DNA of 64,000 nucleotides from an uncultured Fibrobacter sp. GTDB taxonomy: Bacteria; Fibrobacterota; Fibrobacteria; Fibrobacterales; Fibrobacteraceae. A model generated the notes under the pieces. The model saw nothing but the letters and a program-made list of their open reading frames with translations. It was not told where the DNA came from and did not search any database. How positions within the stretch are numbered: position 1 is the first letter of the stretch; each line of letters starts with the position of its first letter. Shown one piece after another: positions 1-64,000 of the stretch. Location of the stretch: contig NZ_CAMVDO010000003.1 in assembly GCF_947166265.1 (NCBI RefSeq), positions 124,001-188,000 on the forward strand. The letters run 5' to 3'. Both the position numbers and the translations under genes were made by a program.

Positions 1-6
1 GATTCC

Positions 7-231
7 ATGTCGTACTACATTTTCCCCGTCGAAGGAACAGACCCGGCCGTCGCCCAGAAAGTTCTCCTGGACCCCACCTGGGATACGACAAATCCGGCAG
101 ACGGCTTTGTCACGGGCACTCCCGTCGAATTGCCGAAAGACTCCCTAAACGAAATAGCACGCAAGATGCGTGCTATTGCAAGAGCTTGGAATTTTGTAGT
201 CCACCAGAACAAGGTGATGCCGCCAAGATAA
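7..231 (+). CDS. small hypothetical protein or 3' end of a longer gene
   Basis: A 74-codon reading frame, still open to the left edge, so it may be the C-terminal part of a longer gene. I do not recognise the product. It is soluble-looking, with no signal peptide or membrane segment, and has a basic C-terminal helix (residues about 46-74). Its reality is supported by the end of the frame: the TAA lies in the loop of a 7-bp inverted repeat (217-223/232-238) that could terminate both this gene and the convergent nucleotidyltransferase gene. No ribosome-binding site can be judged because only six bases precede the ATG. Confidence 0.5.
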   Translation: MSYYIFPVEGTDPAVAQKVLLDPTWDTTNPADGFVTGTPVELPKDSLNEIARKMRAIARAWNFVVHQNKVMPPR

Positions 232-238
232 GCGGCAT
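217..238. terminator. hairpin between convergent genes, stop codon in the loop
   Basis: ATGCCGC and GCGGCAT form a 7-bp stem around an 8-base loop that contains the TAA stop of the small rightward gene. It sits 13 bp before the stop of the leftward nucleotidyltransferase gene, so it can serve both. There is only a short T-run, so efficiency is uncertain. Confidence 0.45.
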
Positions 239-250
239 ACGCCTTTATGG

Positions 251-979
251 CTAGTCCAGCGGAATCGTGGACTTCGCGTTTTCGAAATCCTCGACCGTAT
301 CGAGTTCGCAGGAGAAATAGTCCGACGCATCCAGAACGGAATACGTGTGCCCCTGCGGAATCAGGCGTTCAAAGGCGAGCTCGTAGAACGTATTTTCCAG
401 GTGTTCCACGTTCATCATCTTTTCAAGCTCAGCGTAAAGGGCGCTAGAGTACGCCGCACCGATTTTCTCGATGCCGAGGCTTTCACCCGCAGCCGCCTTC
501 GGCGAGCACGTCTTGCTGATTTCAGAAATATTTCCGTCGGCACCCAAGACAACCTTCATTTCCTCTTCGCCGAGTTCATGGCGAATCAGCGTAAGCACGT
601 TGCCTGCCTTGGAAGCGAGCACGTTCTTCACGATCTGCGGATCGTAAAGCAAGTCGCTATCGAGCAGCAGGAATTCCTTCCCAGCAACGGCCTGTCCTGC
701 AAGCCAGAGCGAGTAGATGTTGTTCGTGGAATCGTAGAGGGCGTTATGAATGAAGGTGGTGCGAATGGAATCGCCGTAATGTTCCTTCACGAAATTTTCG
801 ATCATGTGGTTCAGGTAACCCGTCACAATCACGAACTCGGAAATACCCGCCCCCTTCAGGGCGTCCATGGAGCGTTCCAGAAGCGAGCGACCCTTCACGT
901 CCAAAAGGCACTTGGGCGTATTGTCCGTAAGCGGGCGCAAGCGCTTCGCCATACCAGCTGCAAGAATGACGGCGATCAT
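251..979 (-). CDS. LicC-like sugar-phosphate/phospho-amine nucleotidyltransferase
   Basis: Nucleotidyltransferase of the GT-A fold, about 242 residues. The N-terminus has the signature AVILAAGMAKRLRPLT followed by PKCLL, the nucleotide-binding loop and substrate lysine of the family. It most resembles LicC/PntC-type CTP:phosphoalkylamine cytidylyltransferases and related small NTP transferases rather than the longer hexose-1-phosphate enzymes. The start chosen is the second Met: its ATG overlaps the TGA of the upstream aminotransferase (ATGA), which implies translational coupling. An in-frame Met four codons earlier lies inside the upstream gene. It is the last gene of the flippase-licD-aminotransferase operon, so it probably makes the activated donor that LicD uses. 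The exact substrate (phosphocholine, phosphoethanolamine, aminoalkylphosphonate or a sugar phosphate) cannot be read from sequence. Confidence 0.85.
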   Translation of the reverse strand: MIAVILAAGMAKRLRPLTDNTPKCLLDVKGRSLLERSMDALKGAGISEFVIVTGYLNHMIENFVKEHYGDSIRTTFIHNALYDSTNNIYSLWLAGQAVAGKEFLLLDSDLLYDPQIVKNVLASKAGNVLTLIRHELGEEEMKVVLGADGNISEISKTCSPKAAAGESLGIEKIGAAYSSALYAELEKMMNVEHLENTFYELAFERLIPQGHTYSVLDASDYFSCELDTVEDFENAKSTIPLD

Positions 980-2010
980 ACGGCGGCACAACGCTTGATG
1001 GTGTCGACCACCACCTGAATCTGTTCCTTACGGCCAAGCGTAATGCGCAGGCAATCTTCAAGGCCCTTATCGCTCATGAACTTGATCTTGTAATCCTGTT
1101 CGGCCATGGCTTTCTGCAGTGCTTCTTTGATGCGGGTCGGATACTTGATCAAAATGAAGTTCGCGACACTCTTGTAGACCTTGAAGCCCGGCAGGTTGCC
1201 GAGTTCCTTCTTGAACAGCTGACGGTCCCATTCCATTTCATCGGCGACCTTGCGGTAGTGATCTTCGCTTTCGATGGCGGCCATGGCCACAGCTTCGCTA
1301 AAGCGATTGTAGCCCAGATACTTGTTGGCGTAGCTCAGGAAAGATTCATGACCCTTGCCCATGAAGCCGAAGCCCATGCGAAGCCCCGGAAGGCCGAAGA
1401 ACTTGGACAGCGTGCGGGAAATAATCAGGTTCGAATACTTGCTCACAAGCGGTGCGATGTAGGCCGTATCCGTCGTAATGAACGAGGCGTAGGCTTCGTC
1501 AATCAGCACCATCGTATCACTCGGAATATTTTCCATGATGCGGCCGATTTCTTCGGGCGTAAGGCAGTTACCCGTCGGGTTGTTCGGGGAAGCCAAAAGC
1601 AACATGCGCGGGTGAATCTTGTTCGTGAGCGCGATAACTTCGTCCACGTCGTAGGCGAAAGTATCTTCCTTTTCGTGGAGCGGATACATTTCAAAGGATC
1701 CACCACATTCACCGGCGATGCGGTTGTAGTACCACCAGGAGAATTCCGGAATCATGATAGTCTTGTTATCGCCCACCATCAAGTAGTAATGGACAGCGTT
1801 CTTGAGAATGTCTTCGCCACCGTAACCCAGCAGCACCTGTTCTTCGGGCACGTTGTAGATTTCGGAAAGCTTTACCGAGAAAATGCTCTTTTTGCCTTCG
1901 TCGTAAATACGGGTGTAAAAGCAGAGCTGTTCGGGGTCAAAATTCTTGACGGCGTCAAGCACTTTCTGCGAAGGCTTGAAGTTAAATTCGTTTCTGTCCA
2001 AGTAATTCAT
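976..2010 (-). CDS. HisC-like class I/II PLP aminotransferase
   Basis: PLP-dependent fold-type I enzyme, 344 residues, the usual length for histidinol-phosphate aminotransferase or CobD-like decarboxylases. Visible motifs are SPNNPTGN, the D-E-A-Y PLP-ring aspartate motif, and SRTLSKFFGLPGLRMGF with the Schiff-base lysine. The arginine near the C-terminus (CLRITLG) would bind the substrate carboxylate. It is coupled (ATGA) to the nucleotidyltransferase and lies 61 bp downstream of licD, so the context argues against histidine biosynthesis. Relatives in such clusters make phosphorylated amines or amino sugars. A CobD-like phosphoserine or phosphothreonine decarboxylase would supply a phosphoalkylamine for the neighbouring LicC-like enzyme, but this is inference. 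Confidence 0.87.
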   Translation of the reverse strand: MNYLDRNEFNFKPSQKVLDAVKNFDPEQLCFYTRIYDEGKKSIFSVKLSEIYNVPEEQVLLGYGGEDILKNAVHYYLMVGDNKTIMIPEFSWWYYNRIAGECGGSFEMYPLHEKEDTFAYDVDEVIALTNKIHPRMLLLASPNNPTGNCLTPEEIGRIMENIPSDTMVLIDEAYASFITTDTAYIAPLVSKYSNLIISRTLSKFFGLPGLRMGFGFMGKGHESFLSYANKYLGYNRFSEAVAMAAIESEDHYRKVADEMEWDRQLFKKELGNLPGFKVYKSVANFILIKYPTRIKEALQKAMAEQDYKIKFMSDKGLEDCLRITLGRKEQIQVVVDTIKRCAAV

Positions 2011-2071
2011 GTTTTACCTTTTACGGGGCGGAGCCCCAATTTCAAAATCCCTTTAAAATATAGGTTATTTC

Positions 2072-2878
2072 CTACTTCCACCACACATCCATTCCATGGT
2101 TATAGCGTTTTTCTTCGGGAGGAAGCTGCATATAGTCACGGTAGAATTCCGACAGATAGTAGTCATAATTCTTGTAACCGCTAAATTCGCGATTCTCAAA
2201 CGGATAGTCGACCGTTTCCGCAATCTTTTCCATGTCGAGAATACGGTCGGTTTTGGTATCAAAGAAAAGTGTAGCCACGCGGCCCGAATGACTTGTCGGA
2301 TAGCGATGAATGACGCGTTCCACATAACGGCAAAAACGCTTTTTCCCAACAACACATGCAACCGCATAGAAGAAACGCTTGTACAGGAGCGTCCACGCAT
2401 CATAAGCCTTGGACTTAAAGTCGGTGGTGATAGAAAGGGTTATCACGCGCAAAAAACTACAATACAGCACAAAGGCCTTTTCCCAAAAACGGGATTTCGG
2501 AAGGCCATCGAGCGGGAAAATGTCCACCCACACGCCCATTTCACCCTTGTGGCGCTCTACCTTAACGCTTGTCCGATTGTCAAAGGCCTTCGCGAACGGG
2601 TAAAAGTAACCGTCGCAAGTGTCATCGACCACCGAGAACCATTCCTTCTTCGGAACAGAAGGATCCTTCAACAAGGACATCAGCTTTTCATAATCTTCAC
2701 GCAAAAGACAGATATCGATATCGTCGTCCCACGGAATGTACCCCTTATGGCGCACGGCCCCTAGCAGAGTCCCGTAAGCCAGGCTGTACTTCAAATTGTG
2801 TTCTTTACAGATGCGTGCGATTTCATCCAAGACAGACATCTGGACTTCGCGACATTCATTCTGGTCCAACTTTTTCAT
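2072..2878 (-). CDS. LicD family phosphotransferase
   Basis: LicD/fukutin-family nucleotidyltransferase-fold protein, 268 residues. The diagnostic block is near residues 36-60: YGTLLGAVRHKGYIPWDDDID, with the metal-binding D-x-D-x-D type acidic cluster. LicD proteins transfer phosphocholine or another phospho-substituent from a CDP donor to a glycan. The start ATG overlaps the TGA of the flippase gene (ATGA), so the two are translationally coupled. With the LicC-like enzyme and aminotransferase downstream it forms a plausible activation-and-transfer pathway. Acceptor and donor are unknown. Confidence 0.9.
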   Translation of the reverse strand: MKKLDQNECREVQMSVLDEIARICKEHNLKYSLAYGTLLGAVRHKGYIPWDDDIDICLLREDYEKLMSLLKDPSVPKKEWFSVVDDTCDGYFYPFAKAFDNRTSVKVERHKGEMGVWVDIFPLDGLPKSRFWEKAFVLYCSFLRVITLSITTDFKSKAYDAWTLLYKRFFYAVACVVGKKRFCRYVERVIHRYPTSHSGRVATLFFDTKTDRILDMEKIAETVDYPFENREFSGYKNYDYYLSEFYRDYMQLPPEEKRYNHGMDVWWK

Positions 2879-4323
2879 TTTGATTTTCCTGCCGAAACGG
2901 CGTTCCTATCTTTTTCCATCTTTTTCTTGACCACAAGGCCATAAGCAAGTAGGGCAGCTACAATCGCTACGTACACAACGGCCTTTTCTACAAGGGTCAA
3001 CGTAAACACCTGCATATTCAATGCGATATAGAAAGCGATCAAGGCAATAATCCAGCCCACCTGCGACAAAAGCCTAAGCGAGTAAGGCTGAAGCCCCATC
3101 TTGAGGAGGTAGACGTTGTTGGAGATAATGGCGACTATATTGTAGCAAAGCATCGAAAGGGCTGCCCCTACCAGACCAAAGGCAGGAATCAGCACATACC
3201 CCGACGCCAAAGCCACCCCCAACAGGACAATGTCCAAAATAAGCGTGTAGAGGCTCTTCCCCATACCGTTCAACACCACAAGCGACATTCCCCCAAACCC
3301 AGCAACCAGGTGCACCAGGAGCAAGACGCCGAGCGTTTCGGGCTGCACGACAAAGTCCTTACCCGCAATGCCCAAAATAAGGTCAGGGAACAGCACGATA
3401 AAGAACCCGATCAGAAGCTGGATAAAGGTCACCATAAATACGCAGTAGCTATAGACCGGCTTGAGATCCGTCTTTAGGCGTTCCTTGTTCATGCCCGCTA
3501 CGACCGGCGTAAGGATAGGCGTGAAGCCCACGCGAATCGTCTGGAGAGCATTCGAAATCGTAACCATGATGCCATAGGCACCCGCCTTTTCGGGGCCAAG
3601 GAAAAGCATCACCAGCCAGAGGCTCGAACGAATCATGAAGGACGACACGAATTCATCCATCCCCAGCGGAAGCGAGTAGCGCAACAGCATCCACGAAACC
3701 GATTTGTGCGGACGAAGCGGCATATCGGGGAACTGCCTACGCAATAAGACGAAGTTCACGACAAAGCCTGCCATCTGCCCCACCAAAAGGCCAAGCGGAA
3801 GCGCATGCGGAACTTTCAGGAAATGAAGTGCAATAGACGTGGCCGGTGCAAGCGTCACAGTCAAGAAAGAATTCACGAACACCGCATTTTGCGGACGACG
3901 GTTCCCTTCAGAGGCGGTGCTAAAGACGTAAGAGCCCACATAGAACAAAAGCGACAGCGCATACCACGGAAATTCCTTGGAAATATAGGGGGTAAACGAA
4001 CCTACAAAAATCACCGCAGTACAAAAAAGAGCTATTGCCGCCGAAACCCAGAACGATTCCATGATTCCGTCGTAATGGGCACGGCCATCCAGCTTATTTT
4101 TGGGCAAGTACCAATAAAGGCCCTTGTCAAGTCCAAGCGTTGCCGAGTGCGCAATCGTCAAAAGGAGCGTCTGGGCCGAAACAAAGATTCCAAATTCGGC
4201 GGCACCAAAAACACGCGCCATCACAAAAGTCAGAAGCGGTCCGCAAACTTTGAGGATGGTCCCCACGATGTTTACGATCATCGCCTTTTTCAAGAACTTA
4301 CTATCGGTCTCCAGATTTTCCAT
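2875..4323 (-). CDS. Wzx-like polysaccharide/oligosaccharide flippase
   Basis: Multi-spanning membrane protein of the MOP superfamily (polysaccharide biosynthesis protein type), about 482 residues with some 12-14 predicted hydrophobic helices. The N-terminal signature runs from the first helix through LLTFVMARVFGAAEFGIF. It probably flips a lipid-linked oligosaccharide or decorated glycolipid across the inner membrane. I place the start at the Met of MENLETDSKFL. An upstream in-frame extension of 34 codons reads through an AT-rich, promoter-like segment and adds an unusual hydrophobic leader. First gene of the leftward flippase-licD-aminotransferase-nucleotidyltransferase operon, and divergent from the LTA-synthase-like gene. 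Confidence 0.88.
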   Translation of the reverse strand: MENLETDSKFLKKAMIVNIVGTILKVCGPLLTFVMARVFGAAEFGIFVSAQTLLLTIAHSATLGLDKGLYWYLPKNKLDGRAHYDGIMESFWVSAAIALFCTAVIFVGSFTPYISKEFPWYALSLLFYVGSYVFSTASEGNRRPQNAVFVNSFLTVTLAPATSIALHFLKVPHALPLGLLVGQMAGFVVNFVLLRRQFPDMPLRPHKSVSWMLLRYSLPLGMDEFVSSFMIRSSLWLVMLFLGPEKAGAYGIMVTISNALQTIRVGFTPILTPVVAGMNKERLKTDLKPVYSYCVFMVTFIQLLIGFFIVLFPDLILGIAGKDFVVQPETLGVLLLVHLVAGFGGMSLVVLNGMGKSLYTLILDIVLLGVALASGYVLIPAFGLVGAALSMLCYNIVAIISNNVYLLKMGLQPYSLRLLSQVGWIIALIAFYIALNMQVFTLTLVEKAVVYVAIVAALLAYGLVVKKKMEKDRNAVSAGKSK

Positions 4324-4457
4324 AATCGCTCGCAATATAGAAAAAAGAAAACGGTCAATTTTCAGCAAAACGACCAATTGCATTAACTTATTGATAACGT
4401 GTCCAATATGGGCGATAAAAAACAAACATTTTTCACTATTTTTTCTATTTTAAGGGC

Positions 4458-6515
4458 ATGAAGCTTCGCGTTCCTGAAATTGTAAAAAAGATGACGGCAA
4501 GCCTTGCCCCCATGCAAAAACTTGTCCTGATTTCCCTGGCCGCATGGGTTACCCATATTATATTGAGGGTTTTGCTCCTGTTCCGGAACAACCCCTACGG
4601 ATTTCCGTTCGTGTCCAAGCCGGACTGGTTCATTTTTCACGCCGTCTGTATCGACTTCATGTGGATCGTGAACGCATTGGTGGTATTCCTAGTTATCAGT
4701 GCCATAGCTATCAAAATTACCGACGCCCTAAAATCTGACAAAGCAAAGAGCGTCATCCAAAAGATCCTGACAATTTTTTATGCCGTATTTCACGGAGCAA
4801 TCCTTTTCCTTACCCTTCTTGACAACGAAACGCAGCGATTCCTGGGTGGGCACCTCACTTTTGGACTCGTAGACACCTATAAGGACACCTCGTCTATCGT
4901 TGTATTTTACGACTACGTTGCTAACGACCTGTCCGTACCGTACTTACAGTTTGTGGTGCTTCTTCTTATGCTCCCGCTGACTTACGGTGTCTACAGGCTA
5001 CTTTGCAAGTGGTACCGCCCCGCCGAAGGGTTCTACGTAAAGAAATCCGTCATCGCGATGCTCATTTTCTACATCGCCTCTTACTCTTACGTTTACATTA
5101 TATGGACCGGGAGTTCCCGCATGGATAAACTCTGCCCGGTCGTGTCGCTGATTTACAACGACCTGTTCTCCGCAAAGAGAGCCCCCGGCCTTACCGAAGC
5201 AGACCTGGGTGCATACCGAACCGCCTATCAGAACCTGTGGCAAAAAATCGAAGGCGATTCCGACTGGAAATTTTCCGACGCAAAAGAAGGTGCATCCCTC
5301 CCGTTTTACCGCGTCCCTAGCGCAGAGCTTGTAAACAGCGAAAAGCTAGCCGCCCAGCGCGAAATGAAGCCAAACTTCATTCTGGTGCTCATGGAATCCG
5401 AACGCGGCCGCAACACGGGCTACATGAATCCGCAAATCAAGCCCTCCCCCACGCCCTTCATGGATTCGCTCGCCGCCCATTCCCACGTATGGATGCGCAT
5501 GCACACAAGCGGCGTTCCCACCACAGGCGGCGTACTTTCGACCCATATCGGAATTCCGCACCACACCTACCTTTCGCAAGCGACAGACCTTGCCCATATC
5601 AGTCTTCCAAGTTTCGTGTCCACCCTCACCGATTCCGGCTATACCACGCACTATATGTCGGCAGCGGACCCGGCCTGGGATAACCTAGGCGTTTGGATGG
5701 CAAAGTGGTACACCGCACAACACTACAACCGTCACCGCGAAGACGATTCCACCTTCATGGACAACGCCATCGAATACGTGCGCGACACCCTCGCCAAAGA
5801 AGGTCGCCCATTCCTTGCAACCCTCATGACCCGCTCGAACCATTACCCGTTCAACTTCGCCGCAGGCATGACCGACGAGCAAAAGAACCTGCCTTTGCAG
5901 GAACGCATCAACGTGACCATGGCATATGCCGACAGGCAACTGGGCCGATTCATCCATGCTATCGAAAACGAGGAATGGTACAAGAATACCTACGTCATTA
6001 TCATGGCGGACCACGGATTTCCTCTAGGAGAAAACGGCATTTCGACAATGAGCGGCGGCGGATATTCAAACATCAGCTGGATTCCGTTCTTTATTCACGG
6101 AAAAGGCCTTGACTCCGTACGCGACACGACAACCGCATCGCAGATCGACATCGCCCCCACCGTGCTCGAACTTGCTGGTTTTGCTGTGCCGAACATCTTT
6201 ATGGGGCATAATCTGTTAAGGGGTGGTTCGACGGCCTCATCGACCGATACAACGGATTCCGCTAGTGTTAAGGCTCCGCTTGAACGCGCGGGGCTTGCGC
6301 TCGGATCGTACTCGGGCTACGCCGCCATCGGGCTAGACGGTTACCGCTTTATCGCGAAATACCCCGTCCAAAGCGAAACACACCTTTTTGCCGACAGCGA
6401 CCTGCTCCAGGAAAACGAACTCACCGGCAAGTTCCAGAACGAAGAAACTCACTTCTCCGCAATGCTCGACACATTGCTCAAGCTAGCGGACTACACGCTC
6501 GAGCGCGGATTTTAA
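4458..6515 (+). CDS. LTA synthase family (alkaline phosphatase-fold) membrane enzyme
   Basis: 685 residues: about five membrane helices in the first 230 residues, then a periplasmic sulfatase/phosphoglycerol-transferase domain. Expected catalytic positions are visible: metal ligand Glu313 in LVLMES, candidate nucleophile Thr355/Thr356 in SGVPTTGG, and Asp518-His519 in MADHG. Relatives (LtaS, MdoB/OpgB, phosphoethanolamine transferases) move phosphoglycerol or phosphoethanolamine from a phospholipid onto a lipid or glycan. It ends 3 bp before the stop of the convergent glycosyltransferase gene, without a recognisable terminator. It shares its upstream region with the divergent flippase operon, which suggests a joint role in envelope decoration. 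Substrate unknown. Confidence 0.88.
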   Translation: MKLRVPEIVKKMTASLAPMQKLVLISLAAWVTHIILRVLLLFRNNPYGFPFVSKPDWFIFHAVCIDFMWIVNALVVFLVISAIAIKITDALKSDKAKSVIQKILTIFYAVFHGAILFLTLLDNETQRFLGGHLTFGLVDTYKDTSSIVVFYDYVANDLSVPYLQFVVLLLMLPLTYGVYRLLCKWYRPAEGFYVKKSVIAMLIFYIASYSYVYIIWTGSSRMDKLCPVVSLIYNDLFSAKRAPGLTEADLGAYRTAYQNLWQKIEGDSDWKFSDAKEGASLPFYRVPSAELVNSEKLAAQREMKPNFILVLMESERGRNTGYMNPQIKPSPTPFMDSLAAHSHVWMRMHTSGVPTTGGVLSTHIGIPHHTYLSQATDLAHISLPSFVSTLTDSGYTTHYMSAADPAWDNLGVWMAKWYTAQHYNRHREDDSTFMDNAIEYVRDTLAKEGRPFLATLMTRSNHYPFNFAAGMTDEQKNLPLQERINVTMAYADRQLGRFIHAIENEEWYKNTYVIIMADHGFPLGENGISTMSGGGYSNISWIPFFIHGKGLDSVRDTTTASQIDIAPTVLELAGFAVPNIFMGHNLLRGGSTASSTDTTDSASVKAPLERAGLALGSYSGYAAIGLDGYRFIAKYPVQSETHLFADSDLLQENELTGKFQNEETHFSAMLDTLLKLADYTLERGF

Positions 6516-6518
6516 GGA

Positions 6519-7607
6519 CTAAGAGCGGCGACGCTGCTCCAGCAAATCTTCAAGGAGATGAACCCAGTTTTCTCCTATTTTATCCGGAGTGAAGTCCTGG
6601 GAACGCTTCCATCCGTTTTCCTGGACTTGCTTACGATAACCTTCGTCTTCAATCATTTTCGAAAGAGCGTTTGCCAGGGCATCCTCGTTTTCGCTTTCTA
6701 CGCATAAACCTTGAGAATCATCCTGAATGATTTCTCGTTGGCGGCCCTTATAGTCACAGGCGATACAGGCAGCCCCCTGCGACATGGCTTCGATAAGAAC
6801 CATACCGAAACCTTCGTAACGACTGCTGAGGACAAATATCTCGGAATCACTGAAAAAATCTTTGATATTCAGGTGGAATCCAGAAAGGACGACCCGATTT
6901 TCCAAATGGTTTTCGGCAATAAGACTTTCCAGGTACACGCGTCCGCTTTCACCTTCGCCGGCAATTTCCACGACCCAGTCAGGGTATTTTTCCTGAATTC
7001 GAGCCCAGGCCTTGATCAGGATATCAAACCCCTTGCAGTGCCAAATATTCAGGCGACCTGCGGCAAGAATCCGCTTTTTCCTCTCGACGCGAAGGATCTC
7101 TGCGGGCGGCATCGAAAGAGGATTCGGCATCACCTCCGTTCTCCGGAACTTCTTGACGACTATATCATGGTCCGTTTTTGTCAAAACGGTAACGCAGTCA
7201 TAAACGGCGTTGAAGTAGAACTTGAGGAGGTAAGGGAAAAGATGCCTTTGCGAATAGGGATTCTTTTCGAAAGAACTGTGGTCAGACGAAACGATGATCT
7301 TGTGGAGCCCCAGAGCGGCCAAGTAGGTATAGAAAGTGGAATCCGGCATGACACCGATAATGATGTCAGGATTCTCTTTTTTAATGGCACGTCGAAGGCT
7401 GAAAATTTTCAGGGGAAAATAATGACGGAAACAAGGGAGGATTTTCACCCTTTCTTCAATAGGGTAAAAATCAAAGATGTTGCTCCGTTCCTTGTTGCTC
7501 ACGAAAAAAGTCTCGTGACCCATTCGGGAAAACTGATTGGCAAGCTGAACAGCCACATTTTCCCCGCCACCACGGGCGATTCGGTTAAGGACAATCATTA
7601 TTTTCAT
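6519..7607 (-). CDS. family GT4 glycosyltransferase
   Basis: GT-B fold retaining glycosyltransferase, 362 residues. The N-terminus has the glycine-rich acceptor loop RIARGGGENVAVQLA. The C-terminal half has AAGRLN, then AGEGES, and the E-x7-E motif within SSRYEGFGMVLIEAMS. It probably adds one sugar to a cell-surface glycan precursor in the cytoplasm. It stands alone, convergent with the LTA-synthase-like gene and divergent from the MMPL exporter. Donor and acceptor cannot be assigned. Confidence 0.9.
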   Translation of the reverse strand: MKIMIVLNRIARGGGENVAVQLANQFSRMGHETFFVSNKERSNIFDFYPIEERVKILPCFRHYFPLKIFSLRRAIKKENPDIIIGVMPDSTFYTYLAALGLHKIIVSSDHSSFEKNPYSQRHLFPYLLKFYFNAVYDCVTVLTKTDHDIVVKKFRRTEVMPNPLSMPPAEILRVERKKRILAAGRLNIWHCKGFDILIKAWARIQEKYPDWVVEIAGEGESGRVYLESLIAENHLENRVVLSGFHLNIKDFFSDSEIFVLSSRYEGFGMVLIEAMSQGAACIACDYKGRQREIIQDDSQGLCVESENEDALANALSKMIEDEGYRKQVQENGWKRSQDFTPDKIGENWVHLLEDLLEQRRRS

Positions 7608-7663
7608 GAATCTAAATCTAGCAAAATCAAGAGCTTACGCCAACATTTTTATATATTTTGTCT

Positions 7664-10249
7664 ATGACTACAAAGAAATCCCTGCAAGAAAGATTTTCAG
7701 CATGGTACATTCCGCTGATTTGTAAGCACCAATACAAAGCACTTGCTCTCTATTTCCTGCTTGCAGCACTATGCGCCTTCCCCATTTTCGTTAAACCCGG
7801 TCTCCGACTGGACGCCGACCTTTCTCATTTGCTGCCCGATGGAACCCCCAGCGTGCTTGCCCTGCAAGAATCCTACGAGCGTTTTGGCAGCACAGACCGC
7901 TTCACGATCGCCATCCAGAGTGACGATCCCGAAGTTGTGGCGGCGATGCAGGATTCCGTGGAAAACTATATCCATAGTCGTTGGCAAGGGGACTTCGTCT
8001 CAACGCAAAAAGACGAAGATAACCAGTTCTTCAAGGATAACGCCCTTCTTTACCTGCCCGTGTTCCATTTGGAACGCATCCGCAACAACCTAGAAGAGCT
8101 TCAGCTGGAAATTGGCAGAAAGAACGGTCCGCTTGTCGTGGACTTGCTCGGAGATACGCCAGCCGAAACCTCCGAAAAAAAGGAACGCATTTGGTTTGAC
8201 GAAAACTTGCCGCAAGAACTCGGCCTTCCGGACGAAGCCGTTGGCGCCTTCGCCTCTTTCATTCAAAAGACTAAGATCAATTCCGCCCAGGAAGAGAGCG
8301 ACGAATGGCACCCCAAGGATCCCGTGCCCGCCCATCTGAAAACACGCCTTATCGGATGTCCGAGGCCCGATAGCACCGGAAAGATTTTGTTTAACGGTGT
8401 CGTGAACGCAAAACTCATCAAGCCCTCCACCGATTACGAGTTTGTTACCCATATCCTTGCCCGTACAGATACGCTACTTGAGCATTTCAACGGGAAAACC
8501 TACTCCGTGCCTACCCGCTTTACCGTAGACGGTACATACGAAGGCCTCAAGGAAGTTGACGAAGTTGCAAACGACAGTATTTTCTCTTTTGGCATTAGCC
8601 TGGTGTTGATTCTCCTTCTTACCTCCTATTTCTTTAGGGGAATCAAGGGACCGATTCTTGTCACGGGTTCCGTGCTTTACGCCTGCATTCCGACCTTTGC
8701 CTTTACAGCCCTTTTCTACGGCAAATTGAATCCGTTTACGGTTTTTGTAGCCTCCATCATCCTGGGTATAGGAATCGACTACTCCATCCACATGCTGGGA
8801 ACAGCCCAAAAACTGTTGCGCGAGAAAGCGACTTTGGAAGAAGTCCTTGAAGAAGCCCAAAAGCGTATGCTCAAGCCGTTTGTTCTGGCAAGCTTTACCA
8901 CCATCGCCGCCTTCCTCACCTTGCTTGCGGCGCATTTCAAGGGTTTCTACGAATTCGGCGTTGTAGCATCTGCAGGTGTTTTCTTCAGTATGCTCACCTC
9001 CATCCTGGTGCTCCCGGTTTTCATCAAGTGCATGGGTGGCATTCCCAAGGCACCCGACAACAGTTTCTTCCCTAAGGCCTGGACAGAAGCGAAAATTCTC
9101 AACTTCTTCAAAGTCGCCGCAATCATCGGCTTTATCCTCGGTGCAATTTCCCTCTACTTTGCCCCGCAGGTGGATTTCGAACACGACCTCAAGAACCTTC
9201 GCCGAACATCTACGGTAAAGACAGTCGAAGACAACAAGATTTCTACAAAGGTGACGCGCGCAAGCTACAAGGCAAAGACCTCTACGCCTGCAGCGGTCAT
9301 GGGTTCAAAGACCTCTCAGCTGGACAGGCTCTACGACACGCTGATGTATCGCCTCAACGTGGAACGCGATTCCATGCTCGGCAGTTTCATTACGCTCAGG
9401 AGCTTCATACCGCCAAAGGATTCCCAGGAAGCCCGTCTTGAAATCATCGAAGAAATTCGCGACCTGGTGGAAGCCCGCGTCTTTGACAAGGCCGAAGGAG
9501 AAGATTCCATCAACATCGCCAATCTGCGTAAACTCGCCATGGTCGATCATACCTTTAATCCAGAGGACATTCCTAGCTGGATTCTGGACATTGTCCGCGA
9601 AAAGGACGGTTCGTACGGCAAGATTGGCTTTATCTACGGTGATTTCCCCAGCTGGGATGCACATGCATTGCAACGTTTCCAGGACCGCTACGGCCACTGG
9701 AATTTTGACGGCGAAAACCTCCGTACCTTCTCTTCGCAATTCATTCTTTCTGACGTGATTTCTTCTGTAAAGGAAGACAGCTTCAATCTGGCGATTGTGA
9801 TTATCCTCGTCATTTTCGGCACACTTCTCATTTCGTTCAGAAAGCCCAAGATTTTCCTGGTGGGTTGCATCCCCTTTGGCATGGGCGTTCTGCTGACGCT
9901 CGGATTGCTCGGATTCCTTAACGGAACATTCGAGTACGGCAAGATAAGCATCTACAACGTTATCGTCATTCCCATGACACTCGGAATCGGCATCGACGCC
10001 ACGATTCACCTTGTGACGGCATGGAGCTCCAACAAGACGATGACACTTCGCCGCTTGATGGATACGACGGCAAGAAACGTGATGGCAAGTTCCTTGACGA
10101 CCATTGCGGGTTTCGTCGGATTCCTCTTTACGACGCATAAAGGCCTGAAGGGAATCGGTGATCTGGCCTGCATGAGTATATTCATATTCCTTATCGCAAG
10201 CGTCGTCTTCTCGATGTTCCTCTGCGGAAAGATCCTAAAGAAGGAGTAG
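7664..10249 (+). CDS. MMPL/RND-family lipid exporter
   Basis: About 861 residues with the duplicated RND architecture: helix 1 (near residue 25-45), a large periplasmic loop, a five-helix bundle (about 300-460) with GIGIDYSIHML, a second periplasmic loop, and a second bundle (about 705-860) with LGIGIDATIHLV. This arrangement fits MMPL/HpnN-type transporters that move lipids or hydrophobic compounds from the inner membrane. I prefer the ATG over a TTG two codons upstream. A TATATTTTG box ends 3 bp before the ATG, so the mRNA could be nearly leaderless. The next gene starts 4 bp after its stop, so the GINT1-like protein is probably co-expressed. Confidence 0.9.
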   Translation: MTTKKSLQERFSAWYIPLICKHQYKALALYFLLAALCAFPIFVKPGLRLDADLSHLLPDGTPSVLALQESYERFGSTDRFTIAIQSDDPEVVAAMQDSVENYIHSRWQGDFVSTQKDEDNQFFKDNALLYLPVFHLERIRNNLEELQLEIGRKNGPLVVDLLGDTPAETSEKKERIWFDENLPQELGLPDEAVGAFASFIQKTKINSAQEESDEWHPKDPVPAHLKTRLIGCPRPDSTGKILFNGVVNAKLIKPSTDYEFVTHILARTDTLLEHFNGKTYSVPTRFTVDGTYEGLKEVDEVANDSIFSFGISLVLILLLTSYFFRGIKGPILVTGSVLYACIPTFAFTALFYGKLNPFTVFVASIILGIGIDYSIHMLGTAQKLLREKATLEEVLEEAQKRMLKPFVLASFTTIAAFLTLLAAHFKGFYEFGVVASAGVFFSMLTSILVLPVFIKCMGGIPKAPDNSFFPKAWTEAKILNFFKVAAIIGFILGAISLYFAPQVDFEHDLKNLRRTSTVKTVEDNKISTKVTRASYKAKTSTPAAVMGSKTSQLDRLYDTLMYRLNVERDSMLGSFITLRSFIPPKDSQEARLEIIEEIRDLVEARVFDKAEGEDSINIANLRKLAMVDHTFNPEDIPSWILDIVREKDGSYGKIGFIYGDFPSWDAHALQRFQDRYGHWNFDGENLRTFSSQFILSDVISSVKEDSFNLAIVIILVIFGTLLISFRKPKIFLVGCIPFGMGVLLTLGLLGFLNGTFEYGKISIYNVIVIPMTLGIGIDATIHLVTAWSSNKTMTLRRLMDTTARNVMASSLTTIAGFVGFLFTTHKGLKGIGDLACMSIFIFLIASVVFSMFLCGKILKKE

Positions 10250-10253
10250 TCGG

Positions 10254-11138
10254 GTGAGATTCATTGAGCTATATCGTAGCATTATGCAAGGTGTCTGGAA
10301 TATCGGCTTTGTCGAAAACACCTTGGATGAAGTCATCGACGGGAGCCCGCTAAAAATCAACTGGCTGAAACATGAATGCAAGAACCGCTGGTTTGCGGAC
10401 CCCTTCATTCTCGATGTTACCGATGACAAGATATACGTCTTAGTGGAAGAATACTATTACCCCCATAAGCGAGGGCGCCTCGCGATGCTCACCGTCGATA
10501 GGGCAAGCAACACCCTCCTCAAGGTGGACACCATCCTGGAACTGGATTCGCATCTCAGCTTTCCTGCGATTATCCGTAGGGACGGCAAGATTCTCGTCTA
10601 TCCTGAAAACTTCAAGGGAGGCGGACTGAAGCTCTACGAACTGGATCTGGAAAAAGCAGCCCTGGTGAACGGACGACAGGTAAGCGACGCCCTTCTGACA
10701 GACGCCATCTATACGGAATTATTCGGCAAAAAACAGATTTATTCTACGGAATTTCCCGATCCCAACGGCGCCACATTGGGCGTATACGAATTGAACGAAA
10801 ACGGAAAGTACGTCAAGGTGAAGGAATACCGTTTTCCTGAAAACATCGCCAGAAATGCAGGCGACTGGTTTGAACATAAGGGAAAGCTATATCGTCCGGC
10901 CCAGGAATGTAACGTGGAATACGGCCACGGCATTTCCTTCCAGCAAATCGAAAATTCCCCGGACGGCCTCGTATTCAAGGAATTGTGGAGAAAGACCTCC
11001 CCTCACCCGACAATGAAGGTTGCTTTTCACACATTCAACATGTATAAAGGCGTCATGGTTGTAGACTGCCGTGGCTACCGTTACAGGGTGGCCGCCGGCA
11101 TCATCAATTTCTTTAGACGTCCGTTCGTAAAGGGGTAG
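10254..11138 (+). CDS. GINT1 N-terminal-type beta-propeller protein
   Basis: 294 residues, GTG start with an AGGAG ribosome-binding site inside the end of the MMPL gene. Characteristic words are NRWFADPFIL near residue 43, VYPEN near 116 and GKLYRPAQEC near 213, with evenly spaced short beta stretches. This matches the N-terminal domain found in plant glucosamine inositolphosphorylceramide transferase and in bacterial sugar formyl- and glycosyl-transferases, a predicted five-bladed propeller. Here the domain stands alone, without an attached transferase. It probably acts with the exporter or the neighbouring glycosyltransferases, but its reaction is unknown. The C-terminal 15 residues are hydrophobic and basic, suggesting membrane contact. 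Confidence 0.7.
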   Translation: MRFIELYRSIMQGVWNIGFVENTLDEVIDGSPLKINWLKHECKNRWFADPFILDVTDDKIYVLVEEYYYPHKRGRLAMLTVDRASNTLLKVDTILELDSHLSFPAIIRRDGKILVYPENFKGGGLKLYELDLEKAALVNGRQVSDALLTDAIYTELFGKKQIYSTEFPDPNGATLGVYELNENGKYVKVKEYRFPENIARNAGDWFEHKGKLYRPAQECNVEYGHGISFQQIENSPDGLVFKELWRKTSPHPTMKVAFHTFNMYKGVMVVDCRGYRYRVAAGIINFFRRPFVKG

Positions 11139-11152
11139 CCCCCTCTTTTACG
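11128..11152. terminator. shared hairpin containing both stop codons of a convergent pair
   Basis: GGGG-TAG-CCCC, extended by GTAAA on the left and TTTAC on the right, forms a stem-loop between two convergent genes. The loop is the TAG stop of the rightward gene. The right arm carries the TAA stop of the leftward gene on the other strand. A short T-run follows on the plus strand. Confidence 0.55.
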
Positions 11153-13145
11153 GCATCATGATATCGTTGCGGAGTACGGAGCGCACCATTTTCGCAGCCC
11201 CCACCGCCCTCTTTTTCCATTCAAGGTCGGCAGCATCAGTCGTAAGCTCATAGTGGCTTTCGCCTCCAGCAGCGGCACGGTAAACATCTTCGTTTTCAAG
11301 CCCGCCAGTCAGCACATAATCCCTAAAGCCAAGGTAGTAGGCGTTCTGCGAGAAAAACACTGAAGGCTGTTCTGCAGGGCGTTCCTGGGCAAGCAAGTCG
11401 TATCCCCAGAAATGGTTGGGTTCGCGCACCTGCGAGAGGTCAAAAATCGTGGGGCCCAAATCCAGCTGCGAGGCGACATCTTCGCGAACGGTAAGTCCGC
11501 TAAAGAGTGCCGTATCCGCCGAGAAGATTCCAAGAAAGATTTGCGAAGCCGAAAGTCCAAGCGGCTGCGGAACCAGGTAATCCACCGAATCCACGGGCGT
11601 ATCATGATCTCCCAGAATAAATACCACCGTATTTTCGAAATCGGGGCGAGCAGAAAGGGCATCAAAGAAGCGTCCAAGCTGCTTGTCCGTATAACGAAGC
11701 GCATTACGGAAACGCACCATGGCATCGTCCGGCTTATCGGTAAAAGCGTTTGGATAACCGTAGAACGGAATATGCGTAGAAATGGTATTGAACGAAAGTT
11801 CCCAGGGCTTATCCGTGGGCATTTTTTCAAGAAGTTCCACAGCCAAGTCAACACCCAAACTGTCGTCTGTATCGTCCACGACATCTTCAGCAATCAGGTG
11901 CCAATTCTTATTGAAAAATCTTTCAATAAACGGAAGCGTATGGTCAAAAATCGGATTCGAGACCGTCGCATACGCGCGTTGATAACCGGTCAAGAATTCG
12001 GGCCAGCCCTTGAACTTATTTGCGGCATAAAAGCTCGGAACGTCGCGGTTCGGGTGTGAGGGGAAACCCATATAGGTAGCCATCGTGCCACGCACCGTCG
12101 GATATCCGCCGCTAAAGGCGTGCCTAAACCAAAGTCCACCGCCTAAAGAATTCCCTGCAGAATCCTTGGCATAGTAGCCACCGCTTGCAAGTTTCCAGAT
12201 ATTCGGAGCCAAAGCGGTATCACCCGAAAGCATCTTGTTAAAGATACGTCCCTTGAACGATTCGCCCATGATGAACACGATGTTGTAGGGCTTTTTGGCC
12301 CTGTATTCATGCGTCGGAGCGCTACGGTACATCGGATGTTCCAATGCATTTTCACGACTTTCGACAAAATCCTTCGATAAGAAGGTATCCAAATCGCCCA
12401 CCAGTTCATCGGTGATCTTAGCGTTGTCATGAATGAATTCGAAAGTTTCGACCGCCGCGATATGCAGAATCGGCGCCGTAAGCGTATGTTTTCCCAAAGT
12501 GAAGCGCCACTCGATTTTTGTATGAATCAGCGGAATTTCGCCCCAGCCGCGGGCCCCCGAAAGGAACAGCACCAAAGGCGTAAGCGACAAAGCCATGCCG
12601 ACAGCGAACATGGTCCAGGGGATTTTTTTGGACGAGGGTTTCCAGGATCCGTTGCGGTTATCGAGGACTTTTGAACGGCGATGCGCACGCAACCGAAGCG
12701 TATAGGCAACTACAAATGCGATAGCCCCTACAAAGCAGAGAACGACCATCGATACCCAGAGAACCGTCCCGAGCAGATCGCCCCCCAACGTCGAAACCGT
12801 GGTGGCATCGGTTATGTTCGAAATATGGAAATACGTGCGCAGGAAAGAAAAGGAAAGACGCTGGTGCGAAAAACGAAAAACGTCATAATCCACAATCGCC
12901 ACGAAAAAGTACAGTGCGTAGAAAATGGCGAGTCCGCGCGGAGCACGTGCAAAGCCAAAGAGCCCCGCCATGGCAAGTATGGCACCGAACGCCATAAAGA
13001 CCTGCCAAATCGTCTTTCCCTCGAACATTTCGGTAAGCGAAAGTCCAAGCGGATCGGGCAAACTGTAGAAAAACACCAACAGCACACTCTGCACCAGCAG
13101 GGCGACAAGCGCCAGCGCAAGATAGGGATTCTTCAGAAAACGCAC
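11148..13145 (-). CDS. second LTA synthase-like membrane sulfatase-family enzyme
   Basis: Same architecture as the enzyme at 4458, but distinct in sequence: about five N-terminal helices, then the alkaline-phosphatase-fold domain. Key positions are Glu295 in FIMGES, Thr350/Thr353 in YPTVRGT, and Asp513-His514 in LGDHD. The start is set at a GTG preceded five bases upstream by GGAG. A longer frame would overlap the upstream gene by 29 bp and has no ribosome-binding site. It follows the GT8-like gene by 22 bp and is probably co-transcribed with it. Likely a phosphoglycerol, phosphoethanolamine or similar transferase acting on a periplasmic glycan. A true sulfatase is unlikely because the nucleophile motif has Thr rather than a C/S-x-P-x-R signature. 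Confidence 0.86.
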   Translation of the reverse strand: MRFLKNPYLALALVALLVQSVLLVFFYSLPDPLGLSLTEMFEGKTIWQVFMAFGAILAMAGLFGFARAPRGLAIFYALYFFVAIVDYDVFRFSHQRLSFSFLRTYFHISNITDATTVSTLGGDLLGTVLWVSMVVLCFVGAIAFVVAYTLRLRAHRRSKVLDNRNGSWKPSSKKIPWTMFAVGMALSLTPLVLFLSGARGWGEIPLIHTKIEWRFTLGKHTLTAPILHIAAVETFEFIHDNAKITDELVGDLDTFLSKDFVESRENALEHPMYRSAPTHEYRAKKPYNIVFIMGESFKGRIFNKMLSGDTALAPNIWKLASGGYYAKDSAGNSLGGGLWFRHAFSGGYPTVRGTMATYMGFPSHPNRDVPSFYAANKFKGWPEFLTGYQRAYATVSNPIFDHTLPFIERFFNKNWHLIAEDVVDDTDDSLGVDLAVELLEKMPTDKPWELSFNTISTHIPFYGYPNAFTDKPDDAMVRFRNALRYTDKQLGRFFDALSARPDFENTVVFILGDHDTPVDSVDYLVPQPLGLSASQIFLGIFSADTALFSGLTVREDVASQLDLGPTIFDLSQVREPNHFWGYDLLAQERPAEQPSVFFSQNAYYLGFRDYVLTGGLENEDVYRAAAGGESHYELTTDAADLEWKKRAVGAAKMVRSVLRNDIMMP

Positions 13146-13167
13146 AACTACTCCTTCAATACAAAAA

Positions 13168-14202
13168 CTAACGGACAGCGCGATTGTCCTTTCCAATAAG
13201 AGCCCCCAACACTCTCAGGGGGAACACGAGGAAAGGCATCTTCTTGTAAATCCAGGCAAGCGACTTCGCGAAGGCATAGCTGCGGATAATGTAGGCACCA
13301 CCGGCCCCCACCTTGCGGGTCTGGAATTCAAATTCTTCCTTGGCGTGGGCAATCACGTCATCGTAATATTCGTTGATCGAAATGCTCTTGTCTTCATTGA
13401 CCTTCACTGGAATATTCTTCAGGTTGGTGTAGAAGTCCTTGCGCAAGATTTTCGGCAAGAACAGGTCCATACTTGCGGGCACCTTGTGACCGCGAGTGTC
13501 GATGATACGTGAACCGAAGAAGTGCAGCACCTTCGCGGTCGGAAGGAAACGGTTACCGTAGGCCAGCTGACAGTTCCAGCCGCCAGGCATCTTCTTAGTA
13601 ATGTAGCCGAACTTGAAGTTCGTTTCGGCAAGGCTCGCCATGTCGAAGGGGAAATTCTTCGATACGCAATAGAGCCAGAGTTCGTGCCAGGTTTCAAAGA
13701 ACTTGCGGGCTTCAGGAGTGTCTGCGGCAAACATCACTCCCCCGTTAAAGATTTCATCGTTCAGAATCGGCGAGAAGCCCATCATCTTCGCGTTGTTCAG
13801 CACCTTCTTGCGGTTAATCGCCTTCGAAAGATTCGTATGGAAATCGAGCACCGCATAAATTCCACCCTTCCATTCTTCGGGAATGGAGAGGTCGCCCACA
13901 ATCGCGATGTCGGAATCCATGTACAGAAAATCGCCGTCAATGACGTTGCGCATCACCGTCTTGAGGTAGCGGGAGCGAAGCATCGGCGTGAACTTTTCGT
14001 CGAGGGTGAGTACCTTGAGTTCATCCACCGCATCTTTCAAGGCCGCTCGCGGACCAGTTAAAGTCGCAGCGGTCTTATCGTCCGTCAGGAGCGTTACGAA
14101 CGCGCCCGGATTATGCACGCGGAGCGATGCAATCGCGACAAGCGTCTGTTCACAAAAGAAATCTTTGGGGGAACTCGTCAAAACAAAAAGGTACTTCGTC
14201 AT
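13168..14202 (-). CDS. GT8-like glycosyltransferase
   Basis: 344 residues, GT-A type. The metal-binding D-x-D is in FLYMDSDIAIV near residue 97, and NGGVMF near residue 156 plus HFFGS near 227 are typical of GT8-like glycogenin/LgtC-type transferases. The C-terminal 100 residues are basic and amphipathic, suitable for membrane association. The minus-strand upstream region has TATATTTTG four bases before the ATG and no obvious Shine-Dalgarno, resembling the arrangement before the MMPL gene. First gene of a two-gene operon with the second LTA-synthase-like enzyme. Probably builds the glycan which that enzyme modifies. Confidence 0.83.
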   Translation of the reverse strand: MTKYLFVLTSSPKDFFCEQTLVAIASLRVHNPGAFVTLLTDDKTAATLTGPRAALKDAVDELKVLTLDEKFTPMLRSRYLKTVMRNVIDGDFLYMDSDIAIVGDLSIPEEWKGGIYAVLDFHTNLSKAINRKKVLNNAKMMGFSPILNDEIFNGGVMFAADTPEARKFFETWHELWLYCVSKNFPFDMASLAETNFKFGYITKKMPGGWNCQLAYGNRFLPTAKVLHFFGSRIIDTRGHKVPASMDLFLPKILRKDFYTNLKNIPVKVNEDKSISINEYYDDVIAHAKEEFEFQTRKVGAGGAYIIRSYAFAKSLAWIYKKMPFLVFPLRVLGALIGKDNRAVR

Positions 14203-14415
14203 GGTGCAAAATATATCAAAAATTTTACACGTCCGTACAAAAACGAACGCATTCCACCCCCCTAAAAAAGCCTCTCGTCAGATTTTAATTTATTCAAAAA
14301 ACGAAACTACCGGCGGAAGTCCAAGTTCATACTCTTTCGACAATCTTTCAAATATTTTTACTAAAATGCCTAGAACCGAATCTTTTTTCTTAATTTTTTG
14401 CTAAATTATTTGCGT

Positions 14416-14910
14416 ATGATTCAATTCAGTCAAACTTCATGGCAAGAATACACTCTGGCAAACATGCTCGAGACGATGCGTTACGCCCCCATGAACATGA
14501 CTATCGGCAAAAATCCCGTTCTCCACTATACACTTCCCAAGGCACTCGAAGCAGGCGAAATCGTCCGCTACAATATCGTCGTCGGTTTTAGGAAAATTAG
14601 CTGGACAGGTCGCATCAGCGCTATCAACAACGGGAAAATCATGGTCCGCCTAGACAAGGGGCCGTTCCGTGGTTTCAACGCCACCCACGAATTTGTTGAC
14701 GAAGGCAACCTGACCGGATGCTACGATGAATTTTCTTTCCAGGGATTCAACGAATTCCCCGAAGAATCTTTCTCCAAGGTCATCTCTGACGCAAGCATCG
14801 TTTACGCCGTCGCCAGTCGAAAAGATGCCCGCGACGCCATTCTCGCTATCGAAAGCAAGAAACAGACCCAAGGTTTTACAGCCATCGACCAATCCGCAAC
14901 TGCCGGATAG
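14416..14910 (+). CDS. SRPBCC (START/Bet v1-like) family protein
   Basis: About 164 residues. The central part, with VRYNIVVGFRKISWTGRI, DKGPFRGFNATHEF and YDEFSFQG, has the strand order and the GP-R/F-x-F pattern of small SRPBCC ligand-binding proteins that bury a hydrophobic ligand. ATG chosen; a TTG six codons upstream is the only longer alternative. It lies 8 bp before the UbiD-family decarboxylase gene, so it may bind a quinone precursor or another aromatic lipid handled by that enzyme. This is an inference from context. Confidence 0.62.
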   Translation: MIQFSQTSWQEYTLANMLETMRYAPMNMTIGKNPVLHYTLPKALEAGEIVRYNIVVGFRKISWTGRISAINNGKIMVRLDKGPFRGFNATHEFVDEGNLTGCYDEFSFQGFNEFPEESFSKVISDASIVYAVASRKDARDAILAIESKKQTQGFTAIDQSATAG

Positions 14911-14918
14911 GTGGTCCC

Positions 14919-16781
14919 ATGTACAGGAATCTGGAACAGGCACTGCTGGATCTTGAACGAGCAGGCATGCTCAAGCGTATTTCACGCGAAGTGGATCCCT
15001 ATTTGGAAATGGCGGAAATCGCCCGAGAGACTTTCGAAGCCCATGGTCCGGCGCTCCTTTTTGAACATGTCAAAGGTAGCCCTTTCCGCGCAGCCTGCAA
15101 CATCTTCGGAACTCAGGAACGGCTAGACTTCCTTTTCCAGGATACCCTCAACGGTACAAAGACGGCGGTACTTTTCAAGTCGAATCCGGTAGAATTCTTT
15201 AAACACGCAAGCCCCGCGACATTATGCCGAGCGGCCCTCACCGGCCTCCACTCGCTCCCGCAAAAGAGCGGAAGCATCAAAGATTTCGAGGAATGCAAAC
15301 TCTCCGACCTGCCGCAGCTTGTCTGCTGGCCTCACGACGGAGGCGCATTCATCACGCTCCCGCAGGTTACGACGCGCCCGGCCGAAAATGCATCGGTCAT
15401 GACGACCAACGTGGGAATGTACCGCATCCAGATTTCAGGGAACGATTACGTACAAAACAGCGAATGCGGACTGCATTACCAAATCAAGCGCGACATCGCA
15501 AGGCACCATCAGAAAGCGATTGAAGAAGGACGCCCCCTCAAGGTAAGCATCTTCATTGGCGGCCCGCCCGCCCACACCGTTGCAGCCGTGATGCCCATGC
15601 CCGAAAACTTGAGCGAACTGCTATTTGCAGGAATGCTGGGCGGGCGGCGTTTCCGCTACTTTGACTACAACGGCTACCTGGTTTCAGCCGATGCAGATTT
15701 CTGCATTCTCGGTGAACTAGAGCCCACTTTAAAAGACGAAGGCCCCTTCGGCGACCACATCGGCTACTATTCCGACAGGCACCCGTTTCCGTTCCTGAAA
15801 GTTGAAAAGGTGCTGTGCAAGAAAAACGCCATTTATCCGTTTACCGTTGTCGGGCGACCGCCGCAAGAAGACACCCTGTTCGGAAGTTTCATCCATCAAA
15901 TTACAAAGCCGATGGTTCCCGCCTCGATACCGGGACTTGTGGCACTCCATGCCGTCGACGACGCCGGAGTCCACCCGCTTTGCCTGGCACTTGCGCATGA
16001 ACGATTTAGGCCCTACGCCAAGAGCGAAGAGCGCGAACCGCTTGAAATTCTGAAAACGGCAAACGCCATTCTCGGCTTCAACCAGGCAAGCCTCACCAAG
16101 TACCTGTTCATCGCCGCGCAAGAAGACGAAACTGAGGGCCACAAAATCGACGTCAACAACGTTGAAGGTTTCTTGAGACACGTTCTAGAACGAATCGATT
16201 TCGGCCGAGACCTTCATTTTGAAACAAGCACCAGCATCGATACACTGGACTACACCGGAACAAGGCTCAATCACGGATCCAAGCTGACCCTTGCCGCAGC
16301 AGGTTCAAAAAAACGAGAATTGCACCAGAACACCGCCGACTTGCAAAGCCTAGAAATTGCAGGCATTACCGCGAAAGCATGCCCCATGCCGGGTGTACTG
16401 ATTCTGCAAGCCCCTGCCTACGACGACGCCCAAAGAAACGAACTTCTTCAGCAAATCGAATCGGCTCTTGCCCAATGGCAATTCCGCGAGAACTACCCGT
16501 GGATTTCCCTTGTCGATTCTGCCCCCATTTTGGAAGATTCTATAGACATCGAAAAACTCCGCGATTTCCTGTGGCTAACCTTCACGCGATCCGACCCCGC
16601 CAAGGACGTTTTCGGCTACCGCGCCCAAATCCGCGACAAGCACTGGGGATGCGAAGCCCCGATGATTGTCGATGCACGAATCAAGCCGCACCATCAGAAG
16701 GCTTTAACAGTCTCCGCAGACATTCGCGCCCAAGCAAGAAAAATCTTGGCCGAAGAGCACGTTTTCAAGGAGAACGAATGA
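14919..16781 (+). CDS. ubiD: UbiD-family prenylated-FMN decarboxylase (menaquinone-type)
   Basis: 620 residues, matching the long UbiD/menaquinone decarboxylases of Campylobacter, Helicobacter and Bacteroides rather than the approximately 490-residue E. coli UbiD. The hallmark DEGPFGDHIGYYSDRHPFP lies near residue 270. The N-terminus MYRNLEQALLDLERAGML is typical of the family. The enzyme would decarboxylate a (prenylated) aromatic acid with prenyl-FMN. In an anaerobe using menaquinone, the futalosine-pathway decarboxylation is the likely role. Its TGA overlaps the ATG of the next gene (ATGA). No UbiX-type flavin prenyltransferase is in the window. Confidence 0.88.
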   Translation: MYRNLEQALLDLERAGMLKRISREVDPYLEMAEIARETFEAHGPALLFEHVKGSPFRAACNIFGTQERLDFLFQDTLNGTKTAVLFKSNPVEFFKHASPATLCRAALTGLHSLPQKSGSIKDFEECKLSDLPQLVCWPHDGGAFITLPQVTTRPAENASVMTTNVGMYRIQISGNDYVQNSECGLHYQIKRDIARHHQKAIEEGRPLKVSIFIGGPPAHTVAAVMPMPENLSELLFAGMLGGRRFRYFDYNGYLVSADADFCILGELEPTLKDEGPFGDHIGYYSDRHPFPFLKVEKVLCKKNAIYPFTVVGRPPQEDTLFGSFIHQITKPMVPASIPGLVALHAVDDAGVHPLCLALAHERFRPYAKSEEREPLEILKTANAILGFNQASLTKYLFIAAQEDETEGHKIDVNNVEGFLRHVLERIDFGRDLHFETSTSIDTLDYTGTRLNHGSKLTLAAAGSKKRELHQNTADLQSLEIAGITAKACPMPGVLILQAPAYDDAQRNELLQQIESALAQWQFRENYPWISLVDSAPILEDSIDIEKLRDFLWLTFTRSDPAKDVFGYRAQIRDKHWGCEAPMIVDARIKPHHQKALTVSADIRAQARKILAEEHVFKENE

Positions 16782-18394
16782 AACGAATCCTCCTTGCCAT
16801 CGGCATCCTCCTAGGAATCGCCCTTCCCGCATTTTCAACACATAAATGCGGAACCGCCCTGTTGCTCGAACAACTGCGCAACCGGAATAAAAATACCAGC
16901 GCAACCCTTTCTGAAAATCTTTCGGCACGCGTAAAACTGAGTTCCTGTACCGACAGCGACTTTTACGACAGCGTCTATTCCCGGACAACGGAGCATTTCC
17001 AGATTTTTTTCACGTTGAACGGACCGCATAGGACTACCTTTGAGTACGTCGATTCTCTCGCCAAAGCACTCGAATACGCATGGGATTTCCACGTCCGTAA
17101 ACAAGGAATGAAAGCGCCCCTAGGCCACTCCCCGACCATTCAATTCGAACAGACGGTTAAGGAAAGTCTTTTTCCAGTCGAAGTGGTCGACATGGGTTAC
17201 CAGCGGACCGTACCGTGCAGACAGTGTTACGGATTCGCCCATCCGTTCGACAACGGGCAAAGCCAGCTGGCCATCGAAAATGACTTCAAGTACGCTCCGA
17301 CAACCTCTCAGGTCTTTGACACCATAAGCATCAACGGGAAAAACTGCGCCTACGTCCGCTCTACGGTCGATTTTGAAAATGTCGCCCACGGTTACTCCTA
17401 CGCCAAGAACTTTATGCAGGCCCTCCGGGTAACGGCAGCACATGAACTATACCACACCATTCAATTCCGTTACATCGAAGACCTCAAGAACCCCTCCTTT
17501 TGGCTAGAAGCCGCAGCAGCAGGCATCGAAAACGTCGTCGCCCCCGATGTGGACGACTACTTCATTTACCTTCCGAAAATGGCCTCTAACGTCGGGACGC
17601 CGCTTTCTGGAATGGAATCGGATTACGGAGCAGGACTCCTTTTTCTGTACCTCTACCACCATGTAGCCCACAACATCGACAAGCTGATTCTTGAAAGCTT
17701 TGGAAAATACCCCTCAAAAGCCTTCCAATACCAGCTAACGCAAGTGGCCAGCAAGAAAAAACTTTCGGCGGACTCCCTGTTCCACGACTTTGCGACAAGG
17801 CTAGTCCTTTCGGGGGAACTCTCTTCGCATGCCGATTCCAGTTTCTGGATCGACCCGGACCAGCCTCGATGGCCCGAATTCAGGATTCTTCCCAAGGAAA
17901 GCCATTTTGAAGCGGACGCTCTAAGCGATCTCGCCTACATGTTCTATTACAACGGTACACCGGATCTTGCTCATTTAACAGGACGCGCCTCCGCCATGGC
18001 GCTCAGCCAGGACGCCTACCGTATACGCTTTTTACCGACCAGCAACAGTGTCGATTCGACCTTCACCGAATTTAGCGGCACAGTCGATTCCGTCCTCTGG
18101 GTCGTAAGCCGGTTCACCGAGACAGACGCCATACCAACGGTTTTCAAGGATTCCACCCTGCGCGCCTACCCCTCGCCCTGGCGACACGGCCCACTCTGCT
18201 TTACGCCCCTTCCGCAGAATAAGGACTTCATCGAAATCCGCAACCGCCGCGGAAATTTGGTCGAAAAAATCAAGTACGAAAATTATACCCAGTGCATCGA
18301 TGAAGCACGGGTCAAGTCGCTTTTAGCTCCCGGTGTCTACCGTTTCAGGGTAGGCAACAGCGGCAAGCTAAAAGACTTTATCGTTATCTATTAA
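16778..18394 (+). CDS. secreted HExxH metalloprotease, MXAN_6640-like
   Basis: 538 residues with an N-terminal signal peptide (KRILLAIGILLGIALPAFS). The zinc motif AAHELYHTIQF (HExxH) is near residue 223, followed about 20 residues later by FWLEAAAAGIE, giving the third ligand Glu, as in the MXAN_6640 family of putative metalloproteases. The last 60 residues read like a beta-sandwich sorting domain ending VYRFRVGNSGKLKDFIVIY, suggesting type IX-like export. Several Cys residues in the mature part could form disulfides. It is translationally coupled to the UbiD-family gene (ATGA), an odd pairing of cytosolic and exported functions. Substrate unknown. Confidence 0.75.
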   Translation: MKRILLAIGILLGIALPAFSTHKCGTALLLEQLRNRNKNTSATLSENLSARVKLSSCTDSDFYDSVYSRTTEHFQIFFTLNGPHRTTFEYVDSLAKALEYAWDFHVRKQGMKAPLGHSPTIQFEQTVKESLFPVEVVDMGYQRTVPCRQCYGFAHPFDNGQSQLAIENDFKYAPTTSQVFDTISINGKNCAYVRSTVDFENVAHGYSYAKNFMQALRVTAAHELYHTIQFRYIEDLKNPSFWLEAAAAGIENVVAPDVDDYFIYLPKMASNVGTPLSGMESDYGAGLLFLYLYHHVAHNIDKLILESFGKYPSKAFQYQLTQVASKKKLSADSLFHDFATRLVLSGELSSHADSSFWIDPDQPRWPEFRILPKESHFEADALSDLAYMFYYNGTPDLAHLTGRASAMALSQDAYRIRFLPTSNSVDSTFTEFSGTVDSVLWVVSRFTETDAIPTVFKDSTLRAYPSPWRHGPLCFTPLPQNKDFIEIRNRRGNLVEKIKYENYTQCIDEARVKSLLAPGVYRFRVGNSGKLKDFIVIY

Positions 18395-18414
18395 AACTTG
18401 AATCGGATTCGAGA

Positions 18415-19257
18415 CTAGATAAAGATCAGTCCGAAGATTCCAAGTGCCCAGACGTACCAAGCGAAGTGCTGGAACTTGCCTTTCTGCAAGAAGGTCATGA
18501 GCCACTTGAGGGCGATAATGCCGAAGATAAACGACACAACCATGCCCACCAGGAGTTCCGGAGTAAAGCCACCCGCTGTAGCGCACTTCATCGCCTTTTC
18601 GGGAGCAAGAACAGCCTGTTCCGGAGTCATGGACTGACACTTAAGCCACTTAATGCAGTCAAGGAGGGCAGCACCGCCCACGGCAGGAATGCTCATCAGG
18701 AAGCTGAATTCGCCCGCATACTTACGGTTTACGCCCATGAACATCATGGCGCTAATGGTAGAACCGCTACGGCTGATGCCCGGAATGCAGGCAATCCCCT
18801 GCACAACACCGGTCACGAGAGCTCGCCACCAGTTCATCTTGACGCCTTCGTTATCCGGATGCTTTGCACCGGTCGCCCCCCACTGAGATGTGAAAAGCAA
18901 AATGCCGGTAAAGAGTTCGGCCACGCACACGGCACGCGGATTTTCGAACAGGCCTTCAAGCGCATCCTTGAATCCAAGACCGATAAGCGCCGTCGGGATG
19001 CTCGCGAGAATGATGTAGCCCGCTTCGCGAAGCTGGTCGGGATTTCTGCGGAGGCACCCCACGATGATATCGGTAATCTTCTTGTGGAAGACAACGAAAA
19101 TGGAAAGGAGCGTACCCGCATGGAGCATGATGTCAAAGAACATGCCCGCTTCGTTCATGCCTAGAAGTTCGTGCCCGATAACGAGATGACCGGAACTGGA
19201 AATGGGGAGGAATTCAGCGAGGCCCTGCAACAGGCCGAGGATAATAGATTCAATCAT
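18415..19257 (-). CDS. uppP: undecaprenyl-diphosphatase
   Basis: UppP/BacA, 280 residues, all-helical membrane protein. The signature GLLQGLAEFLPISSSGHL near the N-terminus and the second catalytic loop GIACIPGISRSGST near residue 155 are both intact. It recycles undecaprenyl pyrophosphate to the monophosphate carrier lipid for peptidoglycan and surface-glycan synthesis, fitting the envelope genes to its left. A TACATTTA box (19265-19272, minus strand) lies just upstream. The region before the start also holds a composite dispersed repeat. Confidence 0.96.
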   Translation of the reverse strand: MIESIILGLLQGLAEFLPISSSGHLVIGHELLGMNEAGMFFDIMLHAGTLLSIFVVFHKKITDIIVGCLRRNPDQLREAGYIILASIPTALIGLGFKDALEGLFENPRAVCVAELFTGILLFTSQWGATGAKHPDNEGVKMNWWRALVTGVVQGIACIPGISRSGSTISAMMFMGVNRKYAGEFSFLMSIPAVGGAALLDCIKWLKCQSMTPEQAVLAPEKAMKCATAGGFTPELLVGMVVSFIFGIIALKWLMTFLQKGKFQHFAWYVWALGIFGLIFI

Positions 19258-19280
19258 AGTGCGGTAAATGTAGCTTTTAG

Positions 19281-19391
19281 ATGAGAGACGAGAGACGAGA
19301 GACGAGAGATTTTTAGTTTTTTCATTGCGCGAAGCGCCATTATTTCACTTTCGTCTCTAGTCTGTAGGACCGAAGGTCCGTTCTTTCGTCT
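19281..19391. repeat. composite intergenic repeat, copy 1
   Basis: Left arm: tandem (G)AGACGAGA words (19281-19309). Centre: GCGC-GAA-GCGC followed by CATTAT. Right arm: TCGTCTCTAGTCTGTA, then a 5-bp hairpin GGACC-GAA-GGTCC (19367-19379), then GTTCTTTCGTCTA. The arms are mutually inverted. A second copy at 35566 has the same order with a different but equally self-complementary stem. It lies in the divergent space between uppP and the DUF2334 gene. Confidence 0.85.
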
Positions 19392-19412
19392 AATATTACT
19401 ATCTTCAAAGTC

Positions 19413-20129
19413 ATGGCTCGCAAATTCCTTCTCTGCTTTCACGATTTCAGCGTCTGGAACTACCAGAAAATGCTCCCGGTTCTGGAACAACTCAAGGACC
19501 TGGCAGGAGCGCCCTTCAGCATTCTGGTGATTCCCGATACCGAAAAAGCACCCCCCGAAGCAGTCGACGGTTTCCGCGAAGCCCTTTCACAGCTGAAAGA
19601 TGACGGATTCGATCTCGCCCTGCACGGATACAAGCACAGGGCTGAATTCAGCCAGGGGCGAAGCTACGCCGGACTGATCGCCATGAACCTCACCCACGGC
19701 GAAGCCGAATTTGCTGGCCTCAGCGAATACGAATCCAGCCGAATTCTCCACGCAGGCATCGATGCCTGGAACAAGCTTTTCGGCGATTCTACGACAAAGC
19801 CCTCGGCGTTTATTCCGCCCACCTGGTACAGCAATAAGTTTTTGCCCAGCCAGGTGCACGCCGAAAAAATGATCTACGAAGACCGCTACGCCATCGTGAC
19901 CGCCAAGAGAAAACGCTACGCCTCCCCCGTCGCAAGCTTTGCGGGAATTCCCAATTTTTTAGTCAACCCCGCATTCAGGTTCGGTGAATTTATTCAAAAA
20001 ATTCCCTTCGGACTCCCCCGCATCGCACTCCATCCAGTTGATTTTCCGCAGCACGAAAAAGCGATACACAACCTGATTCGCGCCGCCCTTGGATGTGGCC
20101 GAAAGCTAACCCGATATAAGGATCTCTAA
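19413..20129 (+). CDS. DUF2334 polysaccharide deacetylase-like protein
   Basis: 238 residues. FLLCFHDFSVWNY at the start and LALHGYKHRAEF near residue 70 give the D and H-x3-H metal-binding pattern of the NodB-like/DUF2334 group of carbohydrate esterase family 4-related proteins. IALHPVDF near the end matches the second histidine motif. No signal peptide, so it is probably cytoplasmic or membrane-associated. It may deacetylate an N-acetylated sugar in a lipid-linked or envelope precursor. It stands alone, separated from a convergent lipoprotein gene by a hairpin terminator. Confidence 0.75.
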   Translation: MARKFLLCFHDFSVWNYQKMLPVLEQLKDLAGAPFSILVIPDTEKAPPEAVDGFREALSQLKDDGFDLALHGYKHRAEFSQGRSYAGLIAMNLTHGEAEFAGLSEYESSRILHAGIDAWNKLFGDSTTKPSAFIPPTWYSNKFLPSQVHAEKMIYEDRYAIVTAKRKRYASPVASFAGIPNFLVNPAFRFGEFIQKIPFGLPRIALHPVDFPQHEKAIHNLIRAALGCGRKLTRYKDL

Positions 20130-20180
20130 AAGGACATCTAATAGCACTCCCGCACAACAGGAGAACAGATTTCACCATAC

Positions 20181-20215
20181 AAGAAAAACCGGCTGCATCA
20201 GCAACCGGCTTTCTT
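20181..20215. terminator. bidirectional hairpin terminator
   Basis: CCGG-C-TGC-atca-GCA-A-CCGG stem with one mismatch, flanked by AAGAAA on the left and TTTCTT on the right, so either strand gives a T-rich tail. It lies between two convergent genes. Confidence 0.6.
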
Positions 20216-20232
20216 AATTTGTCTAGACCGAC

Positions 20233-21090
20233 TTACTTCACCTGGAAGTAATAGGTCTGCAGGGTCTTGCCGTCCTGGGAAAGCTGAATAATCTGCTTAC
20301 CCTTCGGTAGGTTGCCCGTAATCTGGAAAAGGTTTTCAGCCTTGTACTGGACGTTCAGGTTCGTACCCTTGGCCTTGTCCACAAAGAGACCGGTCTTTTC
20401 GTCGGCACCGAAGCCCTGGCAGTCGCTATGATCGGCCACCTTGCCTTCGACAGCAGGATAGGTCGTTGCGACCAGCGGAGAAGTCACGGAGCTTGCGTTC
20501 ACGTAGAACACGTCAAGAGCACCTTCGACTACGCGCGGAGCCGGAAGCGGAACGAGCTTGATCTTGGACTTTTCCTTCTTTTTCTTCTTGTCGTCCTTCT
20601 TGGGAACCTTGCCCGCTTCAGGATCCTGCGGGAAAACGAGACGGTAGCCGGCGATAGAGGCGTCGGTGCAAGTGGTAGACCACACGACCCATTCGTTCTG
20701 GATCTTCTTCGGGCCTTCTTCGCTACCGGTGTACATGCCAGGAGCAACCTGGTCGCTGTATTCGTACAAGGTCACGGAGAGGTTCGGGTTCTTTTCGTCG
20801 GTGGCAATCTTCTGCTGACCGAGAATGTACTTGGAACGGCGAGCCTTGATGAGATATTCACCAACGGGAACCTTTTCGAACTTGAACTTACCCTGCTGCA
20901 AGTCTGCCTTGTAGGGGTACTTCGGGTTCTGCGTACCGAAGATGGTAGAATCCATCCAAACGGTCGGCATTTCGATTGCCTTGCCGGTAAACGGATCGAG
21001 GACGACACCTTCGATGGTGCCAGTCTTCTGGCAACCGGTCATAGCCAAAGCCACGAGAGCGGCTGCACCAATAAAGAGTTGCTTTTTCAT
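20233..21090 (-). CDS. lipoprotein with carboxypeptidase-regulatory-like domain
   Basis: 285 residues with a lipoprotein signal (lipobox AMTGC, Cys20). After it comes GTIEGVVLDPFTGKAIEMPTV, the start of a carboxypeptidase D regulatory-like beta-sandwich, with FKFEKVPVGEYLIKARRSKY as its closing strands. A lysine-run linker (near residue 165-175) separates a second beta-rich C-terminal part. No function is assignable. Probably a periplasmic or surface structural lipoprotein. The ATG has a weak ribosome-binding site. It lies behind the rpmE2 terminator, so it is transcribed separately. Confidence 0.75.
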   Translation of the reverse strand: MKKQLFIGAAALVALAMTGCQKTGTIEGVVLDPFTGKAIEMPTVWMDSTIFGTQNPKYPYKADLQQGKFKFEKVPVGEYLIKARRSKYILGQQKIATDEKNPNLSVTLYEYSDQVAPGMYTGSEEGPKKIQNEWVVWSTTCTDASIAGYRLVFPQDPEAGKVPKKDDKKKKKEKSKIKLVPLPAPRVVEGALDVFYVNASSVTSPLVATTYPAVEGKVADHSDCQGFGADEKTGLFVDKAKGTNLNVQYKAENLFQITGNLPKGKQIIQLSQDGKTLQTYYFQVK

Positions 21091-21106
21091 TTAAATCCCT
21101 TTAGTA

Positions 21107-21138
21107 AATAAAAGGCCCCCTTGGTTTTGCAGGGGGCC
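21107..21138 (-). terminator. rho-independent terminator of rpmE2
   Basis: Minus-strand reading: GGCCCCC, 11-base loop, GGGGGCC, then TTTTATTT. It lies 17 bp after the rpmE2 stop and before the lipoprotein start. Confidence 0.8.
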
Positions 21139-21154
21139 CATCGCTTTGATGAAA

Positions 21155-21457
21155 TTATTCAGCGTCTTCGGCCTTGGCAGGAGCAGCCTTGCGGGTCTTA
21201 CGCTTTGCACCAGTGATGTTGCCAGCGAAACGCTTGTTGAAGCGGTCGATACGGCCAGCCGTATCCACGCGATGCTGCTTACCCGTCCAGAACGGATGGG
21301 TATCAGCCGTAATTTCCAAAGAAATTACGCTATATTCAACACCATCGATAGTCTTCTTTTCGGCGGAAGACTTCGTGGAGCGGGTGATGTATTCTTTACC
21401 CGTATTCGCATCGACGAACACGACCGGTTGATAGTTAGGGTGGATACCTTCTTTCAT
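21155..21457 (-). CDS. rpmE2: 50S ribosomal protein L31 type B
   Basis: 100 residues. The N-terminus MKEGIHPNYQPVVF and TADTHPFWTGKQHRVDTAGR are diagnostic of bL31. The zinc-binding cysteines of type A are absent, so this is the zinc-independent type B form. A basic Ala/Lys-rich tail of about 18 residues (KRKTRKAAPAKAEDAE) extends beyond the usual end. It has its own terminator. The region upstream is the AT-rich spacer shared with the groESL promoter. Confidence 0.96.
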   Translation of the reverse strand: MKEGIHPNYQPVVFVDANTGKEYITRSTKSSAEKKTIDGVEYSVISLEITADTHPFWTGKQHRVDTAGRIDRFNKRFAGNITGAKRKTRKAAPAKAEDAE

Positions 21458-21774
21458 TTTATAAACTTCCTATTGAAGCAGTTAGAATTTGAGAGCATAA
21501 ATTTAGAAGATTTTCGCCATTTTGGCAAGACTAATGCACCAAAAATCCACAAAAACCCCACTTACGCACGATGATTTCATTTTTAAACACTCCATTTCTA
21601 TTTCACCAACCCCTACACGAATTGTTTCAAAAATAAACATCATATATATGAATAGGGGGCTATTTTTGCTTGGCACGAAAATTGCATAACAAAGGGCGAA
21701 ATCAAATAAACAGTCCAACTTGGACTAAAAAGTACAATCTGGGTTCAAAAACCCGCAAAAAAGGAAAAAAGAAA
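21458..21774 (+). promoter_or_regulatory. rpmE2-groES intergenic control region
   Basis: 317 bp without a credible gene and strongly AT-rich. It holds a 12-bp palindrome TCATATATATGA (21640-21651), the sigma-54-type promoter, and a 5' leader with two inverted repeats: AGTCCAA-C-TTGGACT (21712-21726) and GGGTT-caaa-AACCC (21741-21754). No CIRCE element (TTAGCACTC-N9-GAGTGCTAA) is visible. Confidence 0.7.
21670..21686 (+). promoter_or_regulatory. sigma-54 (-24/-12) promoter of groESL
   Basis: TTGGCACGAAAATTGCA matches every defined position of the RpoN consensus (YTGGCACGrNNNTTGCW), with correct spacing between GG and GC. It would start transcription near 21697, giving a leader of about 78 bases before groES. 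Requires an enhancer-binding protein; none is in the window. Confidence 0.75.
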
Positions 21775-22056
21775 ATGATTAAGCCTCTTGCAGATCGAAT
21801 CGTCGTCAAGCCGGCAGAAGCCGAACAGAAGACCTCCTCGGGTCTCTTTATCCCGGATAACGCCAAGGAAAAGCCGATGCAGGGTAAGGTCGTGGCCGTG
21901 GGCCCGGGTCGCAAGAACGACAAGGGCGAAGTCGTAGCCATGGAAGTCAAGGTCGGCGACGTGGTTCTCTACGGCAAGTACAGCGGCACCGAAGTCACCG
22001 TCGACGGTGAAAACTACCTCATCGTGAAGGAATCGGACGTCATCGCTACTTTGTAG
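21775..22056 (+). CDS. groES: co-chaperonin GroES
   Basis: 93 residues, full length. [13 protein letters not shown], the mobile loop [18 protein letters not shown] and GGDVVLY-type [12 protein letters not shown] are all present. Start set by AAGGAAAAAAGAAAATG; an upstream in-frame extension has no coding character. It caps the GroEL cage during folding. It is followed by groEL after an unusually long 123-bp gap filled by a repeat. Confidence 0.98.
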
Positions 22057-23814
<1,758 letters not shown>

Positions 23815-23846
23815 TCTGCGGTTCGCTAGAGTAATTCTCCTTATGG

Positions 23847-23876
23847 ACGTCCGGTTCTTTGAACCGGACGTTTTTG
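23847..23876 (+). terminator. rho-independent terminator of groESL
   Basis: Perfect 11-bp stem ACGTCCGGTTC / GAACCGGACGT with a TTT loop, followed by TTTT. Confidence 0.93.
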
Positions 23877-23923
23877 CATTTCAATTGAAGAATGTCAATT
23901 GAAGGGAAACTATTAGTAGAAAC

Positions 23924-23957
23924 AAAAAAAGCCTCCCCCGAATATTCCGGGAGAGGC
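23924..23957 (-). terminator. rho-independent terminator of the CUB/InlB-repeat gene
   Basis: Minus strand: GCCTCTCCCGG / TCGGGGGAGGC, followed by TTTTTTTG. It sits 53 bp after the stop of the 1436-residue gene. Confidence 0.9.
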
Positions 23958-24009
23958 AAATTTATCACGTCAGAACTCCCCCACCAAAGGGCGATATTCT
24001 GCGATGCGA

Positions 24010-27000
24010 TTATTTCTTCAGGTACACGCCCTTTGCTTTCGGCTTGCCAATGTTACGGCCCTTAAGGTCGAAGGTTCGCTTTCCAAGGCGATTGAAGTGA
24101 ATTTCGCCGGTGCGGGTATCAAGCTTGCCGATAACCGTCGTGTGTTCACCGCCATTGTCCCCCCGACTGACGACAACCACATCAATGGTTTCGGGAAGAT
24201 TTTCAACGCTTGCCACAGGTTCTGCTGCGGCCGAGTAGCCCTTCGGAACAGGAGCATTGGTGGTCGGCTTGGGCAGCGGACTATAGACCATATAGGCACG
24301 CAGCGGACGAATCCATGCGCCGGCGCCAAACTTATAGAACTGGCCAACCTTGAAATTTTCACCCTGACTCTCTGCCGCAAATCCCCAGACATGTCCTATA
24401 TCGGAATCACCCTTATTCCAGACTTTCTTCTGGAGCGTTCCGCGGAACACCCAGTCGTACGAGCGGGCCTCGGTAGATTCGGTAGGCATAATCGTTACAC
24501 CTCCATCGAAAGAAATCGTTTCAGATTCCATTTCAATCATATACGGAGTATACGCTTTGAGTTTGCCCGCATATTTATTGCAGTTTGAGTTCTCTGCCGT
24601 AGCAACGGCGTCACTGCACCATACATAACTCATTCCGATAGCCGTATCACCGTTGTCCTTTTCGACCAGACCCGTAAATTCGATAACGGACTTTGCTCCC
24701 CAAATATTTGAGGCATCGATATCAAAGGGCAGCATAATCGTCGAATATCCGTTCGTTGAGAAAGAACGCTCAAAATAAACCCCATCGACCGGGATTGGGG
24801 ACGGAATGTTGATGGGGTCGAATCCATTATAGAGTCCGTCAATCGTTGCCCAGACCTTGCCATTCGCCTTAGAGATAGAAACTGCAGCGTATTCACCTTT
24901 TACAAGTCTCCATGAAGGCGTTACCGTCACTTTAGACGACGGCATCGTGAACTTATAAGAAGTCCCGGTTGCTTGAACCGACAATTTATTACCATAAGCA
25001 TCTTTCACGACAATTTCCGTCAACTCATACCCCGCGTTAGGCGTCGCCGTCAGATAGACTGGCTGACCATGCGTTGCTCTGTAATCGTCAGCGGTCATGG
25101 AACCACCGACAACAGAGGCAATACTTACTGTGCGATTGCTAATAAGATTTACGGTAAGATCGAAACCAGACTCTAAATATTTATTACAGCTCTTTAATTT
25201 ACATGGATCAGAGCCAAAATAAAGAGTTACCACATTATCCGTACTAGTCACCGTCGGAACGCTATTAGCACCAGGCCCCTGTACTTTTGCCTTAGGAGTT
25301 CCACCATTTGGATACAAAGCATCATAGATAGAGAGGGAATCGTTTTCTGCAAAGAACTGAGCAGAGCCCGAAATTTCCATCACATAACCTTCAGGTGCCT
25401 TTAACGCAATTGTGTCTTGGGTCCCCAAGAAATAACACCCACCAACCATTCCTTTCTCAGCCTCCACACAAGCTTTCGGACCGCCATTATCGTACACATG
25501 GAAGGTTTCCACATATTCAGGGATCTCTATAGTCCTTGCAATATTTTGGAACATACTTACATACGCACCAGAAAGGTCATTCGTCCAGGTGGGCGTTACC
25601 AGAACATTCGATTCTGGCATACTGAAGGTGTACACATCCCAGAACCATTGATCTTTATTCTTTGGAGAGGAATAAACTTTCCCTCCATTCGATTGAACGA
25701 CGCTGATTCCGGAGAGTATATAACCTTCTTTAGGATTAGCGGTCAATGTCACCGTTTCATAGGCACTATAAGCCATTTTATCGGCAGACATGACTCCTTC
25801 CGCGGCATCAGACACATCCACCTTGTACAGAGCCGAACTCAGGGATACATTGAATACAAAACCGCTCGAGACGTATCTAGGGGCATCCGCTCCCGAAGCA
25901 AAAAAGATTGTCATTGTATTTCCGGACGTGATGACTGAACTAAAAAGAACATTGTCGCCACTGGATTTTTCCAACAGGCCTTTCGCACCCGCATTATCGC
26001 CATCATAAATCATCAGATAGGCGTAATTTTGATAAGTCGACAAAGATCCCGACACAATAAAGTTATAACCTTCAGGAGCCTTCAAAACAAGGGTTCCATT
26101 CGCGTTGTAGCTATAGTTATCATCGCTGCCACCATCGTCGTACACCGTAAACGACTTTACGGTTTCCGGAATTTCAATAGTCCTTGTACCACTTTGTGGC
26201 ATATTCACAAACAGGCTCCCGCTTGCAATCTTTGTCCACGAGGGAGTAACGGTTACTCTGGACTCCGGCATCACGAAGGAAAGTTTACTCGTACTAGAAA
26301 GCTCGCCATACTCCCCTTTTACAGTCACCGGATTTCCATATTCGTCCACAACGTTTATACCAGCAAGAGCATACCCCTCGGCCGGAGTCACCGTCAAAGA
26401 GACCTTTTCACCAGATGCGACGGATACTTTGGGCGTCGACACGGATCCGCCCTCAACATCCACAACGTCTACATCGTAAAAAGCAACGAGATCCACTTGA
26501 AGGTCGAGACCACTCGCCCTATCAGTCGTTGAAGTCGATTTAAACTGCAGTGTCATATTGCCACCGTCATTGATGAAGGAAACTCTTTTTTCGTCGCCTT
26601 TACCTTGAAATTTCTTCAACAGCAGACCGTTTCCATCATAAATGTTCAAAACAGCGTAGGCTTCCATTGATCCTTGCAATTTCAATCCATAGCCGGAACG
26701 AGCAATCAATTCCAAGGTTCCATCGGCATCGTAACTGTAGGGTTTGTACAAGCCTCCATCATCAAGCACACGGAGACCTTTACCTACCGGGACAGAAGCC
26801 GCATTCGTGCCTGTTTGGGGCATTTTTACAACCCCATACCCATAGTTTTCAACAACTTCCACGGTAAGATCTAGGCCCTTGTAGGCATCGAATTGAGAAG
26901 ATTTTAAATAGAGCGTTAACATACGTCCTGTACTTACAACATCGATAGACTCATCACTAGCGGTAGTATTATAAAGTTCGTTCGCATTGGGATCTCCATC

Positions 27001-28320
27001 AAAGGCTAGGAACTTGGTACCACTCATTAGAGCCGCACTCCCCGTCACCCGCAATTTGCAATATGGAGGAGCCGTCAAAGTTAAATATTCATTCACATAG
27101 CTACTATAATTACCATTCTTTCCCCCGTCGTCATACACTTTGAACGAAGAAACATCCTCAGGAATTTCAATAAACTTCAGCCAGTCATCCGCCATGTTCA
27201 CATATAAATTTCCGTCACTGTCTTTCGAGAGGCCTCCTGTAGAAAGCGATTTCGTCCAGGACGGATTAACCTGAGTTTTAGAATTGGATTGCGTATACGT
27301 AAAGGTTTTGACGTTCCCGTAACTTCCATATTCGAATTTATCATAATCCACATTACCGAATTTAATCCCCGAAAGCGCATAACCTTCTGAAGGGGTCGCA
27401 GTCAAAGTCACAACGTCACCAGAAACAGGACTTTCCTTATCTGAAGAAACCGTACCACCGGTAACATTTTCAATAACTAATTTGCGATTATCCTTCCATG
27501 TAGAACTGACGGTGACTTCAGCGGCAGGCATAATAAATGTTTTTTTGTTATCACCCACAGATGTCAGCGATACGTTATTGCCGCCATACATGACCTTTAA
27601 TTCCGTAAGTTCAAATCCCGCTTTTGGGCGAATCGTCAAGGTCACGGTTTCACCTTGAATGGCGTTAAGCTTATCCGACGAGATAGAGCCACCCGTTGCA
27701 CTACCAATATATACGACATGGGGTTCAAGATACGTCACATGAATATGGTCATTCAGGCCATTGTCATAGTTGTACGAACTTCCCATCGTTGTTACAAAAC
27801 GGAACGTAATCTGGTTGGTTGAGCTAGTTACAAGATCAGGTTCTGCCAAGCAACCCGCCCTAAGCATATGATTATTGGAGGCATTCACCCCATTGCCATA
27901 TCGACCTTTACAATATATGGACGAAGGCGTTACACTTGTAGGTCCGTCATAAACATCCAAGAGAAAGTAATCGTCGGGACCACGGTCATATGAAGCGCCC
28001 ACCCTATCAACCGCCAAGCCTCCACTTATTTTTAAACGAGAACTCGTTGGAGCCTTGATCGTCAAAGAGCCATTTGCACTATAGCTGCGTTCCTGTACCA
28101 CGGCAATTTCTTTCAGCGATTCACTCAAAGTAATGGTATTTGTTCCCTGATAAGGAATTTTCACCAGATTGCAGCTATGCTCGCCATAGGAGTAGCCAGA
28201 AGAACCATCAATGCATGTAGTTTGCACTGGTGTTACATCGGCCGCACCAGCTACCGAGGTTAAAGCACAAAGTAACAGGCTTAACGCCTTGAATTGCTCG
28301 GAAATTGAAACACGTTTCAT
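24010..28320 (-). CDS. giant secreted protein of CUB-like and InlB-like repeats
   Basis: 1436 residues with a signal peptide (cleavage near AGAA, residue 26). The body alternates two modules. One is a CUB-like domain, each containing a [KR]V[YL]DDGG-type word, an LTL.AP.G core and an IYDGD/FDGD word; I count five. The other is an InlB-B-repeat-like module (GGSISSDK...VTLT..P..GYEL..I), also about five, each ending in TFIMP/SFVMP plus VTVTPSW. Residues about 1190-1370 are a further beta-rich domain. The end, TFDLKGRNIGKPKAKGVYLKK, looks like a type IX secretion sorting domain. Ribosome-binding site AGGAGA. Probably a cell-surface adhesin or carbohydrate/matrix-binding protein; no catalytic motif seen. 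Confidence 0.82.
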   Translation of the reverse strand: MKRVSISEQFKALSLLLCALTSVAGAADVTPVQTTCIDGSSGYSYGEHSCNLVKIPYQGTNTITLSESLKEIAVVQERSYSANGSLTIKAPTSSRLKISGGLAVDRVGASYDRGPDDYFLLDVYDGPTSVTPSSIYCKGRYGNGVNASNNHMLRAGCLAEPDLVTSSTNQITFRFVTTMGSSYNYDNGLNDHIHVTYLEPHVVYIGSATGGSISSDKLNAIQGETVTLTIRPKAGFELTELKVMYGGNNVSLTSVGDNKKTFIMPAAEVTVSSTWKDNRKLVIENVTGGTVSSDKESPVSGDVVTLTATPSEGYALSGIKFGNVDYDKFEYGSYGNVKTFTYTQSNSKTQVNPSWTKSLSTGGLSKDSDGNLYVNMADDWLKFIEIPEDVSSFKVYDDGGKNGNYSSYVNEYLTLTAPPYCKLRVTGSAALMSGTKFLAFDGDPNANELYNTTASDESIDVVSTGRMLTLYLKSSQFDAYKGLDLTVEVVENYGYGVVKMPQTGTNAASVPVGKGLRVLDDGGLYKPYSYDADGTLELIARSGYGLKLQGSMEAYAVLNIYDGNGLLLKKFQGKGDEKRVSFINDGGNMTLQFKSTSTTDRASGLDLQVDLVAFYDVDVVDVEGGSVSTPKVSVASGEKVSLTVTPAEGYALAGINVVDEYGNPVTVKGEYGELSSTSKLSFVMPESRVTVTPSWTKIASGSLFVNMPQSGTRTIEIPETVKSFTVYDDGGSDDNYSYNANGTLVLKAPEGYNFIVSGSLSTYQNYAYLMIYDGDNAGAKGLLEKSSGDNVLFSSVITSGNTMTIFFASGADAPRYVSSGFVFNVSLSSALYKVDVSDAAEGVMSADKMAYSAYETVTLTANPKEGYILSGISVVQSNGGKVYSSPKNKDQWFWDVYTFSMPESNVLVTPTWTNDLSGAYVSMFQNIARTIEIPEYVETFHVYDNGGPKACVEAEKGMVGGCYFLGTQDTIALKAPEGYVMEISGSAQFFAENDSLSIYDALYPNGGTPKAKVQGPGANSVPTVTSTDNVVTLYFGSDPCKLKSCNKYLESGFDLTVNLISNRTVSIASVVGGSMTADDYRATHGQPVYLTATPNAGYELTEIVVKDAYGNKLSVQATGTSYKFTMPSSKVTVTPSWRLVKGEYAAVSISKANGKVWATIDGLYNGFDPINIPSPIPVDGVYFERSFSTNGYSTIMLPFDIDASNIWGAKSVIEFTGLVEKDNGDTAIGMSYVWCSDAVATAENSNCNKYAGKLKAYTPYMIEMESETISFDGGVTIMPTESTEARSYDWVFRGTLQKKVWNKGDSDIGHVWGFAAESQGENFKVGQFYKFGAGAWIRPLRAYMVYSPLPKPTTNAPVPKGYSAAAEPVASVENLPETIDVVVVSRGDNGGEHTTVIGKLDTRTGEIHFNRLGKRTFDLKGRNIGKPKAKGVYLKK

Positions 28321-28680
28321 GGATTCTCCTATTTAAGGGCGAACAATTGATAAGCCGCCACTTTCATGTAATAAAAAAGATAGACAAACGTAACCACGCT
28401 GTCAAACAAAATAACAGTTCCGAACAACGTTGTGAGTGGGGGCGGCGGGGTGCTACAACAGCTCAGCAATGTTGATGATTTCTATGGCGGGATTCTGCTC
28501 GGCTATGCCGAGCAGTTCCGGCTGGGGCTTGAATACAGATTATCAGCTTTCTCACGGCGGGAGGCTACACCGCTTCGCGGCGTAGCCCCGGCTTCGGCTC
28601 GGTTATGCCGGCAAGTACACTTGCCGGCGCAACACTCGCCTTACGCCGTGGTCGAACACGGGTTCTCCTGTTGCGTCATA
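28321..28680. other. gene-free stretch with three GC-rich hairpins
   Basis: No credible gene. It holds TGCTCGGC-TAT-GCCGAGCA (near 28496), a compound hairpin GGCTAC-A-CCGC-TTC-GCGG-C-GTAGCC (near 28563-28587) and GCCGGCAAGT-AC-ACTTGCCGGC (near 28608-28629). GC content is much higher than in other spacers here. The left end is the AT-rich promoter side of the large secreted-protein gene. Confidence 0.6.
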
Positions 28681-28722
28681 AGTATGAAAAAGAGGCCCCC
28701 GAGGGGACCTCTTTTTCATACT
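28681..28722 (-). terminator. terminator of tRNA-Arg
   Basis: Fifteen-base arms AGTATGAAAAAGAGG and CCTCTTTTTCATACT enclose a C/G-rich loop. The arms give a T-run on either strand. The hairpin overlaps the last bases of the tRNA gene. Confidence 0.8.
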
Positions 28723-28792
28723 CACGGCGGGAGTCGAACCCACGACCCGCTGCTTAGAAGGCAGCTGCTCTATCCAACTGAGCTACGCGAGC
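28719..28792 (-). tRNA. tRNA-Arg (anticodon UCU)
   Basis: Minus strand: acceptor GCTCGCG pairs with CGTGAGT (two G-U pairs), D arm GCTCAGTTGGATAGAGC, anticodon stem GCTGC/GCAGC around loop CTTCTAA (anticodon TCT), T arm with TTCGACT. CCA is not encoded. It decodes AGA/AGG. A spurious rightward frame of 160 codons runs through it. Confidence 0.96.
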
Positions 28793-28902
28793 GTTGTGGC
28801 GCAAATATAGAAAAAAATTTCAAGTTTACACCGATTATTAAAAAAATCCCATTGCCGATTGGCGTATTTTTATTATATTTATGCACGTATCAACATATTT
28901 GC

Positions 28903-28935
28903 ATAGGCTAAGGGTGCTGGTCCGACCCGCCCTAC
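28903..28935 (+). promoter_or_regulatory. structured 5' leader of metF
   Basis: TAGGC ... GCC(C)TA encloses GGGT ... ACCC, giving a compact nested hairpin that ends just before the ribosome-binding site GGAGAG. A TATATTTA promoter-like box is at 28874-28881. It does not match a riboswitch class I know, but its position would allow control of translation. Confidence 0.4.
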
Positions 28936-28944
28936 GGAGAGATA

Positions 28945-29832
28945 ATGAAGATTGTAGACATTCTGAAGCAAGACAAGATGAGCCTTTCGTTCGAAGTGTT
29001 CCCGCCGAAAAAGGAAACGAGCTTCGAAAACGTGAAGACCGCCACCGAATCGATTGCAGCCCTTGGCCCCGCATTCATGAGCGTGACCTACGGTGCAGGC
29101 GGCGGAGTAAGCCAGTACACGCTCCAAATCGCAAAGAACCTGAAAGAAAAATTCGGCATTCCGATGCTTGCCCACCTCACCTGCGTTTCGAGCAGCAAGG
29201 AAACTATTCACCAGCGCATCGAAGACATGCGGGCCGCAGGCATCAAGAACGTGATGGCCCTCCGTGGCGACCTCACGCCGGAACTCATTGCAAACGGTCG
29301 CGACAACTGCGACTACCACTACGCCGTGGAACTTATCCGTGAACTCAAGGCCGCAGACGCAGACTTCTGCATCGGTGCAGCCTGCTACCCCGAAAAGCAC
29401 CCCGAAAGCGCAAACCAGGCCGACGACATCAAGCACCTCAAGGAAAAGGTGGACGCGGGCGCGGACTTTCTCACCACTCAGATGGTCTTCGACAACAACC
29501 TGTTCTTCAATTTTCTGTACAAGCTCCGCGATGCTGGCGTCAACTGTCCGGTACTCCCCGGAATTATGCCGATTACGAACGCAAACCAGGTGGAACGCGC
29601 CATCAAGCTTTCCGGTTCCTTTATGCCGCAGCGTTTCAAGTCTCTCGTGGACAAGTTCGGCAGCGACCCCGACGCCATGAAGCAGGCCGGCATCATCTAC
29701 GCGACCGACCAGATTATCGACCTGTACGCAAACGGCATCACGAACGTCCATGTGTACTCAATGAACAAGCCGGATGTGGCCGAAGGAATCCTGAAGAACG
29801 TCTCCGCGATTCTGGGCAAGAACTTCGCATAA
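28945..29832 (+). CDS. metF: methylenetetrahydrofolate reductase
   Basis: 295 residues, standard bacterial MetF length. LSFEVFPPKK near residue 14, SVTYGAGGG near 46, ALRGD near 110 and LPGIMPI near 203 are the conserved FAD and folate-binding motifs. It reduces 5,10-methylene-THF to 5-methyl-THF for methionine synthesis. Ribosome-binding site GGAGAG lies 4 bp before the ATG. Monocistronic: its own terminator follows. Confidence 0.97.
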   Translation: MKIVDILKQDKMSLSFEVFPPKKETSFENVKTATESIAALGPAFMSVTYGAGGGVSQYTLQIAKNLKEKFGIPMLAHLTCVSSSKETIHQRIEDMRAAGIKNVMALRGDLTPELIANGRDNCDYHYAVELIRELKAADADFCIGAACYPEKHPESANQADDIKHLKEKVDAGADFLTTQMVFDNNLFFNFLYKLRDAGVNCPVLPGIMPITNANQVERAIKLSGSFMPQRFKSLVDKFGSDPDAMKQAGIIYATDQIIDLYANGITNVHVYSMNKPDVAEGILKNVSAILGKNFA

Positions 29833-29875
29833 GGAGCTCTCGCCCCTATTCCAACTTGGAATAATCCTTTGCAAA

Positions 29876-29907
29876 ACGGACCGACAACCCCTTGTCGGCC
29901 CGTTTTT
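29876..29907 (+). terminator. rho-independent terminator of metF
   Basis: ACGG-A-CCGACAA / TTGTCGG-C-CCGT with a CCCC loop, followed by TTTTT. A TTCCAA-C-TTGGAA palindrome lies just upstream (29849-29861). Confidence 0.9.
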
Positions 29908-30041
29908 ATCTCCCAGAAATCGAAAAAAAGTCATTTTTTGAAAAATAAGACAAAAACGTGACACTTTTTTCAAGAATCTTTATTTATATTGAGGGTATAG
30001 TGCAGACAGCACCAAAAGTTTTAATCTATAGAAGGATCAAT

Positions 30042-30566
30042 ATGCTCTCTTACGCTGAAGCTTATAAAATCGCCGCCGAAGTCCACAAAGATCAAACCGA
30101 CAAGGCTGGTGGCCCGTATATCGATTTTCTTCAGAACGTCGCTGACTATCTGAAGAACAAGGGCGAACCCGAAGAAGTGCAAACGCTTGCCATTTTGCAG
30201 GACCTGATCACCGCCTCTACCAAGAAGACTCCCGAAGAAGTGATTGCGATGGGCGTTCCGGCAGACATCGTCGAAAAGATCCAGAAGATGACTTACCACA
30301 AGAACCAGGGCTGGATCGACGAATACAGCTGCAAGCTGATGGCCGAAGGTGTGCCCGCCGAAGAAGCGAACTACGAAGCCCGCGAAAAGGAATTCGTGAA
30401 GTTCATGGAAACGCTCAAGAGCGATCCACTAATGGCAAAGGCCAAGAGCGCCATTCTGAACGTGCTGCTTGAAGACAAGTACATCAAGCGCCAGGAACGC
30501 CGTGAACTCAAGACGAAGTTCCGCCTCAAGAAGTACCAGGCCGCCATCGAAGCCTTAGGGGTCTGA
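30042..30566 (+). CDS. degenerate HD-domain (RelA/SpoT-like) protein
   Basis: 174 residues. The first 95 follow the RelA/SpoT hydrolase pattern: AAEVHKDQTDKAGGPYIDF, then TLAILQDLITAST, then GVPADIVEKIQKMTYHKNQ. In active enzymes the second histidine follows 'YI' and the H-D pair opens the next helix. Here they are Phe and Gln-Asp, so the metal site is lost. The last 80 residues are charged helices. It may bind a nucleotide or act as a scaffold; hydrolysis is unlikely. ATG chosen behind GAAGGA; a longer frame has no support. Monocistronic with its own terminator. Confidence 0.72.
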   Translation: MLSYAEAYKIAAEVHKDQTDKAGGPYIDFLQNVADYLKNKGEPEEVQTLAILQDLITASTKKTPEEVIAMGVPADIVEKIQKMTYHKNQGWIDEYSCKLMAEGVPAEEANYEAREKEFVKFMETLKSDPLMAKAKSAILNVLLEDKYIKRQERRELKTKFRLKKYQAAIEALGV

Positions 30567-30602
30567 GCGACGAGGACGGCGCAAAGCGCCTCTGAGATTT
30601 TC

Positions 30603-30633
30603 AAAGCGGACTTTTAGTCCGCTTTCTTTTTTT
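30603..30633 (+). terminator. rho-independent terminator
   Basis: Ten-bp perfect stem AAAGCGGACT / AGTCCGCTTT with a TTT loop, followed by CTTTTTTT. Confidence 0.93.
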
Positions 30634-30771
30634 GCTCAAAGTGACCGCAGGTCGCGTGCTCACACCTCATTACTCACCTCTTTTTCCTCTAGCCGAACGA
30701 GCCGTATTTTGCTATTTTTACGCGCGTAATTATAAAGCCCCTCAAAAGGCAAAACAAAAAGGAAAACAACC

Positions 30772-31878
30772 ATGGCAAATAAAGTCTATAACTTTAGCGC
30801 AGGACCGTCTGTCCTGCCCGAACAGGCACTCAAGGAAGCATCTGCTGCATGCATCGACTTCGAAAACAGCGGCATCAGCATCCTCTCCATGAGTCACCGT
30901 TCAAAGCCGATTGAAAACATGTTCGCCCAGACGGAACACTACCTCCGTGAATTGATGGGCATCCCGGAAGACTACGACATCGTGTTCCTCGGTGGTGGTT
31001 GTTCACTTTTGTTCTGCATGCTCCCGATGAACTTCCTCGACCAGAACGCTACGGCCGACTACGCCTTGACTGGCGTTTGGGCAAACAAGGCTTACAAGGA
31101 AGCCAAGCAGTTCGGTAACGCTCTCGCCGCTTGCGACACCAAGTCCGAAACTTACAGCCGCATCGACAAGAACCTGAAGCTCTCCGACAACGCTAGCTAC
31201 CTCCACGTGACCGCCAACAACACGATCTACGGTACGGAATGGCACAACTTCCCGAAGCCGAAGTCTGGCTTCCTCATGGCTGACGTGAGCTCCGACTTCC
31301 TCGCCCGTAAGATCAACGTGTCTGACTTCGGTGTCGTCTATGGCGGCGCTCAGAAGAACATCAGCTGCGCAGGCGTGACCGTGACGATCATCAAGAAGGG
31401 CCTTCTTGGCAAGGTGAACCGCACTATCCCGACCATGCTCAACTTCCAGACCCACATCGACGCAGCCAACATGTTCAACACACCTCCGGTCTTTGCCGTG
31501 TACGTGATGAACCGCACCCTCAAGTGGCTCAAGGATTTCGGTGGCGTGGACGCTATCGAAAAGGTGAACCGTTCCAAGGCCGCTCTCCTCTACAGCGCAC
31601 TCGACAATTCCAAGGTGTTCGTCGGTACGGCTGCTAAGGAAGACCGTTCTATCATGAACGTTCCGTTCGTGTTCAACAAGGACGTCGTTGCAGCTGACAA
31701 GGCTGACGATCTCGCCAAGGAATTCCTTGAATTCGCTAAGGCTCGTGGCCTCCAGCAGCTCAAGGGTCACCGTTCTGTCGGCGGCTTCCGCGCTTCTATC
31801 TACAACGCTATGCCGGTCGAAGGCGTGCAGGCTCTCGTTGACTGCCTCGGCGACTTCGAGAAAAAAGTTCTCGGCTAA
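30772..31878 (+). CDS. serC: phosphoserine aminotransferase
   Basis: 368 residues, class V PLP enzyme. YNFSAGPSVLPEQAL at the N-terminus, SMSHRSKP near residue 40, and the PLP-lysine region VYGGAQKN near residue 190 are diagnostic of SerC; HRSVGGFRASIYNAMP is the conserved C-terminal block. It converts 3-phosphohydroxypyruvate to phosphoserine (and may serve pyridoxal synthesis). High C-ending codon use suggests strong expression. Standalone, followed by a dispersed repeat and a terminator. Confidence 0.97.
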   Translation: MANKVYNFSAGPSVLPEQALKEASAACIDFENSGISILSMSHRSKPIENMFAQTEHYLRELMGIPEDYDIVFLGGGCSLLFCMLPMNFLDQNATADYALTGVWANKAYKEAKQFGNALAACDTKSETYSRIDKNLKLSDNASYLHVTANNTIYGTEWHNFPKPKSGFLMADVSSDFLARKINVSDFGVVYGGAQKNISCAGVTVTIIKKGLLGKVNRTIPTMLNFQTHIDAANMFNTPPVFAVYVMNRTLKWLKDFGGVDAIEKVNRSKAALLYSALDNSKVFVGTAAKEDRSIMNVPFVFNKDVVAADKADDLAKEFLEFAKARGLQQLKGHRSVGGFRASIYNAMPVEGVQALVDCLGDFEKKVLG

Positions 31879-31940
31879 TTAGCCAAGAACTTGGACTTGA
31901 GCGAATGCGAAAGTCCAACGTTCTAAGGCTAATCCAAGAG

Positions 31941-31988
31941 TGTCATCCTGAGCGGAATGCCGCAAGGCATGAAGTCGAAGGATCTAAA
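31941..31988. repeat. dispersed 'TGTCATCCTGAGC ... GTCGAAGGATCTAA' repeat
   Basis: The same two outer blocks recur at 55081-55118, inside the RluC-like gene, around a different middle. Here the middle carries ATGCC-GCAAGGCAT, a small hairpin. It lies between serC and its terminator. Confidence 0.75.
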
Positions 31989-31999
31989 CAATTAAAAGG

Positions 32000-32026
32000 C
32001 TTCGGGATAATACCCGAAGTTTTTTA
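32000..32026 (+). terminator. rho-independent terminator of serC
   Basis: CTTCGGG / CCCGAAG around ATAATA, followed by TTTTTT. It lies 121 bp after the stop because the dispersed repeat intervenes. Confidence 0.9.
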
Positions 32027-32065
32027 CTTTTGTTACTGTGTTTTTATGGTTATTGGGAGTGTTCT

Positions 32066-33997
32066 ATGAACAAGAAAACTAGTTTTATCAAAGCCGCTTT
32101 TATTTTTGCGATGGCTTTGACCATGACAACAGCGGCCTACGCCGTGGATGCCTGTAAAGATCAGGAAATGGGACACGTGGGCGAAGGAACCATAGTAGAA
32201 GGCGACGCAAAAGGTTCCATCACCGATATTCCTTGGGGATTTCAGCAGTGGTCCCAAAATGAATCCAGTTACATGACCTACTATAGTAATGGCACATATC
32301 AAGCTGTATGGAGCAATGCGGCCGACTATATGGCCATGGTCGGTTTCTTTTATGATGAAACAGGCATCGATTATACGGAAAAAAACTATGCGGTTGATTA
32401 TAAATACTCAAAAACAGGAAGCGCACCTTACGGCTATATTGGCGCTTATGGTTGGACAACAAATCCTCTAGTCGAGTTCTACATCATAGATGACTGGTAT
32501 AGCAAGCCTAGTGAACAATATATTGGCGAAAAGTTCGGCGAAATCACCGTCGATGGAGCGAAATATACTATCCACGCATATCTTCGTCAGCAAGAACCTA
32601 TCGACTTCGATCGGAACAATCAGCAAACATACTTGCAGATTTTCAGCGTTCGTGACTCAGCCCGTCAATGTGGACATATCAATATTTCCGCCCATTTAAA
32701 AAAGTGGAACGAACTCTTTACTGGACAAACAAAACAGCTTAGAGGTTCTAAAGGCGGCGGATCAGCAAGTCTCAAGCTCGGCAAAATAACCAAAGTATTG
32801 TTCATGACCGAAGCAGGCGGGAACGCAAAAGGTTCCATTGATTTCACTTACTTTAATATGGAAGAAAACGCTTCGTCTAATAGCGAAGTGATTGAATCAA
32901 GCTCATCTTCCGAAGAAGAGTCTAGTTCCTCCGAAAAATCTAGTTCGTCTGTAACGCTTCCCCCTTATGTTTTAGTTGATGCTTGCCAAGATGACGTAAA
33001 TATGGGACATCCCGGTGAAGGCAACATCATAGAAAAAAATCGTATCGGTTCCATCAAAAATACTCCCTGGCGCTTCGAACAATGGTATGACGGAGGCGAA
33101 GCAGCAATGACTGTTTACGACAACGGAACCTTTAAGTCTGAACTGGATGAAGCTGCCGACTATATTGCACGTGTAGGTTTCCGATATGATTCAACAGGGA
33201 TTGATCATACAACCAAAGCCTTCGCCGCAGATTATAAATACACTAGGTCTGGTACAGCAGGAAATAACAACTACTTAGGCGCATATGGTTGGACAACAAA
33301 ACCACAGGTAGAATTTTACATTGTAGATGATTGGTGGGATGGTCCCAGACCCAACGAACTGTATGTGGGCGAAAAGTTTGGTGAAATAGAAGTAGATGGA
33401 GCTAAATACTCCATTCACGCGTTTCTGCGCCAGCAGGAACCCTCCACAACAGGAACATCCACCTTTATGCAAATTTTCAGCATTCGCGAGACACCCCGTC
33501 AGTGTGGACATATTGACATTTCCGCCCATTTCAAAAAATGGAACGAACTCTTTACGGGGCAAGAGAAAATCCTCAGAGGTTCTAAGGGCGGTGGAAAAGC
33601 GGAACTTAAATTCGGCAGACCGACTGAAATATCGATTATGGCAGAAGCCGGACATTGTAAAGAATGTTCTATAGATTATACTTATCTGAATATTGTGGAC
33701 AACGCCGATTCTCGCATCGAAGATCCAGAATCTAGTTCGTCTGCAGAAGAATCATCTTCATCCGTAGCAGAAAGTTCGTCTTCGGAAGAGGAATATACAA
33801 CCACTCTGTCGGCAAACATCCACCTCAACAATACTGACAAAAAACTGCAGATATTCGATATGCAAGGACGATTCCTGGGAAAAACTTTATTTACAAGAGA
33901 AGCGGATATGCAAGCCGCAGTTAAGGCTCTTGTTCAAAGGAGTGGAAACTATATCGTTAGACAGAACGGATATGTCTACAAGATTTCCGTGAAATAG
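32066..33997 (+). CDS. xynC: tandem GH11 endo-beta-1,4-xylanase (XynC-like)
   Basis: 643 residues from the ATG that begins a clear signal peptide (NKKTSFIKAAFIFAMALTM). Two GH11 domains (about residues 40-262 and 300-540) each open with VDAC...MGH.GEG. Each carries the nucleophile Glu in PxVEFYI (Glu137, Glu416) and the acid/base Glu in TEAGG or AEAGH (Glu249, Glu527). Glu/Ser-rich linkers follow each domain. The last 60 residues, IFDMQGRFLGK...GNYIVRQNGYVYKISVK, look like a type IX sorting domain. The plan matches the two-domain XynC xylanase of F. succinogenes. It cleaves xylan backbone outside the cell. TACTTTTG at 32025 may be its promoter box. Confidence 0.93.
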   Translation: MNKKTSFIKAAFIFAMALTMTTAAYAVDACKDQEMGHVGEGTIVEGDAKGSITDIPWGFQQWSQNESSYMTYYSNGTYQAVWSNAADYMAMVGFFYDETGIDYTEKNYAVDYKYSKTGSAPYGYIGAYGWTTNPLVEFYIIDDWYSKPSEQYIGEKFGEITVDGAKYTIHAYLRQQEPIDFDRNNQQTYLQIFSVRDSARQCGHINISAHLKKWNELFTGQTKQLRGSKGGGSASLKLGKITKVLFMTEAGGNAKGSIDFTYFNMEENASSNSEVIESSSSSEEESSSSEKSSSSVTLPPYVLVDACQDDVNMGHPGEGNIIEKNRIGSIKNTPWRFEQWYDGGEAAMTVYDNGTFKSELDEAADYIARVGFRYDSTGIDHTTKAFAADYKYTRSGTAGNNNYLGAYGWTTKPQVEFYIVDDWWDGPRPNELYVGEKFGEIEVDGAKYSIHAFLRQQEPSTTGTSTFMQIFSIRETPRQCGHIDISAHFKKWNELFTGQEKILRGSKGGGKAELKFGRPTEISIMAEAGHCKECSIDYTYLNIVDNADSRIEDPESSSSAEESSSSVAESSSSEEEYTTTLSANIHLNNTDKKLQIFDMQGRFLGKTLFTREADMQAAVKALVQRSGNYIVRQNGYVYKISVK

Positions 33998-34025
33998 TCA
34001 CATTCATCTAAAAAGCATTAGAAAG

Positions 34026-34052
34026 ACCTCCGCGAAAGCGGAGGTTCTTTTG
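34026..34052 (+). terminator. rho-independent terminator of the xylanase gene
   Basis: Eight-bp perfect stem ACCTCCGC / GCGGAGGT with a GAAA loop, followed by TCTTTTG. Confidence 0.9.
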
Positions 34053-34069
34053 TTATAAACTGTATTTAG

Positions 34070-34096
34070 ATTGCTTCGCTGCGTTCGCAATGACGT
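34070..34096. repeat. short 'ATTGCTTCGCTGCGTTCGCAAT' type repeat
   Basis: ATTGC and GCAAT arms enclose TTCGCTGCGTTC, followed by GACG. It resembles widespread short repeats of the form CTTCGCTGCG.TCGCAATGAC. It lies between the xylanase terminator and the convergent lipoprotein gene. Single copy in this window. Confidence 0.45.
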
Positions 34097-34137
34097 GAGA
34101 ATGTTGCACTCGCGCAAGCGAAGTTTTTTACAGTATT

Positions 34138-35139
34138 CTACTTTGTATTGACCTTGGACATTTCGAAGGAGGCAGTGTAAGTTTTACCGTCATCATCCTT
34201 ACGCAGAGCGGTCCACTTCATCTTGCCATCCTTGATCGATTCCACGTCCCACCATTCGCGATATTCCTTGCCTTCGCTAATCCAGCGGGAACAAAGGAGG
34301 GTGCCATCCACAAAGTATTCATTGAGGGTGTTGTCACTTGCAACCCATTTTCCATCTTTCTTGAAATAGTAGACATAGGTTCCATTCTTTTTGTATTCCC
34401 AACGGTGCGTCAAGTCGTCACTGTACGCATCCTGCTCACTGGAAATTTTTCCCTCCCAAGTGCCAAGCACATCCTTGGAATAGTCTTCGGTAAGTTTCAC
34501 CATGCGCACTTCTTCTTCACCAGGGGCTTTCCTTTCTACGGAATCCTTCGCACCTTCGGGAGCACCCTCAGGAGGAGCCATTCCCACGGAATCCATACCC
34601 TCCACAATCATTTCATGTTTTGCAACAAGTTCATCGTCTGTAATGGAGATGATTGTATAGACCTTAACCACGGACGCCTTGCCGTCCTTGTACTCCGTAA
34701 GACGAACCTTGTTCCCCTCTATCTTGGCTTTAAATTCCACGGCGTTATTCCACACATCCCCACCCGGCTGAGGTCCTTTTAAGGAATCAGGCTTAGGACC
34801 CATCAAGGAATCCGGTTTAGGTCCTTCTTCAGGCTTGGGCCCCTTCGAAGAATCGGGAGCAGGACCAGGACCCGCGTCAACACTAATTGATGCACTGACA
34901 TAGCCCTTGGTTGTGGACTCAAACGTGGTGACCACCTTTTCGTTGGTCAGCACAGGTTCACCATTCTTTTCCACAACAATCCACTTGCCAACGATATGCT
35001 CGGCAATGCTGGATTCATCAATGGAAATTTCATCTGGATCCGTGCTAGAAGAGCTATCGCTAGAACAGGCTGTAAACGCTACTGCGCCACAGACAAGCCC
35101 CATCGCGAGGATCCACCGCATTTTTTTCATTTTATTCAT
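34138..35139 (-). CDS. lipoprotein with lipocalin-like halves and a GPKPDSL repeat
   Basis: 333 residues, ATG preceded by AGGAG. Lipobox FTACS (Cys25 or so), then a Ser/Asp stretch. Residues about 45-85 and 215-330 look like two lipocalin-type beta barrels (IVGKWIVVEKNG..., VLGTWEGKIS...WEYKKNGTYVYYFKKDGKW). Between them lies a proline-rich segment repeating GPKPDSL/GPKPEE four times. Surface or periplasmic; function unknown. It lies downstream of GerW without a clear shared promoter. Confidence 0.75.
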   Translation of the reverse strand: MNKMKKMRWILAMGLVCGAVAFTACSSDSSSSTDPDEISIDESSIAEHIVGKWIVVEKNGEPVLTNEKVVTTFESTTKGYVSASISVDAGPGPAPDSSKGPKPEEGPKPDSLMGPKPDSLKGPQPGGDVWNNAVEFKAKIEGNKVRLTEYKDGKASVVKVYTIISITDDELVAKHEMIVEGMDSVGMAPPEGAPEGAKDSVERKAPGEEEVRMVKLTEDYSKDVLGTWEGKISSEQDAYSDDLTHRWEYKKNGTYVYYFKKDGKWVASDNTLNEYFVDGTLLCSRWISEGKEYREWWDVESIKDGKMKWTALRKDDDGKTYTASFEMSKVNTK

Positions 35140-35216
35140 TTTTTTCTCCTTACTTAGGTTAATAAAAAGCCTACACAAAGGTAGACCAACAAAAAAGCAA
35201 ATAAAGCCAGCCGGAG

Positions 35217-35549
35217 TTATCCAGCGTCGCTCTTCTTGAACTTGTTCACGACGTCGGGCACAATGTCCATGACCTTGGACACCAGCGAGCTGTCCTTGGT
35301 AATCGGCATCACACGGATATCGTCACCCTTGATGACGAGGAAGGCGACCGGTTCGACCGAGGCGCCACCACCAGAGGCAGAAGTATCTCCCTTGGACTGA
35401 TGTCCGCCAAAACCGAAGCCCACCGATACGCGGCTCACCGGCACAACGGTAGATTCACCGGCCTGAATAGGGTTACCGATAACCGTTTCAGCCTTGGTGA
35501 TGAAACGGAGCTTTTCCAAAAGAGTTTCTGCAAGTTTTTCAATAGCCAT
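35217..35549 (-). CDS. GerW (YtfJ) family protein
   Basis: 110 residues. Pattern VIGNPIQAGESTVVPVSRVSVGFGFG, then a Gly-rich stretch GGGASVEPVAFLVIKGDDIRVMP, is the GerW/Spore_YtfJ family. The family name comes from Bacillus spore formers, where the protein matters for germination. Here the bacterium does not sporulate as far as is known, so its role must be different. No signal peptide. A composite repeat lies immediately upstream of the start. Confidence 0.85.
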   Translation of the reverse strand: MAIEKLAETLLEKLRFITKAETVIGNPIQAGESTVVPVSRVSVGFGFGGHQSKGDTSASGGGASVEPVAFLVIKGDDIRVMPITKDSSLVSKVMDIVPDVVNKFKKSDAG

Positions 35550-35565
35550 AACTTTAATATAGATT

Positions 35566-35691
35566 AAAGACGAGAGACGAGAGGCGAGAGGCGAGAGAAA
35601 ATACCCCTTTATCTAATCTTTATTTGCGCAAAGCGCCATTATAAAATCTCTCGTCTTTAGTCTGTAGGCTCGTAGAGCCGTTCTTTCGTCT
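35566..35691. repeat. composite intergenic repeat, copy 2
   Basis: Left arm: AGACGAGAGACGAGAGGCGAGAGG words. Centre: GCGC-AAA-GCGC followed by CATTATAAAA (35626-35646). Right arm: CTCTCGTCTTTAGTCTGTA, hairpin GGCTC-GTA-GAGCC (35667-35679), then GTTCTTTCGTCTA. The final CTA provides the TAG stop of the adjacent leftward lipoprotein gene, so the repeat reaches into its coding end. Confidence 0.85.
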
Positions 35692-36526
35692 AGTACCTAG
35701 CCTCGTAGATGCGGTCACTCGCGGTAAAGAACATTCGCTCCAGGTCCGGCCAAGAAAGATAGCCCCACACGACCGCCACTCGCCCACCGGCCAAGCGGCT
35801 CGCGATTCCGTTAGAGCCCTCGCCCGCTTCAAAATAGACACAGTCATTCGCCGGAAAAATGCCGACCGGCCGCACATGCCTTAAGCCCGCCGCCCATGTT
35901 TCAAACGCTTCGGATTCCACCTGATCCCAGCTGCGAGCCACGTTCCAGCGCAGATTGCCGTCACGGTAGCTTTGCACCAGCACAGGAAAGCTCGACTTGA
36001 CGCCCAGGAAAAACTTTGTCTGGATAGAAGCTCGTCCCTGCTCGCGAAAATCAAACGGCAGACTCAGGAACGCCTGCGGAAAACCACCATGATAGCCGGG
36101 GAACCTGCGCACGAAATTTTCGAGGTCGGCACGCTCATAACGACGGTAACTATCGTGTCGAAAAATAAAGATACGCTTGTCGGCACGGAAACTCTGTTCC
36201 AGGAAATTTCCCCTCAGAATCGGGACGCTCCCCTGGAAATGTCCGCTGTTCATGTAGTAGTCAAGAGCGTAGACATCACTTTCGAATTCAAGCACCGAGA
36301 CATCGAGCGTGTCGCCCAGCATCACGGCGTATCTATAGTCGTAACGACTTTTCAAGGAAGGAATATCAGCTTTTTTTGAAGAGTCTACCGCAAAAGAGGC
36401 AGGCTTCAAAAACTTGTACGCAATCGACGAATAATCAACGGGAACTTCTTCTTTTTCCTGACAGCCCGCAAAAAGCGCGACACAAGCCGCAATTGCAAGC
36501 CACATGAATCGAGAAGAAAAACGCAT
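35690..36526 (-). CDS. conserved lipoprotein, unknown function
   Basis: 278 residues. Signal peptide RFMWLAIAACVALFAGC with lipobox FAGC. The mature part has a beta/alpha pattern around YAVMLGDTLDVSVLEFESDVYALDYY and GNFLEQSFRADKRIFIFRHD, reminiscent of DUF6599-type periplasmic proteins, but I cannot confirm this. No catalytic motif. The TAG stop is supplied by the end of the composite repeat. It has no partner gene in an obvious operon; a tandem-word repeat lies upstream. Confidence 0.7.
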   Translation of the reverse strand: MRFSSRFMWLAIAACVALFAGCQEKEEVPVDYSSIAYKFLKPASFAVDSSKKADIPSLKSRYDYRYAVMLGDTLDVSVLEFESDVYALDYYMNSGHFQGSVPILRGNFLEQSFRADKRIFIFRHDSYRRYERADLENFVRRFPGYHGGFPQAFLSLPFDFREQGRASIQTKFFLGVKSSFPVLVQSYRDGNLRWNVARSWDQVESEAFETWAAGLRHVRPVGIFPANDCVYFEAGEGSNGIASRLAGGRVAVVWGYLSWPDLERMFFTASDRIYEARY

Positions 36527-36544
36527 AGTGAAAAATTTAGTAAA

Positions 36545-36632
36545 AGCTTTCGGCTAGTTACCAGTTAATAGTTAATAGTTACTAGAGAATCCCGATAAAA
36601 AAACTAGTAACTCCAAACTGAGAACTAGTAAC
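36545..36632. repeat. inverted tandem-word repeat (AGTTAATAGTTA / CTAGTAACT)
   Basis: Left words TAGTTACCAGTTAATAGTTA and AGTTACTAG, right words CTAGTAACT, GAGAACTAGTAACT, inverted with respect to each other around GAATCCCGATAAAAAA. Same words as at 52950-53050. It lies between two leftward genes. Confidence 0.7.
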
Positions 36633-37498
36633 TATTCCGCGTAGCTGCAGTATTCTCTTAGCGGACATTTGCGGCAATGGTCGGTAAAGTGTCGACAAAT
36701 AAAGCCGTCGGCTCCGTCTTCCAGATAGAACTGAAGGCTGTGCGCGGCCACATAGGCAGTCAGCGCATCGACCTTTGACTTTTTCACCTCGGCATTTTCG
36801 GACTGTTCCATCAAATGCTGCACAAGCGCCACATACATATCGGTCGCGAGTTTCTGCTTTTGCGCGGGTTCGAGGTCCGCAAAGCCGTCGCTTGCAGGCC
36901 CAAGAATCGAGAGATAACGGCGAACGCCCATCGTTAAGGGCAGAAGCGGCATTTTAGGAGAAGGCGCACTGTCCAGCGAAAGCCCCACCGGGGCGGGTGC
37001 AAGCAATCGGTAAATGGCAGCACAGACTTTGGGGCGCGGGTTTCCCTTGCCCATAAAGTAAATTTCACCCAGATCACGCCAGATTTCTTCGGGAGTACGG
37101 GATCTGAGCCAGCCCGCCAAATCCATGTGTCGGCGCACGAACAGCCCTACACTCCAGAAAATTCCCGCCACGTTTTCAAACATCGACCAGGTACGGCAAC
37201 CAAAAGCCGATTCCACGCAAGCTTCAATTTCCTGCGCCTTCGGCACCGGCAACGTCCAAAGTTTTTCACCGGGAAACTTTTCGTTGAGCGCCTGCAAGAG
37301 CGCTACAAATTCCGGGTAGCTTACATCTTGAAAAAGTACCGTCCCTAAAAGCGTCCACGCAATTCGCGCCTCGACCGTTTTTTCGCGAGCAGCCACCGCA
37401 AGCACCGGATCTTCCATACGGGCAAACAGCCGTACGAATTCCGCCGTCGCCTTGAACACTGCGGGTTCGTCGTGAATAAAACGCTTGACCGAGACCAT
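36632..37498 (-). CDS. divergent endonuclease III-like protein with [4Fe-4S] motif
   Basis: 288 residues. The C-terminus has CRHFTDHCRKCPLREYC, exactly the C-x6-C-x2-C-x5-C spacing of the endonuclease III/MutY iron-sulfur cluster. Upstream it is all-helical, and GKGNPRPKVCAA could be a remnant of the helix-hairpin-helix. Where active enzymes have V-D-T-H-V-x-R, this protein reads PLTMGVRRYLSILG: the Arg is kept, the catalytic Asp is not obvious. It may bind DNA without glycosylase/lyase activity, or have a changed chemistry. It starts 4 bp after psd and is probably co-transcribed. Alternative: an unrelated iron-sulfur protein. Confidence 0.6.
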   Translation of the reverse strand: MVSVKRFIHDEPAVFKATAEFVRLFARMEDPVLAVAAREKTVEARIAWTLLGTVLFQDVSYPEFVALLQALNEKFPGEKLWTLPVPKAQEIEACVESAFGCRTWSMFENVAGIFWSVGLFVRRHMDLAGWLRSRTPEEIWRDLGEIYFMGKGNPRPKVCAAIYRLLAPAPVGLSLDSAPSPKMPLLPLTMGVRRYLSILGPASDGFADLEPAQKQKLATDMYVALVQHLMEQSENAEVKKSKVDALTAYVAAHSLQFYLEDGADGFICRHFTDHCRKCPLREYCSYAE

Positions 37499-37502
37499 CG
37501 GC

Positions 37503-38354
37503 TTAAAGAGCCTCGCCCACCTTCACGGCTGTTCCCACGCGGCTCTGGAAAAGCCCCGGATTCCTTTCGCGGATTTTCTTGTCGACCACGAGAATCACGG
37601 TGCTGCCCATTTCAAAACGGCCAAGTTCACCGCCCTTTTCCACGCGAATTTCCTGCGAAGGTTTCCAGTCGTAACGCTTGCAATCCCTGGGGAGCTTTCC
37701 CGCATTCACCAGGAGTTCATCCGTGTAGGCAACGCCAATGCGGCCCACGTTCGTGGCACCAACCTTGACCACCAGCATTTCGGAACCGTCATCTAGGCGG
37801 ATGTGACTCGTGAGGCGTTCGTTGATGCAGAACAGGCCCTCCACACGTTCCACGCTGCCGACATTCACCGGCCAAAGAGTTCCCGGACAATAGCTCGCAC
37901 CGACAACCTCTCCCGCAACCGGGCTATGGATGCGGTGGTAGTTGAAAGGAGCAAGGTAAATCGTTGCAAAGGCTCCCCCTTCAAAGCGGGCAGCCATTTC
38001 TTCGTCGCGGAGCAAATCCTTGAGGGTATAGGTCTTCCCCTTCGCCTGAATCAATTCCTGACTCACGTCAAAAGTCGCCGTCTGCGAAAGTACGCCATCG
38101 ACCGGAGAAACAATTTCGGAATCGGCAACCGGACGCATTCCCGGCTTGAGCCTGCGGATAAAAAGTTCGCCAATGTTTGCATAATGTTCGAGCGGATATT
38201 CCGACTCATCCATATTCAACTTGTAGTAAGCGGCAAACTTGTTGCGGGCCACCTTCGAAAGCACCGGTATGCGAAGACGCGTAAACGCACCGAAGGCGCG
38301 GCTCACCGCATTCTTCGGCAACAATTTCATAAAGACATAAAAAGCAGTATTCAT
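37503..38354 (-). CDS. psd: phosphatidylserine decarboxylase proenzyme
   Basis: 283 residues from the preferred Met (MNTAFYVFMKLLPKN); nine extra codons would start right after the upstream gene's terminator. VSPVDGVL near residue 90, FNYHRIHSP near 141 and the self-cleavage site MGST near 253 (GST, giving the pyruvoyl Ser) identify Psd. It makes phosphatidylethanolamine at the inner membrane, which may also feed phosphoethanolamine to the LTA-synthase-like enzymes. Confidence 0.94.
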   Translation of the reverse strand: MNTAFYVFMKLLPKNAVSRAFGAFTRLRIPVLSKVARNKFAAYYKLNMDESEYPLEHYANIGELFIRRLKPGMRPVADSEIVSPVDGVLSQTATFDVSQELIQAKGKTYTLKDLLRDEEMAARFEGGAFATIYLAPFNYHRIHSPVAGEVVGASYCPGTLWPVNVGSVERVEGLFCINERLTSHIRLDDGSEMLVVKVGATNVGRIGVAYTDELLVNAGKLPRDCKRYDWKPSQEIRVEKGGELGRFEMGSTVILVVDKKIRERNPGLFQSRVGTAVKVGEAL

Positions 38355-38386
38355 ATTAAAAAAGATAGAAATTAAAATCATACAGA

Positions 38387-38412
38387 AATAGCCGCGATTT
38401 CTCGCGGCTATT
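38387..38412 (-). terminator. terminator downstream of the lipoprotein/TIGR02147 operon
   Basis: Perfect 11-bp stem AATAGCCGCGA / TCGCGGCTATT with a GAAA loop on the minus strand. The plus strand has CCTTTTTG after it, so it may work in both directions. Confidence 0.8.
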
Positions 38413-38438
38413 CCTTTTTGCTAACCACCAAACTTGTT

Positions 38439-40280
38439 TTACTTACCGCACTGGTCGTAAGAGCCGAACTTATCTACGACAAATTCGCCATCCACGGGGA
38501 ACTGGAGCTGGATTGTCGTCACTTTTCCAAGGACATCTTCAATCTTTTCTTTGGAATCTTCATTGACATTCCTGAAAGCGTCCCAAGCGACTTTGCCCCA
38601 CGTCATGTCGTCTGAATAATCCACCTCGGCATACCAGTATTTGTTTGCGGAGAAGTCCGTGACAAGTGCGATTCTAATAAAGTTATACGTGCTATAATGA
38701 ATGCAGAAGCCACCCCACGCGCTGATGTCAGCCGGTTCAAGTTTCGAACTGACGGTATTAAAGCCTATCGTCGGCATGCTGTCCAAGGCATAGAGGTGGT
38801 CCTGGGATTTCACGTAAGCCGTAAACTTGTGGTACTTGCTTACCATGGTCGGAATGATATTTTCATCTTCGTCGTCGGCTTCGACATCGTCGGGGAATCC
38901 AAAGCGATACGTATCCGTGTATTCAGGAGAATTTGTCCAGACTCCGCCAGCCGTTGCTCCGGAAATGCCGAGATCCACGCGGTCACCGTCAACAGAACCA
39001 TCCCACAAGAAGCTCTTTCCCGATTTATATTTAGAAGATTGCGTCGGCTTCACATCCTTATAGTCGCCAGTTTCCTTAACCGAAAGATCTTCCGGAACCA
39101 AGGCGCTAATACGTCTGATTGCAACAGCCGTTTTATCCCAATTTCCCTTCGTAAATTTCACGCGAATCTTTGCCAAATGCTTCAGGATGTCATCAGATGC
39201 ACCTAGGACATTGTCGAAAACGATGCAGTTCTTTTCCATATCGATATTCTTCGGGAAAGTCATTGTCTTGATATTCTTCCCAAGGGTACCCTTCGACGAA
39301 TCCCCAGGAACAAGTTCCATGACGAGATCCGATCCGGATCCATATTCTAGGCACATGCCTTTCCACAAATTAGACACGTCTGCCGTATAAATGAAGTCTT
39401 TGCCTTTTTTAGTGGTCTTCCCCGCAATAAGGAATTCAAAACCGACATCCGGATTGGAACTTTCACTCTTGAAGACTACATTTCCATAAATGCCTTCGTT
39501 ATATTCGACCAGTTCAGCTAAATCCGTATAATCATCATAAGATTCGTTCCACTCGAAATAGGCCTTGGAAGAATCTCCAAAGAATTCCAGCTTGCCAGAA
39601 GTTCCTTTATCGCCTTTAGCAAAACCGGTCTCTATGATGGAAGAACCGTCCTTGCCGATCCACAAATCAGAGCGAACGTAAGGAGTCAGCCCCTGAATGC
39701 TGAATTCACCCGATGCCCCCGACTTACCCACAAAGACCAGCTGCACGGAGCGCACCTTCTTGACGACATCGGAACCATTTGCACCGTCCGATTTTTTCGT
39801 CTTGAAATCCTTCCAGGAAGCGCAACGGCTTTCGTCCCCGCCCTCCTTCATATTCAGGCTGACATGGGGCAAATCCTTATCCACAGAAGAACTTGCATAG
39901 TCTTCCGTATCAAGGCGGACTTCCACTTCAAAATCGGATTGGTAAGCAATACACAAGCCGTCATTTCCCTGAGAAAGGTCCGTCGGAGAACCGTCCGCGT
40001 CGGAAACATCAAAAGCGATACCGGCACGGGCCAGGTCTTTAGAACTAGACTTTTTCAAAGCAACACGACCGAGCAAAGCACGCTTGGAATTTTCCAACTG
40101 AATGTCAGAACCATCCATGACCTTCCATGCAGCCAGATTAGACGATTCGTCCCAGAAAGCATTCTTTTCTTCGGTAGTACCGTAATTATGTGACGTTGCG
40201 GAATTTTCCGAACAGGCCATCAATGCAAAGGCTCCTAACACCCCACAGCAAATAGCCTTCGTTTTCATTAATTTAATCAT
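38439..40280 (-). CDS. large Fibrobacter-type surface lipoprotein
   Basis: 613 residues. Signal with lipobox LMAC (near Cys23). The mature protein repeats a beta-sandwich-like pattern about four times, each with CIAYQSDFEVEV/CLEYGSGSDLVMELVP/CIHYSTYNFIRIAL-type strands and a 'W..F' segment (e.g. ASWKDFKTKK, TWGKVAWDAFRNVN). This suggests carbohydrate-binding or immunoglobulin-like modules, which I cannot name. No enzyme motif. ATG follows the upstream TAA by one base with AAAGAGG as ribosome-binding site, so it is coupled to the TIGR02147 regulator gene. Likely exposed on the cell surface and involved in substrate contact. Confidence 0.72.
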   Translation of the reverse strand: MIKLMKTKAICCGVLGAFALMACSENSATSHNYGTTEEKNAFWDESSNLAAWKVMDGSDIQLENSKRALLGRVALKKSSSKDLARAGIAFDVSDADGSPTDLSQGNDGLCIAYQSDFEVEVRLDTEDYASSSVDKDLPHVSLNMKEGGDESRCASWKDFKTKKSDGANGSDVVKKVRSVQLVFVGKSGASGEFSIQGLTPYVRSDLWIGKDGSSIIETGFAKGDKGTSGKLEFFGDSSKAYFEWNESYDDYTDLAELVEYNEGIYGNVVFKSESSNPDVGFEFLIAGKTTKKGKDFIYTADVSNLWKGMCLEYGSGSDLVMELVPGDSSKGTLGKNIKTMTFPKNIDMEKNCIVFDNVLGASDDILKHLAKIRVKFTKGNWDKTAVAIRRISALVPEDLSVKETGDYKDVKPTQSSKYKSGKSFLWDGSVDGDRVDLGISGATAGGVWTNSPEYTDTYRFGFPDDVEADDEDENIIPTMVSKYHKFTAYVKSQDHLYALDSMPTIGFNTVSSKLEPADISAWGGFCIHYSTYNFIRIALVTDFSANKYWYAEVDYSDDMTWGKVAWDAFRNVNEDSKEKIEDVLGKVTTIQLQFPVDGEFVVDKFGSYDQCGK

Positions 40281-40281
40281 A

Positions 40282-41115
40282 TTAGACCTCTTTATTCTTG
40301 TTAGTAATTTTTGATAACGGAAACATCTGCAAGTTCAATCGATAAACTTGATTCGGTTCCTTACACATGTTAGCGATTGCCACAATCTTTCTGCGACAGG
40401 AATCCAATTCCCGCACAATTTGTTCATAGGTTTCGCGGTCGATTCCCATGGTCACACCGGAAACATTACGTTCGCTTGGATCAAACTCGTCAATGGCCTT
40501 TTGTGCAAAGCCCGCCATTTCACGATGCATAGAGCGCACCACCAGGGGCATCACATCCGAATTGCCGACCAACGCCTTGTCCGTCTGTACATAGACATTC
40601 TTGGACTTGCGCTGCAAAATGCCGACACTTACCATAAAGTCAAGGGATTTGCGAACTTCGTCTGCGGTAATCGGCTGCCAGCACATTTCGGCAACCGCCT
40701 CAGGAGTGGCCCCCGGCATCATGGCAACCAGTTCGCGCAAGACCGGATTTTTCCAGGATTCAAAATACGTGAAGGCGTCGGCATCAACCACTCGAATCCT
40801 GTTCGCTTTCGCGATATCCTTCATGCTAGCGAAGGCATTCTTTTTTGCCTCGTCATCCTTCGCCTGGTTATACCGCACCAGGTGACGGAAATAAGCATAT
40901 TCGAAGCCGCCCAGGTTCATGGCCGAGGCGACCCTTTCAATCCCTAGTTCACTGAGGCTGCTTTTGCCTTCACATACCAACTTCAAGTATGTCGGTGAAG
41001 TGAAGCCTGCCAGCCGGGCAAACTCTCGCCACGTAAACGAGCAAGTCCTCTTACGCTCATCGTAAAAGTCTTGCATGCAGCAGCGATAATCACGATATTC
41101 CGTTATTGATTTCAT
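40282..41115 (-). CDS. TIGR02147-family transcriptional regulator
   Basis: 277 residues. N-terminus ITEYRDYRCCMQDFYDERK followed by a helix-turn-helix-like WREFARLAGFTSPTYLKLVCEG (residues about 30-50), then the conserved DUF4423-type C-terminal domain with AEMCWQPITADEVRKSLDFMVSVGILQ. This is the TIGR02147 family, greatly expanded in Fibrobacter. A perfect 9-bp inverted repeat sits in its own promoter (41162-41193), suggesting autoregulation and possibly control of the divergent CotH gene. First gene of the operon with the surface lipoprotein. Confidence 0.88.
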   Translation of the reverse strand: MKSITEYRDYRCCMQDFYDERKRTCSFTWREFARLAGFTSPTYLKLVCEGKSSLSELGIERVASAMNLGGFEYAYFRHLVRYNQAKDDEAKKNAFASMKDIAKANRIRVVDADAFTYFESWKNPVLRELVAMMPGATPEAVAEMCWQPITADEVRKSLDFMVSVGILQRKSKNVYVQTDKALVGNSDVMPLVVRSMHREMAGFAQKAIDEFDPSERNVSGVTMGIDRETYEQIVRELDSCRRKIVAIANMCKEPNQVYRLNLQMFPLSKITNKNKEV

Positions 41116-41148
41116 AAGAACTCCTAACCTTTCTTACGTTGTACCCCT

Positions 41149-41177
41149 AATGTAGCAAATCTTGTATCATCAGGCAA
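41149..41177 (-). promoter_or_regulatory. candidate promoter of the TIGR02147 operon
   Basis: Minus strand TTGCCT, 17-bp spacer, TACATT, about 30 bp before the ATG. The right (start-proximal) arm of the operator-like palindrome lies in the spacer and the other arm just upstream of -35. Confidence 0.45.
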
Positions 41178-41193
41178 GTATTATATGATACAA
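41162..41193. promoter_or_regulatory. operator-like palindrome TTGTATCAT-N14-ATGATACAA
   Basis: Perfect 9-bp arms separated by 14 bp, centred in the 214-bp divergent space between the TIGR02147 regulator and the CotH gene. The half-site spacing (23 bp centre to centre, about two helical turns) suits a dimer bound on one DNA face. Confidence 0.65.
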
Positions 41194-41329
41194 AATAAAA
41201 AAATTTCATTTTTTTTATAGCGACGAACCACCAACACAAGAACGATGTGAAGAATTGACATTTTTCAAGAAATAAGATACTTTTCATTCACATAATTCTT
41301 ACATTTACCTCAACGTCGAAGCATAACAC

Positions 41330-43246
41330 GTGAAAAAATTATACACATTCTGTTGGATTTTATTTTCTCTGCTTAGCGCTTGCAGCAATAGTGAGTTATA
41401 TACAACAGAAGATTTTTCGACCGAAGTAAACACTTCCATTCAGGATTTCCTAGATAACATAATAGTCCCTACTGAAAAAGAAAACTCCCCCTCCGGAGCC
41501 GCAACAGACTCCGCCCGCGTCCCAAACGACTCTATTAACGCCATAATCGCGCAAGCCGCTTCCCGAGCACTCATTCCTGCTGCAGGCTTCAAAAAAGCAT
41601 TTACGTTATCTCCCCCCTCGACACAAGGCATCGTCCAATGTACTTTTGACGGTTCCGAACCAGATTCAACCACAAAGGCATTTTTAGAGGACCGACTGAT
41701 AGACACAACAACCGTAGTCCGTTGCTACGAATTCATAGGCGGAATACTTGCAAAAAAACAAACCGAGACCTACTTTGTCAACGAAAAAATCAACATGCCC
41801 GTCGTATCTATCAGCGTGGATCCGTATTATGTAAAAGAATACCTGGATGCTGAGCCCTGCAAGCCTTACCCTTGCTATAGCGCTAAATTTTGGGAAGATG
41901 TCGAATATCCAACACATGTAGAATACTTTCCAAAAGGGAGTTCTTCAAAGAAAAAAGCCTTTGAAGTAGATGCAGGGCTATCCATTACCGGGAATTTCAG
42001 CAGGGACTTTCCCAAAAAATCCGTTTCCGTAAGAATGCGAAAGCAATATCAGTCCGGTAAAATACATTATCCCATATTTGAAGTCCGGCCTGAAAAAAAT
42101 ACTTTCAAATCTTTCACCTTGCGCAACAACGGGAATCGTTTCGCATCCGATTACATTGAAGACGCCATGGCAACCAGTCTTCTCGAAGGGACTACCGTCG
42201 ATTACCAACGATCTAAACACGTTGTCGTATTCTATAATGGCGAATTTCGAGGCATTTACGACCTGCGGGAAAAGCTAAACGAGCATTTCATAGAAACAAA
42301 CTACGGTATAGACAACAACTCCGTAGACCTGATCAAACTTTTGCACGAAGAAATAGAGACGAAAAACGGCTCCGCAGACGGTTACAGAAGCACCTTAGAA
42401 TTTATCGACAAGTCGAATTTCAAAGACGACAATACCGCCTACGACCTAGTTTCCCAAATGATAAACATTACGAACTATATGGAATACATGGCCGCACAAA
42501 TCTTTTACGCCAACGACGACTGGCCACAAGCCAACGTACGCGCATGGAAAAGCGGAAATTCCCCATGGAAATTCATAGCCTTCGATATAGACCAAGGGCT
42601 CGACTGGATGCCCAGACTCGATGGATTTACGGAAAACACAAATATGATCAAATGGATCCTTGGTGGAGGAAGAACCAACAAGCCTTGCGCCGGCGGAAAA
42701 AACAGCAAGTGCTTTACCAACATATTCATCAAGCTTATTCAAAACCCGAGTTTCAAGCAGAGCTTCATAAACAGGGCTTCTTACCTGTATTCAACGTTTA
42801 TTAACGGTGAAAGAGTCGCGCAACAAATAGACCATATAACTAAATCGATTGACCCGGAACAAATAAAAAGAGACCAACAACTATACAAAAGAAGCAAGCA
42901 TAAAAATGCCTGCGGAACATACTTTGAAACAGACGGCAGCTGCTTGAAAAAATGGTCTTACAACCGCGACAAAACTGTTAGAAACGATTTTAAAGAAGCA
43001 TTTGGCCTAAACGATGACGTTCCCATTACCATAAAGGTAAAAGGAAACGGAACTTTAAGACTAGATGGTTTCGACATCAAACAAAGCCCTGAATACAACT
43101 GGAACGTTTTTGAGCATCATCCCATGAAATTGAGCGTAGAATGCCCTAATGGCTCCACATTCATCACTTGGGAAGACGGTTCAACTGATCCTAATCGGGT
43201 GATAGACCCTACCCGGAATTCAATATACACTGCAGAATGCCAATAG
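41330..43246 (+). CDS. CotH-family lipoprotein
   Basis: 638 residues, GTG start, lipobox LLSACS (Cys18). Chitobiase/beta-hexosaminidase-like beta-sandwich segment (about 85-150: CTFDGSEPDSTT), then the CotH kinase-like domain with SITGNFSRDFPKKSVSVRMRK, FTLRNNGNR, FYNGEFRGIYDLREKLNEHF and the metal-binding FDIDQGLDW near residue 418. C-terminal 70 residues form an InlB-like/BIG module ending NSIYTAECQ. CotH proteins phosphorylate spore-coat proteins in Bacillus; here a surface role, perhaps in fibre adhesion, is likely. Promoter box TACATTTA at 41300. Divergent from the TIGR02147 regulator. Confidence 0.88.
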   Translation: MKKLYTFCWILFSLLSACSNSELYTTEDFSTEVNTSIQDFLDNIIVPTEKENSPSGAATDSARVPNDSINAIIAQAASRALIPAAGFKKAFTLSPPSTQGIVQCTFDGSEPDSTTKAFLEDRLIDTTTVVRCYEFIGGILAKKQTETYFVNEKINMPVVSISVDPYYVKEYLDAEPCKPYPCYSAKFWEDVEYPTHVEYFPKGSSSKKKAFEVDAGLSITGNFSRDFPKKSVSVRMRKQYQSGKIHYPIFEVRPEKNTFKSFTLRNNGNRFASDYIEDAMATSLLEGTTVDYQRSKHVVVFYNGEFRGIYDLREKLNEHFIETNYGIDNNSVDLIKLLHEEIETKNGSADGYRSTLEFIDKSNFKDDNTAYDLVSQMINITNYMEYMAAQIFYANDDWPQANVRAWKSGNSPWKFIAFDIDQGLDWMPRLDGFTENTNMIKWILGGGRTNKPCAGGKNSKCFTNIFIKLIQNPSFKQSFINRASYLYSTFINGERVAQQIDHITKSIDPEQIKRDQQLYKRSKHKNACGTYFETDGSCLKKWSYNRDKTVRNDFKEAFGLNDDVPITIKVKGNGTLRLDGFDIKQSPEYNWNVFEHHPMKLSVECPNGSTFITWEDGSTDPNRVIDPTRNSIYTAECQ

Positions 43247-43457
43247 GCATTTTTCTCCGGTCCACCACGCCCAGATTTGTTTACCATTTTTTGCCCAAAA
43301 CAAGCAGATTGCTATAACGAGCATTTTTTACTGCACATTTGCACATCAATCATTTGTTTTTTACTATATTGTATCTGGAGCGATTTTGACACTCAACTGT
43401 CAAAAAAATTGTTTATCTTTGTACCGACTAAATTTTTAACGAGAGTTTCTAATTACT

Positions 43458-45302
43458 ATGGCAGCAGCAAAGTATACCGAAGACAGCATTAGAACACTGG
43501 AATGGAACGAACATATCCGCGAACGTCCGGGTATGTACATCGGCAAGCTCGGCGACGGCAACAGCCCCGACGACGGCATTTACGTGCTGGTGAAGGAAAT
43601 TATCGACAACTCCATCGACGAATTCGTGATGGGCGCAGGCAAGCAAATTATCATCGACATCGAAGACCACTGCGCCCGCGTACGCGACTTTGGCCGCGGC
43701 ATTCCGCTGGGCAAGGTCATTGACTGCGTATCGAAGATCAACACCGGCGGTAAGTACGACTCCGAAGCCTTCCAAAAGTCGGTCGGCTTGAACGGTGTGG
43801 GTACCAAGGCGGTGAACGCCCTTTCGACCAAGTTTATCGTGAAGAGTTTCCGCGACGGCCGCGTCAAAGAAGCCGAATTCAGCAAGGGCAAGCTTGTCCG
43901 CGAGGAACGCGAAAAGAGCACGACCGAAAAGAACGGTACCGAAATCTATTTCGAACCGGATGCCAGCATCTTCAAGAATTTCCGTTTCTTGCCGGGCTAC
44001 ATGGAAGAAAAGGTCTGGAACTACGCCTACCTGAACAACGGCCTTTCGCTCATCATGAACGGCAAGACCTACAACAGCCCGAACGGGCTCCTGGACCTGT
44101 TGCAGAACCACGTGGACGATTCGATCCGCTACCCGGTGGCCCACTTTAAGGCAAACGATATCGAAGTCGCCTTTACGCACGGCAACCAGTACGGCGAACA
44201 CTACTACAGCTTTGTGAACGGCCAGCACACCACGCAGGGCGGTACGCACCAGCAGGCTTTTCGCGAAGGCATTGTGAAGGGAGCCCGCGACCACTTCAAG
44301 AAGGACCTGGATCCGGCCGACGTGCGCAACTGCATTATCGGCGCCATCTCCGTGCGCATTCAGGAACCAGTTTTCGAATCGCAGACCAAGACCAAGCTCG
44401 GCTCGACGACGGTCGCTCCGGGTGGTGCCCAGCTGCGTACCTGGATTGTGGACTACGTCGCCTCGCAGCTCGACAACTACCTGCACAAGAATCCGGAAAC
44501 CGAAAAGGCCCTTTTAAACCGCATTACGCAGAACGAACGCGAGCGCAAGGAAATCGCGGGCATCAAGAAGCTCGCGAATGACCGCGCGAAAAAGGCGAAC
44601 CTACACAACCGCAAGCTCCGCGACTGCAAGATTCACCTGACCGACGCGAAGAATGCGCTCAACCGCGAAACCATGATCTTCATTACCGAAGGTGACTCTG
44701 CATCGGGTTCTATCACCAAGGCCCGCAACGTGCAGACGCAGGCCGTGTTCAGCTTGCGCGGTAAGCCGCTCAACAGCTTCGGCATGACGAAGAAGGTTGT
44801 GTACGAAAACGAGGAATTCAACCTGTTGCAGCATGCTCTCGATATCGAAAACGGTCTCGAGAACCTCCGCTACGACAAGGTGATTATCGCGACAGATGCT
44901 GATGTGGACGGCATGCACATTCGTCTGCTCCTGATGACCTTCTTCTTGCAGTTCTTCCCCGAACTCGTAGAACAGAAGCACCTGTTCATTCTGCAGACGC
45001 CGCTTTTCCGTGTGCGCAACAAGCAGGTGACCAAGTACTGTTACGACGAAGTGGAACGCGACAGGGCTGCCAAGGAAATCGGCAAGACCGGCCTCGAAAT
45101 CACTCGATTCAAAGGTCTCGGCGAAATTTCTCCGGAAGAATTCGGCCAGTTCATCGGCGAAGACATGCGCCTAGAAACGGTGGTGCTCCCGCCCGATGCC
45201 TCTTTCGGCAAGATGCTCGCCTACTACATGGGCAACAACACTCCCCAGCGTCAGGACCACATCGTGCAGAACCTCCGCGCCGAAGCCGTGGAAGAGCTGT
45301 AA
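43458..45302 (+). CDS. parE: DNA topoisomerase IV subunit B
   Basis: 614 residues. [26 protein letters not shown] and [11 protein letters not shown] form the GHKL ATP site, then GRGIP and [13 protein letters not shown]. The TOPRIM part has [12 protein letters not shown] and [10 protein letters not shown]. The 'SPDDGIY' insertion is typical of Bacteroidetes/Fibrobacter ParE rather than GyrB. Decatenates daughter chromosomes with ParC; no parC follows it here. Box TATCTTTG at 43414 may be its promoter. Strong hairpin terminator follows. Confidence 0.93.
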
Positions 45303-45470
45303 GAGGAACGACCTTACGGCCTAGAGGTATGAGGTCGCTACGCTCTGAGCCATGAAGCGCTTCGCTCTAAGGCAAACCTGTCATTTCTACTTAAACAAAA
45401 AAGCAGCTTTTCAAAGCTGCTTTTCTCATACCTCAAAGGGGCGTAGCCCCGAGCTCATTGCTCAGCCCTA
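45303..45470. repeat. dispersed repeat cluster around the parE terminator
   Basis: Left GAGGTATGAGGTCGCTACGC; right CTCATACCTCAAAGGGGCG is partly its inverse and holds mini-hairpin GGGGC-GTA-GCCCC (45438-45450) before GAGCTCATTGCTCAG. A related but rearranged set of words occupies 54708-54819. Confidence 0.65.
45397..45426. terminator. bidirectional hairpin terminator, parE / CNNM
   Basis: AAAAGCAGCTTT / AAAGCTGCTTTT, 12-bp arms with a two-base loop and T/A-rich ends on both strands. It lies between convergent genes, inside the repeat cluster. Confidence 0.88.
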
Positions 45471-46841
45471 TCAAACCACTTTAAATGCCTGCGTGCGGGG
45501 CACGGCCTTGATGTTCTTGGTCTTGCCCTTGCCGCCACCCGGCAAAATCATGAGCACCTTTTCCATGCGGGTGCCGTCCATTTTTAAGACACGGAAGGTG
45601 TAACCCTTGATGGTGACTTCGGCGCCAGGAGAAGGAATAATGCCGAGCGTTGCCTGAATCAGGCCCGAAAGCGTTTCCACGTGGGAATTTTCGGGAGCTT
45701 CAAGTTCCACGCCGAGCTTGTATTCCAAATCGGAAAGCGTCATGATCGGGTCGAGAATGAAGCGGCCGTCCTTAAGGCGCTGCACGTCTTCATCTTCGTC
45801 CACGTCATCTTCGTCCTTGATTTCACCCACGATTTCTTCGAGGATGTCTTCGAGCGTGACAAGGCCTGCGGTTCCGCCATATTCATCGACCACGATAGCG
45901 AGCTGGTTACCCGTCTTGCGCAGTTCGGTGAGCATGTCGTCAATCTTCTTGTGATACGGCACGAAAACCGGCGGCATCACGAGTTTCATGATGTCAAACG
46001 GTTCGTCGCGATGTTCGGTGTACCATTCCAAGAAGTCGCGGTTCGAAAGGATACCGACGATGTTATCAACCGTTTCCTTGTACACCGGCAAACGGGAATG
46101 GCGTTCGGTATTCAGCACCTTCACCAGTTCTTCGAGCGGAGTGCCGACCTCGACCGCGCACATGTCCACGCGGGGCGTCATAATTTCACGCACCGGGGTT
46201 TCCACGAAGTCGAAAATGTTCAAAATCATCTGGCGTTCTTCTTGTTCCAGGCCTTCGGCATCAGGGTCCGCCTCGTCGTTCATGTCGGCCTGCGCCTGCA
46301 CGGCGTCGCGGCGTTCTTCGGGCAAGAAGCTGAGCTTGGAATCGTAGCCCAGGCCCTTCAGAATCTTGACGAACAACACGTGGCAAATCTTTGCCGGGAG
46401 TGCAAACGGCAAACGGATAAGCTTGAACAAGGGAATCAGCACGACCGCAAACGTATCGGGCTTCAAATTTGCCAACAGGTTTGCAAGGAAAACGGTAATC
46501 GTGTAAATGCCGATGCAGGCCACCACCAGGTAGGCAGCAAATGCCAGGAACCAGTATTCCTGCACCCAGCTCCACGGAATCATCTGGAACAGGTAAAAGC
46601 CCAAAACGCCCGCACCTACGTTACAGAAGATGCGGCCAATCGAAATCGTTTCGTTAAAGCCCGGCAGTTCCACCAGGGAGGCGACCACTTCTTCGCGGCC
46701 TTCGCGGTCACGGGCGTCACGCTTGGCGTAAATGGCACTAAAGGCTGCCTTGATCAGCGAAAACGAGAACGATGTCAGGACAAATACGACAAGGAACGCA
46801 ATCGCCCAACTTTCGGGAGTTTCCATGACAGAAGGTTCCAT
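45471..46841 (-). CDS. CNNM/CorC-type transporter (hemolysin family)
   Basis: 456 residues: DUF21/CNNM membrane domain (four helices within residues about 10-170), CBS pair (about 215-340, REIMTPRVDM, SRLPVYKETVDNIVGI, AIVVDEYGGTAGLVTLEDILEEIVGEI), and the CorC/HlyC domain at the end. Family members export Mg2+/Co2+ or set magnesium homeostasis. Its ATG overlaps the TGA of ybeY (TGATG), so it is translationally coupled as third gene of a leftward operon. Confidence 0.93.
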   Translation of the reverse strand: MEPSVMETPESWAIAFLVVFVLTSFSFSLIKAAFSAIYAKRDARDREGREEVVASLVELPGFNETISIGRIFCNVGAGVLGFYLFQMIPWSWVQEYWFLAFAAYLVVACIGIYTITVFLANLLANLKPDTFAVVLIPLFKLIRLPFALPAKICHVLFVKILKGLGYDSKLSFLPEERRDAVQAQADMNDEADPDAEGLEQEERQMILNIFDFVETPVREIMTPRVDMCAVEVGTPLEELVKVLNTERHSRLPVYKETVDNIVGILSNRDFLEWYTEHRDEPFDIMKLVMPPVFVPYHKKIDDMLTELRKTGNQLAIVVDEYGGTAGLVTLEDILEEIVGEIKDEDDVDEDEDVQRLKDGRFILDPIMTLSDLEYKLGVELEAPENSHVETLSGLIQATLGIIPSPGAEVTIKGYTFRVLKMDGTRMEKVLMILPGGGKGKTKNIKAVPRTQAFKVV

Positions 46842-47323
46842 CAGGCACCTTCCTTGTACGGGTCAAGTCCCAGGAATTCGCATTCACGCTTGCGCATCAC
46901 CTTGCGGTCAGCGGCCTTGATATGGTCGTAGCCCGAAAGGTGCAAGAGCCCGTGTACAATCACGCGCTTCATTTCGGCGTAGAACGTATTGCCGTATTCG
47001 GGAGCCTGGCGGCGCACCTGCTCGCGGGCGATGTAGATTTCGCCGAGCATAGCCTCGTCTTCGGGAATTTCGACACCGAGCTCATTTTTCCATTCGAACG
47101 AAAGAACGTCGGTCACCTTGTCGAGCCCGCGGTAGTCGCGGTTCATGGTGCGCACGAACTCGTCGGTGCAGAGCACGATATTCACGTCTTTTTCCTTGCC
47201 TTCTTCGGCAAGGAGCTTGCGAGCCATCTTTTCGAACTTGTCCTTATACGGAAAAGCCTCGATGTCCCCCTCGCAAAGGAACTCGATATTATACTTCTTT
47301 TTTCGACTAGCAGGGTCTGGCAT
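46841..47323 (-). CDS. ybeY: endoribonuclease YbeY
   Basis: 160 residues. The UPF0054 signature HGLLHLSGYDH (three zinc histidines) near residue 123 and NRDYRGLDKVTDVLSFE near 54 are intact. It takes part in 16S rRNA 3' maturation and ribosome quality control. It is overlapped by one base at both ends (TAATG from the gene before, TGATG into the CNNM gene), a tight three-gene operon. The ybeY-CNNM order is common in bacteria. Confidence 0.96.
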   Translation of the reverse strand: MPDPASRKKKYNIEFLCEGDIEAFPYKDKFEKMARKLLAEEGKEKDVNIVLCTDEFVRTMNRDYRGLDKVTDVLSFEWKNELGVEIPEDEAMLGEIYIAREQVRRQAPEYGNTFYAEMKRVIVHGLLHLSGYDHIKAADRKVMRKRECEFLGLDPYKEGA

Positions 47324-47607
47324 TAAATGTTATACCATTTCTTGAGGACATCTATGATAGCTTCGGCCTGGGCCTTGCCCGTAATCTTGAACTTGCCCTG
47401 GGGCTTGAAATTGCCCGCCATCTTGCGGTAGCGGCGCAGCGAAACCTTGGGTTCGGTAAATTCACCGGACTTCGGGTCGCGTTCCTGGTAAAAGAACATC
47501 ACGGTCGGCCATGCACCCTTCGAAAGGATCTCCTTGCCGATTTCCTTGACAACTTCTTCGCCAGAATCTTCATCGCTATAGGCAACGGTCAGTTCTTCAA
47601 CTTCCAT
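47323..47607 (-). CDS. conserved hypothetical small protein
   Basis: 94 residues from the Met preceded by AGGA with a 6-base spacer. A Met 13 codons upstream is possible but lacks a ribosome-binding site. Alpha/beta, acidic in the first half (AYSDEDSGEEVVKEIGKEI), basic afterwards (VSLRRYRKMAGNFKPQGKFKITGKAQAEAIIDVLKKWY). No known motif. The stop overlaps the ybeY start, so it is expressed with ybeY and may relate to translation or RNA. Confidence 0.72.
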   Translation of the reverse strand: MEVEELTVAYSDEDSGEEVVKEIGKEILSKGAWPTVMFFYQERDPKSGEFTEPKVSLRRYRKMAGNFKPQGKFKITGKAQAEAIIDVLKKWYNI

Positions 47608-47756
47608 ATTCAGTCCTGTAGTTATAGTGTTCAAAACTTCTTTCATTTTACTGCGAAAGAAGTCATTTTATTATTACCTTAAATAGTTTGTTCTATTCAA
47701 GTATGTAAGAAAAATACATATATTTGGTATAGTTTGCATTCGTTCAAAGAGGCAAT

Positions 47757-49628
47757 ATGTCATTTTACCGCTTTTTTAAGCTTATCGCTATCGCCACAGC
47801 CCTAATGGTCGGGGTATCCTCCGCAGCAAAGAATGCGTTTGGAAACATCACCTATGTCGCAGGCGGCAATCAAGCTGAACACAAAAAGAAGAACAAGGAC
47901 TGGAAACAGGCCAAGTTCAAGGACAAAGTCTACCAGCACGACGACCTGAGAACCGGTGACGAAGCCCAGATCAAGATTCAGCTTCCCGACGGTAGCGCCA
48001 TCACCATTAACGAGCGCACCTTGGTGTCCATGGCAGAGCTGATGAACGAAAACGGCATCAACCAGACCCTGGTCGACATCAAGAACGGTAAGGTGAACTT
48101 CGACGCCCAGAAGCAAGCGAACGGGAGCAATTTCAAGTTTAAGACGGGAACGGCGACCGCAGCCATCCGCGGAACAGCCGGTGTCGTCGGCAAGTCCTCT
48201 AAATCCAAGATGATCGTCTCCCTCCACAACGGTGAAGTCAAGTTCACGGACGAAGTAACGAACAAATCCGCCATGGTCAAGGGAGGACAAACCGCTTTCC
48301 TGTACAAGGATTCCATCGTAACGCTAGACCTCCCCTCTTCGGGCGACCCCGCGGTATACAACATCATTGACACCCTCTTGAACGACACCACCAAGTCTAT
48401 CGACGAAGTCATAGATGCGATCAAGAACTCGGAAAAGCAATACCGCGATTATATGGACGAACTGCGTCAAAGCATCCAGTGTTCCATTGCGCCTCTTCCA
48501 GACACCGTCTACGAAGCCACACAGACCGTGAAGGCGACCTGCACCGTCGGAACCCTGGTGGGAATTTACGAAGCCCCGATCCGCTCCGAAGGTGAAGTTC
48601 TTGAACTCACCGTGAACTGGGCTCCGAGCCTGGTCGGACAAAAGAAAATTCCGCTCACCTGCTACATTGACGGCACTCACGGATTCCCATGCGGACAAGT
48701 GAACACCTACTATGCCGGTTCTGCAGGCAAGAGCCACTCCAAACCGGAACCCCTGACCATCACGTCCGGTTCGACCATGGAAGTCTGTAATTCCTCGAAC
48801 ATCACCATCGAAGGTACGTTCGATTCCACCGATACGCAAGCGACCCTTTACATCCAGCTCGGCAACTACAAGTCCGATGAGCTCGTTCACGTTAGCGTAG
48901 GCGGACATTTCTCGCACACAATTCAGGTTTCCGACAAGCAGGGCAACTGGAACGCCACTAAGGCATTCGTATACTACAAGTCCAAAAAGAACGGCGACCA
49001 GAAGAAAGAGATTGACCTGGTCATTAACAAGAGCTGCAAGGCGATCAACCTGATTTTCCCGCTTATCGAAGTTTCCAAGAACGAATGTCAAGCCAACATT
49101 TCCGTCAACAACATCGACGGTGACAACGCCATCTTCAGCTATTTCGTCGACGAACAGCCCCAAAAAGAACGTTACGTCGAAAGCAAGACCTCCTTCCCCA
49201 TAAAGCTGAAAAAGGGCGTGCACAATTACAGGTTCGTTATCGAAGACCTGGCCGGAAACAGCAAGGAAATCCAAAAGGAATACGCCTGTTTCTCTAACCT
49301 CAAGAACCCAAGAATTAAACTTTCAAAGGGACGAAAGGAACGTCTTCGCGTACCTCCCCCGCCAAGCGGCATCAGCAACATTATCTACAGGCAACTGAGC
49401 TTTACGGTGAAGGGGCTTCCCCCAGGAAACGACCCCCGCTACATCAAGGAAGTGAAGATCGTCCAGGACGAAAAAGAAATTGCGAACTTGAAAACAACCG
49501 ACCTGCAATCGAATACGATTACACAAGAAATTCAGTTGTCTCGCGGTAAGACCTCGACTATAGATATCACGGTCACCTTGATGAGCAACCAGATTCTTCA
49601 CGCCACTAAGACCTACGAGGTCCATTAA
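47757..49628 (+). CDS. FecR-domain secreted protein
   Basis: 623 residues with signal peptide (KLIAIATALMVGVSSAA). Residues about 60-185 form a FecR domain: VYQHDDLRTGDEAQIKIQLPDG, TLVDIKNGKVNFD and FKTGTATAAIRGTAG. The rest (200-623) has several Ig-like beta-sandwich stretches with Cys pairs and a conserved 'DLAGNSKEI' strand. Outside TonB systems, FecR domains often occur in surface proteins. Promoter box TATATTTG at 47719; ribosome-binding site AGAGG. Its TAA overlaps the ATG of the next gene (TAATG). The two are likely one envelope complex. Confidence 0.83.
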   Translation: MSFYRFFKLIAIATALMVGVSSAAKNAFGNITYVAGGNQAEHKKKNKDWKQAKFKDKVYQHDDLRTGDEAQIKIQLPDGSAITINERTLVSMAELMNENGINQTLVDIKNGKVNFDAQKQANGSNFKFKTGTATAAIRGTAGVVGKSSKSKMIVSLHNGEVKFTDEVTNKSAMVKGGQTAFLYKDSIVTLDLPSSGDPAVYNIIDTLLNDTTKSIDEVIDAIKNSEKQYRDYMDELRQSIQCSIAPLPDTVYEATQTVKATCTVGTLVGIYEAPIRSEGEVLELTVNWAPSLVGQKKIPLTCYIDGTHGFPCGQVNTYYAGSAGKSHSKPEPLTITSGSTMEVCNSSNITIEGTFDSTDTQATLYIQLGNYKSDELVHVSVGGHFSHTIQVSDKQGNWNATKAFVYYKSKKNGDQKKEIDLVINKSCKAINLIFPLIEVSKNECQANISVNNIDGDNAIFSYFVDEQPQKERYVESKTSFPIKLKKGVHNYRFVIEDLAGNSKEIQKEYACFSNLKNPRIKLSKGRKERLRVPPPPSGISNIIYRQLSFTVKGLPPGNDPRYIKEVKIVQDEKEIANLKTTDLQSNTITQEIQLSRGKTSTIDITVTLMSNQILHATKTYEVH

Positions 49629-52600
49629 TGAAGCGCCAAATTCTCTTTTCAATAGCACTAGCGTCGAGCCTTGTTTACGCCCAAAACGCCAACTCAAATG
49701 CTGAGGAAAGCCAACCGTCATCCGAAGTTCAGGAAGAAAGCGGCGTTGCAGACACAACCGCCCATGCAGATTCCGCAAAGGCTCCCGAACAAGACAGCCT
49801 CCAGCAGGCTCTTGTCGTTGTTCCTCCGCCCCCGCAGGAAACACTTGCCGAAGGAACACCCCTCAAGGGAACCTTGCACGGTTTTCTGAAGGCAGACCAG
49901 TCCCCCTACCTTATTACAGAAGACATCTCTGTTGCCGAGGACATGGTGCTAGTCGTTGAACCGGGAGTTGTTCTGCAGTTCGCTCCGGGAACAGGATTAT
50001 ACGTCAAGGGACAGTTCGTTGTCGCGGGTACACGAGGTAACGAGGTCGTTTTCCAATCGGCACTGGGCATGCCCAAGAGCGGAGACTGGAAGGGCATCTT
50101 TATTACCGGTGACCAGACATCCGAAATCCGTAACGCCGTTATCAAGGATGCGGCAACAGGCGTTGTCGTAGAAAACGGCGCCCTGAAAATTCATGCGTCC
50201 AAAATCGAAAAGACCTCTAGCCGCGGCGTGTACGCGAGGAACTCGAAACTAACCATTAGCGAGACCCAGTTCAACAAGAACGACGGTGCCGCCGTCCACG
50301 TAGACAGCTACAGCGAAGCAAACATCAGCGGCGTTCATTTCGACGGCAACAACGTTGCCCTCTACAACGGCAAGCTCGCAATTACGCAAGTGGAATCGTC
50401 CCGTTTCGAAAACAACTCCTACGGCATTCTTGACATGGCGAACAGCTACCTCGCCTTTGACAACAGCCAGGTCAGCAAGAACAAGGTCGGTGCAAGCATC
50501 GACGACGTTCTTGAAAAGGAAGTTCTCGAAAGCATTGCAGGGAACGAAACCGACTATTCAAAGGACTTTAACGACGTTTCGCAGATGCTCCCCCGCGAAC
50601 CCGAAATTCCGGGTGTAGAAAGCCGTCCGATCGGTGCAAACGACAAGGTCGGTGACCTACTCGCCCAGAAGAAGGCGTCCGAAGAAGAAGCCGATTCTAC
50701 GCAAAAGGGTTGGTCCATTTACGGAAACGTGATGTTCGACAGCTACTACCATCGTGTCATCACAAGCAAGAATGACACCGACGAAGACGTCGAAGTCAAC
50801 GGAAGCGTCATTAAGCCCGGCGAAAAGTTCAACAACATTTTCCAGACTCCCGGATTCGGCACCGAAGCAAACATCTACTTGCTGATGCAGTCGTTCGACG
50901 GAAAGACGATTGAATTCAGTACAAACTATACAGGCGATTCCTGGGATCACTTCTCGCCGAACCAGGTCACGCTCAGCTACACGGATAACTACAGCCACCT
51001 GATCTTGGGCGATTTCAACAAGGCCGGTGGAAACATCTACATGGAAGGCCTCCCCGTTTTCGGTGTCGGTTACACGCTTTCGCTCTTGAAGAACAACGCG
51101 AACCAGCCGCTTGTCGAACTGGACGGTTTCTTTGGCGAAAACCGCAAGCCCTACCTGAAGGGTGACAGACACCCCGAAATCTACAAGGACTACATTGAAG
51201 ACGGTGAAACCCGCGCCCAGAGGCTTACCTACGGAGGCTCTTTCAAGTGGGCGCCGCTTCGCCGCTTTGACGCCAAGTTCGGCTTTATCTATGCCAACGA
51301 CGAAATCGAAGATCCGCTGTTCCGCGACGGAAGCACCCATTCCAGCTTGACCAGCGAACCGATGCAGAAATCCCTGACGGCATACGCCGATGGAAACTGG
51401 CTGTTCTACCCCGGCGACATCGAACTCAATGGACAGATTGCCGTTGGACACGCCGACACGGCTGACGTCTACAGGGAACGCGCCATCAACAAGGTCTTTA
51501 CGGACGCCGGGCTCAACACGTCCTCGATGAGCAAGCTTCGCCAGCTGATGGCAAACGAATCCAGAATCAACGCGCTTTCGTCCAAAGAACTTGAAGAAAT
51601 CTTTGGCGACAACACGACGCTTAGCCGAAGCGCAATGCGCGATTCCTTGCGTACGCTTATTCGTGAAGCAAAGTCGCTCAAGAACGACTACGAAGATGAA
51701 CGCGACGAAGACCGCGTATTTGGACTCAACTGGGGAAGCCAGGACATCGCCCTGGGCGGTTCTCTCTACTGGAACATCTACAAGACGACTCTTTCGGGAC
51801 ACGTCAAGTACGTCGGAGCGAACTACTACAGTGCAGGCTCCCCTGACCAGCTTTCCAACACTCGTGAATTCGGCGGCAACATCGAACAGATTGTCACGGA
51901 TTTCTGGACACTCAATTTCGGCTACCAGATTAACGTCGAAAATGCCGCAAAAGAAGAAAAGACAAACATCCTCGGTTTGAGCGAAGGTACCGAATGGGGA
52001 CTCTTCGGTGGCGACGATACCCAGTGGTTCGACGATCACGAACGCGACGAATACCGTACCAAGTACATCCAGAACTGGAAACTGCAAAACGAATTCAAGC
52101 TCAACAAGGCTGTAAGCATCGACGTCGGATACAACCTGGAATACCGGACCCAGTACCGTCCGTACCAGCTCCACGGCAATTATATCCTGGAAGACGGAAT
52201 TTACAAGGACGGCTGGTTTGAAGCCCGTAAGGGAAATCCGACCACCGAAATCGTGAGCAATGGAGACACAACGTTTGTAGATTCGGCCCGCTGGACAGAG
52301 TACCTCGCCCTTTCCTCGGAAGACAACCTCGCCTCCAAATTCCAGGAAAGGATTTACAGGAATTCCTGGTCGGCAGGGATTTCCGTGCAGGCCTATCGTT
52401 CCATTTTCAGACTCGGTGGCCGCTGGACAATCCGAACCGACGATTCCAAGTTCTACAAGGACAGCCTGATTAGCGATATGGACCTGTCGAACGAAACGAT
52501 TGCCAAGCTGGGTTACTACTTTGGCGGAGCAGACTTTTTCGAACATTCCTATCCGCTTTCTATCACCACAAACTTGGGAACTATCCAGAACAGCCTTGCC

Positions 52601-52933
52601 GTAACGCCCCGTTTCAAGAGCTACGAACGTGACGACATGACCGAAAGCGAAATCACCGTAGACGAAGATTTCGAAATCGCGTTTATGAAGAGATTCCTTA
52701 CGGTAGGCCTTTCGGGCGAGTTCCGCTACATGGTTACTTCCTGGGAAGAAGAAGGCGGAAGTTTCGACGAAAAGGAAACGGACATTCTGGGAACACTCAA
52801 CCTGACCGTAAACCACACCAAGCGCCTGAGCAGCGAATGGTACGGCGGTACGGCCCTTTATTTCCGCCCGGACAACCTGAGCGACGAATATAAGGATATT
52901 TTCGGCGGCATCCGAGTCAACTACGCTTTCTAA
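49628..52933 (+). CDS. outer-membrane protein with beta-helix N-domain and beta-barrel
   Basis: 1101 residues. Signal peptide RQILFSIALASSLVYA, then an acidic/proline linker. Residues about 80-290 form a right-handed beta-helix (pectate-lyase-like) with rungs such as NAVIKDAATGVVVENGALKIHASKIEK interrupted by short turns. From about 350 on, alternating amphipathic strands (SWIYGNVMFDSYYHR, TIEFSTNYTGDSWD and so on) run to the terminal aromatic motif GGIRVNYAF, as expected for a beta-barrel inserted by BamA. Likely a surface receptor or adhesin partnered with the FecR protein. No enzyme motif seen. Confidence 0.78.
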   Translation: MKRQILFSIALASSLVYAQNANSNAEESQPSSEVQEESGVADTTAHADSAKAPEQDSLQQALVVVPPPPQETLAEGTPLKGTLHGFLKADQSPYLITEDISVAEDMVLVVEPGVVLQFAPGTGLYVKGQFVVAGTRGNEVVFQSALGMPKSGDWKGIFITGDQTSEIRNAVIKDAATGVVVENGALKIHASKIEKTSSRGVYARNSKLTISETQFNKNDGAAVHVDSYSEANISGVHFDGNNVALYNGKLAITQVESSRFENNSYGILDMANSYLAFDNSQVSKNKVGASIDDVLEKEVLESIAGNETDYSKDFNDVSQMLPREPEIPGVESRPIGANDKVGDLLAQKKASEEEADSTQKGWSIYGNVMFDSYYHRVITSKNDTDEDVEVNGSVIKPGEKFNNIFQTPGFGTEANIYLLMQSFDGKTIEFSTNYTGDSWDHFSPNQVTLSYTDNYSHLILGDFNKAGGNIYMEGLPVFGVGYTLSLLKNNANQPLVELDGFFGENRKPYLKGDRHPEIYKDYIEDGETRAQRLTYGGSFKWAPLRRFDAKFGFIYANDEIEDPLFRDGSTHSSLTSEPMQKSLTAYADGNWLFYPGDIELNGQIAVGHADTADVYRERAINKVFTDAGLNTSSMSKLRQLMANESRINALSSKELEEIFGDNTTLSRSAMRDSLRTLIREAKSLKNDYEDERDEDRVFGLNWGSQDIALGGSLYWNIYKTTLSGHVKYVGANYYSAGSPDQLSNTREFGGNIEQIVTDFWTLNFGYQINVENAAKEEKTNILGLSEGTEWGLFGGDDTQWFDDHERDEYRTKYIQNWKLQNEFKLNKAVSIDVGYNLEYRTQYRPYQLHGNYILEDGIYKDGWFEARKGNPTTEIVSNGDTTFVDSARWTEYLALSSEDNLASKFQERIYRNSWSAGISVQAYRSIFRLGGRWTIRTDDSKFYKDSLISDMDLSNETIAKLGYYFGGADFFEHSYPLSITTNLGTIQNSLAVTPRFKSYERDDMTESEITVDEDFEIAFMKRFLTVGLSGEFRYMVTSWEEEGGSFDEKETDILGTLNLTVNHTKRLSSEWYGGTALYFRPDNLSDEYKDIFGGIRVNYAF

Positions 52934-52934
52934 A

Positions 52935-53052
52935 GCGGCTTCGCCGCAGTTCCAAGTTCCTAGTTCGAAGTTACTAGGAACTTTTTATATTGAACAAAAG
53001 GCGTTCGGTACATTTTGTCTAGTAACTAGTATCTAGTAACTAGTAACTACTT
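52935..53052. repeat. mini-hairpin plus AGTAACT tandem words
   Basis: Begins with GCGGC-TTC-GCCGC (52935-52947) directly after the outer-membrane gene stop. Then AGTTCCAAGTTCCTAGTTCG and AGTTACTAGGAACT, and after 45 bases CTAGTAACTAGTATCTAGTAAC. These are the words seen at 36545. Confidence 0.75.
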
Positions 53053-53075
53053 TTCCAATTTCTACATTTGTGGCG

Positions 53076-54707
53076 ATGTTCACCTACCGCTACAGAGAAC
53101 TTTCCGTCGCCCTTCACAAAAAGGGTGAATACCGCTCTGCGCTCGCCCGCGAACTCCGGCTGCATCCCGAAGAAATTTTCAACTTGCAGGTGGAGCGTTT
53201 TTCGCTGGACAGCCGCCGAAAGGGAGACCCGAAGTGGTCTTACAACGTGATTTTTGACCTAAAGCGTGAAGTACGCGCCACGGGGAATCACGCCAAGGGA
53301 CTTGTGGCGGCAACGCGTGACAAGGAAAGTTTAGAGACCGACCCGCAGAAAAACAGCATCGCGATGCCGGGACATGTCGATGTGATTGGCGCAGGTCCGA
53401 GTGGACTTTGGGCAGCATTGCATCTGCTACGGAAAGGCTTTGCGGTTGACTTGTACGAACAGGGAAAATGCGTCGAGGAACGCTTTCGAGATATTCGACG
53501 GTTCTTTGTCGACAGGAATTTTAACGCCTACAGCAACGTACTTTTTGGCGAAGGAGGTGCGGGTGCCTTTAGCGATGGAAAGCTGAATACCCGCACCCGG
53601 AACCTGTTCACGGAACAGGTTCTACACGACATGGTGGACTTCGGAGTCGACGAATCTGTCGTGACCTTCGCCAAGCCGCATATCGGCACGGACCGCCTCG
53701 TTTTACTGCTACGGAAACTACGCGAAGAAATTACACGCCTCGGCGGCAAGATTCATTTTAGCACCACCCTTGAAGACATTGAGATTAAAGATGGACGCAT
53801 CGTAGCAATTCAGCTGAAAGAGATCCCCGCCTTCGCGGGGAAGACATCAGGCGGGAATGCCGCGATTCCTCACTGGAAACCCTGCGAAGCCTTGGTGCTC
53901 GCCGTCGGGCATTCTGCCCGGAGCATTTACGAAATGCTCCACGCCCGTGGCGCAGCACTCGAAAGTAAGGCTTTTGCCATGGGCGTGCGCGTCGAGCACC
54001 CGCAGCAGCTCATCAACATGCGTCAGCTGGGCCTGAATGTAGATACCAAGCTCACGGGTTCCGCCGAATATTTTCTCGCCACCCCGACACTGAACAAGAC
54101 AAGCAGCGCCTACAGTTTCTGCATGTGCCCGGGTGGCGTTCTGGTGCCCTGCGCCTCGGAACCTGGGACCCTTGCCACCAACGGTATGAGCTACAGCCGC
54201 CGCAATGGCCCCTTCGCCAACGGTGCCATCGCCGTGCCCATTGCCGCAAGCGACAAACTCTTTGGCGGTCTTGAGTGCCAACGCAAAATTGAAAGCGACG
54301 CCTACGCGGTCGGCGGCAAGAGCTACGCCGCCCCAGCACAAAGCATCAAGGCGTTCCTCGCCCACAAAGAAGACAAATCTCTCCCGAAATCCACCTACCC
54401 CTGCGGACTCGTACAGAGCAATCTGTGGGACTGGATGGACAAGACCATTTGCAAGAGCCTCGCCGAAGGATTCCAGAATTTCGACAAGAAGATTCCCGGA
54501 TTCATCGAAGAAGGCCTGATTGTCGCCCCCGAAACCCGCACCAGCAGCCCGCTGCGCATGAGCCGCAACAACGAAACGCTTGAATGCGTGAATACCAAGG
54601 GCCTGTTCGTGCTCGGCGAAGGAGCCGGATATTCCGGCGGAATCGTCACCAGCGCCGCCGACGGCGTGCGACTCGCCCACTACGCGAAAAAGGATAAATT
54701 GGTATGA
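53076..54707 (+). CDS. COG2509 FAD-dependent dehydrogenase with repeat-derived insert
   Basis: 543 residues from ATG (a GTG two codons earlier is possible). FAD Rossmann motif GAGPSGLWAALHLL at residues 105-118. GEGGAGAFSDGKLNTRT near 160 and GVRVEHPQ near 305 are typical of the uncharacterised COG2509 family. The C-terminus has LGEGAGYSGGIVTSAADGVR, the second FAD-binding block. Residues about 250-268 (EIPAFAGKTSGGNAAIPHW) are encoded by a dispersed hairpin repeat inserted in frame just before LVLAVGHSARS. Substrate unknown. TACATTTG (53063-53070) lies five bases before the ATG, so the message may be nearly leaderless. Confidence 0.85.
   Translation: MFTYRYRELSVALHKKGEYRSALARELRLHPEEIFNLQVERFSLDSRRKGDPKWSYNVIFDLKREVRATGNHAKGLVAATRDKESLETDPQKNSIAMPGHVDVIGAGPSGLWAALHLLRKGFAVDLYEQGKCVEERFRDIRRFFVDRNFNAYSNVLFGEGGAGAFSDGKLNTRTRNLFTEQVLHDMVDFGVDESVVTFAKPHIGTDRLVLLLRKLREEITRLGGKIHFSTTLEDIEIKDGRIVAIQLKEIPAFAGKTSGGNAAIPHWKPCEALVLAVGHSARSIYEMLHARGAALESKAFAMGVRVEHPQQLINMRQLGLNVDTKLTGSAEYFLATPTLNKTSSAYSFCMCPGGVLVPCASEPGTLATNGMSYSRRNGPFANGAIAVPIAASDKLFGGLECQRKIESDAYAVGGKSYAAPAQSIKAFLAHKEDKSLPKSTYPCGLVQSNLWDWMDKTICKSLAEGFQNFDKKIPGFIEEGLIVAPETRTSSPLRMSRNNETLECVNTKGLFVLGEGAGYSGGIVTSAADGVRLAHYAKKDKLV
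53823..53878 (+). repeat. in-frame REP-like element inside the COG2509 gene
   Basis: CCCCGC-CTTC-GCGGGG (53825-53840) preceded by GAT and followed by AAGACA is the widely dispersed 'ATCCCCGC..GCGGGGATGAC' type of repeat, whose translation IPAFAGMT is commonly seen. A second small hairpin GGAAT-GCCGCG-ATTCC follows. No stop codon or frameshift results. Confidence 0.72.
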
Positions 54708-54819
54708 GCAATGAGCTCGCTCATAAATTCGCTTTGAGGTCACTCCGCTTAAAGCCAATGCACCTAAAACCTCAAAGGCACGTAGTGCCGACCCCTTACC
54801 CCACACCTCAGGTTAGCCT
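54708..54819. repeat. dispersed repeat cluster with mini-hairpin GGCAC-GTA-GTGCC
   Basis: Words AGCAATGAGCT and GCTTTGAGGT, then CCTCAAAGGCACGTAGTGCCGA (54771-54791 region). Compare CTCAAAGGGGCGTAGCCCCGA at 45433: flanks identical, stem exchanged with pairing kept. Fills the gap between the COG2509 and RluC-like genes. Confidence 0.72.
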
Positions 54820-55920
54820 ATGATTACTCGAGTCATTGACCGCAATTTTGCCAACATGCGCCTCGACCGTTTTTTACGCAAGGCGTTCCCCGACGAATCG
54901 CTGTCGGTCTTTTTCGCCGTCATCCGCAAGAAGAAAGTCCGCGTGAACGGCGTGGTGGGAAAAGCGAACCAAATGCTGCAGGAAGGCGACACCGTCTGCA
55001 TTTACGAGAATTTCAAGAGCGTCAGCGAAGACGAGAGAACGCTCGCAAGCTCGCTACAGACGAGAGACGAAAACACAGCGTGTCATCCTGAGCAAGCGAA
55101 GCACGTCGAAGGATCTAACGCCGGTTTCGCCAAAGCCAAGTCTACCTGGGGCAAAACAGACGAGAGACGAAAGACGAGAGACGAAAGGAACGCTTCTTGG
55201 GGGGCAAAGGAACTCGACATCGTCATTCAGACCGAAGACTACGTGGTCGTAAACAAGCCCTCGGGACTTGCAAGCCAACCGGGCTCCGGCACACGCCCCG
55301 GCGAAAGCCTCGTGGAATACCTGTGGGAATGGGGCCGCCGCGAGGGGCTCGACTTCAAGCCCACTATCGCCCACCGCCTCGACCAGGAAACCTCGGGCAT
55401 GATCATTGCCGCCCTCCACGGCGATACGCTCCGCGACTTTACGCGCATGATCCGCGAACACGAAGTCGACAAGTTCTATTACGCGCTCGTCAAAGGGAAC
55501 CTCAAGAAAGACAAGGGAACCATCGACGAGACGCTCACCCGCACCGATGCAGCCAAGGGCTCCAAGATGAAGGTTGGCGAAACCGGAAAGGATGCCCAGA
55601 AGGCCATCACGCATTACCGCGTCAAGCAGCACTACGAAGGCTACGACCTGGTAAAAATCAAGCTCGAAACAGGCCGCATGCACCAAATCCGCGCCCACTT
55701 CGCAAGCATCGGGCACCCGCTCCTGGGTGACACCCGCTACGGCGATTTCGCGCTCAACCGCGAAGTCAAAAAGCAGCTCGGACTCCACCGGCTTTTCTTG
55801 CACAGCTGCCGCCTGGAATTTGTGTGGCACGGCGACAAAATCGTACTCGATTGCCCGCTCCCTAAGGAACTGCAAAGCGTCGTAGATCAGTTAAAGCCTA
55901 TCCGCCACGAGTACCGGTAA
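54820..55920 (+). CDS. RluC-like 23S rRNA pseudouridine synthase with repeat insert
   Basis: 366 residues, longer than the usual 310-325. S4 RNA-binding domain (residues 1-65: MRLDRFLRKAFP, VRVNGVVGKA). Catalytic RluA domain from about residue 130: DYVVVNKPSGLASQPGSGTR, then HRLDQETSG with the catalytic Asp near residue 190, and RMHQIRAHFASIGHPLLGDTRYG. Between the domains residues about 71-124 are encoded by dispersed repeats (TRDE, ACHPEQAKHVEGSN, DERRKTRDERN). The insert falls in the flexible interdomain linker, so activity is probably kept. Target uridine cannot be told; RluC or RluD type. Confidence 0.9.
   Translation: MITRVIDRNFANMRLDRFLRKAFPDESLSVFFAVIRKKKVRVNGVVGKANQMLQEGDTVCIYENFKSVSEDERTLASSLQTRDENTACHPEQAKHVEGSNAGFAKAKSTWGKTDERRKTRDERNASWGAKELDIVIQTEDYVVVNKPSGLASQPGSGTRPGESLVEYLWEWGRREGLDFKPTIAHRLDQETSGMIIAALHGDTLRDFTRMIREHEVDKFYYALVKGNLKKDKGTIDETLTRTDAAKGSKMKVGETGKDAQKAITHYRVKQHYEGYDLVKIKLETGRMHQIRAHFASIGHPLLGDTRYGDFALNREVKKQLGLHRLFLHSCRLEFVWHGDKIVLDCPLPKELQSVVDQLKPIRHEYR
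55030..55190 (+). repeat. in-frame composite repeat insertion in the RluC-like gene
   Basis: Outer parts are the AGACGAGAGACGA words of the 19281/35566 repeats (55058-55070 and 55158-55185). Inside them lies TGTCATCCTGAGC ... GTCGAAGGATCTAA (55081-55118), the repeat seen after serC. Total about 160 bp, a multiple of three in effect, with no stop in the host frame. Confidence 0.85.
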
Positions 55921-55947
55921 AAAGACTCCATTTCTCTTTACTTTGTC

Positions 55948-56010
55948 ATGCCCGCATGGTTCGGCCCTTCGGCAGGCTCAGGGACCTTATCACCACCTTG
56001 CGGGCATTTT
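55948..56010 (+). terminator. terminator with a dispersed repeat in its loop
   Basis: ATGCCCGCA (55948-55956) and TGCGGGCAT (55999-56007) pair, followed by TTTT. The 42-base loop contains GGCCCTTCGGCAGGCTCAGGG (55963-55983), resembling the common CCCTTCGACAGGCTCAGGGACC repeat. Serves the RluC-like gene; budA is convergent. Confidence 0.65.
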
Positions 56011-56029
56011 CCATTTCTACTGAATCGAA

Positions 56030-56776
56030 CTATTTATTTCCCTGCTCGACTTGCTTGATGTCCTTTTGCGAGGCTTTCGTCAGGGAATATGTATCAAAAG
56101 CGGCCTCTCGCGGAAGTTGCAATTCGATGGATGTTATCTTCTCCATCCGGACCTCCCCCTTTTCTAGCGAAAGGTCAAAGACGTGTCCGCCAAAGCGTTT
56201 ATCATCGGACACAAAGTGGAAATGCCACCCGGCCGCGTTGATACCTTCCATATAGTCGGGATAGTATAGACAAACTAGCGAACCCGCGATATGATCGAAT
56301 TCAAACGACTTCTGCCGTTCAAACAGAATCTCCTTCAGTTCTATGTGATGCGCCTTGACGCCACTTTCGGAGCGAGCATTCACTTTCTTGAAGAATCCAT
56401 CTATCCGCACCATGTGCATACTATTGAGACCGAAGTGTTCTTCGATTTTCACATTCAGCAAAGCCTTGAGGCTATCGATATTCCCGACGGCACCAACCGC
56501 AAACGATTCCTGATTCTTTAGGAATACGACCGAAGCAAAGGGAACCCCCAGGTCAGCAGGAGTTTCGCTTACAGATCCATCATCGGCGGCGCGGTAGCAA
56601 TGACCATCCACGACAATCATTTCGCCGTCGCAGTTTTCAAACGTTCCAAGCCCTGTATCTCCGTTCTGCAACAAGTCACTGACTCTAACCACCGTTCGCG
56701 TATACCCTAGCGCAAGGGCGTTCAACGTGGACACCTGGTACATTTTTTCTACAGAATTCAAATTGCAAGCTGACAT
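56030..56776 (-). CDS. budA: alpha-acetolactate decarboxylase
   Basis: 248 residues. GDTGLGTFENCDGEMIVVDG near residue 39 and WHFHFVSDDKRFGGHVFD near 190 contain the glutamate and the H-x-H...H zinc triad of BudA/AlsD. It converts (S)-alpha-acetolactate to acetoin and CO2. ATG chosen (GAGGA nine bases upstream) instead of an adjacent TTG. No acetolactate synthase or acetoin reductase is next to it, so it may act as an overflow valve for branched-chain precursors. Confidence 0.94.
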   Translation of the reverse strand: MSACNLNSVEKMYQVSTLNALALGYTRTVVRVSDLLQNGDTGLGTFENCDGEMIVVDGHCYRAADDGSVSETPADLGVPFASVVFLKNQESFAVGAVGNIDSLKALLNVKIEEHFGLNSMHMVRIDGFFKKVNARSESGVKAHHIELKEILFERQKSFEFDHIAGSLVCLYYPDYMEGINAAGWHFHFVSDDKRFGGHVFDLSLEKGEVRMEKITSIELQLPREAAFDTYSLTKASQKDIKQVEQGNK

Positions 56777-56868
56777 CAAGGTTTTATCCTCGTTTTATCG
56801 TTTTCAAGACCTCTTCCCGCAAAAAGATAATAAAAATGTAATAATTAGCGCAGATATTTTTTATATTA

Positions 56869-56887
56869 CCCAACAAGGGACAATCCC
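56869..56887 (+). promoter_or_regulatory. duplicated leader with alternative hairpins, copy 1
   Basis: CCC-AACAA-GGGA-CAA-TCCC: the central GGG can pair with either flanking CCC. It is followed by TAGGGG and the ATG of the first TIGR02171 gene. The same layout precedes the second gene at 59823. Confidence 0.5.
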
Positions 56888-56898
56888 TAGGGGAAAAT

Positions 56899-59808
56899 AT
56901 GAAATTCTTATCGGCAGTTATTGTATTCCTATTTCTAATGGGCTGCAGCAGCGAAACAAGCAGTTCAAGCAATCAGTCAGATAACGAAAATCAATCGGAT
57001 TTCGTCGAAGTCGAAGGAATGGTCCAACTAAAGAGCGGATCCGTTTCCATCGGTTCCAATGACAAAAGCTTCAAGGCAAACGAACGCCCCGCCATGGAAG
57101 TCATACTCGATTACGACTTCTACATGGGCATCCACGAGGTCACCTGTGGCGAATACGCCAGTGTAGCCAAAAAAGCCAAGCTCAAGACCTTCAAAAAATG
57201 CGAAAATGACAGTCTCCCCCTCACCGACATCACCTACTACGACGCCATCCTTTTTGCAAACGCCAAGAGCAAACAGGATAACCTAGATACAGCCTATACC
57301 TATAGCAAGCCCCTGTATGACGACGACGGGCACTGCACGGAAATGGAAGGTTTTGCATTTCACCCTGATGCGAACGCATTTCGGCTTCCCACCGAGGCGG
57401 AATGGGTCTATGCGGCAAGCCTTGCCTGGGACGTAAAGAAAAGCTGGAATAGCGACAATTCCGATTACAAGCTTCATCCGGTCTGTAGCATATGGACAGA
57501 CTCCACCGGATTCTGTGACATGGCCGGAAACGCGATGGAATGGGTGAATGACTGGATGGGAACATTCCGCGACACAACCGTCACCAACTATGTGGGGGCT
57601 CCCGATGGCGGTGACCTGGGAGAAAGAATCGTAAAAGGGGGCCGTTATTCCTCTACCCCAAAAGAGCTCAACCCATACAGTAGAGGGGATGTCTATACGG
57701 TCACATCAGCCACAAGAGCCGATTACGTTGGCTTTAGACTCGCGTTCGGAAAAATTCCGAACCCACTCTGGATGGGTGACGACGGTAAATCACAATCAAG
57801 CGTCATTACCCCACTAGCCCAAAGCGAGACACTCAAAAAGCTAACAGGCACATACAACGTAAAACTTTCCTTCCGCAACGATATTTCCGGAAATATCGCC
57901 TATATCGACTACCTGAACGGAACGGTTTCTGTCAAGGAAATTACAAAAAATGTCAGCGCGTACCATCCAGAAATTTCTCCCGACGGAAACTGGATTGCCT
58001 ATTGCACCGGATTCGAAGGCGTCTCGGGCAAAACAACAATTTACGTTCAAAACTTTGATACCGAGAATCACATCAAGGTAAAGCTCAAAACAGAAAGTGC
58101 CGCAATCCCCCGCTGGAACGTCCTTGAAAACGGCGACACCGTCATTGTCTACGTAAACGACGCCGGGAACAACAAGGAAAACGCAACGTTCAAAGGAACC
58201 TCAACCTGGCAGGTCAAATTCAAGAATGGAAAATTCGGAAAGCCACAGAAACTTTTCGACGGAGCATACCATGGAGGCATCAGCGAAGACCGCACCCTGG
58301 CTGTTTCGGGCACAAGGATTCTGCGGGCCCGTGTTGCGAAAAAAGGCTCAACCATAACCGACAAAGCAAGCGACATTGTTTGGTACGATTCAGCCCAAGC
58401 CTGCAACGTATCGCTTTCCCAAGATGGAACCAAGCGCACCGCATTCCTCGACTTCGGTGGAAAACCGGGCAAGAAATTTGTCGGCGAAAGCTACGCCACT
58501 CACGAAAGAGTCTTGATTGCAGACAGCACCGGGAAACTAGTTCAATCGCTCAAGGCCCCCACGGGTTATACATTCGACCATACGGAATGGGCAACCAACG
58601 GTGAAAAATCCATTATCGTAGCAACGCTCAGCAACACAAACGGCGCACATACCAAAGTAGTCCTCATCAACCCGACAGACAGCTCCATTACCGAAATCGT
58701 CGAGGGCGAAGAGGTTTGGCATCCGAACCTATGGGTAAAAAGAAATCATATAAAGTACAGTTCGAGTAGTGCCATCAGCAGCAGCTCTGCTATCCGCATC
58801 AGCTCGAGTAACTCCAGTAGCAGCACGGTTATTATTGAAAGCAGCTCGTCGTCATACGATTCAAATATTTCGAGCAGCATTGTCGTTCAAGAAAAATCCT
58901 CCAATTCTAATTACAGCTTTGAACTTGACCCAGACAGTGCCGGAGCCTACTACCGATCTTCGGGGCCCAATAGAGACGCAGACCAATGGCGTTATAAAAT
59001 GGAATTCCTTTGGCAATATAAGGATACGGCTAATTTGGTTGTACTGGGATCGTCTCGTGCCTACCACGGCATAAATCCAATGCTGTTCAGCACACCCGTT
59101 TTCGCTATCAACCTAGGGGTATCCAGAAATGCAATCGCGGGAACCCATTACCTTTTCAACCATTACGTGTTACCCCATGTAAGGAATCTAAAATATGTCG
59201 TATTGACCGTAGATAATGATTTATGGAATGACACCGAATCCTTTTTTACATCAGATTACAAATCATACCCCGGTTACGTTTACGATGCCAATCACAATTT
59301 TTGGATAGATCATTTTCCGGAACAACTCGTAGAATACACCTACGAATCATTAGGAAACAGCATCAAAGGGCAAATGCTTAGAAAAATGCGTGGTTATTAT
59401 GACGTAACGTCCTGCTCTTGGGGAAAACCAGCTGTAGAACAAGACAGTAATTGGTTGCAAAAGCGATATAAATATTACTACGAAAACTTTGAAATGCTAA
59501 AGGATCTGGCAAAAACGTGCTTTGAACATAACATCATCCTTATCGGAATAATCACTCCACGTAGTCCACAATACAAGGAAACAGGATCTTTTGGTTACCA
59601 TGGACTGTTGCGTAGCGAAGCCCCTGCCCTCATTCAGGAAATTGCAGACATTGGCAAGACGTATCCCAACTTTATCCTGATGGACGAAAATAAAATGGGC
59701 AACCACGACTATACAGAAGACATGGCGTTCGACTTCGATCATCTTAATAGAAATGGTGCGGCACAACTAACGGCACGAATAGACGCTCTATTGAAAACTT
59801 TAGAATAA
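56899..59808 (+). CDS. TIGR02171 lipoprotein: FGE-sulfatase + beta-propeller + SGNH domains (1)
   Basis: 969 residues, lipobox FLMGC (Cys15). Residues about 40-285 are an FGE/SUMF1-like C-lectin fold (MEVILDYDFYMGIHEVTCGEYA, RLPTEAEWVYAA, GFCDMAGNAMEWVNDW, YVGFRLAFG). About 300-620 is a TolB/WD40-like propeller (HPEISPDGNWIAYCTG). After a Ser-rich linker, about 690-969 resembles an SGNH/GDSL hydrolase: VVLGSSRAYHG with Ser718/719, NLGVSRN, and FDFDHLN with Asp945/Asp947 and His948. Family TIGR02171 is expanded in F. succinogenes with unknown function. The SGNH part suggests a surface esterase, for instance deacetylating plant glycans. Confidence 0.87.
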   Translation: MKFLSAVIVFLFLMGCSSETSSSSNQSDNENQSDFVEVEGMVQLKSGSVSIGSNDKSFKANERPAMEVILDYDFYMGIHEVTCGEYASVAKKAKLKTFKKCENDSLPLTDITYYDAILFANAKSKQDNLDTAYTYSKPLYDDDGHCTEMEGFAFHPDANAFRLPTEAEWVYAASLAWDVKKSWNSDNSDYKLHPVCSIWTDSTGFCDMAGNAMEWVNDWMGTFRDTTVTNYVGAPDGGDLGERIVKGGRYSSTPKELNPYSRGDVYTVTSATRADYVGFRLAFGKIPNPLWMGDDGKSQSSVITPLAQSETLKKLTGTYNVKLSFRNDISGNIAYIDYLNGTVSVKEITKNVSAYHPEISPDGNWIAYCTGFEGVSGKTTIYVQNFDTENHIKVKLKTESAAIPRWNVLENGDTVIVYVNDAGNNKENATFKGTSTWQVKFKNGKFGKPQKLFDGAYHGGISEDRTLAVSGTRILRARVAKKGSTITDKASDIVWYDSAQACNVSLSQDGTKRTAFLDFGGKPGKKFVGESYATHERVLIADSTGKLVQSLKAPTGYTFDHTEWATNGEKSIIVATLSNTNGAHTKVVLINPTDSSITEIVEGEEVWHPNLWVKRNHIKYSSSSAISSSSAIRISSSNSSSSTVIIESSSSSYDSNISSSIVVQEKSSNSNYSFELDPDSAGAYYRSSGPNRDADQWRYKMEFLWQYKDTANLVVLGSSRAYHGINPMLFSTPVFAINLGVSRNAIAGTHYLFNHYVLPHVRNLKYVVLTVDNDLWNDTESFFTSDYKSYPGYVYDANHNFWIDHFPEQLVEYTYESLGNSIKGQMLRKMRGYYDVTSCSWGKPAVEQDSNWLQKRYKYYYENFEMLKDLAKTCFEHNIILIGIITPRSPQYKETGSFGYHGLLRSEAPALIQEIADIGKTYPNFILMDENKMGNHDYTEDMAFDFDHLNRNGAAQLTARIDALLKTLE

Positions 59809-59822
59809 ACTTTTATATATTA

Positions 59823-59841
59823 CCCAACAAGGGATATTCCC
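59823..59841 (+). promoter_or_regulatory. duplicated leader with alternative hairpins, copy 2
   Basis: CCC-AACAA-GGGA-TAT-TCCC followed by TAGGAG and the ATG. Upstream TATATATTACC lies only 10-20 bp after the first gene's stop, so the second gene may have its own promoter. Confidence 0.5.
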
Positions 59842-59852
59842 TAGGAGAAAAT

Positions 59853-62672
59853 ATGAGAATTTTACTAGCAATTATTGTATTCTTATTTCTAATAGGATGC
59901 AGCAACAGCGAATCGTTTACGCCTCCCAACACCGAGGAGTCCGTTCCTAACGATTCCGTTCAAATCGATCCCATTGTCATTGAAGGAATGATTCACTTCG
60001 CAAACGGCAAAGTCTCCCTTGGCACCAACAACAAGAACTTCAAGGAAAGCGAGCGCCCCGCCATGGAAGTCATACTCGATTACGACTTCTACATGGGCAT
60101 CCACGAGATAACCTGTGGCGAATACGCCAGTGTAGCCAAAAAAGCCAAGCTCAAGACCTTCAAAAAATGCGAAAATGACAGCCTCCCCCTCACCGACATC
60201 ACCTACTACGACGCCATCCTTTTTGCAAACGCCAAAAGTAAACTCGAGAATCGTGATACCGTCTACTCATATCGCAGCGCCATCTTCGATGAAGAAAAGC
60301 ACTGCACCGACCTCGAAGGTTTTGCTTTCCACCCAGGAATCGAAGGCTACAGACTCCCGACCGAAGCGGAATGGGTCTATGCGGCAACCCGTGCTTGGGA
60401 CGTAAAGAAAAGCTGGAACAACGAAAACTCCGAATACAAACTTCATACCGTCTGCAGCAAGGGAGCCGATTCCGCCGGGTTCTGCGACATGGCAGGAAAT
60501 GCCCTGGAATGGGTCAGCGACTGGAAAGGCGACTTCCGCGATACAACCATTACAAACTATGTCGGCGCCCCTAGCGGAGAAGACTTGGGCGAACGAGTTG
60601 TAAAAGGAGGATGCTATTCCTCCTCCGAAAAGGAACTCAACCCCTACAGCAGAGGCGACATATATACCGTCACCTCGTCCACGCGAGCAGAATATGTCGG
60701 TTTCCGGCTAGCCTTCGGAAACATCCCCAACGCGCTCTGGATGAATAACGACGGGACTTCACAGACAAGCGTCATCACGCCACTTGCAGGCATCGAGACC
60801 ATCAAAAAAATCACCGGCTCATACAACGTAAAGCTCGCCTTCCGCAACGATGTATCTGGAAACATCGCCTATATAGACTACTTGAACGGCAGTATGTCCG
60901 TCAAGGAAATCACCAAAAACACAGACAGCTACCATCCAGAAATTTCTCCTGACGGAAACTGGATTGTCTATTGTACCGGATTCGAGGGAGTCGCAGGGAA
61001 ATCAACAATTTACGTTCAAAGCCTTGAGGGAGAGGAAACCATCCAGGTAAAACTCAAAGCAGAAAGTGCAACAATCCCCCGCTGGCGCGTCCTTGAAAAC
61101 GGCGACACAACTATAGTCTACGTGACCGATGCCGGGAGCAACAGGAATAAAGCGACATTCAAATCGACTTCGACATGGCAAGTCAAATTCATGGACGGCA
61201 AGTTCGGCACCCCGCAAAAACTGTTCGACGGAGCCTACCACGGTGGTATCAGCGAAGACCGCACCCTTGCCGTATCGGGCGCACAGCTCCTGCGCGCTCG
61301 CATTGCCCAGAACGGGTCCTCCGTAACAGGAAAAGCAAACGATGTCGTCTGGTACGATTCAGCGCAAGCCTGCAACGTATCACTTTCCCAGGATGGGACC
61401 AAGCGCACTACCTTCCTTGATTTTGCAGGGAAGCCGGGCAAGGACTTTGTCGGCGAAAACTATTCCACCCATGCGCGTCTTTTTATAGCTGACAGCACCG
61501 GAAAACTGATCCATTCCATCAGGGCCCCCTCGGGCTACACCTTCGACCATACGGAATGGTCGACCGATGGAGAAAAATCCATTATCGTAGCAAGCCTCAC
61601 CAACACAAACGGGGCACATTCTAAAATCGCCCTTATAAATCCAGAAGACAACAGCATCACCGAGATTGTCGAAGGCGATGAGCTCTGGCACCCGAACTTG
61701 TGGATTAAGAAAAAGACCAGCAAATCAAGTTCCGACAACGACACGCTCCCTGCAAGACCAGCTTTCGAACTGGATCCAGACAGTGCCGGAATTTATTACA
61801 ACACCTCTGGAGCTCACGATAGAGCCGACCAGTGGCGCTATAAAATGGAATTCCTGTGGAAATATAAAGATACGGCAAACATTGTCATTATCGGTTCTTC
61901 ACGAACCTACTATGGCATAAATCCCCTGCTTTTTAGCGAGCCCTATTTTGCAGCAAATCTGTCCGTTTCAGGAAACCACCAAAAAGCATCTTATCATTTC
62001 TTAACGCAATATGTACTCCCCCATGTGAACAAATTAAAGGTAGTCATCAAGGACATTGATTTGGACAGATGGCATACCGTTAGTTCGGGCATTTTTAGGT
62101 CTGCATATACAGCATACCCTGGATACGTTTACGACAAAAACCACAACTATTGGAAAGGCAACTATCCAGAAGGTTTGGCTGAAGCCGCTTACGATGCCCC
62201 CGGTAGCGCCTTAATACAAGGCGTGCTGCGTCCAACACGAGGATACCAGGAAAGATACGCCCACGGCTGGGGCAAGCCAACAACAAATCATGATTCCACC
62301 TGGCTTGACGAACTCAGGAACAACTACTATGATAATTTCGACTATCTTGTAAAAATGATCAAAGAATGTCAAAAGAGGGACATCATTTTTATCGGCATCA
62401 TCACGCCAGAAAATCCGCATTACAAAGAAACAGGTGCCTTTGGAAAGCATGGGCTCAGGAGAAGCGAGGCCACATCGCTTATAGCAGAAATCAATAGCCT
62501 AAGCGAGAAGTATCCCAACTTCATCTTGATGGACGAAAACAAGATGGGCAATCATGACTACACAGATGAAATGGCGTTTGATACGGACCATCTAGCGGGC
62601 GCAGGCGCAACGCAGCTGACTCTTCGTGTGAACGAACTCATCAAGACATTAAACATCCATTTTGAACAGTAA
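59853..62672 (+). CDS. TIGR02171 lipoprotein: FGE-sulfatase + beta-propeller + SGNH domains (2)
   Basis: 939 residues, paralogue of the gene before it with the same domain order. Lipobox FLIGC. The linker before the SGNH part is shorter (KSSSDNDTLPARP instead of the long Ser run). IIGSSRTYYGINP and FDTDHLAGAGA keep the candidate Ser, Asp and His. A 182-bp tract in the FGE domain (60054-60235) is about 98% identical to the first gene, while the flanks have diverged. Expression could be joint or separate. Function as for its neighbour. Confidence 0.87.
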   Translation: MRILLAIIVFLFLIGCSNSESFTPPNTEESVPNDSVQIDPIVIEGMIHFANGKVSLGTNNKNFKESERPAMEVILDYDFYMGIHEITCGEYASVAKKAKLKTFKKCENDSLPLTDITYYDAILFANAKSKLENRDTVYSYRSAIFDEEKHCTDLEGFAFHPGIEGYRLPTEAEWVYAATRAWDVKKSWNNENSEYKLHTVCSKGADSAGFCDMAGNALEWVSDWKGDFRDTTITNYVGAPSGEDLGERVVKGGCYSSSEKELNPYSRGDIYTVTSSTRAEYVGFRLAFGNIPNALWMNNDGTSQTSVITPLAGIETIKKITGSYNVKLAFRNDVSGNIAYIDYLNGSMSVKEITKNTDSYHPEISPDGNWIVYCTGFEGVAGKSTIYVQSLEGEETIQVKLKAESATIPRWRVLENGDTTIVYVTDAGSNRNKATFKSTSTWQVKFMDGKFGTPQKLFDGAYHGGISEDRTLAVSGAQLLRARIAQNGSSVTGKANDVVWYDSAQACNVSLSQDGTKRTTFLDFAGKPGKDFVGENYSTHARLFIADSTGKLIHSIRAPSGYTFDHTEWSTDGEKSIIVASLTNTNGAHSKIALINPEDNSITEIVEGDELWHPNLWIKKKTSKSSSDNDTLPARPAFELDPDSAGIYYNTSGAHDRADQWRYKMEFLWKYKDTANIVIIGSSRTYYGINPLLFSEPYFAANLSVSGNHQKASYHFLTQYVLPHVNKLKVVIKDIDLDRWHTVSSGIFRSAYTAYPGYVYDKNHNYWKGNYPEGLAEAAYDAPGSALIQGVLRPTRGYQERYAHGWGKPTTNHDSTWLDELRNNYYDNFDYLVKMIKECQKRDIIFIGIITPENPHYKETGAFGKHGLRRSEATSLIAEINSLSEKYPNFILMDENKMGNHDYTDEMAFDTDHLAGAGATQLTLRVNELIKTLNIHFEQ

Positions 62673-62721
62673 GTATCGGCAAAGAGGGAATGGGATTTTT
62701 CTCGCAGGGTCTCATTTTTTC

Positions 62722-62729
62722 TAAATTTA
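62722..62729 (+). promoter_or_regulatory. TAnnTTTR promoter-like box of pheT
   Basis: TAAATTTA, about 84 bp before the pheT ATG, one of at least eight matches to TAnnTTT(A/G) in front of genes in this window. Confidence 0.35.
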
Positions 62730-62812
62730 CCACCGAAATTTAAGCAGGCACGTGTTTTGCACGCGGGTCGTTTTGTGGCACCCAGGCAAAATTCGCGCTA
62801 AAGAGGAAAAAG

Positions 62813-64000
62813 ATGAAAGTTTCTTTGAATTGGCTCAGACGTCATGTTGATCTTCCGGAATCTGCGGAAGAAGTTGCAAAGGCCCTCACCGCCGTCGGCT
62901 TGGAAGTCGAAGGCATGGAAGAACCGGGCAAGGTTTATGAAAAGCTGGTGGTGGCAAAGGTTCTTACCTGCGAAGCCCACCCGGACAGCGACCACTTGCA
63001 CATCACGACGGTGAACGACGGCAAGGAAACCATCCAGGTCGTTTGCGGAGCCCCGAACGTGGCTGCCGGCCAGACCGTGGTGCTCGCCCCGATCGGTGCG
63101 GAACTTCCGCTCCCTGATGGTGGCACGCTCAAGATGAAGAAATCCAAGATCCGCGGCGTCGAAAGCTTCGGCATGATTTGCGCCGAAGACGAAATCGGCC
63201 TTTCTGACGACCACGGCGGAATCATGGTTCTCGACGACAGCATTCCCGCTGGTACACCGTTCGTAAGCCTCGGCCTCTACGACGTCTGCTTCGAACTGAA
63301 CGTGACCCCGAACCGTCCGGATGCCCTCAGCCACCGCGGTGTCGCTCGTGAACTTGCCGCCAAGTTCAACCGTCCGCTCAAGCCGCTTACCTACGAACTC
63401 AAGGAAGATTCCGAAGCCGCAAGCTCTGCCGTGAGCCTCGAAGTGGTTCCCGGTTGCGGTTGCTCCCGCTATGTGGGCCGCGTCATCAAGGATGTGAAGG
63501 TCGAAAAGTCCCCCGCATGGCTCGCCAAGTTGCTCCACGCCGTGGGCATGAACAGCATCAACAACGTCGTCGATATCACGAACTTCATTCTGATGGACGT
63601 GGGCCAGCCGCTCCACAGCTTCGACATGGACCAGCTCCACGGGAACTCGATTAAGGTTCGCCGCGCCGTGAAGGGCGAAAAGATCGAAACCATCGACCAC
63701 ACCGCCCACGAACTTCTGGAAAGCGACCTCGTGATCTGCGACGGTGACCGTCCGGCTTGCGTAGCCGGCGTGATGGGCGGCGTCGAATCCGAAATCGTCG
63801 ATGCCACCAAGAACGTGTTCCTCGAAAGCGCCTGGTTCAACCCGACCATCGTCCGCAAGCAGGCCAAGCGCCTCTGCATCTCGACGGATTCCAGCTACCG
63901 CTTCGAACGCGAAATTGACTTTACCACCCAGGACGAATACAGCCGCTACGCCTGCGCCATGATTCAGGAAGTCGCGGGTGGCCGCATTCTCAAGGGCACC
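62813..64000 (+). CDS. pheT: phenylalanyl-tRNA synthetase beta subunit, 5' part
   Basis: 396 codons are present; the gene continues past the right edge (full PheT about 800 residues). N-terminus MKVSLNWLRRHVDLPESAEE, then tRNA-binding domain (VVAKVLTCEAHPDSDHLHIT), KKSKIRGVESFGMICAEDEIG, and B3/4 domain (ELNVTPNRPDALSHRGVARELAA, NNVVDITNFILMDVGQPLHSFD). The B3/4 domain hydrolyses mischarged Tyr-tRNA(Phe). Ribosome-binding site AAGAGGAAAAAGATG. pheS is not directly upstream: the 140-bp spacer follows the TIGR02171 pair, so pheS lies elsewhere. Confidence 0.97.
   Translation, partial: MKVSLNWLRRHVDLPESAEEVAKALTAVGLEVEGMEEPGKVYEKLVVAKVLTCEAHPDSDHLHITTVNDGKETIQVVCGAPNVAAGQTVVLAPIGAELPLPDGGTLKMKKSKIRGVESFGMICAEDEIGLSDDHGGIMVLDDSIPAGTPFVSLGLYDVCFELNVTPNRPDALSHRGVARELAAKFNRPLKPLTYELKEDSEAASSAVSLEVVPGCGCSRYVGRVIKDVKVEKSPAWLAKLLHAVGMNSINNVVDITNFILMDVGQPLHSFDMDQLHGNSIKVRRAVKGEKIETIDHTAHELLESDLVICDGDRPACVAGVMGGVESEIVDATKNVFLESAWFNPTIVRKQAKRLCISTDSSYRFEREIDFTTQDEYSRYACAMIQEVAGGRILKGT

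Follow-up and report, generated by a model that had tools for sequence, protein, structure and literature searches.

Small repeats that lie in frame inside bacterial genes have been described as Rickettsia palindromic elements (RPEs; Ogata et al. 2000/2002, reviewed in PMC2229807), while Wolbachia is known for protein-coding palindromic repeats and for MITE-derived peptides fused in frame (PMC2229807). Intragenic GTAG/CGTC REPs were reported in O. terrae, Thauera, Xanthomonas, Rickettsia, and others (Di Nocera et al. 2013, PMC3733652); uvrA and truB are recurrent targets of such repeats, including in free-living bacteria, and rickettsial truB carries RPE-1 (PMC3733652). Fibrobacter is absent from the intragenic-REP paper (PMC3733652), and we found no paper on in-frame repeats in this genus in the literature searched. 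In-frame repeats as such are already known from Rickettsia, Wolbachia, and the intragenic REPs, and the Fibrobacter case described here is new as a variant.

The gene in question lies in a 64,000-nucleotide stretch of DNA (the window) from a draft Fibrobacter genome of 3.77 Mb in 89 contigs (G000). It is an ORF of 366 aa on the forward strand (54820-55920), in which an S4 domain (Pfam PF01479, residues 13-59, 54856-54996) and a PseudoU_synth_2 catalytic domain (Pfam PF00849, residues 140-296, 55237-55707) are joined by a repeat-built linker. The catalytic motif HRLD (Asp188) is invariant in 26 orthologues. A first-pass annotation of this DNA had called the enzyme RluC-like. The wider family held, with 194.8 bits for the RluA-family model TIGR00005 (cut-off 192.7), but the equivalog cut-offs for RluC (139 of 378 bits) and RluD (141 of 351 bits) were missed, so that RluA-family is the safer name. 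The linker looks disordered, in line with the flexible tether proposed earlier: residues 56-129 have a pLDDT below 50 in an AlphaFold2 model, which was built from a shallow alignment and models the S4 domain poorly as well. The reading frame stays open across the whole linker with all repeat pieces in frame, and the insert is presumably translated, judging from the sequence; tryptic peptides predicted within the synthase are TLASSLQTR, DENTACHPEQAK, HVEGSNAGFAK, and NASWGAK.

Four pieces follow one another in the linker, all on the plus strand. Form A of repeat H (AGACGAGAGAACG-CTCGCAAGCTCG-CTACAGACGAGAGACGA; 55027-55070) is read as ..DERTLASSLQTRDE, and a BLAST search of G000 with the insert found a 44/44 nt identical match inside feoB. 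Repeat T (TGTCATCCTGAGC..GAAGGATCTAA; 55081-55118) is read as CHPEQAKHVEGS, and its TGTCATCC part has a 97% copy over 37 nt at G000:C3:80202-80238. Then comes a conserved, non-repeat piece (..AGFAKAKSTWGK..; 55119-55155), which is native and occurs in most relatives with or without repeats, and finally form B of H (55156-55187), a heptamer array (ACAGACGAGAGACGAAAGACGAGAGACGAAAG) read as TDERRKTRDER, which replaces the SASSAEKQSG native to relatives. The H pieces belong to a dispersed AGACGAG-type element and the T piece to a TGTCATCCTGAGC...GGATCTAA element. The first-pass annotation had described about 160 bp built of two dispersed repeat families; both families are indeed there, but they do not make up one insert, since 55119-55155 is native. 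Their dispersal is beyond chance: AGACGAGAGACGA has 10 matches in the window at no more than one mismatch, against 0.06 expected, and 78 exact matches in the whole genome (38 on the plus and 40 on the minus strand), and the core of T, TGTCATCCTGAGC, has 65 exact matches, the reversed control giving 0 in both genome counts. H was seen once among 32 genomes beyond the genus and is practically confined to Fibrobacter. A further repeat-like stretch (GGCCCTTCGGCAGGCTCAGGGACC) lies 3' of the synthase gene at 55945-56005 of the window.

Like RPEs, these are small repeats dispersed between genes and also found in frame inside conserved genes, tolerated where the fold is unharmed, and truB bears an insert both in Rickettsia (RPE-1) and in G000; TruB and UvrA alike are repeatedly hit by REPs in other phyla. 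They differ in that the host belongs to another lineage (Fibrobacterota), that at least eight families occur in a single linker, that several families are non-palindromic heptamer arrays, that the native linker was replaced as well as extended, and that the copy within the gene is half an element and lacks a stable fold. The DNA fold of the linker insert is no better than that of shuffles (z +1.4 and +0.5), so that the palindrome is not retained, and the H copy in the synthase gene keeps GTAG with an imperfect stem. The parallel to Rickettsia drawn by the first-pass annotation is apt. GTAG REPs are similar in being short hairpin repeats inside ORFs, and H form A may share GTAG beside its hairpin, whereas linkage to RAYT is not seen for the Fibrobacter repeats and H is for the most part made of heptamer arrays that flank a hairpin whose sequence varies. 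The palindromic elements and MITE fusions of Wolbachia, compared by description, are likewise coding repeats in another bacterial genus. Cyanobacterial heptanucleotide tandem repeats (STRR) are described as mostly intergenic; they share with the Fibrobacter arrays the dispersed 7-bp tandem unit. The Fibrobacter repeats work like RPEs and intragenic REPs, without being assigned to either family.

The linker was compared across 65 distinct Fibrobacter orthologues, obtained by merging 45 loci from a genome search with 51 named loci. Its length ranges from 26 to 104 aa, its composition differs widely between species (acidic-basic, Pro/Ala-rich, or His/Cys-bearing), and many species have short linkers without repeats. 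Close Fibrobacter relatives lack the repeats, as had been anticipated, but alignment of the DNA with relatives revealed neither a target-site duplication nor a clean empty site in the synthase gene, because native sequence was replaced. The nearest relatives have a linker of 52 aa (VDADSQGATNVIQFPASQNEEAKSNAGFAKAKSTWGKSASSAEKQSGWGAKE) compared with 64 aa in G000; two native stretches were therefore replaced for a net gain of 12 residues, and the roughly 54 added residues of the first-pass annotation give way to turnover. In its core the synthase shares 99% identity with the orthologue of G005, one of the nearest relatives, yet the linkers differ. Against G005, dN is 0 in the S4 domain, and the catalytic domain has a dN of 0.0055 and a dS of 0.60; the core dN/dS is 0.009 (~0.01) at dS 0.60, and both domains are under strong purifying selection. 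Two findings had been named in advance as arguing against in-frame repeats, namely the same linker in orthologues of distant phyla and a sequencing error that breaks the frame: outgroup orthologues of the same class do not carry the G000-type linker, and every Fibrobacter orthologue that we examined keeps an open frame.

At least eight repeat families occur in these linkers, as called by sequence patterns of our own making; eight is a count of distinct patterns, because some families may be related to each other, and B5 and T have TCAT-CTG motifs in common. The fewest changes on the enzyme's own tree, built from the core with the linker left out, are 7 for H (the AGACGAG heptamer element), 1 for T (the TGTCATCC element), 6 for G3 (GGGGAAAGCCTTCCCCTCGC..GCTACCCCTTCNAGCGGGG), 7 for G4 (a CATGCCCACRTAAG..CTAAGTGGTCA unit within G3), 2 for B5 (TCATTCTGGAGG/TCCTCCAGGATGACG, read in sense in one species and in antisense in another), 3 for S6 (GGTTCGACAAGCTCACCAACC), 4 for E7 (the ATTCGGA heptamer), and 3 for L8 (the GGCTCGA heptamer), all of them rough figures because many branches are weak. 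The total of about 33 changes, gains and losses counted alike, may be inflated by wrong branching or interspecies transfer, as 29 of the 61 inner branches are poorly supported. The near-identical linkers L025 and L029 differ by a 54-nt G4 unit alone.

For H, G3, G4, E7, and L8, dispersed copies beyond the linker were counted in each genome separately, and for T in G000. Genomes with H in the linker hold 36-222 H matches, compared with a median of about 15 in other genomes (Mann-Whitney p 3e-4, not corrected for kinship). The E7 heptamer ATTCGGA is commonest in G002 (45 matches), whose linker carries E7, and L8 occurs in the genomes of both G008 and G024, which have L8 in their linkers. Exact dispersed counts of G3, G4, and L8 are low; G3 is also found between genes and in frame within other ORFs. 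Linkers thus sample repeats that are abundant in their own genome.

The reading that we favour, with a probability of about 0.85, is that repeats spread blindly and are filtered by selection, the linker being repeatedly overwritten from a local pool. H, T, and at least six other small dispersed families would spread or recombine regardless of gene borders; copies that keep the frame within a disordered linker or surface loop would be tolerated and translated, and those that break genes would be purged. The linker that joins the two domains of the synthase would be a permissive site, hence its repeated overwriting, and each species' linker would draw on the repeats abundant in its own genome. 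The insert itself would be translated and neutral or nearly so. Spread may proceed by slippage, which the heptamer arrays suggest, or by recombination or template switching, to which the replacement of native stretches points.

The most serious competitor, which we nevertheless consider unlikely, holds that these are mobile miniature transposons of the REP/RPE type, mobilised by RAYT or another transposase and favouring linker DNA. Its appeal lies in how the elements are built. An intergenic H element of full length is palindromic, measures about 120-130 bp, starts with TTAGA and ends with TCGTCTAA; its heptamer array is followed by a spacer that holds a small hairpin and then by an inverted form A. 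One such element in the window (19277-19393, no strand assigned) has this order, with the GTAG-hairpin in its inverted form A, and a DNA fold z of -3.6/-3.0, none of 200 shuffles folding as well at the former value; a second (35564-35693, no strand assigned) has z -2.9. On one strand, the consensus of 26 form-A copies, collected with a pattern that already included CTA[CA], is GTCTGTAG-hairpin-CGTTCT, which resembles GTAG-tagged REPs (PMC3733652). Between its constant arms the hairpin varies in sequence, with a perfect stem in 20 of the 26 copies and 10 different stems. Its loops are mostly TNC, that is, GNA on the other strand. The GNA loop is known for very stable DNA mini-hairpins. This plan is less marked in the T family, where 13/28 copies have stems of 4 bp or more, against 5 expected from shuffles; an intergenic copy on the plus strand (31941-31987) has the variable hairpin ATGCC-GCAA-GGCAT between constant arms.

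Against a transposon stands the distribution of its candidate mover. Genes with PF01797 (RAYT, Y1_Tnp) are patchy in the genus and missing from the H-rich genomes G006, G019, and G037, G000 has just a 59-residue match, and none of these repeats lies near any of four RAYT loci, so that RAYT was rejected as the mover; no mobilising enzyme or linked transposase was found. Several linker families, moreover, are plain heptamer arrays, unlike transposons. 

Read simply letter by letter, the heptamer array is free of stop codons in all six frames, and each of its three sense frames yields one and the same cyclic peptide, RRETRDE. Copies with an imperfect stem lie inside ORFs in 7 of 12 cases and those with a perfect hairpin in 3 of 20 (p 0.018, with the grouping made post hoc). 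An H sub-family in which CTCGCAAGCTCG replaces the perfect hairpin (L083-L088 and window 55027-55070) occurs mostly within genes, where its copies lie on either strand and in different reading frames.

In-frame copies are by no means restricted to the synthase. We surveyed a sample of G000 genes, the neighbourhoods of H and T matches seeded with two words, and 20 of 90 H/T clusters fell in long frames flanked on either side by coding signal; among these 20, one (L035) was spurious and two genes were hit twice. The ORF L035 was dropped, as the opposite strand bears the real genes at that place. With four additional H copies inside ORFs, the total comes to about 20 genes besides the synthase, and 12 repeat copies are in frame inside ORFs by a strict test. 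Pfam-confirmed genes encode CoaBC, FeoB, a UvrA-like protein, MnmE, TrpCF, a CbiX/siroheme protein, RsmB, TilS (two inserts), an Omp85 protein, a glycosyltransferase, an EF-G-like protein, RsmG, TruB, a DUF4423 protein, an M18 peptidase, a tRNA-synt_1c protein, an arginase-family protein, a DEAD helicase, and an aminotransferase; one further gene encodes a membrane protein without a Pfam match. The first-pass annotation under-stated the extent of the phenomenon, given at least eight families in the linker and in-frame repeats in many other genes. No surveyed copy was seen to break a gene; 15 same-strand suspects (6 with a "different frame" and 9 with a "stop between") were rejected, as they lie between separate reading frames.

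Ten of the repeat-bearing genes were aligned with three relatives each. The insert is missing in all or some relatives for the glycosyltransferase (GT4), TruB, CoaBC, TilS, the M18 peptidase, and TrpCF, while in the remaining genes the insert site is a variable stretch or common to one relative (MnmE in G005). The M18 peptidase is counted with caution, because similar DNA occurs in G010 and partly in G005, and its H variant could be native. In RsmB (L212-L214), the loop of relatives is made of another peptide, in two cases RGVAGSPARRGSEQRNRASEGEAS, which looks like G3 read in antisense. TrpCF and a glycosyltransferase (L091 and L170) contain CHCEERSDEAI-like peptides (RHCEERSDEAIH and RNVSDEAIQS), which resemble another common bacterial repeat, the TCATTGCGAGC family.

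Five of the 16 other repeat-bearing genes (L060, L104, L162, L172, and L185) encode RNA-modifying enzymes, an over-representation with p 3e-5 at an assumed baseline of 2.5%. This would suit an adaptive origin, in which charged or Pro/Ala-rich tethers are selected because they tune RNA binding or the spacing between the S4 and catalytic domains, as would the reading of H in the linkers of synthase orthologues, which is always the charged sense (DERR..) and never the hydrophobic antisense. Such a bias towards hydrophilic peptides is, however, also expected from the survival of non-disruptive peptides alone, and both the wide variation in composition and length (26-104 aa) between species and the many short repeat-free linkers tell against tuning. 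Although linker charge and disorder might be under selection and not neutral, we regard adaptive repeats as doubtful, more so than a transposon. Chance low-complexity drift that came to resemble repeats, or an assembly error, may be dismissed despite fast-evolving linkers and a draft genome, in view of a copy elsewhere that is identical over 44 nt, of matching H pieces at identical linker sites in the independent genome L111/RUG10152, and of comparable cases, each of them in frame, in many genomes.

Blind spread with selective filtering thus remains our preferred reading. On a more tentative level, for which we would claim rather less than even odds, repeats may be flowing continually into the inter-domain linkers and the loops of core enzymes, with RNA-modifying enzymes foremost, species by species and from the local pool, together with a coding-adapted, hairpin-less H sub-family that resides mostly inside genes.

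Known RNA families were rejected as an explanation, as the sole Rfam match in the window is a tRNA gene (28719-28792, minus strand), and no similar DNA was found on plasmids. A tandem pair of long related ORFs (56899-62593), with copies about 2.97 kb apart and stretches of DNA 75-85% identical, is apparently a duplicated lipoprotein gene, and internal direct repeats at 32318-33651, spaced by about 834 nt and 71-78% identical, correspond to a repeated protein domain.

In-frame repeats are best known from Rickettsia, intracellular bacteria of reduced genome size, in which they could be put down to relaxed selection. Their wide occurrence in a gut fibre degrader with 3.8-Mb genomes makes it testable how non-coding repeats become protein, and about 50 related genomes serve as replicate natural experiments on the sequences that a domain linker accepts. 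Repeat-bearing regions can mislead alignment and annotation, and differences between the linkers of enzymes from different species may reflect repeat turnover, not function. In Fibrobacter, repeat DNA appears to rewrite parts of apparently working proteins.

Follow-up and report, generated by a model that had tools for sequence, protein, structure and literature searches.

The window analysed here, a stretch of 64,000 nucleotides from an uncultured Fibrobacter sp., carries two consecutive genes whose products we call P0001 and P0002. Their features, and those of the DNA that precedes them, are as follows.

56864..56898, forward strand: leader ATTACCCAACAAGGGANNNTCCCTAGGxGAAAAT before P0001, repeated at 59818-59852 before P0002
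56899..59808, forward strand: P0001, TIGR02171 family lipoprotein of 969 residues, intact open reading frame
56899..56946, forward strand: signal peptide of P0001 with lipobox LMGC (Cys16)
57001..57753, forward strand: P0001 residues 35-285, domain of FGE/C-type-lectin fold in which both FGE catalytic cysteines are missing (PF03781, 5.6e-31, and fold match)
57808..58743, forward strand: P0001 residues 304-615, TolB-like beta-propeller (strands of the model; TolB, Z 23.4)
58756..58914, forward strand: P0001 residues 620-672, disordered serine-rich linker (pLDDT below 50), largely absent from P0002
58969..59805, forward strand: P0001 residues 691-969, SGNH domain
59053..59055, forward strand: codon of Ser719, the predicted nucleophile (P0002 equivalent Ser683, 61899-61901)
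59731..59742, forward strand: codons of Asp945-x-x-His948, block V (P0002 Asp910-x-x-His913, 62580-62591)
59853..62672, forward strand: P0002, TIGR02171 family lipoprotein of 939 residues, intact open reading frame 44 bp downstream of P0001
59853-59900, forward strand: signal peptide of P0002 with lipobox LIGC (Cys16)
61815..62669, forward strand: P0002 residues 655-939, SGNH domain

Over their full length, P0001 and P0002 score 1191.7 and 1152.8 bits against TIGR02171 (NCBIfam Fb_sc_TIGR02171), more than twice its curated cut-off (544.35 bits); the two share 63% identity. The host genome has seven members of the family: the window pair, three in tandem on contig C30, and one each on C67 and C11. 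Intact reading frames, whole-length family matches, mutual identity and the number of copies together mean that the reading of these proteins is not a matter of chance. Most of the Fibrobacter genomes sampled have roughly four to eleven copies, and the family is found across the phylum. In two cases, G036:C14 and G048:C2, two members are fused in a single reading frame, the open frames being 1843-1844 residues long. We did not find TIGR02171 by name in the literature searched, which included the main texts of the F. succinogenes S85 papers, and the three-domain plan described below appears to be undescribed there, although each of its parts is of a known kind.

The lipobox cysteine is nearly invariant in alignment A2, and both proteins are probably exported lipoproteins of the outer membrane; it is from the lipobox that we infer a surface location. 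The two leaders are nearly identical. In each, a short palindrome, AAGGGANNNTCCCT, overlaps the ribosome-binding region. Each also has a TATATTA box, and the leaders look as if every copy carried its own control region. A genome-wide search located the palindrome at the two genes of the window and at one other site, and its being a motif of the whole genome was thus ruled out. On one side the pair is flanked by a divergent acetolactate decarboxylase gene and on the other by pheT (named from its sequence); no gene of envelope biosynthesis was found as a neighbour at the locus.

The original prediction gave both paralogues an FGE-like part, a TolB-like propeller and a C-terminal SGNH-type hydrolase, and structure modelling bears out each of the three. 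A full-length model of P0001, built from 53 relatives, has a mean pLDDT of 86.9. In it, residues 35-285 match FGE with Z about 23, and the catalytic cysteines C336 and C341 of human FGE align with Ser252 and Leu257; the FGE-like part is therefore incapable of FGE catalysis. Structurally, these residues are matched best by variable protein 1 of Treponema denticola (Z 27.9), which is not an enzyme. The propeller is recognizable from its structure, with TolB matching the model over 260 residues at 3.3 Å. By sequence it shows just a sub-threshold PD40 match in the Pfam scan, a phmmer search of PDB sequences with it gave no matches, and against the NCBIfam TolB equivalog P0002 scores 19.6 bits (cut-off 343.15) and P0001 has no listed match. 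We suppose that the non-catalytic FGE-like domain and the propeller would serve to bind or dock a partner or the substrate.

The C-terminal domain is the part to which a chemistry can be assigned. An AlphaFold2 model of residues 691-969 alone, built from 58 sequences, has a pLDDT of 95.9 and a pTM of 0.94, and adopts the alpha/beta/alpha fold of the SGNH superfamily, the absence of which would have refuted the original prediction. Its best structural matches include platelet-activating factor acetylhydrolase (PAF-AH) Ib (1es9; Z 14.6, 186 residues, 3.1 Å), DltD (3bma; Z 13.4, 247 residues, 3.9 Å), sialic acid acetylesterase and further acetylesterases. DltD covers most of the domain and aligns over more residues than the small esterases do. 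The best Foldseek matches are mostly SGNH enzymes, acetylxylan and rhamnogalacturonan acetylesterases among them, and a viral fold search with the domain returned generic SGNH esterases only. Sequence comparison reaches less far: as a single query the P0001 domain matches nothing in Pfam or among PDB sequences, nor does a profile of 58 Fibrobacter rows (A1) match any PDB sequence. A profile of 28 distant members (A3) is the only one to reach PAF-AH (E 0.0017).

The A3 alignment places Ser47, Asp192 and His195 of PAF-AH, which form its catalytic triad, on Ser719, Asp945 and His948 of P0001. The topology of the model agrees, since Ser719 stands at the start of the helix that follows strand 1, and His948 just precedes the last helix, and we regard the fold and the register of these residues as nearly certain. 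Ser718 had been proposed as the nucleophile; the serine in the GDS register is its neighbour, Ser719, and position 718 is occupied by Ser, Asn, Ile or Thr. Both Ser719 and His948 are present in all 58 Fibrobacter rows of A1. Among further relatives in which the position is aligned, Gly717 and Ser719 are conserved in 64 of 64 and His948 in 65 of 65, so that the invariance extends over about 120 relatives, down to about 30% identity. A second conserved stretch, DENKMGNHDY (P0001 residues 929-938, window 59683-59712), is almost invariant in the Fibrobacter members and matches no known SGNH block; its Asp929 is invariant in all rows.

Of the classical blocks, I (GxS) and V (DxxH) are present in both window proteins, as had been claimed. 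The block II glycine, predicted for both as NLGVS, holds for P0001 only; P0002 has NLSVS, and Ala, Gly or Ser is found across the family. A change from Gly to Ser at this position is known from PatB and from OatA of Streptococcus pneumoniae (PMC12148441; PMC9487903), so that its replacement does not speak against membership of the SGNH superfamily. In place of the block III Asn there is Asp774 in Fibrobacter and mostly Gly in the distant members; this Asn is also missing from several accepted SGNH families (PMC9487903). In block V the His does not vary. At the first residue, 36 of the A1 rows have Asp, 20 Asn and two Gly, and of 29 distant members 27 have Asp. Within the host genome Asp is found in three members, namely the window pair and the C11 copy, and Asn in the remaining four.

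These departures might mean that the SGNH domain has no catalytic role and serves for binding or as a scaffold. Its oxyanion-hole positions are degenerate, many paralogues have Asn instead of Asp, and the preceding FGE-like domain has itself lost its catalytic Cys. However, invariant Ser and His in about 120 divergent sequences would not be expected of a dead enzyme, and CE2 enzymes with a Ser-His dyad and no Asp are known to be active (PMC9487903), so we consider a non-catalytic role distinctly improbable. An active acyl-ester chemistry is, in our judgement, quite probable. Esterase activity is plausible, and the predicted domain is also compatible with an acyltransferase. Ser719, activated by His948 (together with Asp945 in P0001), would attack an acyl ester to give an acyl-serine, which could be resolved either by water or by a sugar hydroxyl.

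What the acyl ester might belong to is suggested by kinship. The A1 profile finds standalone SGNH proteins encoded next to an MBOAT gene in each of two distant Fibrobacterota genomes (L123 and L132; 1.5e-13 and 9e-11 in a search space of 10,000); the GDSL_2 proteins and the AlgX-like protein of the host genome are not among its matches. The nearest outside relatives of the domain are thus SGNH proteins encoded beside MBOAT acyltransferases, which makes an O-acylated glycan belonging to the cell itself the likeliest substrate. It may be a glycan of the envelope or an exopolysaccharide. Scattered weak matches of relatives to DltD and DUF1574 agree with this kinship. For DltD (PF04914) there is no match to P0001, P0002 or the P0001 SGNH domain; eight of the 58 members give hits at E values of 1 or less (best 2e-6), and the scores of those examined individually are below 22.7 bits. 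The host genome contains no DltD match and, elsewhere, two MBOAT genes. One of these (L098, on C72) is clustered with two GDSL_2-domain proteins and is likely to represent a separate acylation set. In a single case, in another genome, about 1.6 kb separate a TIGR02171 gene from a divergent MBOAT-SGNH pair (L132 3554-10467, G091:C45).

DltD works with DltB, DltC and DltX. It could be that the TIGR02171 domain is likewise strictly an O-acyltransferase, accepting an acyl group that an MBOAT partner supplies, in the manner of DltD and PatB, and handing it to a glycan. The relationship to MBOAT-adjacent proteins, the 247-residue alignment with DltD, the weak to moderate DltD Pfam matches and the block II precedents in PatB and OatA are all in keeping with this. 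Gene context and location are less so: there is no MBOAT gene beside the window pair or inside the arrays described below, one genome (G025) has the domain and no detected MBOAT, and an outer-membrane lipoprotein would not directly reach an MBOAT protein of the inner membrane. We therefore think it rather unlikely that transfer is the sole activity.

Elsewhere, TIGR02171 genes occur in a conserved order in which an AlgX-like SGNH lipoprotein and a transglutaminase-like protein are followed by one to three family members (L090 6023-18816, which is the C30 array of the host genome, G000; also L022, L036, L041, L048, L130, L131 and L133). Several of these arrays also encode a membrane protein of about 500-540 residues without a Pfam match. 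This setting favours chemistry on a glycan of the bacterium's own, but the window pair does not have it. In three genomes (G058, G084 and G034) 8-10 kb separate an MBOAT gene from the array or the AlgX-like gene. A shared operon was rejected, since the intervening genes are unrelated and partly divergent, and for the same reason this proximity counts as synteny only; it also speaks against the strict transferase.

The original prediction named hemicellulose as the substrate, with the protein as a surface lipoprotein that strips acetyl or feruloyl groups from it. Several points fit this reading: the host belongs to a fibrolytic lineage, 17 carbohydrate esterases are annotated in F. succinogenes S85 (PMC3079729), acetylxylan and rhamnogalacturonan acetylesterases are among the fold neighbours, and the C30 array has a GH5 gene in its vicinity. 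Within the genus, moreover, the copy number of the domain correlates with the number of GH10 matches (Spearman 0.59). It correlates equally with genome size (0.59), however, and not clearly with GH9. The SGNH domain was found in 75 of 120 Fibrobacterota genomes, and outside group f1, the family of the window, its presence shows no association with GH10 (17 of 21 genomes with the domain, 23 of 33 without) or GH9 (19 of 21 and 27 of 33). Six Fibrobacter genomes without the domain retain 4-8 GH9 and 1-3 GH10 matches, and there are four genomes with the domain but no GH10 match, and two with no GH9 match. MBOAT, by contrast, was detected in 20 of the 21 genomes with the domain (the exception being G025) and in 12 of the 33 without (p 1.2e-5; p 0.0099 for genomes of at least 3.4 Mb), an association that is confounded by ancestry and genome size, the p values ignoring shared ancestry. 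That presence follows MBOAT and not GH9 or GH10 weakens the plant-fibre reading. The MBOAT-linked relatives and the lack of any carbohydrate-binding module in the Pfam scan count in the same direction. Hemicellulose found no direct support, and we hold such an esterase to be rather unlikely, though still a serious competitor. Two SGNH domains with one in-frame TAA each (G116:C7 25839-26678 and G080:C7 41633-42484) are possibly decaying copies.

Between plant fibre and the bacterium's own coat, the evidence leans slightly towards the coat. That the substrate is a glycan of the cell's own envelope is a tentative proposal, to which we give a little less than an even chance. The whole picture, of exported three-domain lipoproteins with SGNH acyl-ester chemistry acting on such a glycan, seems to us evenly balanced between right and wrong. 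Points against it are that roughly one Fibrobacter row in three has Asn in place of Asp945, that the window pair has no neighbour from envelope biosynthesis, and that the C72 MBOAT gene already has two GDSL neighbours. A fuller scheme can be imagined, but is doubtful: these would be acyl-ester enzymes of the outer membrane specific to the Fibrobacterota, in which an SGNH domain taken over from MBOAT partners is joined to a TolB-like propeller and to an FGE fold that has retired from catalysis. They would edit the acylation of the surface glycan together with the AlgX-like enzyme, and their paralogues would have diverged in activity, one form having the Asp of the triad and the other Asn. The family gains a domain plan and a named predicted nucleophile, so that a single protein and a single mutant would suffice to test its chemistry. 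Should the own-envelope reading be true, it would point to a system for glycan acylation in a phylum for whose attachment to fibre the cell surface is of central importance.

In relation to known systems, the NCBIfam model TIGR02171 is without an assigned function, and the propeller and SGNH assignments are added by the present analysis. The catalytic subunit of PAF acetylhydrolase Ib shares the SGNH fold and the register of the catalytic Ser, Asp and His, but is only 12-15% identical and differs by insertions and in blocks II and III. AlgX has a circularly permuted SGNH order with DxH, whereas in P0001 the Ser comes first and the His last, in a DxxH motif. The SGNH partners of MBOAT proteins (DltD, PF04914; DUF1574, PF07611) are closer, resembling the TIGR02171 domain in fold and in their larger core (247 residues to DltD) and sharing the motifs GSS(R/H)...GINP and DADHLSxxGAxKL. 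Those encoded beside MBOAT genes have an N-terminal hydrophobic segment and neither FGE-like domain nor propeller, whereas in the window pair the SGNH domain ends a lipoprotein and no MBOAT gene is adjacent. Finally, PorK/GldK of the type IX secretion system, which is without propeller and SGNH domain, is likewise a lipoprotein with an FGE-like fold without the catalytic Cys (Z 22.1), and in PorK this fold serves as a docking hub (PMC12421860).
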